This document shows, piece by piece, positions 1 through 34,438 of a stretch of 34,438 bases of DNA. How positions within the stretch are numbered: position 1 is the stretch's first letter; each line of letters opens with the position of its first letter. The translations under genes and the position numbers were made by a program. The notes under the pieces are model-generated. The model saw only the letters and a program-made list of their open reading frames with translations. It searched no databases and was not told the DNA's origin. Source of the stretch: Bacteroidales bacterium (lineage in GTDB: Bacteria > Bacteroidota > Bacteroidia > Bacteroidales > UBA932); the NCBI GenBank assembly GCA_017962025.1, contig JAGCWD010000074.1:1-34438 (forward strand). Reading direction: 5' to 3'.

Positions 1-342
1 CAGGCCGAAAGCGATGTTGTCATAGACATCGAGGTGGGGGAAAAGGGCATAGCGCTGAAACACGGTGTTGAGCGGTCTCTCGTGTGGAGGTATTCCCGCC
101 ACGTCACGAAATTCAGCCTTTCCTCCCTTCCTGTCCCACTCCATCATGATCTTGCCTTCGTCAGGTTGCAGGAATCCGGCGATCATTCGCAGCAGGGTGG
201 TCTTGCCGCAGCCCGAAGGGCCCAAAAGGGTTACGAATTCACCCTTGCGGATGTAAAGGGATATGTCCTTAAGGACCTGTTGGTCTCCAAACGACTTCGA
301 GAGATGCTCGATGTCGATGATGATGTTCTTCTTGTCGGCCAT
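1..342 (-). CDS. potA: PotA-like spermidine/putrescine ABC transporter ATPase (partial, 3' end outside window)
   Basis: This is the first 114 residues of an ABC ATPase that runs off the left edge. The Walker A motif GPSGCGKTT is at residues 41-49. A Q-loop of the form [10 protein letters not shown] near residue 95 is followed by [10 protein letters not shown], the wording typical of PotA, the cytoplasmic ATPase of polyamine importers. Family members then continue with the signature, Walker B and a TOBE domain, which lie outside the window. The start codon sits one base after the stop of the upstream porin gene, so the two are almost certainly co-transcribed and probably translationally coupled. 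Other CUT1-like importers (sulfate, iron, sugar) share this ATPase type, so polyamine as substrate is likely but not proved. Confidence 0.85.
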
Positions 343-343
343 A

Positions 344-1387
344 TTATTTATTCCTGGGGAGTCTGAGGTAGTACATTGCACCAAGTGTCAGTGAAAGGAA
401 GTTCATGCGGGTGTTACCGAAGTTCCTTGTGTTGCCGGCGACTGCCGCATGAAGCCTGAGGTCCTGGCTGTCCCTGAGGGGGAACCAATGTGCGGCAGCT
501 CCGATGGTCCAGCTATTGGTAACGGGGAAATTCGGGATGATGGACTCTGTGATCTCGTCCAGGGGTTTGAAACGCTCGTAGCCCAGACGTCCTACGAACT
601 CCCATTTATCCGAAGGATTGTATTTTGCCGTTGTAAATGCCGTCAAGCCATCGTTCAGGATAAAGAAAGGGTCTCCGACCTTGTTTGACAGGTCTAGTTG
701 AAGAGTAACATCATCCAGTTCTAGCTGGTTGCCGAGAGTTACCATCCATTGGTATTTCCCTTCCCAGTCCTCGATGAAGTTCGTACTGTATAGCATGCTG
801 AAAGGGCCATAGTACCCTTGATATTGAAGCGAATAAGCCATTGCATTGAATGGTTTTGCGCCGTAAGGGGATGCAGTTGCCTGGAAGAAGAGTCCAGTTG
901 TTTCACCTTCATCCATCCATCCGATCTTGCCACCCCACTGGTAGCACTGGAAATTGTTGAACAAGCCAGTCATCATGTCAGGATGGACATCGTAATCGTA
1001 TTCTTCGAGTTCGAATCCACCGAAGGTGATGACCTGCTTGCCGGCCGTTATGATGAAATTACCGAGTGAGTACTCAAGATAAGCCCAGTCACACCAGTTT
1101 ACGTCATCAGCACGCCAGGTGTTCTGGTAAAGATACTTTGGTTCAGAGCTGAGCCAGTGGTTGCAGACGCTGAAAGAAAGATTCTCGGAGATGTTGCCCT
1201 CAAAAAGGGTGTAAAGTGAAGAATTGCCAAGAGTTACCTCATCAAACTTCCCATCAGAGAACGTCGGATTTACGTCAATCCTAGGAACGATGGTAATCCC
1301 GGCACTGGTGCCGGAATCGCTACCCTCTTGCGCCTGGGCAAGGGTGTAGAGCAGGATCGAAGCCGCTAAAACAACCAGTTTCTTCAT
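344..1387 (-). CDS. outer-membrane porin-like beta-barrel protein
   Basis: A 347-residue exported protein with a signal peptide ending near ALAQAQ (residues 15-20). The rest alternates short aromatic-rich strands (for example [18 protein letters not shown] and [13 protein letters not shown]) with polar turns, as in a single-chain outer-membrane barrel. The [10 protein letters not shown] phrase is reminiscent of phosphate-selective OprO/OprP-like porins, but I cannot name a family firmly. It has its own candidate -7 element (1427-1434) and ends one base before the potA start. That arrangement suggests it provides the outer-membrane entry for whatever the Pot-type importer carries. The C-terminus (YYLRLPRNK) is not the usual terminal aromatic residue. 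Confidence 0.7.
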
Positions 1388-1426
1388 TTAAACTCATAAA
1401 AGATTATTTAGTTCAACTTGGGTCTG

Positions 1427-1434
1427 CAAAGATA
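1427..1434 (-). promoter_or_regulatory. Bacteroidota -7 promoter element (TATCTTTG) for the porin-potA operon
   Basis: The minus strand reads TATCTTTG, a match to the Bacteroidota TAnnTTTG -7 consensus, 39 bases ahead of the porin start codon. No clear TTG -33 element is visible at the expected spacing. Confidence 0.5.
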
Positions 1435-1448
1435 ATAATAAAAACAAC

Positions 1449-1910
1449 TTATTCTTCAGATTTCTTGAGTAATATGATGATTACTCCATTCGTGCCCCTG
1501 ACACCGTAGATGGCTGCTTCGGAGTCCTTCAGTACATCTACGGACTTTACTTCGTAAGGATTGATGCTTGAGATGTCATCGACAGTCACTCCATCGACTA
1601 TAAACAAAGGATCGGAGGGTGCTTCGATGGAATTGATCCCCCTGATATAAACCTTTGTAGAAGCAGGATCGGATCCTTCCACCCTTACTCCAGGGACCTT
1701 GTCACGGAAATAGTCGAAGATGGAATCGTACACGCGGTTGTCCTTGTTCTTGACGTGTCCGATCGAGCCGGACAGTTTGTTTTTCGAAGATTTCACATAG
1801 CCGACATCTACGGAATCGTCACTGCCGGCGATGGATGAGTCCTTGGAAGCTCCGCATCCTGCCGTCAGCAAGGGAATGAGAACCAAGGCGATAAGTGCAG
1901 GTCTTTTCAT
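1449..1910 (-). CDS. plug-only TonB-receptor-domain lipoprotein
   Basis: A 153-residue lipoprotein with lipobox LTAGC (lipidated Cys19). After a polar linker, residues about 55-150 match the plug domain of SusC-type TonB-dependent receptors. DYFRDKVPGVRV, VYIRGINS, PLFIVDGV and a final IYGVRGTNGVIII are the canonical plug phrases. No barrel follows: the protein simply ends after the plug. Its start lies three bases after the DUF389 stop, so it belongs to that operon. Stand-alone plug lipoproteins are known in Bacteroidota, but their role is not established. It could sit on the periplasmic face and interact with a barrel or TonB, but nothing here shows that. Confidence 0.8.
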   Translation of the reverse strand: MKRPALIALVLIPLLTAGCGASKDSSIAGSDDSVDVGYVKSSKNKLSGSIGHVKNKDNRVYDSIFDYFRDKVPGVRVEGSDPASTKVYIRGINSIEAPSDPLFIVDGVTVDDISSINPYEVKSVDVLKDSEAAIYGVRGTNGVIIILLKKSEE

Positions 1911-1913
1911 TTA

Positions 1914-3251
1914 TTAATCAATTATGTTATGAACCGTAGCAGTAGTGTCTTCAAGCCTCAACTTCAACCATTCTTCGACTTTCTTGAGTTGGGGCTGGGA
2001 GATCGGCTTGTCTGAATGGGCAAGGATGATCGTGCAGTCCTTGACTCTCAAACTGTCATCCACAGTAGCGCCCTTTGTGATGGTAAGGTCCTTGATGTCA
2101 GGATAATTGTATCTTACCTCCCTCGCGACCCTCCTGTAATTTATGTCCTGTCCCTTCAGTTCCAGGATTTCTCTCTGAAGTTCATCTATCTTTGCATCCT
2201 TGCGCTCCATTTCGGTCTCCGTACGTTCATATATTCCTTTAAGGATACGGTCGGTGGCCTTCTCGACTGAGCCGAAATCGCTTTCCTTTATCTCCAGGCG
2301 GTTTTCGGGGATTCCATGTCTTGCGGCGGATTCAACGAGGTCTTTCTTCTCCTCATCGCTTAGTTTGTTTCCTGCATAGTAGATATCTACTTTCAGGACA
2401 TCCCCTGAATGGATCTTGTAGTCATAGATGTATCCCTGACGGAAGTCCTTGTTGTCGGATATGAAGTTTTGTACGTTCCTTTCAAAATTATTCTCTCCGA
2501 CCATCATGACCGCACTCCAGAGGCTCGGTACGGTAACAAGCAGAATTGCCAGGGTCATCCAGGTCCTCGTCCTCTTTGCCGTAATAGGGTTGGAATACTC
2601 CGCCTCCTTGAAATTCAAGTACTTGGTCATCAAGTAGGTGGCGAGGATTATGAATATGCAGTTGATCAGGAAAAGGAGCATGGCTCCAAGGAAGAACTGC
2701 AGGTTGCCCTTCGCAAGACCGTATCCGGCGGTACAGAGGGGGGGCATGAGGGCCGTAGCGATTGCTACTCCGGAGAGAACCATGCCACGCTCCTTACGGC
2801 TGCTCTCAAGGATTCCCGCAAGGCCACCGAACAGTGCTATGAGTACGTCGTAGATAGTAGGCCTGGTCCTGGCCTCGAGTTCGGTTGGATTGACCAGGTT
2901 GAGAGGGGAAATAAGGAAATACAACAATGCAGCGGTAAGGCTGACCCCGACCATGACGAGAAGGTTCCTGGCACTTTCTTCCAGTAGCTTTACGTCATTG
3001 GTCCCGAGGGCAAGACCTATTCCGATGATCGGGCCCATCAGAGGTGAAATCAACATCGCACCGATGATGACGGCCGTTGAATTGACATTCAGGCCTACGG
3101 ATGCGATAATGACTGAGAATGCGAGGATCCAAACATTCGGTCCGCGGAACCAGATGTTTTCCCTGATCCTCAAGGCTGCCTCATCCGTGTCTATCTGGTT
3201 GTTTATGTTGACAATGCCTTTAAGCCATCTTTTGATTACGTTCTCATCCAT
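1914..3251 (-). CDS. DUF389 / TIGR00341 family membrane protein
   Basis: A 445-residue inner-membrane protein. Residues about 35-245 hold a run of hydrophobic segments with the conserved DUF389 phrases TAVIIGAMLISPLMGPIIG and GVAIATALMPPLCTAGYG. After the membrane part comes a soluble C-terminal region containing a probable coiled coil (ERTETEMERKDAKIDELQRE, about residues 335-360) and a terminal alpha/beta portion. The molecular function of the family is unknown. It is the first gene of a two-gene unit with the plug lipoprotein and has a perfect TATATTTG -7 element (3285-3292). It diverges from gltS across a 100-base intergenic region that also holds an inverted repeat. Confidence 0.88.
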   Translation of the reverse strand: MDENVIKRWLKGIVNINNQIDTDEAALRIRENIWFRGPNVWILAFSVIIASVGLNVNSTAVIIGAMLISPLMGPIIGIGLALGTNDVKLLEESARNLLVMVGVSLTAALLYFLISPLNLVNPTELEARTRPTIYDVLIALFGGLAGILESSRKERGMVLSGVAIATALMPPLCTAGYGLAKGNLQFFLGAMLLFLINCIFIILATYLMTKYLNFKEAEYSNPITAKRTRTWMTLAILLVTVPSLWSAVMMVGENNFERNVQNFISDNKDFRQGYIYDYKIHSGDVLKVDIYYAGNKLSDEEKKDLVESAARHGIPENRLEIKESDFGSVEKATDRILKGIYERTETEMERKDAKIDELQREILELKGQDINYRRVAREVRYNYPDIKDLTITKGATVDDSLRVKDCTIILAHSDKPISQPQLKKVEEWLKLRLEDTTATVHNIID

Positions 3252-3284
3252 CGCTGAAAAAGATTAAAGACTACCTGAACCTAA

Positions 3285-3292
3285 CAAATATA
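3285..3292 (-). promoter_or_regulatory. -7 promoter element (TATATTTG) for the DUF389 operon
   Basis: The minus strand reads TATATTTG, a perfect TAnnTTTG match, 33 bases ahead of the DUF389 start codon. A recognisable -33 element is lacking. Confidence 0.55.
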
Positions 3293-3299
3293 CTTAAAG

Positions 3300-3326
3300 T
3301 CGTGAATTAATTGCTTTTTTTCACGA
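3300..3326. promoter_or_regulatory. 7-bp inverted repeat between divergent genes
   Basis: TCGTGAA (3300-3306) is matched by TTCACGA (3320-3326) with a 13-base AT-rich spacer. It lies between the DUF389 promoter and the gltS start at 3352. It is a possible operator for either gene. It is too short to call with certainty and lacks the strong GC stem expected of a terminator. Confidence 0.3.
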
Positions 3327-3351
3327 TATTTATGGTGTAAAACGAGTCAAG

Positions 3352-4584
3352 ATGCATCATTTGCTTTCACTCGACATGTTTCAAACAGCAGGAGTCGGCG
3401 TCATTGCCCTCGTCCTGGGTATGTTCTTTACACGTACCGTGCCGTTTCTCAAACGGTTCTGTATTCCCGCACCGGTCTCCGGAGGAATCCTTATCTCTCT
3501 TTTGACCCTTGCCTCATACAGTTTACTAGGAGTCGAGTTCTCCTTCGACGGCACCATCAAGGACATCTGTATGATGCTCTTCTTTACTTCAGTGGGTTTT
3601 CAGTCCAACATGAAGGCTTTGAAACAAGGCGGACGTTCGCTGGTCGTGATGATAATACTTGTTGCCGTACTCATCATAATCCAGAATCTTCTATCCGTCG
3701 GTATTGCCAAAGGAATGGACCTGGATCCGCTGGTAGGTATGGCTGCCGGGTCAATCCCGATGTGCGGGGGGCACGGGACCGCCGGAGGTTTTTCGCCTGT
3801 GCTGGAAAGCCTGGGTCTGGAGGGAGCATCCTCGATTGCCATGGCCTGTGCAACCTTCGGCCTTGTTGCCGGTTCAATGATAGGAGGTCCACTTGCGGAA
3901 TCCCTTATCCGGAGGCGCCACCTTGCCGAAGAGTCATCTTCCAAGGACATCCTGACAGGAATAGAGGCCTCTGAGGCATCCCCCTCGTCAAAGGAAGAAC
4001 GTTCCAAGTCCCATGAAAAGTCTTTCCGGGACTACACAAAAGCAGTCTATCTTCTTGTACTTGCAATGGCTGCAGGTATGTGTCTCAGCAAGCTGCTCGC
4101 CTTGACCGGGATAACTTTCCCTACCTATTTCGGCTCCCTGATAGCCGCATGCCTGATCAGGAATGTCACCGAGGCTTTCTCCGGCGGAAAGGATGTCCTT
4201 TGCATAGAGAAGGTCATCTCACTTGGAGATATCTGCCTGTCCCTGTTCCTGGGCATGGCAATGTCGTCATTAAAACTCTGGGAACTTGCCAGCCTGATGC
4301 TGCCTCTTTGTGTTATACTTCTTGCCCAGGTAGCATTCATGGCCATGTTCGTCTATTTCGTAGCATTCCGTGCCTTGGGCAAGGATTATGATGCAGCTGT
4401 CCTGGTCAGCGGACTTTGTGGTTTTGGGCTCGGCGCCACACCAAATGCGATGGCAAACATGTCTGCCGTCTGCTTCAAGTACCACTATGCCGTGAATCCT
4501 TTCATCATCGTGCCGATTATCGGCGCGATGTTCGTGGACATCATCAACACCACTGTGATAACGGTGTTCCTTAATATCTTATAG
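3352..4584 (+). CDS. gltS: sodium/glutamate symporter (GltS family)
   Basis: A 410-residue multi-spanning inner-membrane protein. The family hallmarks are all visible: IPAPVSGGILISL near residue 39, MMLFFTSVGF near 77, and the first re-entrant loop MCGGHGTAGGFSP (about residues 139-151). The second repeat has GFGLGATPNAMANM (about 362-375), and a C-terminal PIIGAMFVDIINT follows. Members exchange Na+ for glutamate import. A hydrophilic loop rich in Ser and Glu (about residues 190-225) separates the two halves, as usual in GltS. No close cotranscribed partner is present. Its stop codon directly abuts the stop of the convergent EamA gene. Confidence 0.92.
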   Translation: MHHLLSLDMFQTAGVGVIALVLGMFFTRTVPFLKRFCIPAPVSGGILISLLTLASYSLLGVEFSFDGTIKDICMMLFFTSVGFQSNMKALKQGGRSLVVMIILVAVLIIIQNLLSVGIAKGMDLDPLVGMAAGSIPMCGGHGTAGGFSPVLESLGLEGASSIAMACATFGLVAGSMIGGPLAESLIRRRHLAEESSSKDILTGIEASEASPSSKEERSKSHEKSFRDYTKAVYLLVLAMAAGMCLSKLLALTGITFPTYFGSLIAACLIRNVTEAFSGGKDVLCIEKVISLGDICLSLFLGMAMSSLKLWELASLMLPLCVILLAQVAFMAMFVYFVAFRALGKDYDAAVLVSGLCGFGLGATPNAMANMSAVCFKYHYAVNPFIIVPIIGAMFVDIINTTVITVFLNIL

Positions 4585-5523
4585 CTATAGGAGAAAGAAC
4601 ATGGCTACACCGGCCATGCAGATTGTAACGCCAAGGATTTCCTTGGGTGTAATCTTCTTCTTGTTGATCATAACTTCCGGGAAGAGGATCAGAACCGGAG
4701 TGAGGGCCATTAGGGTCGATGCTATCCCTGCATTGGCGTAGCGTACTGCCATTAGTGAAAGTGAGACTCCTAGTGCGGGCCCGAAGATAGTCAACAGAGT
4801 GGCGTATTTCATGCCTTTCCTGTCATGGATGCCAGCCTTCAGGTTTCCAAGGCCCTTCTGAAGAGTCAGGAGGAGGAAGAAACCGGCGAAACCTACTATC
4901 GCACGGATCATAGTCGAGGCGAAGGGAAGCATGCTTCCCATGATAGCCGGGGCGCCCAAAGGGATTGACTCTGAATAGTAATCCATGCCGACCTTGCTGA
5001 GCACCAGCCCTACTCCCTGACCTATTCCTGCACCGATTCCAAGGAGTATTCCCTTCAATGGCAGTGATAACTGGAGATGACGCTTTTCACCACCTCTGGT
5101 GAGGATAGAGATAGCAATACCTGTGAGGGTCACCAGCATGGCAAGGACTGACTTCCAGGTGAGTGATTCCCCGAGGAGAAACCAGCCTGCAATGGCTGCA
5201 CACGGTGGCGCAAGGGTCATCAGCAATTGTCCGAACCGCGGGCCGATTGCAATGTAGCAATTGAAAAGACAGAAGTCTCCGAAGACATAACCCACGAGAG
5301 CGGACAGTGAAAGCCATAGCCAGGCCTTCCCGTCGGCAAATGCAGGGTAGGGACGGCCTGTAGTCACCCAAAGCAGGATTCCTAGAAAAGCAGTGGCTAG
5401 GGCAAGACGAATTACGTTTGTTACCATAGAACCAATCCGCCTGCTCGCCTTGTCGGCGAACCAGGCGGAAAAGGTCCATGATACCGCTACTATGAGCGAA
5501 ATGATTTCGCCTATGTGATTCAT
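4585..5523 (-). CDS. EamA-family drug/metabolite-type transporter
   Basis: A 312-residue inner-membrane protein with about ten hydrophobic segments arranged as two EamA repeats (about residues 5-140 and 150-310). The second-repeat signature GIASTLMALTPVLILFPEV followed by KEILGVTICMAGVAMFFL is characteristic of the DMT superfamily. Substrates in this family are diverse (amino acids, nucleotide precursors, drugs) and cannot be read from sequence. It starts 23 bases after the stop of the TIM-barrel lipoprotein gene on the same strand, so the two probably share the promoter at 6511-6518. It could export or import a product of that enzyme, but this is only positional. Confidence 0.88.
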   Translation of the reverse strand: MNHIGEIISLIVAVSWTFSAWFADKASRRIGSMVTNVIRLALATAFLGILLWVTTGRPYPAFADGKAWLWLSLSALVGYVFGDFCLFNCYIAIGPRFGQLLMTLAPPCAAIAGWFLLGESLTWKSVLAMLVTLTGIAISILTRGGEKRHLQLSLPLKGILLGIGAGIGQGVGLVLSKVGMDYYSESIPLGAPAIMGSMLPFASTMIRAIVGFAGFFLLLTLQKGLGNLKAGIHDRKGMKYATLLTIFGPALGVSLSLMAVRYANAGIASTLMALTPVLILFPEVMINKKKITPKEILGVTICMAGVAMFFLL

Positions 5524-5546
5524 TGTGACTTGAATGAGGCTCGAGC

Positions 5547-6491
5547 CTACATCAGGTCAAGGGAGCGGAGGTATTCAACACTCTTGGCAACTCCCTGGAG
5601 GCGGTTGAGTCCCATGCTGGGCTCATCCTGCTCGACACAGAGCCACTGGGCACCGATCTCCATGGATTTGAGGATGACCTTCTCCATGTCGACCTGGCCG
5701 CAGCCAAGGGGACGATACTCAAAGGAACCGCCCTCGTCCTTCATCGAATTGTCAGTGGTAATGCCTATAAGAGCATAGGGAGCGGAGCTGAGATGGCCTT
5801 CGAGTTTGTAGTCCTTGAGGTGGACAACGGGAACTCCTCCCTTGTACCTCTCGAGAGTCTCGCAGATATCCTGGCCGGCATAGTCACACCAGCAGACATC
5901 AAGCTCGTTCTGGAGGTTCTCGCGGGCATTGCTGCTGAAGATAGCGTCGTAACCGAGAGTGCCGTCAGGCAGGTTCACAAACTCGAAATCATGGTTGTGA
6001 TAAAGCAGCTGGAAGCCTGCTTCACGCACTTTAGCACCTATTTCTCCTAGTTTGGCGACTGTCTGCTTGAACTGCTCGGGATCGATTCCGGGACGGCTGG
6101 CTTCATCCATGTACGGGAAGACAATGTACTGTACGCCAAGGACGGTGTTCTCTTCGATGACCTTGTCCACATCGTCAATCATCTGCTGGAAGGGGACATG
6201 GTTGGAGAAGGGGATGAGACCGAGCTCAGTGCACCAGCGCTTCACCTGGGCAACGGAATTGCCATAGTACTCGCCGTAGAATTCGACTCCGGCATAGCCC
6301 ATTTCACGGATCTGCTTCAGAGTGCCGTAGAAATCGGCCTCGAGATTAGTGCGGACGCTGTATAACTGCACTCCGACAGGGAGTTTCTTGGGAAACTTGG
6401 TGACTTCAGGTGCTTTTTTGCCAGCACAACCGGCAAGGAGAAGGACGGCAAGAACCGCGCTCATCAAATACTTGAAAATGCTCTTGTTCAT
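5547..6491 (-). CDS. sugar phosphate isomerase/epimerase-like TIM-barrel lipoprotein
   Basis: A 314-residue lipoprotein: the signal segment ends at LLLAGC with lipidated Cys22. The remainder is a xylose-isomerase-like TIM barrel (AP_endonuc_2 fold). It opens with PVGVQLYSVR and carries the usual metal-site strands: GVEFYGEY, LLYHNHDFEF, NELDVCWCDYAG, VVHLKDYK and a final LCVEQDEP. In this family Glu, His and Asp residues on these strands bind divalent metal. Exported versions are common in Bacteroidota, where some act on keto-sugars or inositols. The exact substrate here is unknown. It heads a two-gene unit with the EamA transporter and has a perfect -7 element at 6511-6518. Confidence 0.87.
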   Translation of the reverse strand: MNKSIFKYLMSAVLAVLLLAGCAGKKAPEVTKFPKKLPVGVQLYSVRTNLEADFYGTLKQIREMGYAGVEFYGEYYGNSVAQVKRWCTELGLIPFSNHVPFQQMIDDVDKVIEENTVLGVQYIVFPYMDEASRPGIDPEQFKQTVAKLGEIGAKVREAGFQLLYHNHDFEFVNLPDGTLGYDAIFSSNARENLQNELDVCWCDYAGQDICETLERYKGGVPVVHLKDYKLEGHLSSAPYALIGITTDNSMKDEGGSFEYRPLGCGQVDMEKVILKSMEIGAQWLCVEQDEPSMGLNRLQGVAKSVEYLRSLDLM

Positions 6492-6510
6492 GTTATTAGG
6501 GTAATTTGTT

Positions 6511-6518
6511 CAAATATA
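6511..6518 (-). promoter_or_regulatory. -7 promoter element (TATATTTG) for the isomerase-EamA unit
   Basis: The minus strand reads TATATTTG, ending 19 bases before the isomerase start codon. It matches TAnnTTTG perfectly. No -33 match is visible. Confidence 0.55.
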
Positions 6519-6554
6519 CGTCTTTTGTCTGAATAATCCTTGGAATGAATCACT

Positions 6555-8033
6555 TTACCGTTGCCTGTCCTTGAGTTTGCGGACCGGATCGCAGGTAATG
6601 CCGATTCCCAGCTTGTTGAATGTCTTGCGATCAACCTCGCTGAGCATGACGGTAGAGTGGACCTGGGCACCCGCGAGGTTAGGCAGCTGGTCGAGGGCCA
6701 TCTTGCAGTTCTCATCGATGAGGCTCATCATCGAGATGGCGACCAGCACTTCATCTGTATGCAGGCGTGGATTCCGGCCGTGGAGATAGGTGACCTTGGT
6801 CTTCTGGATAGGCTCTATCATGGTCTGTGGTATCAGCTTGACATTATGGGCTATTCCTGCAAGATGCTTGAGAGCATTGAGCAGAAGGGCGGCACTGGGG
6901 CCAAGAAGGGAACTGGTCTCCGCCGTGAGTATGGTACCATCATTGAGCTCAATCGCAGCAGTTGCTGAGCTGGACCTGTCGAGGCGTTCCTTCGCAGCCA
7001 CGGTGCTTTTCCTGTAAGCCGTAGTGATTTTCGCCTTCTTCATCAATAGCACAAGCTTGTTGACCTCGGCCTCGGTAGCCTTTCCGTCTGCAAAGTTGCA
7101 AAGAGCTGTGTAATAGCGCCTTATGATTTCCTGAAGGGAGGCTTCCTTGCAGACCTCGTCATCGCTGATGCAAAATCCTACCATGTTCACACCCATATCG
7201 GTCGGCGACTTGTAAGGAGTCGATCCATAGATGTCGTCGAACAGGGCATTCATTACCGGGAATATCTCCACGTCACGGTTGTAGTTTACCGCAGTTTTGC
7301 CGTAGGCGTCCAGATGGAACGGGTCGATCATGTTGACATCCTCCAGGTCGGCCGTTGCGGCTTCGTATGCCAGGTTTACCGGATGGGTGAGAGGCAGGTT
7401 CCAGATAGGGAAGGTTTCGAACTTTGCGTAACCGGCCTTGATGCCCCTTTTGTTTTCCTGATAGAGTTGGCTGAGGCAGACCGCCATCTTGCCGCTTCCG
7501 GGACCGGGGGCGGTGACTACGACAAGCGGCTTGGTGGTTTCAACATAGTCATTCTTGCCGAATCCTTCTTCAGAGTCGATCAGAGCCACGTTATGAGGAT
7601 AGCCTTCTATGGTGTGATGGTAATAGACCTTTATTCCCATAGTCTCCAGGCGCTTTCTGTAAGCCTCGGCACTGGCTTGGCCGTTGAAGTGGGTGATAAC
7701 GACGCTGTTGACTCTCAGCCCCCTTTCCATGAACTCATCCCTGAGCCGGAGTACGTCTACGTCATAGGTTATTCCGAGATCGCTCCGGACCTTGTTCTTT
7801 TCTATGTCGACAGCGCTGATGACTATGATGATTTCTGCATCATCCTTCATCTGCATGAGCATCTTGAGCTTACTGTCCGGTTCAAAACCAGGAAGCACCC
7901 GGCTTGCGTGGTAATCGTCGAACAGCTTGCCGCCGAATTCCATGTAGAGCTTGTCGCCGAAGGTAGCGATACGCTGCTTGATGTGCTCAGATTGGATCTT
8001 GAGGTATTTGTCGTTGTCGAACCCGTATTTCAT
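6555..8033 (-). CDS. DUF1846 domain-containing protein
   Basis: A 492-residue soluble protein with no signal peptide, collinear with the DUF1846 family over its whole length. Recognisable stretches are the N-terminal GFDNDKYLKIQSEHIKQRI, the nucleotide-loop-like TAPGPGSGKMAVCLSQLY (about residues 164-181), KFETFPIWNLPL, and DPFHLDAYG followed by NYNRDVE. The Gly-rich segment resembles an NTP-binding loop, but no activity is established for the family. Length matches family members, so it looks intact. It is flanked by separate transcription units and has its own candidate promoter at 8060-8090. Confidence 0.9.
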   Translation of the reverse strand: MKYGFDNDKYLKIQSEHIKQRIATFGDKLYMEFGGKLFDDYHASRVLPGFEPDSKLKMLMQMKDDAEIIIVISAVDIEKNKVRSDLGITYDVDVLRLRDEFMERGLRVNSVVITHFNGQASAEAYRKRLETMGIKVYYHHTIEGYPHNVALIDSEEGFGKNDYVETTKPLVVVTAPGPGSGKMAVCLSQLYQENKRGIKAGYAKFETFPIWNLPLTHPVNLAYEAATADLEDVNMIDPFHLDAYGKTAVNYNRDVEIFPVMNALFDDIYGSTPYKSPTDMGVNMVGFCISDDEVCKEASLQEIIRRYYTALCNFADGKATEAEVNKLVLLMKKAKITTAYRKSTVAAKERLDRSSSATAAIELNDGTILTAETSSLLGPSAALLLNALKHLAGIAHNVKLIPQTMIEPIQKTKVTYLHGRNPRLHTDEVLVAISMMSLIDENCKMALDQLPNLAGAQVHSTVMLSEVDRKTFNKLGIGITCDPVRKLKDRQR

Positions 8034-8059
8034 AAGAGACTTGATTTGAATACGGGTTA

Positions 8060-8090
8060 CAAAATTAACGTTTAGAAGTCGAATTCTAAA
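8060..8090 (-). promoter_or_regulatory. promoter (-7 TAATTTTG, -33 TTTA) for the DUF1846 gene
   Basis: The minus strand has TAATTTTG at 8067-8060 and TTTA at 8090-8087, with a 19-base spacing that matches the Bacteroidota TTTG-N19-TAnnTTTG arrangement except for one base in the -33 box. The element ends 26 bases before the start codon. Confidence 0.5.
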
Positions 8091-8107
8091 ATTTATTTTG
8101 CCCTGTC

Positions 8108-8794
8108 CTAAAAGAAAATCCCCCTGACCAGGAACCAGATGACGGGGACAAGGAGGCCCGGAAGGTAATTCAGGGTCTTGCAGTCCTTGATGTTCAGTAT
8201 CGAAAGGCCTGATGAGATGATGAGGACACCTCCGACAATTGCGAGCTCGTTGACCAGTGTACCTTGCAGAAGGGGGCTGGAAGAGGCGAGTGTGGCGATG
8301 AGGTAGAACATTCCCTGCCAGAGGAAAAGGATGGGTGCAGCCAGGATGATTCCTATTCCGTAAGTAGTGGCGAACACCATCGAGGTGACCAGGTCAAGTG
8401 TCGAGTTGGTGAACAGGAAGGTATTGTCTCCCTGGAGTGCGCTGAGGACAGGACCGACAATGGAGAAAGTGCCGATACAGAATAGCAAGCAGGCTGAAAT
8501 CAGTCCCTGGGCGAATGATTCGCCTCCGAATCGGGAAACGAGCCTCTTTGTCCTTCCGTCAATGTCGAGAGCTGTTCCAACAATCCCTCCTATGGCAAGG
8601 CTGAGGATGAACAGGACGGGAAACTCGCTCTTTGGCATGTTCTGGACGAAGGAGTTTGCTCCAAGTGCCAGCGAAGCAAGTCCCATGGCATTGAAGAGGA
8701 TGCTGCGGTACTTTTCTCCGAGCCCTTTCTTGAAAAGAGCCCCTACCACAGATCCGACTATGATGCATCCGGTATTGACGATAGTTCCGATCAT
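8108..8794 (-). CDS. DUF554 family membrane protein
   Basis: A 228-residue inner-membrane protein matching DUF554 from end to end: MIGTIVNTGCIIVGSVVGAL at the N-terminus, then LFNAMGLASLALGANS, and a C-terminal LAIVGGVLIISSGLSIL followed by KTLNYLPGLLVP. About six to seven hydrophobic helices are visible. The family is widespread and sometimes described as a putative transporter, but no substrate is known. It diverges from the esterase gene, with only 38 bases between the two start codons. A near-consensus TATCTTTA lies in that gap on the minus strand. Confidence 0.88.
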   Translation of the reverse strand: MIGTIVNTGCIIVGSVVGALFKKGLGEKYRSILFNAMGLASLALGANSFVQNMPKSEFPVLFILSLAIGGIVGTALDIDGRTKRLVSRFGGESFAQGLISACLLFCIGTFSIVGPVLSALQGDNTFLFTNSTLDLVTSMVFATTYGIGIILAAPILFLWQGMFYLIATLASSSPLLQGTLVNELAIVGGVLIISSGLSILNIKDCKTLNYLPGLLVPVIWFLVRGIFF

Positions 8795-8823
8795 TGCTTG
8801 TAAAGATATGAATAAATTCTTAA

Positions 8824-9996
<1,173 letters not shown>

Positions 9997-10003
9997 CTGA
10001 TCG

Positions 10004-11944
10004 ATGAGAATACATTATTTTCTGACGGCAATAGCCGTCTCCCTGACATTGGCAACAAGTGCCAGTGGCGCTGAAATCCAACGCATGGATCCTCCTTTCT
10101 GGTACACAGGAATGAAGAACCATGAGCTTCAGGTCATGTTCTATGGTAAAGGCATAGCAGAGTCAGGCTTCTCGATGAAAGACTATGCCGGGGTTACTGT
10201 TAAGGAAGTCGCCAAGGTCGGAAATCCCAATTACCTCTTCGTCTATCTGGACATCTCCTCCGAAGCCAGGCCTGGAACTCTTGTATTTCGATTCAAGGAG
10301 GGGCGGAAGACCGCTGAGAAGACTTTTGAGCTCAAACCCCGCAACACAAAGGCAGGAGCTATGGGATTCTCCACAAAGGATGTACTTTACCTGATTATGC
10401 CAGACCGCTTTGCCAATGGGGATCCTTCGAATGACACTTGGGAGAGTTTCCCTGTCAACCGTGAGAGCGGAGGTGCACATCATGGTGGGGACCTGAAGGG
10501 TATCAAGGACCATCTTGGTTATATCAATGACCTGGGTGTTACAGCCATCTGGCTCAATCCTGTTCAGTACAACCGCAGCAATGCCTCCCATGGCTACTCG
10601 ATTTCCGACTACTACATGATAGACCCACGTCTTGGGTCGAACGAGGAGTACTGCGGGATGATCGATGAGGCGCATAAACGCGGCATAAAGGTCGTTATGG
10701 ACATGATATTCAACCATTCGGGGAGTACCCACTGGTGGATAGAGGACATCCCTGACGACAGTTGGTTCAACCAGAATGACTTCGCAAGGAAACTGTCGGA
10801 GCGCCAGAAACAGGCGGCGGCCCAGCCTCAGCAGCCTCGGCAGGGACAGGGACAGCCCGGCGGATTCCAGCGTGGAAGGTTCAATGAGGGACTGACTACG
10901 ACAACACATTACAAGTGGGTCCTGATGGACCCGCATGCTCCCCAGTCTGAAAAAGACATCCTTCTTGACGGTTGGTTCTCCGGGGGTATGCCGGACCTTA
11001 ACCAGCGAAATCCCCATCTTGCAACCTATCTTATCCAGAACAGTATCTGGTGGATCGAATATGCCAGGATTGACGGAGTGCGAATGGACACGTATCCCTA
11101 TGCCGACTACGATTTCATGGTACGTTGGTGCGATGAAATCGAGGCTGAGTACCCTGACTTCAACATAGTCGGAGAAGGGTGGTATCCCCGTAATTCTGCA
11201 GCTGGCTGGTGGCAGCGTGGGTCAGCGGTCAACCTTCACGATTCCCACCTCAAGACTGTAATGGATTTCGACCTGACCTTCACTACCAAGAGGGAAATCA
11301 AGAAGGAAAGCAACACCAGTGAGGGCTCGGAGGCTGGTCTCTTCAAGATGTATGAAGTCATTACCCAGGATTTCCTCTTCCCGGATCCGAACCATGTCCT
11401 TACCTTCCTGGATAATCATGATATCGAAAGGTTCATGGACCCCGGAGATCCTGCATGGAAACTCAAGCAGGGACTTGCATTCCTGCTGACTACCCGAGGC
11501 ATCCCGCAGATTTATTATGGGACAGAAATAGCGATGGCAGGACGATCTGCCTTGCGGGCTGATTTCCCCGGCGGCTGGAAAGAGGATGCCGCAAACGCAT
11601 TTACCAAGGAAGGTCGTGATGCTTTCCAGAATGAGTGCTGGGACTTTGCCAGCAAGCTTCTCAACTGGCGAAGGACCTCCAAACCTGTGACAGAAGGTAA
11701 GCTTATACATTACACTCCGGACAATCAGACAAAGTGTTATGTCTATGCCCGTACTGATGGCAGGAACACCGTCCTCGTGATGCTTAATGGCTCTGATGAG
11801 GAGAAACAGGTGAACATGGGAAGGTTCAAGGAGGTTGTCAAGGACTACTCGAAGGGTAAGGATGCAGTCACTGGACAGATCGTCGATCTGACGGCTCCGG
11901 TCAACATTCCAGCAAGGGGCGTCTACGTTCTGGACCTTGAATAG
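10004..11944 (+). CDS. SusA-like GH13 alpha-amylase/neopullulanase
   Basis: A 646-residue exported enzyme; the signal peptide ends near SASGAE. An N-terminal cyclomaltodextrinase-type domain (about 24-115) precedes the GH13 barrel. Barrel motifs are HGGDLKGI, the region DMIFNHSGSTHWW, nucleophile Asp362 in DGVRMDTYPY, acid/base Glu391 in NIVGEGW, and Asp473 in FLDNHD. The triad is therefore complete. A C-terminal beta domain follows (about 560-646). The layout resembles SusA, which cleaves alpha-glucans in the periplasm. A Gln/Pro/Gly-rich insert of about 29 residues (from about 267) sits in the loop before THYKWV and makes the protein slightly longer than SusA. No SusC/SusD genes are nearby, which is unusual for this type. 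Confidence 0.92.
   Translation: MRIHYFLTAIAVSLTLATSASGAEIQRMDPPFWYTGMKNHELQVMFYGKGIAESGFSMKDYAGVTVKEVAKVGNPNYLFVYLDISSEARPGTLVFRFKEGRKTAEKTFELKPRNTKAGAMGFSTKDVLYLIMPDRFANGDPSNDTWESFPVNRESGGAHHGGDLKGIKDHLGYINDLGVTAIWLNPVQYNRSNASHGYSISDYYMIDPRLGSNEEYCGMIDEAHKRGIKVVMDMIFNHSGSTHWWIEDIPDDSWFNQNDFARKLSERQKQAAAQPQQPRQGQGQPGGFQRGRFNEGLTTTTHYKWVLMDPHAPQSEKDILLDGWFSGGMPDLNQRNPHLATYLIQNSIWWIEYARIDGVRMDTYPYADYDFMVRWCDEIEAEYPDFNIVGEGWYPRNSAAGWWQRGSAVNLHDSHLKTVMDFDLTFTTKREIKKESNTSEGSEAGLFKMYEVITQDFLFPDPNHVLTFLDNHDIERFMDPGDPAWKLKQGLAFLLTTRGIPQIYYGTEIAMAGRSALRADFPGGWKEDAANAFTKEGRDAFQNECWDFASKLLNWRRTSKPVTEGKLIHYTPDNQTKCYVYARTDGRNTVLVMLNGSDEEKQVNMGRFKEVVKDYSKGKDAVTGQIVDLTAPVNIPARGVYVLDLE
10801..10890 (+). other. 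Gln/Pro/Gly low-complexity insert inside the GH13 enzyme
   Basis: Codons here encode a run dominated by Gln, Ala, Pro, Gly and Arg (for example AAAQPQQPRQGQGQPGG). It interrupts the barrel loop between the FNQNDF and THYKWV segments. It is in frame and leaves the catalytic residues untouched, so it looks like a disordered surface loop. Confidence 0.75.
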
Positions 11945-11954
11945 TATATTAAGG

Positions 11955-12722
11955 ATGGCGATGCATTCCTTCCAGCTATTCCTGGCCGTGATGGCTCTGC
12001 TCGCCATCGTGGTGTTCATATGTCTGTTTTACGTTGACGCCGGTTACGGCAAATTCTACCAGCCCAAGTGGGGGCCGTCCATAGGTAACCGCCTGGGCTG
12101 GATCCTTATGGAAGCACCGGTATTCATTGCCATGCTTCTCTTATGGTGGTTTTCCGACAGGAGGAACGATCCGGTGAGGCTTGTGTTCCTGATCCTGTTC
12201 GAGCTACATTATTTCCACCGCTCCTTCATATTCCCTCTACAAATACGTGGCAGGAGTCGTATGCCTTTGAGTATCATATTGATGGGAGCTTTATTCAACA
12301 CCTTGAATGCTTTGATGCAGGGAGGTTGGATTTTCTATCTGTCACCTCTTGAGCGTTATCCTTCAAGTTGGCTTTCAAGTCTTCCTTTTATCCTGGGTAC
12401 GCTGTTATTCTTTGCCGGGATGTTCGTGAATATCGGTTCTGACTCAATAATCCGCAATTTGAGGCAGCCTGGTGACACGGCTCATTATCTCCCCAAAGGA
12501 GGCATGTTCAGATATGTCACCAGCGCCAACTATTTCGGAGAATTCGTAGAATGGGTTGGCTTTGCCATTCTGACCTGGTCATGGTCGGGAGCAGTGTTTG
12601 CACTATGGACTTTCGCCAATCTTGCTCCGCGGGCTTCCAGGATCTATGACATGTATTCCAGGGAGTTCCCGGACGAACTCGACACGAGCAAGACAAAGAG
12701 GATGATTCCCTTTATATTCTGA
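11955..12722 (+). CDS. 3-oxo-5-alpha-steroid 4-dehydrogenase (5-alpha-reductase, SRD5A family)
   Basis: A 255-residue membrane protein with about seven helices that aligns with vertebrate SRD5A over its whole length. Matching segments include WILMEAP (Glu53, equivalent to the catalytic Glu of QE in human SRD5A2), HYFHRSF (Tyr86), and FVNIGSDSIIRNLRQPG. SANYFGEFVEWVGFAILTW follows, and the terminal IPFIF is the same ending as the human enzyme. Family members use NADPH to reduce the delta-4 bond of 3-oxo steroids to the 5-alpha product. The start is ATG 11955, ten bases after the amylase stop; ATG 11961 is an alternative. The Gln that precedes the catalytic Glu in the human enzyme appears to be Met52. 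Neighbouring OYE and SDR genes support a steroid or bile-acid role. Confidence 0.92.
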   Translation: MAMHSFQLFLAVMALLAIVVFICLFYVDAGYGKFYQPKWGPSIGNRLGWILMEAPVFIAMLLLWWFSDRRNDPVRLVFLILFELHYFHRSFIFPLQIRGRSRMPLSIILMGALFNTLNALMQGGWIFYLSPLERYPSSWLSSLPFILGTLLFFAGMFVNIGSDSIIRNLRQPGDTAHYLPKGGMFRYVTSANYFGEFVEWVGFAILTWSWSGAVFALWTFANLAPRASRIYDMYSREFPDELDTSKTKRMIPFIF

Positions 12723-12726
12723 TAAT

Positions 12727-13971
12727 ATGCCCCAGATAGACTCTCCAATCTTCACCCCGGTACGTATCGGACCTGTGACCTTGCGCAACAGGATCATACG
12801 TTCCGCTGCATTTGAGAATATGGCATATGGAAACAAGCCTTCCCAGGACCTGAAGGATTACCATGTGGCGGTGGCACAGGGTGGAGTCGGGATGACAACT
12901 CTGGCATATGCATCGGTTAACCGGAGCGGTCTCTCATTCGACGGTCAGTTGTGGATGAGGGAAGAGATCGTTCCAGCCTTGAAGGAGATCACGGATGCAG
13001 TCCATGAACAAGGAGCCAAGGTCTCGATACAGTTGGGCCACTGCGGTAACATGACTCACCGTGCAACCTGTGGCTGCATGCCGGTAGGAGCCTCGGGAGG
13101 TTTCAACCTATATTCTCCTACCTTTGTACTTAAACTCAGGGTTGATGAAATTGGATCACTTGTTGATGACTTCGGTCGTTCTGTGGACCTTGCACGTCGG
13201 GCTGGGTTCGACTGTGTTGAGATCCATGCCGGTCACGGCTACCTCATCAGCCAGTTCCTTTCCCCTTACACCAACCATCGCCATGACAGTTTCGGCGGCT
13301 CTCTTGAGAACAGGATGAGATTTATGAAGATGGTCATCGGAAGGGTGATGGAGGAGGCCGGAGATGACATGGGAGTGATTGTCAAGATGAACATGCATGA
13401 TGGTTTCAGGCGCGGCATGCAGAGGAAGGAGTGTCTTGAAGTGGCCAAGGAACTGGAGAAACTGGGTGTTCATGCCATTATCCTTTCGGCAGGTTTTGTG
13501 AGCAAGGCACCTATGGAAGTCATGCGGGGGGCGATGCCGCTCCGTACCCTGGCGCACTACATGGATCCATGGAAGTTCTGGTGGCTAAAGGCAATGGTGC
13601 GTTTGTTCGGTCGAATGATAATCCCTACAGTTCCGTACAAGGATGCTTATTTCCTGGAAGACGCAAAGCAGTTCCGGGAGGCAGTCAGCCTGCCTTTGAT
13701 CTATGTCGGAGGGATGGTCTCAAGATCTTCTATTGAGGAGGTTCTTGGATCAGGTTTTGCAGCTGTCCAGATGGCGAGGGCACTCATCCGTGACACCGGT
13801 TTCGTTAACAAGCTACGCACCGGAGAAGTTGAATGCAGCGAATGCCGGCATTCGAATTACTGCATCGGCCGGATGTACACCCTTGAGATGAAATGTAACC
13901 GTTGTGCGAGTGAGCTTCCGCGCTCCTTGCGCAGGGAAATCGAAAAAGCTGAGAATAGATGGTCGCACTGA
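12727..13971 (+). CDS. BaiCD-like old yellow enzyme (probable 3-oxo-delta4-steroid/bile-acid ene-reductase)
   Basis: A 414-residue cytoplasmic flavoprotein of the OYE/2,4-dienoyl-CoA-reductase type. It begins TPVRIGPVTLRNRIIRSA and has the active-site run His167-Ala-Gly-His170-Gly-Tyr172 followed by LISQFLSPYTN and FGGSLENRMRF. The C-terminal FMN-phosphate site VGGMVSRSS leads into Cys370, Cys373, Cys379, Cys390 and Cys393, a probable Fe-S cluster with spacing different from the usual C-x2-C-x3-C-x11-C. It lacks the extra FAD/NADH domains of full-length BaiCD. Relatives reduce conjugated enones, including 3-oxo-delta4 bile acids to 5-beta products. It starts four bases after the 5-alpha-reductase gene and overlaps the SDR gene by 13 bases. 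Confidence 0.88.
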   Translation: MPQIDSPIFTPVRIGPVTLRNRIIRSAAFENMAYGNKPSQDLKDYHVAVAQGGVGMTTLAYASVNRSGLSFDGQLWMREEIVPALKEITDAVHEQGAKVSIQLGHCGNMTHRATCGCMPVGASGGFNLYSPTFVLKLRVDEIGSLVDDFGRSVDLARRAGFDCVEIHAGHGYLISQFLSPYTNHRHDSFGGSLENRMRFMKMVIGRVMEEAGDDMGVIVKMNMHDGFRRGMQRKECLEVAKELEKLGVHAIILSAGFVSKAPMEVMRGAMPLRTLAHYMDPWKFWWLKAMVRLFGRMIIPTVPYKDAYFLEDAKQFREAVSLPLIYVGGMVSRSSIEEVLGSGFAAVQMARALIRDTGFVNKLRTGEVECSECRHSNYCIGRMYTLEMKCNRCASELPRSLRREIEKAENRWSH

Positions 13972-14723
13972 TCACAGGAGGAAGTTCCGGAATGGGACTT
14001 GAATTCGCCCGCGGGCTTGGCGCCCGTGGTTATGACTTGTTGCTTGTCAGCAACAAGGAGGATGACTTGGCCGCAGCTGCTTCCACGCTTGAGGCTGAAT
14101 TCCCTGTGACAGTCCAAACTCGTTTTCAGGATCTTTCGAAGGCAGACGCTGCTGATGAACTGCATCAGTGGTGCATTGGAGAAGGTTTGGTCCCGGATGT
14201 CCTTGTCAATGATGCCGGAATGTTCTATTTCAAGGAACTGAATGTAGGAGACCTGGACCGGGTCCAGGCCATGATAAACCTTCATGTCACCACCATAACG
14301 AGGCTATGCATCCTGTTCGGAAGTGATATGAAAGAACGGGGGACTGGCTATATCCTCAATGTCTCATCGATGGCAGCAAGGATTCCCGCTCCGGGAATAA
14401 CCGTCTATTCAGCTACAAAGGCATATCTCCGCAGTTTCGGCCGTTCCCTTTCCTATGAGTTAGATCCTTATGGTGTGAAAATGACTACGGTTTGCCCGGC
14501 AGCCATAGCCACACCTCTGTACAGACTGGACCCTAAACTGCTTAATCTAGGTGTCAAAATAGGTCTTATCCGGAAACCGGAGTGGCTTGTCAGACGCTCT
14601 CTCAAGGCCCTTTTCCGTGGCCGCAGGGTACTTAGTCCCGCATTCATGAATATCTGGCTACCGCCTCTTATCGCCTCCATCCCGGACCCTCTGATTGCCA
14701 AGATATGGAAAAGATTAAAATAA
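13959..14723 (+). CDS. short-chain dehydrogenase/reductase (candidate hydroxysteroid dehydrogenase)
   Basis: A 254-residue classical SDR. It shows the Rossmann motif TGGSSGMG near the N-terminus, NDAG in place of NNAG, catalytic Ser137 in NVSSMAA and Tyr150-x3-Lys154 in YSATK. It ends with a hydrophobic, basic tail (IPDPLIAKIWKRLK) that might touch the membrane. The gene overlaps the OYE gene by 13 bases and the next gene by 19, so it is translationally coupled. Family and context suggest oxidation or reduction of a steroid hydroxyl group (position 3 would fit), but the regiospecificity cannot be read from sequence. Fatty-acyl or sugar substrates are not excluded. Confidence 0.9.
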   Translation: MVALITGGSSGMGLEFARGLGARGYDLLLVSNKEDDLAAAASTLEAEFPVTVQTRFQDLSKADAADELHQWCIGEGLVPDVLVNDAGMFYFKELNVGDLDRVQAMINLHVTTITRLCILFGSDMKERGTGYILNVSSMAARIPAPGITVYSATKAYLRSFGRSLSYELDPYGVKMTTVCPAAIATPLYRLDPKLLNLGVKIGLIRKPEWLVRRSLKALFRGRRVLSPAFMNIWLPPLIASIPDPLIAKIWKRLK

Positions 14724-15661
14724 GTCTCCTTGTCCTTCTGGCATGCGTCCTGCCTTTGTCTGCCCAGCGTGTCGAAAAGCTTCCTTTCGGGGATTTCGAA
14801 CACTGGACGGTACGTCATATAAAGGAATCCGCAATCCTTGGTGGAGAGGTGAAGACATTGTATCTGCCCGGTCCCGATGAGGTAATCGAAGGGAATAAGG
14901 TTTATGATTATACCAAGACTCCTTGGGCCTCCTCAAACGCTTATGCAAAGGTTTCAGGAGTGACCAAGACAAGCCTCTCGGTCGAGCCTGACAACGGTCC
15001 TGACGGACGTTGTGCAAAGCTTTCTACTGTGTTTGCTTCTTGCCGGGTGGCCGGACTTGTGGAGATTGAAGTCCTTGCTACCGGCTCCCTTTACTGGGGA
15101 AAGATGTTCGAGCCGATTACGGGGGTAAAGAATCCATACGGCAATATGGACTGGGGCCTTCCTTACACCGGTCATCCTACTGCACTCCTAGTCGATTACA
15201 AGGCCTTCCTGCCTGCGACTGGCAAACTGGTCAAGGGAACCACTTTCCGTAAAACTGAATTCCCCGGGGAAGACCCCTGCCAGGTCATGCTTCTTCTCCA
15301 GCGACGATGGGAGGATAACGACGGCAACATACATGCGGAACGCGTTGGTACTGCGGTATTACGCCTCAGCAGGAGTACATCAGGGTGGATAAAGAACCAC
15401 CGGATTCCGGTGATTTACGGCGATGCAAGCAAACAACCGGGTTATCGTTCCTATATGGGCCTGATTTTGGGAGAGAAGACTTTGTACGCAGTAAACAGTC
15501 GTGGTAAACGTGTCCCGATCCGTGAGGAGGGTTGGGCATCACCCGATACTCCCGGCACCCATGCCGTGCTCCAGATCTCCTCCGGCAGCAGGGGAGGTTT
15601 TACAGGGGCTCCCGGCAACACTTTATGGGTAGATAACCTTAGGATGGAATATGAGAGGTAG
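14705..15661 (+). CDS. exported PCMD-like (putative carbohydrate metabolism domain) protein
   Basis: A 318-residue protein with a signal peptide (about residues 1-20, ending PLSAQ). The mature part opens with LPFGDFEHW and closes with NTLWVDNLRMEYE, a pairing seen in the PCMD family of Bacteroidota surface or periplasmic proteins, which are thought to be jelly-roll-like. The middle is Gly-rich with beta character and no catalytic motif I can recognise. It overlaps the SDR genes on both sides (19 bases upstream, 11 downstream), so it is embedded in the redox operon despite being exported. It might bind the ligand or carbohydrate outside the cytoplasm. The family assignment is moderate and the function is unknown. 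Confidence 0.65.
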   Translation: MEKIKISLLVLLACVLPLSAQRVEKLPFGDFEHWTVRHIKESAILGGEVKTLYLPGPDEVIEGNKVYDYTKTPWASSNAYAKVSGVTKTSLSVEPDNGPDGRCAKLSTVFASCRVAGLVEIEVLATGSLYWGKMFEPITGVKNPYGNMDWGLPYTGHPTALLVDYKAFLPATGKLVKGTTFRKTEFPGEDPCQVMLLLQRRWEDNDGNIHAERVGTAVLRLSRSTSGWIKNHRIPVIYGDASKQPGYRSYMGLILGEKTLYAVNSRGKRVPIREEGWASPDTPGTHAVLQISSGSRGGFTGAPGNTLWVDNLRMEYER

Positions 15662-16478
15662 GATCATAATTACCGGTGCTACAGGTTCCATGGGTGCGGC
15701 TGCAACCCTTGCGCTGGCAGGTCAGGGGCATTCCATTGTGATGGCATGCCGTAATATCGTAAAAGCAGGAACCATTCGGGACAGTATCCTTGTAAGGGTG
15801 CCGGATGCTGAAATTGATATCAAGCTTCTGGATCTTTCCTCCATGGATTCTGTTTGCGAGTTTGTGAATGACCTTGGCACAGAACCGATAGATGCCCTGT
15901 TTAACAACGCGGGAACGATAAGCAGGAGCTATTCAATTACTTCTGACGGCCTTGAAAATACTTTTGCAGTCAATTACTTCGGGCCATATCTCTTGACAAG
16001 GCTACTTGTTCCAAGAATGCGAGAGGATGCCAGAATTGTGAATATGGTCTCGTTGACTTGTCGTTTCGTCACAGTTGATGAGAATTCTCTCCGCCCGGAG
16101 CCGAAAGACTTTTCACAACTGGGAACATATGCCCGTTCCAAACAGGCCCTACTCCGTTTCTCCATGGAGTTTTCGCGACGGTATCCTGGAATATGTGTCA
16201 ACCTTGCCGATCCGGGAATCGTCAATTCCAATATGATTTCCATGGGCCGCTGGTTCGATCCTTTGGCGGACAGGTTGTTCAGACCATTCTGCAAATCACC
16301 GGATAAGGGAGTGAAACCTGCCCTTAATGCACTGTCTTCAAGTGCAAAGGACCGGTATTTCGTGGGTAGTCACAGTAAAAGTATTCCTGCCAGATTCTTG
16401 GATCCGGAAATGGATCTTATTCTCTGGCAGGAAACGGAATCTATCCTATCTTCGTTTATTCCTAGAATATGTAATTGA
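15651..16478 (+). CDS. short-chain dehydrogenase/reductase, retinol-dehydrogenase-like
   Basis: A 275-residue SDR. It has TGATGSMG near residue 8, in which the usual second glycine is Ser13, then NNAG, and Tyr160-x3-Lys164 in YARSK. The GLENTFAVNYFGPYLLTRLL segment and PGIVNSN are typical of the retinol/WW-domain oxidoreductase branch. That branch reduces or oxidises lipophilic alcohols such as retinoids and steroids, which would fit a second hydroxysteroid step. It is the last gene of the plus-strand operon and overlaps the PCMD gene by 11 bases. Its 3' end overlaps the convergent Omp85 gene by 17 bases. Confidence 0.88.
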   Translation: MRGRIIITGATGSMGAAATLALAGQGHSIVMACRNIVKAGTIRDSILVRVPDAEIDIKLLDLSSMDSVCEFVNDLGTEPIDALFNNAGTISRSYSITSDGLENTFAVNYFGPYLLTRLLVPRMREDARIVNMVSLTCRFVTVDENSLRPEPKDFSQLGTYARSKQALLRFSMEFSRRYPGICVNLADPGIVNSNMISMGRWFDPLADRLFRPFCKSPDKGVKPALNALSSSAKDRYFVGSHSKSIPARFLDPEMDLILWQETESILSSFIPRICN

Positions 16479-17778
16479 GGCCGACGTTGATACCGATGTT
16501 GCCGTCGTTCGGATCCAGACACTTCGCAAACTCGAAGTTTATGTTGAAGTTCTGGTTCATGATAACATGCAGTCCGATACCGGCACCCATGTGGAGTTTT
16601 TCGGCGTTTCCCGTGTAAATCAACTTGGCGAGTTCATAGTCAGTCCCGGGGATATTGCCGTGTACCTTTGAAACGGCTGCTTTCTGTTCGTCCAGGTTGT
16701 ATGGCTTGATGATCATACCGGCATCGAAGAACGGATTGGTCACCAGGGTCCAATTCTGGTTGATCCAGCGGAACTTGGCAAAACTCCAGCGAAGCTCGAA
16801 ATTCGACCATGCGTAACTGTCGCCCATGAGTCGGTTTGAAGTCGTACCACGGACAGTACAAGTTGATCCAAGGCCTTCGTTGTTAACCTGTTTCATATTG
16901 AGTGACTGGATGTTCTGGAGAAGATAGAAGGGAGCCTTGCCGGCTATGAGCCCCTGGTAGGCAAGATGGTATCCTAAGGTCAGGCGATCCTGTACGAGAG
17001 GGAAGAATTGTTTCCAGTGTGCAGCTAACTTGAGGTAATTGTTGTCATGCTTGGAGATGATGTCCGGGGAACCAAAAGCGTAAACTTCAAGGTTTGATCC
17101 GCGGGTCGGATTGTTTTCATGGTCACGGCTGTCATAGACCACTCCGGCCTTGAACTCCAGATGCTGGCCTCCGTCCTTCTCTGCTTCAGGGATGACTCCG
17201 TTCTGCACGTAGAGATCGTATAAAGAAGTGGTCCCGTCGGTGAGACCCTTGTTTCTGGCATGGCCTGTGGTCATCTTCCAGAAGGTTATTCCTCCTGCCC
17301 AGCCCCAATTGCTATCGCCGAAATTACCCTGCAGGCAAGTCATGATGCGGAAGATGTCACGCTTCATAATGAAGAAGCCCAGTCCGTCATCTGTGATCCT
17401 GTCCAATTCTGGTATGTATAGTGAAGATGCACCGTTGAATCCATAGAAGGAATAGGTGTTGTTGCCAAAAAAAGAAACAGAAGCAGAGACGCGCAGGCCG
17501 GGAATAAGATATTTGCTGTCAAAGAAACTGTGAAGCACAGTATTCCCCTTTGAGTAGCGGGACACCTCTACATTAGCTTTCCAAACGTATTCTGGATAAG
17601 TGGAGCCATCACCATACCAGTAGATATCTGATAGGGCACCATAATGCCAGCCAAGGTCGGAAGAATATCCGATGGCAGGGAGCGGGCCGAAGTTCAACCC
17701 TGTCTTTGTTACCTCCTGGGCATATGAAGATAGAGTGCAACTTAAAACCAATGCAGTTGCTAATAGTGTTCTTTTCAT
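16462..17778 (-). CDS. Omp85/BamA-TamA family outer-membrane barrel without POTRA domains
   Basis: A 438-residue exported protein with a signal ending SSYAQ. The sequence reads as an Omp85 surface-antigen barrel: VVYDSRDHENNPTRGSNLEV (the DTRD-x-PTxG motif), then CTVRGTTSNRLMGDSYAWSN (the VRGY-like lid-loop region), and a C-terminal strand ending NYIF with terminal Phe. No POTRA repeats precede the barrel, so it is probably not the essential BamA. Stand-alone barrels of this type are common in Bacteroidota and poorly understood. It starts one base after the acyltransferase stop and is the last gene of the symporter operon. It could serve secretion, lipid handling or passage of a hydrophobic substrate. 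Confidence 0.85.
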   Translation of the reverse strand: MKRTLLATALVLSCTLSSYAQEVTKTGLNFGPLPAIGYSSDLGWHYGALSDIYWYGDGSTYPEYVWKANVEVSRYSKGNTVLHSFFDSKYLIPGLRVSASVSFFGNNTYSFYGFNGASSLYIPELDRITDDGLGFFIMKRDIFRIMTCLQGNFGDSNWGWAGGITFWKMTTGHARNKGLTDGTTSLYDLYVQNGVIPEAEKDGGQHLEFKAGVVYDSRDHENNPTRGSNLEVYAFGSPDIISKHDNNYLKLAAHWKQFFPLVQDRLTLGYHLAYQGLIAGKAPFYLLQNIQSLNMKQVNNEGLGSTCTVRGTTSNRLMGDSYAWSNFELRWSFAKFRWINQNWTLVTNPFFDAGMIIKPYNLDEQKAAVSKVHGNIPGTDYELAKLIYTGNAEKLHMGAGIGLHVIMNQNFNINFEFAKCLDPNDGNIGINVGLNYIF

Positions 17779-17779
17779 A

Positions 17780-18997
17780 TCAGTTTATTATATGATCATG
17801 TATTTGCGAATAAAACTCCTTGAGGTCACTGTGTCCGAAGAACAGGCGGATATCCGAAAGAAGGATGCGGCCATGCTCAACGGTTTCATAGAATACAGTG
17901 TATGATCCCAGGAAAAGGATTAATGCCACAATTGCCGCTTTGATCGGGAGACAAAGGAAGAACACAATCCCCCAGATGACAAGAAGCAAGGGCATCAATG
18001 CGAACTTGACTCCGAAATGGGCTGTACGTACGAACGCCTTGTCCCTGATCTTTTTTGAGATGCAAGTGGAAAGGATCCACATCGGCGAAGCCGTGATTGC
18101 AGCAAAAAGGAACAGTGGCAGGAGTACCAATCCTAATAAACACTTCCCAACGATCCTCAAGCCAGGCCATCTGTGTCCGAAAGACCATGAAGACAGTCGG
18201 GCTTCCTTGCGTTGGTTCTCGAATCCTTCAGCTTTGCTGATCAGGTCATCTCCTGCGGCCATGGCAAAGTCAGGCCCTGCCATTTTGGTGAGCATCCATC
18301 TGCCGGTGTAAGTCTCGTCGTCGGGAAGGCAGGTAAAGAGGGAGGATATCCTTTGCCTGAGAATGCCGAGAAGCGACCGGTAGATCTTCCCTTCCTTCAT
18401 TCCTGGATTGGAAGATATGAATTCTGTTACGTTGATCGCCTTACCATAGTGGATGGACATTGGAGTCCTGATCCTGAAATAATCCTGATATTCAAGGCCT
18501 ACGGGGACAATATAGACCGGCTTCCTGCTTCCGAAGCGTTCATTTGCCAACAGCGAGGTACGTACAATTCCTTTTTTCAACGGAAGGAGTGAATGTTTGG
18601 GACGATGGGTACCTTCGCAGAACATGCAATACTTCATTCCGTTGTCCATGCACTCTACGACTTCTTCCATGGTCTTGTAGTTATTCAGCACTGCCTGTGC
18701 CCCATCCCTGACACGGGGGAGTGGAAGTATTTTCAGGAACCTAAGGATTCTGTTGACCGCAGGTTTTCTGAAGATGTCAGCCCTAGCACCGTACAGCGTT
18801 GCTTCTCTCCAATCCTGAAGGATGACCAGGGCATCCATAAGGGTGTTGCAGTGGTTGGGAGCAAAAATGACGGCACCGTCGGTGGGTATGTTTTCCTTAC
18901 CTTCGGAGGAAATATGACTGAACAAGCTTCTGGTGGCATCGTCGCACCATAATCTTGCCCAGGAGTATCTCCAATCCTTTTCGTAAGGTTTCCTCAT
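17780..18997 (-). CDS. PlsC-like 1-acylglycerol-3-phosphate acyltransferase family protein
   Basis: A 405-residue membrane-bound acyltransferase. The N-terminal half carries the acyltransferase blocks: PNHCNTLMDAL (a His-x5-Asp variant of the usual His-x4-Asp), CEGTHRPKHSLLPLKKG, and VYIVPVGLEY. The C-terminal half has at least three hydrophobic helices (about residues 280-385). Relatives transfer acyl groups from acyl-ACP or acyl-CoA to glycerolipids. The gene is wedged between the symporter and the Omp85 barrel with one-base gaps on each side. An ordinary phospholipid role is most likely, but the position also allows acylation of an imported lipid such as a sterol, which is only a guess. 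Confidence 0.87.
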   Translation of the reverse strand: MRKPYEKDWRYSWARLWCDDATRSLFSHISSEGKENIPTDGAVIFAPNHCNTLMDALVILQDWREATLYGARADIFRKPAVNRILRFLKILPLPRVRDGAQAVLNNYKTMEEVVECMDNGMKYCMFCEGTHRPKHSLLPLKKGIVRTSLLANERFGSRKPVYIVPVGLEYQDYFRIRTPMSIHYGKAINVTEFISSNPGMKEGKIYRSLLGILRQRISSLFTCLPDDETYTGRWMLTKMAGPDFAMAAGDDLISKAEGFENQRKEARLSSWSFGHRWPGLRIVGKCLLGLVLLPLFLFAAITASPMWILSTCISKKIRDKAFVRTAHFGVKFALMPLLLVIWGIVFFLCLPIKAAIVALILFLGSYTVFYETVEHGRILLSDIRLFFGHSDLKEFYSQIHDHIIN

Positions 18998-18998
18998 G

Positions 18999-19952
18999 CT
19001 ATCGGTTGAGATGCTTGTCCCGGAGGTTGAAGATAGTAGCGACAGTCAGTCCCGAGATAATATGCCAGATACCCCACCAGGCGGTAATGACCAACATTCC
19101 TCCATGAGGAGGGAATCCGGTGAAAATGGAAGTACCGAGCATCAATGCCAGACCCAGCCCGGAATTCTGGATGCCGGTCTCAATAGTAAGGGTCCTTCTG
19201 TCAGGGTTGGGAACCTTGAATGCTGATCCCATCCCGAATCCAATCCCAAGTGCCAGCAGGTTATGGATCAGGACTACAACAAAAATGTATTTGACACATT
19301 TGAGGAAGGCTTCGAGGTTTCCGGTGAAGGAAAGGATCACCATGGCTATGAAAAACAGGATGGAAATCCACTGGAAAGGCTTCTTCAATGCTGCAGATAC
19401 TTTGGGAAGGAAGTGCGAGCAGAGGATGCCTAGTGTGAGTGGAATACCAAGCAGTATGAATATGGTCTTGAAAACATCCCATAGGGGAATTACAAGGGTA
19501 GGTACCTCGGCAGCTACTTGTGAGGTGTGCAGATACAGGTTACCCCAGATAAAAAAGTTTGTGGGCGTCATGAAGACCGCCAGGGCGGTACTGATCGCCG
19601 TCAGAGACACGGAAAGCTCGATGTTCGCCTTTGAAAGCGAGGACATGAAATTGGAAATGTTTCCACCAGGGCACGACGCGACCAGTATCATGCCAAGTCC
19701 CATCATAGGAGAGATCCATTTCCCGAGGCACAATGCCAGAAGGAAGGTAAAGATGGGTAGCAGGACAAGTTGGCATAGCATCCCTAGAAGGACTGACTTC
19801 GGCTTCTTGAACACTTCGACGAAGATGTGAGGCTTGATGCCGAGGGCTACTCCGAACATTACGAAGGCCAGCACGATGTTAATCGTGTTCATGCCTCCTG
19901 CGTTCAGGGTCACATCTATCTGATCGATAAGGGTGGCGGTTTCCGGACTCAT
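18999..19952 (-). CDS. bile acid:sodium symporter family protein (ASBT/BASS type)
   Basis: A 317-residue ten-helix-type membrane protein. The crossover motif CPGGNISNFMSSLSKANIELS places Ser100-Asn101 where bacterial ASBT homologues have their sodium-site Ser-Asn. The second motif IETGIQNSGLGLALML keeps the Glu and Gln of the second sodium site. Both sodium sites therefore look intact. ASBT-type members co-transport bile acids or other organic anions with Na+; related BASS proteins carry pantoate or pyruvate. ATG 19952 is chosen because it lies 17 bases from a perfect -7 element, while the open frame upstream starts only with TTG. It is first in a three-gene operon facing the 5-alpha-reductase operon. 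Confidence 0.9.
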   Translation of the reverse strand: MSPETATLIDQIDVTLNAGGMNTINIVLAFVMFGVALGIKPHIFVEVFKKPKSVLLGMLCQLVLLPIFTFLLALCLGKWISPMMGLGMILVASCPGGNISNFMSSLSKANIELSVSLTAISTALAVFMTPTNFFIWGNLYLHTSQVAAEVPTLVIPLWDVFKTIFILLGIPLTLGILCSHFLPKVSAALKKPFQWISILFFIAMVILSFTGNLEAFLKCVKYIFVVVLIHNLLALGIGFGMGSAFKVPNPDRRTLTIETGIQNSGLGLALMLGTSIFTGFPPHGGMLVITAWWGIWHIISGLTVATIFNLRDKHLNR

Positions 19953-19969
19953 GTTAATACTGAAATGTG

Positions 19970-19977
19970 CAAATATA
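19970..19977 (-). promoter_or_regulatory. -7 promoter element (TATATTTG) for the symporter operon
   Basis: The minus strand reads TATATTTG 17 bases ahead of ATG 19952, supporting that start over the upstream TTG at 20012. On the plus strand, TAGCGTTTG (19994-20002), one base longer than consensus, lies 21 bases before the divergent gene at 20024 and may be its -7 element. Confidence 0.5.
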
Positions 19978-20023
19978 TAAAAAATGATTAAATTAGCGTT
20001 TGTAACCCCCAATACCTTGATTT

Positions 20024-21613
20024 ATGAGACAATATGCATTTTTGGCCACATTAGCGGTCATGCTGATTCCACTCTTGTCTGGATGCGGCGAAAAGAAGGC
20101 AAAGCCACAGTTGCCGCAAATCTCAATCTTCTGTGACCATATCGAGTCGGTTGCCCGGCAGAATGGAATTCCTTTTGCTGAAGCGGCGGCCAAGATCAAG
20201 GAAATTGGTTTTGCCGGTGCTGATGTAAGGGTTTTCCAGAAACCTGAAGAAATAAAGATCCTCGACAGTCTCGGCTTCGGCCATTCCTGCGCCATCACCG
20301 ACATAGATTATTCGCAGGGTGACCAGACCGAATTGGAAGACAAGACCTTGGCTTTCATGGAAGAGAATGGGTACGACCGTCTCCTTCTGGTTACAGGCCT
20401 GATGCCCAGGGAAGGATTTTCATCAAAAGATATCGCTGCTGCCAGGCAAAGGATTGCCGCCTTTGCCTCCAGGGTCAAAGGGCGTGGCTACACAATCATG
20501 GTTGAAGATTATGACAGCCCACGTTCACTTTGCTTCAATGCGGAGAGACTCGATTCACTTTTTGCCGTGGCCAAAGACCTTGGACTGGTGTTCGATTCTG
20601 GAAACTTCCAGTTTGCCGGAGAGGATTCTATGGAACAGCTTGAGCATTTCCTGGATAAGGTCGGACATGTCCATCTTAAGGATAGGGCATCTGTCACGGA
20701 CATGACATGCGTTCCCATAGGTACCGGTTGCATTCCTATCGGGTCAGTTATCCGGACTCTGGTAAAGAACGGTTACAGCGGCTGGCTTACTGTCGAGCAG
20801 TTTGGTTCCCGGAACATGCTTGAAGACTGCGCGGTTTCATTCAAGAACATCAGCAAGGCTATTGAAATGTCGAACCCTGATAACTCGAGTCCCAAAGTCC
20901 TCGTGTTATATTATTCACAGAACTCATCCACTAAGACTGTTGCAAAAGAGATTAGCAACCGCTTGTGTGCTGACATTGAAGCAATTGTACCTGTAGTCCC
21001 TTATGATGGTGACTATCAGGCAACCATTGAGCGAGGTAGAAAGGAACGGGAAGAAGGTATCCTTCCTGAGATACAGCCGATTAAATCGGATATCAAATCT
21101 TACGATATCGTTTTCCTCGGATATCCTATATGGTTTGGAACCTATGCCCCTCCGATTGCTACTGTCCTGAGCTCCCAGGATTTCTCCGGAAAGAAGGTTG
21201 TACCATTCTGTTCGTTCGGCAGTGGCGGACTTGATTCCAGCACCAAGGATTTGAAGGATAAACTTCCCAATGTGAAAATCCTTCCGGGATATGGTGTAAG
21301 GGCTGCCCGTGTGGACGCTGTTCCAAGTGAAATCGACAGGTTCCTTAAGGAGAATGGGTTCATTGATGGAGAAATCACCAGGTTGGAGGATTTCCCAGCC
21401 GCCCATCCGGTTTCCGATGAAGAGTCTGCAATCTTCGATGCCGCCGTTGGAGATTATCCGATGATCCAGGCAAAAGCGAGTGAAGTCACCTCCCGCCCGG
21501 TACCCGGCGGAACTGAATATCTGTTTACGGCTGCTTCTACGCCTAACCCGATAAAGGTCTATGTACTGGTTGAAGAAGGGAAGGAGCCTGTTTTCACCCA
21601 AGTACTCAGGTAA
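20024..21613 (+). CDS. fusion lipoprotein: xylose-isomerase-like TIM barrel plus flavodoxin
   Basis: A 529-residue lipoprotein with lipobox LLSGC (Cys21). Residues about 30-280 form a sugar-phosphate isomerase/epimerase-like TIM barrel (QISIFCDHIES, YTIMVEDYDSP, LVFDSGNFQF, VGHVHLKDRAS, WLTVEQFG). Residues about 290-445 are a flavodoxin: KVLVLYYSQNSSTKTVAKEI is the FMN-phosphate loop, followed by IVFLGYPIWFGTYAPP and FCSFGSGGLDSS. A tail of about 70 residues, with a beta-rich end, follows. The two domains are each recognisable and read through without a frameshift. The lipobox implies the flavodoxin is outside the cytoplasm, which is unusual. It may couple a redox step to an isomerase or lyase reaction on an exported sugar; the substrate is unknown. 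It diverges from the bile-acid symporter gene. Confidence 0.88.
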   Translation: MRQYAFLATLAVMLIPLLSGCGEKKAKPQLPQISIFCDHIESVARQNGIPFAEAAAKIKEIGFAGADVRVFQKPEEIKILDSLGFGHSCAITDIDYSQGDQTELEDKTLAFMEENGYDRLLLVTGLMPREGFSSKDIAAARQRIAAFASRVKGRGYTIMVEDYDSPRSLCFNAERLDSLFAVAKDLGLVFDSGNFQFAGEDSMEQLEHFLDKVGHVHLKDRASVTDMTCVPIGTGCIPIGSVIRTLVKNGYSGWLTVEQFGSRNMLEDCAVSFKNISKAIEMSNPDNSSPKVLVLYYSQNSSTKTVAKEISNRLCADIEAIVPVVPYDGDYQATIERGRKEREEGILPEIQPIKSDIKSYDIVFLGYPIWFGTYAPPIATVLSSQDFSGKKVVPFCSFGSGGLDSSTKDLKDKLPNVKILPGYGVRAARVDAVPSEIDRFLKENGFIDGEITRLEDFPAAHPVSDEESAIFDAAVGDYPMIQAKASEVTSRPVPGGTEYLFTAASTPNPIKVYVLVEEGKEPVFTQVLR

Positions 21614-21620
21614 CTGCGGG

Positions 21621-22061
21621 TTATCGATATATCATCCTGATATGTGGGATGCCGTCCAGGATGAAAGGATCTGACGACTGTCGGAAGCCCACCATCTCGT
21701 AGAATCCCTTCGCATATTCCTGGGCCTCGATTTCTATTTCGCTGGCATTGAAGCACTCCTTGGCTGTTTCAATGCCAGCAAGCATTATCTGTTTGCCATA
21801 TCCTTTGCCTCTGACTGTAGTGATGACCCGGCCGATGGAGACCCTCTCCATGTGGGTTCCGGCGGGACAGACCCTGCAAAGAGCTACGGTTTTGCCTCCT
21901 TCAGTAAGCCATAGGTGTATGGCGTTCTGGTCATCGTTGTCAAGGTCTTGATAGACACAGTTCTGTTCAACTACGAAAACATCACTGCGAATCCTCAACA
22001 GTTCGTACAGTTCATCAGCAGTGAGTTCCTCAAAGGATTTCTTATGGAGTTGGAGTTTCAT
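21621..22061 (-). CDS. ElaA-type GNAT N-acetyltransferase
   Basis: A 146-residue GNAT protein very like ElaA. It shows the N-terminal FEELTADELYELLRIRSDVF and VVEQNCVYQDLDNDDQNAIH. The acetyl-CoA-binding segment is VSIGRVITTVRGKGYGKQIM, with the R/Q-x-x-G-x-G/A loop in RGKGYG. The C-terminal AKGFYEMVGFRQ and IPHIRM complete the fold. Length equals the family norm. The substrate of ElaA proteins is not settled. It converges on the fusion-lipoprotein gene with seven bases between stop codons and diverges from the AlkD-like gene. Confidence 0.9.
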   Translation of the reverse strand: MKLQLHKKSFEELTADELYELLRIRSDVFVVEQNCVYQDLDNDDQNAIHLWLTEGGKTVALCRVCPAGTHMERVSIGRVITTVRGKGYGKQIMLAGIETAKECFNASEIEIEAQEYAKGFYEMVGFRQSSDPFILDGIPHIRMIYR

Positions 22062-22083
22062 GCTTGTGGGGATCCATGTGTCG

Positions 22084-22091
22084 CAAAGGTA
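22084..22091 (-). promoter_or_regulatory. -7 promoter element (TACCTTTG) for the ElaA-like gene
   Basis: The minus strand reads TACCTTTG 22 bases before the start codon, a full match to TAnnTTTG. For the divergent AlkD-like gene, TATATTCG (22104-22111, plus strand) is a one-mismatch candidate. Confidence 0.45.
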
Positions 22092-22139
22092 ATTAATTGT
22101 TTGTATATTCGCGTTATGAAAAGAAGATCGTTATAATTG

Positions 22140-22850
22140 ATGAACCCTCTTATTAATGCTATCCTTTCACATGCTGATCCCTCAGAGGTCCCTGGTCTTT
22201 CACGCTTTTTCAAGACCGGCCCCGGTGAATATGGAGAAGGGGACAGGTTTCTGGGATTAAAGGTGCCGGTTACAAGGCAGGTCGTGAAAGAGTGTTGGGA
22301 TCAGGTTGGATTCCCTGAACTCGAAGAATGTCTCTCAAGTGAATATCACGAGGTAAGGCTGGCCGGCTTGTTGGCTTTGGTCCAGATATTCTCACATTCC
22401 AAGAAGGACCCTGGACAGCAGAAACGATGCATCGATTTTTATCTGTCTCACACTGACGGTATCAATAACTGGGATCTGGTGGACCTGTCGTGCTATCCTT
22501 TGCTTGGAGAGTGGCTGCTGGACAAAGACCGTGCTGTTTTATACCAACTTGCACGAGATGGTAAGAATATATGGGAGCAGCGGATAGGTATCGTCAGTAC
22601 GATGACTTTCATCAGGAAAGGGCAGCTGGAGGACACCTTCGCCATAGCCGATATCCTTCTTCATCACCCTCACGACCTGATTCATAAGGCTGTGGGCTGG
22701 CTCTTGAGAGAGGCAGGCAAGCGCGACAAACCTGCCCTTGTCGCCTTTCTGGAACCACGGTGCAGAACCATGCCCCGTACGATGCTCCGCTACGCCATCG
22801 AGAAATTCCCGGAAGAGGAGCGTAAAGGATTCTTGAAAACAGCAGTCTGA
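22140..22850 (+). CDS. AlkD-like DNA alkylation repair protein (HEAT-repeat glycosylase)
   Basis: A 236-residue all-helical protein of the AlkD family. The motif NNWDLVDLS places Trp111 and Asp115 where AlkD has its substrate-contacting Trp and catalytic Asp113. The ARDGKNIWEQRIGIVSTM and HDLIHKAVGWLLREAGKRD segments are also diagnostic. AlkD excises positively charged alkylated bases such as 3-methyladenine and 7-methylguanine without base flipping. The ATG at 22140 is chosen over an in-frame TTG three bases upstream. It is followed after two bases by an AlkZ-like gene, so two glycosylases of different folds are co-transcribed. Confidence 0.9.
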   Translation: MNPLINAILSHADPSEVPGLSRFFKTGPGEYGEGDRFLGLKVPVTRQVVKECWDQVGFPELEECLSSEYHEVRLAGLLALVQIFSHSKKDPGQQKRCIDFYLSHTDGINNWDLVDLSCYPLLGEWLLDKDRAVLYQLARDGKNIWEQRIGIVSTMTFIRKGQLEDTFAIADILLHHPHDLIHKAVGWLLREAGKRDKPALVAFLEPRCRTMPRTMLRYAIEKFPEEERKGFLKTAV

Positions 22851-22852
22851 AT

Positions 22853-23890
22853 ATGAATCCTGTAGCCATTCGACTTCTAAACCAGCAACTCATCTGTCCT
22901 CAGTTCAGCGATCCGGCTGAGGTCGTGGGTTATATGGGAGCCGTCCAGGCCCAGGAATACCGCCTGATGAGATGGGCTGTTGCAATGCGTACGCGCAGGC
23001 CATCAGCAAAGGCCTTCAAGAAGGCTTTTGACAGTGGCAGGATAGTGAGGCTGCATCTTATGCGCGGCACATGGCAGCTGGTATCCGCAGAAGATTACTG
23101 GCCATTGCTAGGTTTATGCTCCCCAAAGGCATTGGCTGTGACAAAAGGTTGGATGCACAGCAACAAAATCAGCATCCCGGATGATGAAATTGTCAAGATC
23201 CGTGAAATCCTTGCTTGTACTGCTGACGAGAAGGGGAGTGCTACTAAGGAGGACTTCGTTCAATCATTGGCGAAAAAGGGGATAATGATGGATGAGCACA
23301 GGCTCTCGTACCATATCCGCCTTTCGGAGATTTCCGGAATACTTTGCAGTGGCGATCTCCTGCCCATGAAGGCTACATATTCCCTGACTGAAAACAAAGT
23401 CTCTGCCAGGATCGATACAGATCGTGACGAGGCCTTGCTTATGCTTACAAGGAAGTATTTCCGGAGCCGTCAGCCAGCATCCCTGGAGGACTTTGTCTGG
23501 TGGTCAGGGCTTAATATCAGCGACTGCCGCAGAGGAATCGATCTTTTGGGCGCTTCTATGCATAAGGAGATCATAGCCGGTCGAGAGTATTATCTTACGG
23601 ATGATTGCAGGACTCGTGGGTTTCGTAAAGGAAGATATCTGTTCATCCCGCCTTACGATGAATATCTCATCAGCTATAAAAGTCGCGATATTGTCCTGCC
23701 TCAGGAGCATAGTCACAGGGCACATAACAACAGCGGTATATTCCAGCCTGTCATAGCCCTTGACGGAAACATTTGCGGAAACTGGACTCCGTTCAAAGAG
23801 GAATGCAATGCGGAATTCTTCCATGGGAATCATGACGCAGATATCCAGGAAGAGTGGACCAGATTCAGGAATTCCCAGAGTCCCCAATGA
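22853..23890 (+). CDS. AlkZ/YcaQ-like winged-helix DNA glycosylase family protein
   Basis: A 345-residue protein of the winged-helix (HTH_42) family that includes AlkZ and E. coli YcaQ. Gln32-Ala-Gln34 in AVQAQEYRLMRWAVAMR matches the catalytic Gln-x-Gln motif of that family. Then come RLHLMRGTWQLVSAEDY, characteristic of the fold, and a C-terminal LFIPPYDEYLISYKSR. Characterised members open DNA interstrand crosslinks or excise alkyl lesions from secondary-metabolite attack. Whether this one does so is inferred. It is translated two bases after the AlkD-like stop, which supports a shared DNA-alkylation response. Confidence 0.87.
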   Translation: MNPVAIRLLNQQLICPQFSDPAEVVGYMGAVQAQEYRLMRWAVAMRTRRPSAKAFKKAFDSGRIVRLHLMRGTWQLVSAEDYWPLLGLCSPKALAVTKGWMHSNKISIPDDEIVKIREILACTADEKGSATKEDFVQSLAKKGIMMDEHRLSYHIRLSEISGILCSGDLLPMKATYSLTENKVSARIDTDRDEALLMLTRKYFRSRQPASLEDFVWWSGLNISDCRRGIDLLGASMHKEIIAGREYYLTDDCRTRGFRKGRYLFIPPYDEYLISYKSRDIVLPQEHSHRAHNNSGIFQPVIALDGNICGNWTPFKEECNAEFFHGNHDADIQEEWTRFRNSQSPQ

Positions 23891-23933
23891 GAAGAGTTAT
23901 TTATGGTATTTGGTACCGTTTAGAAAACGAGCA

Positions 23934-25304
23934 CTAATAACTGGCTGAATCACGACTGATACGGAACGGACGTCCCGGAGAATACACGATTGAGTCTGGA
24001 TTATCACATTCTACCCGTTCCAACCTGACAAGCGTCGTGTCGTATTCCATTCCTGGGGCGTCTATGGCATTTAGAAGGCGGATTCGGCTATTCCCTATCC
24101 TTGAGTCCCTGAGAATGATGCTGTCAACCGGAGTACGGCTCTGGATAAGTACTGGGATTTCATTTTCCACAGAGACCCGTTCGAAGACAATGTTGCTTTG
24201 GACGGGTATTTCAGCGTATGGATAGTAGCTGCGGGAATACTGGTCATGGTCAAAATGCAGGCAAAGTGCCACATTGCGCTTTTTCTGCAACCGTATGTCC
24301 CGGAAGACAACATTGCGTACTCCGCAGCTATGGCAGATGTTATTGTCCTGGGACATCGTCCAGATGATTTCGTCAGGGTAGGTGACAGTCCCTTCCAAAT
24401 GGTCCGGTCTATAAGTCGAAGTGTAATTCACCTTTACCTTTGGGCCGTTGCTTCGGTAGATCCGTCCTTCGCTGACTACTGCATCTCCCGAAGACTGGAT
24501 ATCCATACCTTCCTCCCAGTCGCGCCAGCCTCCTGCAAGGATTCTTGCGAAAAACCCGGTTGTGCCGTTCTCCGGGTCATCCAGGTCAATGCAATCTTCG
24601 ATGAGGCCGTCCTCAATCCAGCCGAGTTCCGGGTTGGATGTCGTGTAATCATGTGCATTGAGGGCAATCGGGTCGTCGTACGTCTTGAAGATCCCGTGTT
24701 TGACTGCGAACCCCCTTCCAGGACCGAAATGTACCGCATCCTTCATACCCTCGATGTGTACGTTCTCAACCGTTGCGTTTTCGAATGTGCATATCTGGAT
24801 GGCAAAGTCGTGAGGTGGAAGGTCAAGCAGGGTGAAGTTGTTGATGTTCAAGTTCTTTACATAGAAAAAAGCCATTTGGGAAGAAAGACCCACAATGGTA
24901 GGCAGGTCCAATTCATTCCCTGAACGGCTGTCCAGACCGTTGCAGCGTAGGTGAAGCCCGTCGATACGGATATCTTCATCATACTCCCTGTTGAAGGCTC
25001 CACGGTTTATGAAGGTAAACCTCGCACTCAGGCTGTCGGGCCCTATGGCTTTGCTAAGGACCACACCGCTCGAGAATGACAAGTCTGTTTCCGAATCCAG
25101 AATCAATGTTCTGCTGATAGAATATGTCCCTGCCTTCCGTACGCGGATCTTTCCTCCTCCATCCAGACATTTTTGAAATGCCTCTGAATTCGCCTGAGCG
25201 TCATTCTCGGGTAGGAAACCATATTTGTCGGCATATTTAACAGGCTGGCAGGCGGCTGAAAGTGCTGCCATCATCAAAAGACAGTGTATGATTCTCATAT
25301 TCAT
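23934..25304 (-). CDS. exported right-handed beta-helix protein, GH28-like lipoprotein
   Basis: A 456-residue lipoprotein (lipobox LSAAC, Cys19) whose body is a parallel beta-helix. After an N-terminal KYGFLPENDAQANSEAFQKC, the rungs show repeated VRNVVFRDIRL-type phrases. YDDPIALNAHDY resembles the catalytic DD-x-IA-x-N/K motif of GH28 polygalacturonases. The other GH28 hallmarks (NTDG and GHG) are not clear, so GH28 membership is doubtful. The start overlaps the stop of the upstream gene as ATGA, so it is translationally coupled and is the last gene of the Memo-AmrS operon. Its likely target is a polysaccharide. Confidence 0.75.
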   Translation of the reverse strand: MNMRIIHCLLMMAALSAACQPVKYADKYGFLPENDAQANSEAFQKCLDGGGKIRVRKAGTYSISRTLILDSETDLSFSSGVVLSKAIGPDSLSARFTFINRGAFNREYDEDIRIDGLHLRCNGLDSRSGNELDLPTIVGLSSQMAFFYVKNLNINNFTLLDLPPHDFAIQICTFENATVENVHIEGMKDAVHFGPGRGFAVKHGIFKTYDDPIALNAHDYTTSNPELGWIEDGLIEDCIDLDDPENGTTGFFARILAGGWRDWEEGMDIQSSGDAVVSEGRIYRSNGPKVKVNYTSTYRPDHLEGTVTYPDEIIWTMSQDNNICHSCGVRNVVFRDIRLQKKRNVALCLHFDHDQYSRSYYPYAEIPVQSNIVFERVSVENEIPVLIQSRTPVDSIILRDSRIGNSRIRLLNAIDAPGMEYDTTLVRLERVECDNPDSIVYSPGRPFRISRDSASY

Positions 25305-27334
25305 TGTAATCCGGCAGGGGTGTGCAGTTCGTCTGAAACGCCGTTGACGCGTCCGGAGAAGCTTGTGCCTGAGGTTGCATCAACCTCGGTAGTAGATGGA
25401 ATGAGGGACAGGTCAGGGAGCTTGAAACTTGGGATGGCCCTCAGAAGTGCTGGTTGCTCCATGAATCCGGCAAGAGGGTTTGAGGGATCCCGGAACCCGG
25501 GGTTCTCATCGGTTTTCCAGTTGTCACTCATGTTTGAGATGAAATTTGCAGTTCCGGAAATGTCGTCATTGTAGATGTGGTCACTCCAGACAACTTTCTC
25601 GAATGCCCATTTGACATTGTAGAACACATTACGGATGACCTCGTTTCGTTGAGGCTCAGCCGGGTCTCCTTCATAGTATGAGGCGAATTCAGGGTAGTGT
25701 GCCCTGAAGGCAGGTCCGTCAACGATGGCGACGGAATCACGGTGGGCCATGAGCCTGTCTGCACCCCAGGTCTTCAACCGTCCGTCTGTCTTGATCGCGG
25801 CACAAGGAAGATCCATGAATATGTTATCGTGGTAGTGGATGTCGCTTCCACCTCCGATTTGCACTGGCGGTGAGGTGATGTTTTGGAATATGTTTCCGTA
25901 CACTTCAACCGCCCCGGATCCGTCGTCATGGTAAAGGGCGCGGACATTGAAAGGAACTTCGATGTCGTGGAAGTAATTCCATCGGATCACACTTCCACGC
26001 TGAGCCGGATTCCGCCCATGGTAGAGCGCACCATTGTCTTCGATGTCCATGCAGACATGATGGACGTTATTATACTCGACCGTCTGGTCATTGCCAAGCA
26101 TCAGGATTGCCATCGTGGCCGAATTGTAGAACTCGCATCCTGAGATGCGGTTTCCAAGGCCACTCATCACGACACCGACCCTGTACTGCATTTCAATCCG
26201 GTTGAAATCATGGATGCGGCAGTATTCTACGTAATTATCGCCGCGAACAATATTCTTCCGGTCTCCTCCTCCAAGTTCCACAGCGCCTGCTCCTAGATCG
26301 TAAAGATCACAGCGGGAGAGTCCACAGGAACGGCTTGCTCCGTCAATGCTTGCAGCTACGTGTCCCATACCATGGATAGCACAATTCTCCACCCTTGACT
26401 TGCGACATCCCAGGATTGCTATCGCATCTCCGCGTGAGCAGAAGAACTCAATTCCTGAGACGACTACGTTTTCACAGTCTTCGAGTTGCAGGAGAACGTC
26501 AGTCATTATGCTCATTTCCAACTTCTTTGTGCCACGTGGGAGAATTAGCCAGCTGCGCTTTCCCATGGCATCCAGGGAATACTCTCCAGGAAGGGTCACT
26601 TCTTCTGGTATATTCAGGACTTTCCATCGCTGGAAATGCTCACCGGGATTATGCCCGAAACCGTAATTGGTGAGGCTTCCGGCCTCGATGGTCTTATCAG
26701 GTCCTAAGTGTTTGATGGGGACCAGTTCACTGGTCCAGCCGAACCGGAAACAGCCCCAAAGCCATCCCATCTCCGGATGTTGCCATTCCAGCGGTCGGTT
26801 TTCCTTGAAGGCGATTACGCCATATCCATCTCCTTCTGCCGGACGGATGTAGCCCCTGCCGGGAGTAATCACTGAGTCTAGGGGGAGAGGGGAGTCATCT
26901 GGCCACTCACTCAGCCGCATCGGTACCCCATCGGCATATGGTTCGGACCATGAAGGTCCTGTGAGATGTGGGTCTCCTTTTGGAACTATTTTTCCTAACG
27001 GGTAACGCTTAAGGTCAAGTTGACGTACGGCCTTATCGAAGCCACGGGCTCGGCGAAGACGTCGGAGTGGAATCCGTACTCCGCCACTCAGACAGGCTCC
27101 ATCACTCTTGATTACCAGGTCGGTCTTTCCCTTTATAACCAATGTTTCTTTCAACCGGTACACCCCTTTGCGGAGCACTAAGGTATCTCCACTCAAAGAT
27201 CCATCAACAGCTTTCTGCAATTGGGAAACTCGTCGTACCTGGATCGTCCTGGCATAGACACCATGATTAGTTACCAATAGGGTAAGCAGGATGCCAGCAA
27301 CATAAACCAAACTATGCCTATGAGCCCGTTTCAT
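25301..27334 (-). CDS. exported right-handed parallel beta-helix protein, GH141-like
   Basis: A 677-residue exported protein; the signal (about residues 1-28) ends near GVYARTI. Early rungs KGVYRLKETLVIKGKTDLVI lead to SEPYADGVPMRLSEWPDD, wording shared with GH141-like and related beta-helix carbohydrate-active proteins. The long middle (about residues 290-520) repeats short rungs such as GIEFFCSRGDAIAILGC, VENCAIHGMGH and VEYNNVHHVCMDIEDNGALY. No catalytic pair can be assigned with certainty. The gene starts inside the AmrS stop codon (TGATG) and ends overlapping the next gene's ATG, so it sits in the middle of a four-gene operon. The substrate is probably a plant or host glycan. Confidence 0.72.
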   Translation of the reverse strand: MKRAHRHSLVYVAGILLTLLVTNHGVYARTIQVRRVSQLQKAVDGSLSGDTLVLRKGVYRLKETLVIKGKTDLVIKSDGACLSGGVRIPLRRLRRARGFDKAVRQLDLKRYPLGKIVPKGDPHLTGPSWSEPYADGVPMRLSEWPDDSPLPLDSVITPGRGYIRPAEGDGYGVIAFKENRPLEWQHPEMGWLWGCFRFGWTSELVPIKHLGPDKTIEAGSLTNYGFGHNPGEHFQRWKVLNIPEEVTLPGEYSLDAMGKRSWLILPRGTKKLEMSIMTDVLLQLEDCENVVVSGIEFFCSRGDAIAILGCRKSRVENCAIHGMGHVAASIDGASRSCGLSRCDLYDLGAGAVELGGGDRKNIVRGDNYVEYCRIHDFNRIEMQYRVGVVMSGLGNRISGCEFYNSATMAILMLGNDQTVEYNNVHHVCMDIEDNGALYHGRNPAQRGSVIRWNYFHDIEVPFNVRALYHDDGSGAVEVYGNIFQNITSPPVQIGGGSDIHYHDNIFMDLPCAAIKTDGRLKTWGADRLMAHRDSVAIVDGPAFRAHYPEFASYYEGDPAEPQRNEVIRNVFYNVKWAFEKVVWSDHIYNDDISGTANFISNMSDNWKTDENPGFRDPSNPLAGFMEQPALLRAIPSFKLPDLSLIPSTTEVDATSGTSFSGRVNGVSDELHTPAGLQ

Positions 27335-28197
27335 CAGATATTTCCTAAATATACATTCTTGATTCCTGAATTCAGCGCTGTCTCCTTGGCTCTGAGAAGC
27401 GTCTTCTTAGGTGTCGGTTCGGATTCCTTCCATCTGTACATCGGAAAGAATCTGCTGAAATGCAGCGGCACTTCCTGGAGACAATTATCGACCATCCATC
27501 TGCAGAGTCTGCCAATTTGTTCATCAGAATCATTCAGTCCTGTGACAAGCAGATTCGTCAATTCCAGATGGACACCGGCATTCTTCATGGACAGAATGTT
27601 CTCCAGTACCGGTTCCAGGGAGGCACCACAGTATTTGCGGTAGAAGGAATCGTCCATGGCCTTTATGTCGATATTGGCGGCGTCGATGTACGGTAGCATA
27701 TCCCTTAGTGGATCGGCTTCCACATATCCGGCTGACACGAGGATGTTCTTAATGCCCTTGTCGTGTGCCAAAACAGCGATGTCGTACATGTATTCCCACC
27801 AGGTGAACGGCTCGGTGTAGGTGTAGGCAATTGACGGCAGTCCTTTATTCAGGCATAAATCCACGACTTCGGCTGGGGATAGAATGGTGGATTCTGTTTC
27901 TTCCGGGGAGGCCTGGGATATTGAACTGTTCTGGCACCATCGGCATGAAAGATTGCATCCGGTACAACTCAATGAGAGACAGAAAGTCCCTGGCATGAAC
28001 TGATTGAGAGGCTTCTTTTCAACAGGGTCGATAGCGAGTGCACAAGGTTTCCCATAAGAAAGTGCTGACAACTTCCCGTCATGGCATTCACGACTGCGGC
28101 AAATACCTCTTCCTCCTTCCTTGATCCTGCAATGATGGGGGCAGAGAAGGCATTGAACACCATCTTCAGAAGCTATGTAGAACCTGGCCTCTTTCAT
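27334..28197 (-). CDS. amrS: AmmeMemoRadiSam system radical SAM enzyme (AmrS)
   Basis: A 287-residue radical SAM protein. An N-terminal cysteine set (Cys16, Cys19, Cys23, Cys33) precedes the radical SAM motif Cys81-x3-Cys85-x2-Cys88 (CNLSCRWCQN). Further marks are YTYTEPFTWWEYMYD, LVSAGYVE, NIDIKAMDDSFYRKYCGA and LTNLLVTGLNDSD. The enzyme belongs to the conserved Memo/AMMECR1/radical SAM trio, whose product is unknown. Here it follows the fused Memo-AMMECR1 gene by six bases. The sequence stops at VYLGNI, where many relatives seem to have a further cysteine-containing tail, so a short form is possible. Its stop overlaps the beta-helix start (TGATG). Confidence 0.9.
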   Translation of the reverse strand: MKEARFYIASEDGVQCLLCPHHCRIKEGGRGICRSRECHDGKLSALSYGKPCALAIDPVEKKPLNQFMPGTFCLSLSCTGCNLSCRWCQNSSISQASPEETESTILSPAEVVDLCLNKGLPSIAYTYTEPFTWWEYMYDIAVLAHDKGIKNILVSAGYVEADPLRDMLPYIDAANIDIKAMDDSFYRKYCGASLEPVLENILSMKNAGVHLELTNLLVTGLNDSDEQIGRLCRWMVDNCLQEVPLHFSRFFPMYRWKESEPTPKKTLLRAKETALNSGIKNVYLGNI

Positions 28198-28203
28198 TTC
28201 AAA

Positions 28204-29652
28204 TTAGTTTCCTGAGAGTTCTGATTCCTTTACAACTTCGGTCTGATAAGTATAAAGATCGGCATCATTCCATCCCTCGTATCCGATTCCTGCCTTGTCC
28301 TGGGCACAGTGTCCAAGGAACTCTTCAGTGTCCCAGCCAGTTTCCTCGGCAACCTGGGGAAGGAACGTACCGTGATGGTAATCTTTTATCATATAGATTC
28401 CATCTCTTCCCAACTTGAACTCATCGATGGATTCGATTTTCTTTAAAGGAGATAGAACGGACACTTCGATTTCTACTTTAGATGCTTCCCTGGCGGAAAG
28501 GGGAGTGAAGCGCGGGTCAGAGAATGCGGCACTGATTGCCATCTCCCTGATAGTTGAGTGAAGGCTCGAGGGAGATGAAAACCTGCCGATGCAACCTCTG
28601 AGACGGCCGTTGAGATAGAGTGTGACGAACACCCCGAAACCTTTCTCCTTAAGGATTCCTACAGGAGAGTCTTCTCCGTCATATTCAAGGCCGAGAGATG
28701 AATATATCGCTGAATGTGCCGTAGCAATCATTCTTTCTTTTTCTTCTTGAGTAAAGTTGAAGAGATGATCGTCTTCCATTGACCTGTAGATAACTATTGA
28801 ATTGTAACCAACGACCCTGACTTTGTCACCGTACAGAGAATCTCCGGAGTTACGGTACATAACATGATCGGTTGAAAAGCAGTCCCTTTCCTGGGCGTCC
28901 ATCATTGACAGCAGGACCGCGATGGCTGAAGCCCCGCAGGCTGCAGTTCCTTGTCCGGGATAGCTGCGCTTGCTTATTTGTGAGATGGCTTTCAGGAACT
29001 CTTCCAGGCCTCCTGAGGATATGGTTTCCGCAAGGTAGAGATCGGATGCTTTTGCATCCTCATATGAAGGATAGTGGGAGAAATCTGAGCTTATTATGAA
29101 CAGATTGTCCGATGAGAAATACGGTTCCAGGACTTCGGCAATTCTCTTTAGAACCGCCAGACGTTCGGTCCCTATTACAATTGGTACTATAGGAGGAACA
29201 TCTTTGAAGACCATCTGAATGAATGGCAGTTGTACTTCGAGGCAATGCTCCGTCTCGTGTGCGTCTTTCCTGCATGTGAAGACTCCTTCACCAGCCTTGA
29301 TAAGTTTCTCTCCCAATGGAATATCAATTTGAACCCTACCCAAAGGAGTTTCTGCAGCTGAATACAAAGTGTCCACACTTGCTCCGGCAAACCCTACCCT
29401 GTGGCTGGGCCCGATAAGGAATACCCTTCTGTATGGGTGGTCGAGAGGGATGCGGTTATAGGCGGAAGCAGCCACTTCGCCGCTGAAAACATAGCCGGCA
29501 TGTGGGACTATTATTGCTTGAGGAGCTGAAGAGCCTTTGCCTGAAGGGCTTAGCCACTCTCCCAGCATAGATTTGATCTCCTTCGCTGAAGAAGGGTAGA
29601 AAGAACCGGCGACAGCAGGTTTTCTGACTTTATGTTCATTATTCTTCAACAT
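28204..29652 (-). CDS. AmmeMemoRadiSam system fusion protein: Memo-like (AmrB) plus AMMECR1 (AmrA)
   Basis: A 482-residue fused protein. The N-terminal Memo-like part (about residues 9-290) has RKPAVAGSFYPS, VPHAGYVFSG, SHRVGFAG, ETEHCLEVQLPF and SSDFSHYP. The His and Asp residues of these segments form the metal-like pocket of Memo. The C-terminal AMMECR1 part (about 305-480) carries GVFVTLYLNGRLRGCIGRF, with the family's LRGCIG motif, and the SDPRFTPLSAREASKVEIEV segment. This domain order is common in the bacterial system; the biochemical role is unknown. ATG 29652 is the first ATG in frame. A perfect -7 element sits only three bases upstream, so the mRNA may be leaderless. AmrS follows after six bases. 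Confidence 0.92.
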   Translation of the reverse strand: MLKNNEHKVRKPAVAGSFYPSSAKEIKSMLGEWLSPSGKGSSAPQAIIVPHAGYVFSGEVAASAYNRIPLDHPYRRVFLIGPSHRVGFAGASVDTLYSAAETPLGRVQIDIPLGEKLIKAGEGVFTCRKDAHETEHCLEVQLPFIQMVFKDVPPIVPIVIGTERLAVLKRIAEVLEPYFSSDNLFIISSDFSHYPSYEDAKASDLYLAETISSGGLEEFLKAISQISKRSYPGQGTAACGASAIAVLLSMMDAQERDCFSTDHVMYRNSGDSLYGDKVRVVGYNSIVIYRSMEDDHLFNFTQEEKERMIATAHSAIYSSLGLEYDGEDSPVGILKEKGFGVFVTLYLNGRLRGCIGRFSSPSSLHSTIREMAISAAFSDPRFTPLSAREASKVEIEVSVLSPLKKIESIDEFKLGRDGIYMIKDYHHGTFLPQVAEETGWDTEEFLGHCAQDKAGIGYEGWNDADLYTYQTEVVKESELSGN

Positions 29653-29655
29653 ACA

Positions 29656-29663
29656 CAAATATA
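29656..29663 (-). promoter_or_regulatory. -7 promoter element (TATATTTG), leftward
   Basis: The minus strand reads TATATTTG, ending three bases before ATG 29652 of the Memo-AMMECR1 gene. With initiation about 5-7 bases downstream, transcripts would begin at or inside the start codon. It mirrors the rightward element at 29684-29691. Confidence 0.4.
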
Positions 29664-29683
29664 AAAAAACCGTGTGGTTTAAT

Positions 29684-29691
29684 TATATTTG
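29684..29691 (+). promoter_or_regulatory. -7 promoter element (TATATTTG) for the fucosidase gene
   Basis: The plus strand reads TATATTTG 21 bases before ATG 29713. It forms, with the leftward element, an 8-base inverted repeat with a 20-base spacer. Confidence 0.55.
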
Positions 29692-29712
29692 TATGTAAGT
29701 AAATTCACGGCT

Positions 29713-31104
29713 ATGAGAAAGTACCTTGCTACGTTAATCTTATTTGCAGCGTTGCCCCTTGCCCTTGCCGCACAGGATAAAAGCCTTCACCAACTGCAGC
29801 AGGAATTCGTGGACCTTCGTTTCGGCATGTTCGTCCACTTCGGCCTCCCCACCTTCCAGAACGCAGACTGGACTGACCCTGAACTGGACGCCGGAGTGTT
29901 TAATCCAACGCGGCTTGACACCCGTCAATGGGTGAATACCGCAAAGAGCGCAGGATGCAAATTCATATGCGTCAGCGTAAAGCATCATGCCGGTTTCTGC
30001 ATGTGGAATACTTCCACCACCGATTACAATGTTATGAATACGCCCCTTGGAAGGGATGTCCTGAAAGAATTGACCTCCGCTCTGCATGAGGCCGGGATGC
30101 AGGTAATGTTCCATTTCTCTATCCTGGACACCCATCACAGGATCCGTCACACACTTCCTTTCACTCAGGAGAAGACTGATTTCATAAAAGCCCAGCTGAG
30201 GGAACTATTGACTTGTTACGGTCAGGTCAATACGATTATGTTCGATGGTTGGGATGCTCCTTGGGGAAGAATCTCCTACTCCGATATTTCATTCCCGGAA
30301 ATATATTCATTTGTAAAAAGTCTCCAGCCGAATTGTCTGGTGATGGACCTCAATGGCTCCAAATATCCCAAGGATGCGTTGTTCTATTCCGATATCAGTT
30401 GTTATGAGCAGGGTGCAGGGGAGAAGATATCTGCAGATGATAACAAACTTCCCTCGATGGCTTGCTATCCTCTTCAAAGGACATGGTTCTGGAAAGAATC
30501 ATTCCCGACGGACGAACTCAAGGATGTCGACATGATTGTCAAGGAGAATATCATTCCCTATAACAATGCCTATTGCACCTATATTCTCAATGCCGCTCCC
30601 AATCGTGATGGCCTTATAGATCCGAATGCCGTAGAAGCTATGGCGCGAATCGGCAGGATCTGGAGCAACACCGGTCATATTGTCGATGTTCCCGAGGCCC
30701 CTGAACCCATAACCGGTGTCAATCTTGCGATTGGACGGAGCTGCGATTCGTCTTGGTCAGATGATATGAACCTTATGGATTTCGCCAACGATGACAATTT
30801 CAGAACAAACTGGGTTTCAAGTCCTGAAGTTAAGTTGCCTTGGTGGAGAGTGGACTTGGACAATGACACAGAAATCAATATGGTGGTGATTTCTGAAGGC
30901 AAAGGCAGCAGTTTGACCGGCTTTACCGTTGAAGCCTTTTTAGATGGCTCATGGAAGGTGGTCGACCGTCAGGAAGTCGATCCTTCCTCCCGAATTCGTG
31001 TACACATCAGCAAATTCGACCCAGTTAGGGCCGAAACGGTCAGAGTGTGGTTCTCATCTCCCGGGAATCTCTCTATAGCTGAGATAGGCGTATATTCCCA
31101 GTAG
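29713..31104 (+). CDS. exported GH29 alpha-L-fucosidase with C-terminal F5/8-type (CBM32-like) domain
   Basis: A 463-residue exported enzyme; the signal ends near LALAAQ. The GH29 barrel shows DLRFGMFVHFGLPTF, FICVSVKHHAGFCMW and the nucleophile region NTIMFDGWD with Asp178. A C-terminal discoidin-like domain (about 335-463) follows, as GVNLAIGRSCDSSWSDD leading to WWRVDLDNDTEINMVVISE and IAEIGVYSQ. GH29 enzymes release terminal L-fucose from host or plant glycans by retention. The acid/base residue varies between subfamilies and I cannot assign it. ATG 29713 is chosen over the upstream TTG at 29689 because it follows a -7 element at the usual distance. It converges on the sialidase gene. Confidence 0.92.
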   Translation: MRKYLATLILFAALPLALAAQDKSLHQLQQEFVDLRFGMFVHFGLPTFQNADWTDPELDAGVFNPTRLDTRQWVNTAKSAGCKFICVSVKHHAGFCMWNTSTTDYNVMNTPLGRDVLKELTSALHEAGMQVMFHFSILDTHHRIRHTLPFTQEKTDFIKAQLRELLTCYGQVNTIMFDGWDAPWGRISYSDISFPEIYSFVKSLQPNCLVMDLNGSKYPKDALFYSDISCYEQGAGEKISADDNKLPSMACYPLQRTWFWKESFPTDELKDVDMIVKENIIPYNNAYCTYILNAAPNRDGLIDPNAVEAMARIGRIWSNTGHIVDVPEAPEPITGVNLAIGRSCDSSWSDDMNLMDFANDDNFRTNWVSSPEVKLPWWRVDLDNDTEINMVVISEGKGSSLTGFTVEAFLDGSWKVVDRQEVDPSSRIRVHISKFDPVRAETVRVWFSSPGNLSIAEIGVYSQ

Positions 31105-31108
31105 CCGA

Positions 31109-32230
31109 TTATATCGAATCTTTGATGAGTTTGCGGGGGACACGCAAGAATACAATGTCGTAGCCTCCGTCAGGGGAATTGCTGCCATCTTCGTATAGAA
31201 CACCGAGGTCGCCGTTCTTGAAAACGACCATGGTGGAGTAGGCTGCGTAGCCCTCCTGCAAAGTCATAATGTCTTTCCAGGTTTGCCCATTGTCACTGCT
31301 CACTGCCAATGTCAAACCTTTGCGCTCTTTACTGTCCTTGATGAAGGAGTGAAGGAGCAGGCCATTCCGCCAGAGGATTATGTCACCATTGCATGGATTT
31401 GCAAGCAGGGTTTCTGCAACACCTTGTTCACCCCAGTGATAGATTCCATCATTTCCCTTTATGGCAGTGTTAATGCCTCGAGGTCCATATTGTCCAACCC
31501 TGGAACTTATGAGGAGGCGCCCGTCGGGCAACGAAACCAGTTTAGCTTCATCTCCTAGCTTGAATGCTGCCTCATCCTGGAGAGTCCAGGTCTGACCCTC
31601 GTCCTTTGAATAGAACAAGTGTGCATCGATAGGCCAGGGAACAGGCATGGGATCGGGGTAGTCCCTATCCAGGACGCAGGCGGAGAGAAGGATGTCTCCA
31701 TCTTTGTCGACAATGCCTTTGCCGGATGCTACAAAAGCGCTGTGAATGTTATCCGGGAATGGTATGACACGAACTTCGCTCCATGTTATCCCTCCGTCAT
31801 CGCTGGAACTGAGAGCTGCCTCCTTAAGGCCTCTGCGGAATCCTTTGGGGCCATTCCCACACGCCATTAGACAGATGAGCCTTCCACTCTTCGTGCGGGT
31901 CAGGGAAGCATCACCGAAGCCGAATCCCGTTACTTTCGAGGTATCGCCACGTGCGATGAAACTCTGTGAACTCCATGTGCGTCCTCCGTCAGTACTTCGG
32001 CGTGTACTGACATCTATGCTGGTCTTGCGATAACCGAGATCGGCGAGGGATTCATAGCGGCGGTCAGCAACGGCGATTACGTTGTCCTGGGAATCCAGGG
32101 CCATTGCAGGAATGCGATAGAAATGACAATTGTCACTGTCTTCGGCAAAGACGACTGTCTTGGTAATTTCAGGTGACTTGCAGGCTGCCGCCAAGGAGGC
32201 GATAGCAACAAAAAGCAGGAAGCGTTTCAT
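31109..32230 (-). CDS. GH33 exo-alpha-sialidase lipoprotein
   Basis: A 373-residue lipoprotein (lipobox LAAAC, Cys17) with a six-bladed propeller sialidase. FYRIPAM gives the first arginine of the triad (Arg39) and ADRRYES the nearby acidic region. Four Asp-boxes are visible: STDGGRTW, SSDDGGITW, SKDEGQTW and SSDNGQTW. The enzyme cleaves terminal sialic acid from host glycans. It starts 16 bases after the OhrR stop and may be expressed by read-through of the oxidative-stress operon or from a promoter inside ohrR. It converges on the GH29 gene with four bases between the stops, so a fucosidase and a sialidase, both mucin-cap removing activities, sit tail to tail. Confidence 0.92.
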   Translation of the reverse strand: MKRFLLFVAIASLAAACKSPEITKTVVFAEDSDNCHFYRIPAMALDSQDNVIAVADRRYESLADLGYRKTSIDVSTRRSTDGGRTWSSQSFIARGDTSKVTGFGFGDASLTRTKSGRLICLMACGNGPKGFRRGLKEAALSSSDDGGITWSEVRVIPFPDNIHSAFVASGKGIVDKDGDILLSACVLDRDYPDPMPVPWPIDAHLFYSKDEGQTWTLQDEAAFKLGDEAKLVSLPDGRLLISSRVGQYGPRGINTAIKGNDGIYHWGEQGVAETLLANPCNGDIILWRNGLLLHSFIKDSKERKGLTLAVSSDNGQTWKDIMTLQEGYAAYSTMVVFKNGDLGVLYEDGSNSPDGGYDIVFLRVPRKLIKDSI

Positions 32231-32246
32231 GATATGTATGGGTTAC

Positions 32247-32690
32247 CTAAGGATTGCTTAGTTTCAAAATGATATCGTCCAGCATCCGGAACAGTTCCGG
32301 CGCTGTTTCTTTAGTGACGCTTTCACAAATGACCGCGTTTCCGACGATAGAAGGGACATCCGCCAACTTTTTACGGAGTTCCTTGCCTTTCCTGGTCAGG
32401 GATATGATCATCTGGCGGGCATCTTTTTCTCCTTTGTTACGGATTATGATTCCTTCCTTCTCCATACGTTGAAGCAAAGGAGTGACAGTGTTGGTCTCCA
32501 AATAGAGACGTTTGGCGATGTCATTTACCGGCTGCGCATCCTTCTCCCACAGGACCAGCAGTACCAGGTACTGAGGATAGGTGAGCCCGTGATCCGACAA
32601 TAGCGGATGGTAGGCCTGTGTGAGAAGGCGCGAGGCGGTATAGAGCCGGAAACAGAGCTGGTTGTCCAGCTTTAATTCCTCATCGATCAT
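32247..32690 (-). CDS. ohrR: OhrR-type MarR family organic-peroxide sensor
   Basis: A 147-residue MarR regulator. LDNQLCFRLYTASRLL carries Cys13, the position of the peroxide-sensing cysteine of OhrR. It continues with GLTYPQYLVLLVLWEKDAQ, then TNTVTPLLQRMEKEGIIIR as recognition helix and RQMIISLTRKG as the wing. OhrR normally represses a peroxide-resistance gene until its cysteine is oxidised. No Ohr gene is nearby: instead it overlaps the glutathione peroxidase gene (ATGA). The two palindromes near 33.7 kb are candidate binding sites, so autoregulation of this operon is a testable inference. Confidence 0.9.
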   Translation of the reverse strand: MIDEELKLDNQLCFRLYTASRLLTQAYHPLLSDHGLTYPQYLVLLVLWEKDAQPVNDIAKRLYLETNTVTPLLQRMEKEGIIIRNKGEKDARQMIISLTRKGKELRKKLADVPSIVGNAVICESVTKETAPELFRMLDDIILKLSNP

Positions 32691-33229
32691 AACATTCCTT
32701 CGATATCTTTCTCAATATCTTCGGGAGTCGTGGTAGGTGCGTATCTCTTGACGATGGAACCATCGCGGTTTACGAGGAACTTGGTGAAGTTCCAAAGGAT
32801 GTCGCTGTCCTTTTCCACGCTCTTGCTGATACCCTTGAGCATGGTCCTGGTGGCTTTGGCCTTAAGGCCTTTGTACTCCTCTGTGGGAGCCTGGGACTTC
32901 AGGTACTCGAAAATAGGTTCTGCATTTGCACCGTTGACATCAGTCTTCGCCATCAGAGGGAATGTGACACCATGGTTGAGACGGCAGAACTCTGCGATCT
33001 CATCGTTTGAGCCAGGTTCCTGACCGGCAAACTGGTCGCAAGGGAATCCAATTATGACCAGTCCCTTGTCCTTGTATTTCTGGTAAAGAGCCTCCAGACC
33101 ATCGTATTGGGGAGTGAAACAGCATTTTGATGCAGTGTTGACAATCATCAGGACTTTGCCTTCGTACTGGGCGAAATCCACTTCCGTACCCTTGTTGCTC
33201 AGGGTCTTGAAATCGTAAATCTTTCCCAT
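32687..33229 (-). CDS. glutathione peroxidase family protein (Cys-type)
   Basis: A 180-residue thiol peroxidase. The catalytic region NTASKCCFTPQYDGL places peroxidatic Cys36 where selenocysteine sits in animal enzymes; Cys37 replaces the usual Gly. The second block GFPCDQFAGQEPGSNDEI has the partner Gln and a further Cys. The third block DILWNFTKFLVNRDG supplies the Trp and Asn of the catalytic tetrad. Bacterial members mostly use thioredoxin and reduce organic or hydrogen peroxide. It lies seven bases downstream of the ferritin-like gene and overlaps ohrR by four bases, so all three are one operon. Confidence 0.92.
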   Translation of the reverse strand: MGKIYDFKTLSNKGTEVDFAQYEGKVLMIVNTASKCCFTPQYDGLEALYQKYKDKGLVIIGFPCDQFAGQEPGSNDEIAEFCRLNHGVTFPLMAKTDVNGANAEPIFEYLKSQAPTEEYKGLKAKATRTMLKGISKSVEKDSDILWNFTKFLVNRDGSIVKRYAPTTTPEDIEKDIEGML

Positions 33230-33236
33230 GGCAGTA

Positions 33237-33692
33237 TTAAAGTTGTTTTACCAACCAGTTCTGAAGTCCGATCTTTTCAATGAGATCGAGTTGTGTTTCG
33301 CTCCAGAACATATCCTCTTCCTCGTCGAGGGCATAAGCCCTGAGGATGTCATAAGTCTTGAAATCATCCTGAAGTGAAAGAACCAACTGCTGGAGGATAG
33401 GGACTTGTTCGTGAGAGACGGCAAGATCGGCCTTGATGTATTCGACGGGATCAGCAGTTACGGGCATTGCAGGAGCAGCTTCCACCTTAGGAGTTCCACC
33501 GAGGTCGAGGATTCTCTCAATGAACTGGTCAACCCAGCCCATTTCTTCTGCTGCGTGTTCTGCGTACTTTTCTCCGAGTTTGGTGAATCCCTGGTCTGCG
33601 AAGACCTTTCCTTCTACTTTGTGCTGGAGAGACTGGGCGGCGAGGCCGGTTGCATAGGCCTGAAGAGCCGCGATAGATTTCTGTTTGTCCAT
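33237..33692 (-). CDS. bacterioferritin-like protein with degenerate ferroxidase site
   Basis: A 151-residue four-helix ferritin-like protein. FIERILDLGGTP (from residue 57) and TQLDLIEKIGLQNWL near the C-terminus anchor it to bacterioferritin. By eye-alignment, however, the usual ferroxidase ligands are mostly absent: the helix A Glu corresponds to Leu17, His54 to Trp53, Glu94 to a Ser, and His130 to an Asp. Glu50 and the Glu before the last site remain, as does Met51, the haem-ligand position. It may therefore be a structural or haem-binding relative rather than an iron oxidase. ATG 33692 is chosen over upstream in-frame starts because it follows the promoter at 33735-33742. Confidence 0.8.
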   Translation of the reverse strand: MDKQKSIAALQAYATGLAAQSLQHKVEGKVFADQGFTKLGEKYAEHAAEEMGWVDQFIERILDLGGTPKVEAAPAMPVTADPVEYIKADLAVSHEQVPILQQLVLSLQDDFKTYDILRAYALDEEEDMFWSETQLDLIEKIGLQNWLVKQL

Positions 33693-33721
33693 GATCTTAG
33701 TTTTATTTAATGCATATTTAT

Positions 33722-33733
33722 ATCGTTCACGAT
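33722..33733. promoter_or_regulatory. palindromic operator candidate, proximal copy (ATCGT-tc-ACGAT)
   Basis: A perfect 5-base inverted repeat with a two-base centre. It lies where transcription should start for the leftward ferritin-like operon, just downstream of the -7 element. Confidence 0.5.
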
Positions 33734-33734
33734 G

Positions 33735-33742
33735 CAAATATA
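33735..33742 (-). promoter_or_regulatory. -7 promoter element (TATATTTG) for the ferritin-gpx-ohrR operon
   Basis: The minus strand reads TATATTTG 42 bases before ATG 33692. It is flanked by two related palindromes, suggesting repression or activation at this promoter. Confidence 0.6.
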
Positions 33743-33755
33743 CAATAATATTTTT

Positions 33756-33771
33756 ATATCGCAAGCGATAT
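33756..33771. promoter_or_regulatory. palindromic operator candidate, distal copy (ATATCGC-aa-GCGATAT)
   Basis: A perfect 7-base inverted repeat with a two-base centre. It shares the TATCG-n4-CGAT core with the copy at 33722-33733. The two centres are 36 bases apart, and this copy covers the -33 region of the promoter. Confidence 0.55.
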
Positions 33772-33793
33772 TTTAAAAAAATCGCCGGCTAGA

Positions 33794-34438
33794 TCAAAGA
33801 TAGTGAATGGCAAGCATCGTGAGATCGTCGCTTTGCTCAGCCTTGCCAACAAAATGATGGACAGCATCAATCAATCCTTTGACAGTGGTTTCAGGATTGT
33901 CAATGCCATTTCCGGCCAGTACGTCCAGGACTCGTTGCTCACCAAACTGGTCATGACCTTCGTTCTCGGCTTCCGTCAAACCATCCGTATAGAGCAGCAG
34001 GGTAGTACCGTGGGAGAGATGCTTGTGCTGCCCTTTATAGTTCCATCCGGATTCCACTCCCACAGGAAGGTTAGGTTCCACTTTTAAGAAATGAGGGGAA
34101 TTCCCTATAACGACCGGTGCATTGTGGCCTGCGTTGCAGAATGACAGAATACCTGTGGACAAGTCGAGTATGCCGACGAAGAGTGTAGCGAACATCATAG
34201 TATCGTTACGACCTTCTGAAGATGCATTGATTGCTGAGACAATCTGTCCAGGAGTGTTCTCTGTGGAGGACAGTGATCGGAACTGTGTGCTTAGCATAGA
34301 CATGACAAGGGCAGCTGGGACTCCTTTTCCGGAGACGTCTCCGATGCAGAAGTACAGCCGATTATCCCTTATGAGGAAATCATAGAAATCCCCACCTACT
34401 GCTTTTGCGGGGGTCAGGCTTGCGTAGATCTTTATTTC
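33794..34438 (-). CDS. SpoIIE/RsbU-type PP2C serine phosphatase (partial, 5' end outside window)
   Basis: The last 214 residues of a PP2C-like SpoIIE phosphatase, open to the right edge of the window. Visible metal-site motifs are AVGGDFYDF near the start, GDVSGKGVPAALVMSML, the middle ILSFCNAGHNAPVVI, and the C-terminal LLLYTDGLTEAEN and QSDDLTMLAI. These enzymes remove phosphate from anti-sigma-factor antagonists or related proteins. The N-terminal sensor, which usually decides the input signal, is outside the window. It reads toward the ferritin-like operon, with about 100 bases between them that hold that operon's promoter and operators. Confidence 0.92.
   Translation of the reverse strand, partial: EIKIYASLTPAKAVGGDFYDFLIRDNRLYFCIGDVSGKGVPAALVMSMLSTQFRSLSSTENTPGQIVSAINASSEGRNDTMMFATLFVGILDLSTGILSFCNAGHNAPVVIGNSPHFLKVEPNLPVGVESGWNYKGQHKHLSHGTTLLLYTDGLTEAENEGHDQFGEQRVLDVLAGNGIDNPETTVKGLIDAVHHFVGKAEQSDDLTMLAIHYL

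Follow-up and report, generated by a model that had tools for sequence, protein, structure and literature searches.

The gene cassette and its surroundings

In the window, by which we mean the whole analyzed stretch of 34,438 nucleotides, five tightly packed genes occupy positions 11955–16478 of the + strand, and the run of a 5AR, an ene-reductase, an SDR, a PCMD protein, and another SDR given in the preliminary description was recovered in full. The first gene, 5AR (11955–12722, +), encodes a membrane protein of the SRD5A type, i.e., a 3-oxo-5-alpha-steroid 4-dehydrogenase (Pfam PF02544 Steroid_dh, 9e-41), and starts at the ATG at 11955, with an in-frame TTG upstream at 11937. After a gap of 4 bases follows OYE (12727–13971, +), a single-domain FMN ene-reductase and presumed 5-beta-reductase or delta4 reductase (PF00724 Oxidored_FMN, 1.3e-55). 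SDR1 (13959–14723, +), a classical short-chain dehydrogenase that we presume to be a hydroxysteroid dehydrogenase (PF00106 adh_short, 1.2e-35), overlaps OYE by 13 bases and PCMD by 19. The latter (14705–15661, +) encodes an exported protein of the putative carbohydrate metabolism domain family (PF13201, 3.3e-21) and overlaps by 11 bases with SDR2 (15651–16478, +), a retinol-dehydrogenase-like SDR and presumed second hydroxysteroid dehydrogenase (PF00106 adh_short, 3.7e-19).

Directly 5′ of 5AR lies a co-directional, cyclomaltodextrinase-like amylase (10004–11944, +), itself preceded by a co-directional esterase (8833–9996, +), both assigned by Pfam. Since the gaps between esterase and amylase and between amylase and 5AR are only 7 and 10 bases, the transcript may hold seven genes. 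The operon proposed previously is thus correct as to its five genes but not as to its start at 5AR, since the co-directional run begins upstream with the esterase. The esterase and the amylase are perhaps on the cassette transcript, and we judge that they are no conserved part of the cassette. At one other locus (L028), an esterase homologue of 84% identity is also found 3′ of the cassette.

The cassette converges with three − strand genes encoding an Omp85 protein (16462–17778, −), an acyltransferase (17780–18997, −), and an SBF symporter (18999–20012, −; PF01758, 4.6e-38; PDB 3zuy, 6.4e-28). The SBF protein belongs to its family by sequence but scores below the NCBIfam cut-offs both for the bile acid symporters (TIGR00841, 172 bits against 326.3) and for PanS (100.6 bits against 400). 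None of the three genes was found near the cassette in any of the 80 loci surveyed (the best 80 of 591 relatives; see below), and in other genomes the SBF–acyltransferase pair is placed, by its coordinates, on other contigs, including two genomes with no 5AR match (G002 and G012). The lack of linkage and this placement led us to reject the symporter as a part of the cassette, and the suggestion of a facing ASBT-type transporter for steroid uptake was consequently abandoned. An SBF homologue of at least 60% identity is present in 10 of the 13 congeneric genomes with 5AR and in 4 of the 10 without it (p 0.10). The Omp85–acyltransferase–SBF operon is judged to be unrelated to the cassette.

The exact motif TANNTTTG, which we take to be the Bacteroidota-type promoter motif, is absent from the stretches scanned upstream of the esterase, amylase, 5AR, OYE, and SBF genes, one weak variant being found at 8709. 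The scans for sigma-70 promoters and terminators gave matches at chance level, and Rfam at gathering thresholds gave no match.

The enzymes

The 5AR protein matches the bacterial 5-alpha-reductase of PDB 7c83 (1.9e-52) and human SRD5A2 (PDB 7bw1, 5.9e-43) over nearly the full length, with a score against PF02544 of 139.8 bits (cut-off 22.6). Its Glu59 and Tyr92 align with Glu57 and Tyr91 of SRD5A2, presumably the catalytic pair of that enzyme, and are invariant in the 20 aligned rows, including the window. The protein displays, in other words, both the full-length homology to characterized SRD5A members and the Glu/Tyr pair of the family.

The superfamily of the steroid 5-alpha-reductases also includes SRD5A3 and enoyl-CoA reductases, and the ART-1 enoyl-CoA reductase is found, weakly (2.9e-07), among the PDB matches. 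These relationships would suit a non-steroid role, in which polyprenal or some other enone lipid is the substrate of 5AR, OYE detoxifies enones in general, and a shared role in stress accounts for their linkage. Such a role is very improbable in our estimation, because the steroid 5-alpha-reductase matches score 150–181 bits compared to 33 for ART-1, because 5AR co-occurs with OYE and has SDR neighbors, and because the gene has a patchy distribution not expected of a core lipid enzyme, with matches in 63 of the 295 genomes searched within the order. Loci were retrieved for 32 of these 63 genomes from the order-wide search. No 5AR relative was found among the viral contig records, while two plasmid records, both labelled non-mobilizable, carry relatives, namely in Phocaeicola massiliensis (58% identity) and Nocardia farcinica (33%). 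A decayed cassette suspected from stop counts in one genome (G018) was not confirmed for 5AR, the aligned stretch of which is without a stop, while the OYE stretch has one.

The OYE protein has 414 residues and no counterpart to the FAD/NAD half of BaiCD; Pfam and NCBIfam profile searches found no FAD/NAD(P)H domain in it. Against the NCBIfam BaiCD equivalog (model length 642), its score is 181.6 bits against a cut-off of 825, from two matching stretches of which the better covers residues 8–261. The BaiCD identity was dropped on account of this score and the missing domains, so that of the BaiCD-like OYE described initially the OYE-family ene-reductase remains. His167, His170, and Tyr172 are conserved in all 71 relatives. 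The same is true of Cys373 and Cys379, while Cys390 is found in 70, Cys393 in 60, and Cys370 in 17 of the 71. Judged from its domain content, the enzyme would need an electron donor other than FAD/NAD(P)H domains of its own.

At the positions that distinguish the substrate clades of steroid flavoenzymes, which we mapped via the shared Tyr, OYE has Gly171 and Gln176, a pair that the window shares with all 71 relatives. As reported for these enzymes, the hormone clade has an Asn/Ser pair and the BaiCD clade a Tyr-or-Ser/Glu pair (PMC12238238), and OYE matches neither. The former mismatch bears on a possible role of the cassette in the inactivation of steroid hormones or corticoids, i.e., of progesterone, testosterone, or cortisol that enters the gut via the blood, saliva, or feed. 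The homology of 5AR to human SRD5A2 and the reported reduction of progesterone by related flavoenzymes of gut Clostridia (PMC12238238) are in line with this role, but the Gly/Gln pair and a hormone supply that should be low in the rumen make it improbable.

By eye, SDR1 contains the TGxxxGxG and YxxxK motifs, and both proteins belong to the SDR family and show its motifs, as expected of putative hydroxysteroid dehydrogenases of this superfamily. No NCBIfam model reached its cut-off among the matches listed (25 of 202 for SDR1 and 25 of 141 for SDR2).

Conservation of the cassette and the exported protein

For the best 80 of the 591 relatives, we counted the partner genes lying within 8 kb of 5AR: OYE is there in 74 loci, SDR1 in 67, SDR2 in 46, and PCMD in 25. 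Each SDR was assigned by its best tblastn score, the flanks are short at 14 of the 80 loci, and the pattern scan refers to the matches listed. The linkage of the 5AR core is thus beyond chance. SDR2, which had been put forward as new, is on these counts a frequent member, and P. massiliensis has a homologue of it (42%) directly after 5AR–OYE. In the 37 genomes searched for OYE, a full-length match (at least 450 bits) accompanies 5AR in 14 of 15 5AR-positive genomes and is absent from all 22 5AR-negative ones, 6 of which have weak OYE matches of 87–112 bits. Several of the 80 loci lie in genomes that also belong to the genome set, which makes the locus and genome counts dependent on each other. 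Neighbors that could tell the substrate were sought among 99 flanking proteins of 27 clade loci (the two nearest ORFs of at least 180 residues on each side, chosen mechanically), and no Pfam family occurred in more than 4 of them.

The PCMD protein carries an N-terminal signal sequence, as seen by eye, and its lipobox-like Cys is not conserved in 27 aligned rows, from which two loci with a stop inside their stretches (L108 and L118) were left out. It is the sole PCMD match in the source genome, which is 81% complete. Its subfamily (at least 383 bits) is present in 14 of 24 5AR-positive genomes compared to 1 of 37 5AR-negative ones, in 9 of those 14 on a contig other than that of 5AR. The protein had been described as embedded in the operon and as new; its presence there is borne out, and it has proved to be a recurrent partner. 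It is likely that PCMD is functionally coupled to the 5AR system, which would add an exported partner to a pathway that reviews, in the parts consulted here, describe by its enzymes alone.

Substrate and relation to known systems

On the basis of the encoded proteins, it is likely that the cassette performs steroid A-ring chemistry. In the proposed sequence, an SDR would oxidize the 3-hydroxyl to the ketone, the flavoenzyme would interconvert the 3-oxo-delta4 steroid and its 5-beta form, the membrane-bound 5AR would pull the delta4 ketone, by reduction with NADPH, toward the flat 5-alpha product, and the SDRs would finally determine whether the 3-hydroxyl is alpha or beta. Contact of the exported PCMD with the steroid, which may be present as a glycoside, probably takes place outside the cytoplasm.

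The 5AR of the window falls in a clade of 28 rows (SH-aLRT 99), in which all 15 rows with an organ in the title come from the rumen, reticulum, or omasum, compared to 2 of 16 outside it. These counts leave out 12 of the 27 named-record clade rows, which have no organ in the title and include four RUG records (presumably rumen uncultured genomes), and six RUG records outside the clade; with RUG records included, the numbers become 19 of 19 and 8 of 22. The abomasum, which is also upstream of bile, was not scored as forestomach; its 4 rows fall outside the clade. Forestomach life is thus not peculiar to the clade, given the six RUG and four abomasum records outside it. A full-length bile salt hydrolase (BSH), for which we chose a line of 120 bits, is present in none of the 13 congeneric genomes with the cassette-type 5AR (MAGs, 63–97% complete), while 4 of the 7 genomes with the diverged type have one; this contrast between two lineages amounts to little more than one event. 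Partial PF02275 matches of 20–58 bits, above the Pfam cut-off of 20.4, occur in 8 of the 13.

Because of the forestomach origin of the clade and the BSH distribution, bile acids fit poorly and are doubtful as the natural substrate here; that the main natural substrate is not a bile acid is somewhat favored. An ordinary allo/iso bile acid cassette, in which secondary bile acids met via reflux, coprophagy, or downstream passage are shuttled between their 5-beta and 5-alpha forms by 5AR, a 5-beta-reductase, and HSDHs, appears possible but rather unlikely. It would agree with the core being the same as that of the Parabacteroides merdae cluster, where disruption of 5AR prevented the formation of alloLCA derivatives (PMC10382948), and with two hindgut genomes (G056 and G060) that have both the cassette core and BSH. 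Bile acid activity also exists in the rumen, since rumen contents fed bile acids form alloCA, isoLCA, and DHLCA (PMC11193847). Against it stand the clade and BSH counts and the statement in the same paper that bile acids are not normally found in the rumen. For the alloCA and isoLCA, the portions of that paper available to us propose other genes (baiN, BASS, and an epimerase/dihydroorotate dehydrogenase cluster) and no SRD5A-type reductase.

For the forestomach clade, the most likely substrates would be steroidal sapogenins or phytosterol-derived ketosteroids. In sheep, before uptake in the duodenum, saponins are hydrolyzed, and oxidation and reduction of the sapogenins yield epismilagenin, smilagenone, smilagenin, and tigogenin (PMC10385484). 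Diosgenin is saturated and epimerized in the rumen, and deposits of conjugated epismilagenin are blamed for hepatogenous photosensitization (PMC5535167). The rumen sapogenin products fit the 3-oxo, 3-hydroxy, and saturated chemistry predicted for the cassette. We take the products in sheep to be 3-oxo, 3-hydroxy, 5-beta, and 5-alpha compounds. A route from diosgenin requires a delta5-to-delta4 isomerase, for which the cassette has no evident candidate, and the tigogenin may already be supplied by the plant.

A plant sapogenin or phytosterol as the specific natural substrate is a tentative assignment, somewhat short of an even chance. A fuller version, in which 5AR, OYE, and the two SDRs would convert diosgenin-type plant steroids to the four products named above after PCMD has bound or trimmed the glycoside, and in which the gut allo-bile-acid cluster would be related to a pathway for plant steroids, is speculative and on the whole unlikely. 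Our overall reading, held with about even confidence, is that of a forestomach steroid A-ring redox cassette whose likeliest natural substrates are dietary plant steroids, bile acids being at most incidental. Our observations concern the identity of the genes, the conservation of the catalytic residues, linkage and co-occurrence, where the relatives were sampled, and the lack of full-length BSH, while the reactions, the stereochemistry, the substrate, and the role of PCMD are inferred from them. If this reading is right, the cassette provides candidate genes for the reduction and epimerization of sapogenins in the rumen, for which the sections of PMC5535167 consulted name no enzyme, and for the alloCA and isoLCA formed by rumen contents (PMC11193847). 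It would also be a caution that a Bacteroidales 5AR cluster need not in every case stand for bile acid metabolism.

Compared to known systems, 5AR resembles SRD5A2 and 7c83 in its near-whole-length homology and aligned Glu/Tyr pair and differs from them in having bacterial operon partners. The Firmicutes bile acid 5-alpha-reductases BaiP and BaiJ carry out the same net reaction as that predicted for 5AR, but the window protein instead resembles the membrane-associated Bacteroidetes 5AR, from which BaiP/BaiJ have been set apart (PMC9645264). With the Fe–S flavoenzymes BaiCD and BaiH and with 2,4-dienoyl-CoA reductase, OYE shares the barrel and a similarly placed C-terminal cysteine cluster, but it stops after the cysteines, without the FAD/NAD(P)H domains. 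Its common cysteine spacing is CX5CX10CX2C, as opposed to CX2CX3CX11C, which we take to be that of the BaiCD/BaiH/2,4-dienoyl-CoA reductase type.

The closest system is the cluster of 5AR, NADH:flavin oxidoreductase, and 3-beta-HSDH of P. merdae, Odoribacter laneus, and Bacteroides dorei, the core of which is already described as a Bacteroidales allo-bile-acid cluster (PMC10382948). The window likewise combines a 5AR, an OYE-type reductase, and an HSDH-type SDR in the same order, the P. merdae cluster being compared by its description, and the steroid A-ring cassette of SRD5A-like reductase, ene-reductase, and SDRs proposed at the outset corresponds to this core; the named human-gut species P. 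massiliensis has 5AR–OYE–SDR2. The window differs in its two SDRs, its exported PCMD protein, its forestomach clade, and the absence of full-length BSH from the congeneric genomes. By its gene content and order, it appears as a forestomach variant of the known Bacteroidales 5AR/flavin-reductase/HSDH cluster.

Gene layout and conservation of the cassette

The steroid A-ring cassette in the window is real and conserved, and its kind is already known. As the preliminary description had proposed, its five genes occupy 11955-16478 (+), with a gap of 4 bases after the 5-alpha-reductase gene (5AR, 11955..12722), followed by overlaps of 13, 19, and 11 bases along OYE (12727..13971), SDR1 (13959..14723), PCMD (14705..15661), and SDR2 (15651..16478). 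The Pfam families are, in order, Steroid_dh, Oxidored_FMN, adh_short, PCMD, and adh_short. The 5AR protein matches both the solved bacterial 5-alpha-reductase 7c83 (1.9e-52) and human SRD5A2 (7bw1, 5.9e-43). Its E59 and Y92, unvarying across 20 aligned rows, align with E57/Y91, the catalytic pair of SRD5A2. Upstream of 5AR lie an esterase and an amylase gene, separated by gaps of only 7 and 10 bases, so the transcript may exceed five genes.

A scan of species genomes gave at least 591 relatives of 5AR, the best 80 of which were retained with their flanks. Within 8 kb of 5AR in these best 80 of at least 591 loci, OYE is found in 74, SDR1 in 67, SDR2 in 46, PCMD in 25, and all four partners in 15; SDR1 and SDR2 were told apart by the best tblastn score, and the presence counts are lower bounds since 14 of the 80 loci have short flanks. 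The order 5AR-OYE-SDR1-PCMD-SDR2 of the window occurs in 4 of the same 80 loci and 5AR-OYE-SDR1-SDR2 in 20, while SDR1 precedes 5AR, with or without PCMD, in 13. Of the flanking reading frames of at least 180 aa at the 27 loci of the window's clade, 135/224 are singletons among the 80 loci, and some pairs of clade loci (e.g., L057 and L063) have flanks in common. In the wider order, 5AR occurs in 63 of 295 sampled genomes; at 33 such loci (32 of the 63 plus Phocaeicola massiliensis), OYE lies within 6 kb in 26 and PCMD, divergent and upstream, in 3.

The facing symporter, previously assigned to the cassette as well, does not belong to it: SBF, acyltransferase, and Omp85 genes are within 8 kb of 5AR in 0 of the best 80 of at least 591 loci. 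Several congeneric genomes, some lacking 5AR, keep the SBF-acyltransferase pair of this operon (window 16462-20012 (-)) side by side on other contigs, and in one genome (G005) SBF adjoins a PCMD gene.

Several further observations concern the surroundings of 5AR. A DUF1846 gene (window 6555-8033 (-)), about 4 kb upstream of the cassette, also lies near 5AR in L054, L061, L064, and L076, as well as at three loci where 5AR is of the diverged type (L043, L045, L046), and perhaps marks an ancestral location. A 529-aa protein (window 20024-21613 (+)) fuses a xylose-isomerase-like TIM barrel (AP_endonuc_2) to a flavodoxin domain; close to the cassette there are homologues of half this length, corresponding to the first half in L061 and L063 and to the flavodoxin half in L028 and L033. 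Locus L121 (JAMPAQ010000001.1, a 1.78 Mb contig), titled Pseudoflavonifractor, a Firmicute, holds a Bacteroidales-like 5AR-OYE-SDR1-SDR2 with 62% 5AR identity; either the genome is mislabelled or the cassette was transferred. At locus L037 (G018:C78:28347-30354), the aligned part of 5AR is free of stops and that of OYE contains one, which makes decay uncertain. The window's genome has a second, weak Steroid_dh-family match elsewhere (G000:C118:24490-24699, 23.2 bits). A 153-aa protein (window 1449-1910 (-)) has as its sole Pfam match a TonB-dependent receptor plug domain, without the barrel.

PCMD as a partner

The analysis supports PCMD as a new partner of the 5AR cassette and no mere passenger. 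The cassette copy is the one PCMD match in the window's genome (81% complete). In a profile search, full-length members of its subfamily were found in 15 of 61 genomes, 14/24 with 5AR versus 1/37 without (Fisher 1e-6, too strong given the relatedness of the genomes), and inside the genus in 11/20 versus 0/17. The subfamily is absent from 10 of the 24 5AR genomes in this search, and the sole 5AR-negative carrier (G046) is 61% complete. Since PCMD and 5AR lie on different contigs in 9 of the 14 co-carrying genomes, the association exceeds linkage. As a caveat, linked copies dominate the profile, in which 3 of 27 rows are unlinked.

A signal sequence is present by eye, and the alignment gives no conservation of a lipobox cysteine. 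About 100 residues match solved putative glycoside hydrolases (3hbz, 1.3e-8). The presence of an exported carbohydrate-related protein in a steroid operon suggests, as a guess, that the steroid substrate might be glycosylated.

Habitat and possible substrates

A quick tree built from 89 rows of 5AR places the window within a 28-row clade (SH-aLRT 99). Where the record title names an organ, it is rumen, reticulum, or omasum in 15/15 clade rows (from sheep, goat, yak, cattle, buffalo, or roe deer) versus 2/16 outside, the remainder being 4 from abomasum and 10 from duodenum, hindgut, or faeces (Fisher 5e-7, a statistic that ignores relatedness). With the RUG records, presumably rumen, counted in, the figures are 19/19 and 8/22, the six outside the clade weakening the contrast. 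Related cassettes also occur in the hindgut, in horse-faeces loci (L075, L084, L097, L106) and Barnesiella-type records.

This habitat would make bile acids unlikely as the main substrate of the window's 5AR clade. Canonical bile salt hydrolase (full-length PF02275 above 120 bits, a threshold set in this analysis) is found in 0/13 congeneric genomes whose 5AR is of the window's type versus 4/7 with the diverged 5AR, and in 1/17 without 5AR. The diverged 5AR is about 52% identical to that of the window, and 6 of its 7 loci have common neighbours missing from the window. In 8 of the 13 genomes there are partial matches to PF02275 that score 20-58 bits and so exceed the Pfam cut-off; these are presumably other hydrolases of the superfamily. 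The available portion of PMC11193847 proposes baiN, BASS, and an epimerase/dihydroorotate dehydrogenase cluster; the 15 known enzymes it names, from a full list of 82, include no SRD5A-type reductase.

Plant steroids are another candidate. For sheep, the available portions of PMC10385484 and PMC5535167 describe saponin hydrolysis, then oxidation, reduction, and epimerisation of the aglycone to epismilagenin, smilagenone, smilagenin, and tigogenin, with the rumen as the named site of hydrolysis, saturation, and epimerisation of diosgenin, and epimerisation continuing in caecum and colon. These products would require 3-oxidation, delta4 reduction, and setting of the 3-hydroxyl, the repertoire expected of the cassette. 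Among the papers listed by the literature searches, including those portions, none names an enzyme for the conversion. Three points count against plant steroids: the flanking proteins of the clade loci include no recurrent glycosidase family, no delta5-delta4 isomerase is evident, and tigogenin could be of plant origin.

Comparison with known reductases and clusters

The OYE protein (414 aa) consists of a single OYE barrel and a cysteine-rich tail, whereas BaiCD has FAD and NAD(P)H domains, both absent here; its score against the BaiCD model, 181.6 bits, is below the cut-off of 825. All 71 related loci examined keep H167, H170, and Y172, and likewise C373 and C379 of the tail, with C390 in 70, C393 in 60, and C370 in just 17. 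Judging from these features, the protein appears to be an iron-sulfur OYE in truncated form, with a cysteine spacing of its own, to which an external donor would supply electrons. According to the available portion of PMC12238238, two positions distinguish hormone reductases from bile-acid reductases. The OYE has Gly171 and Gln176 there, in our own mapping via the shared Tyr, and would therefore fall into neither class.

The gene order in P. massiliensis is 5AR-OYE-SDR2, with the SDR at 42%. The retinol-dehydrogenase-like SDR2 may therefore be the counterpart of the SDR in the published cluster, and SDR1 the added gene.
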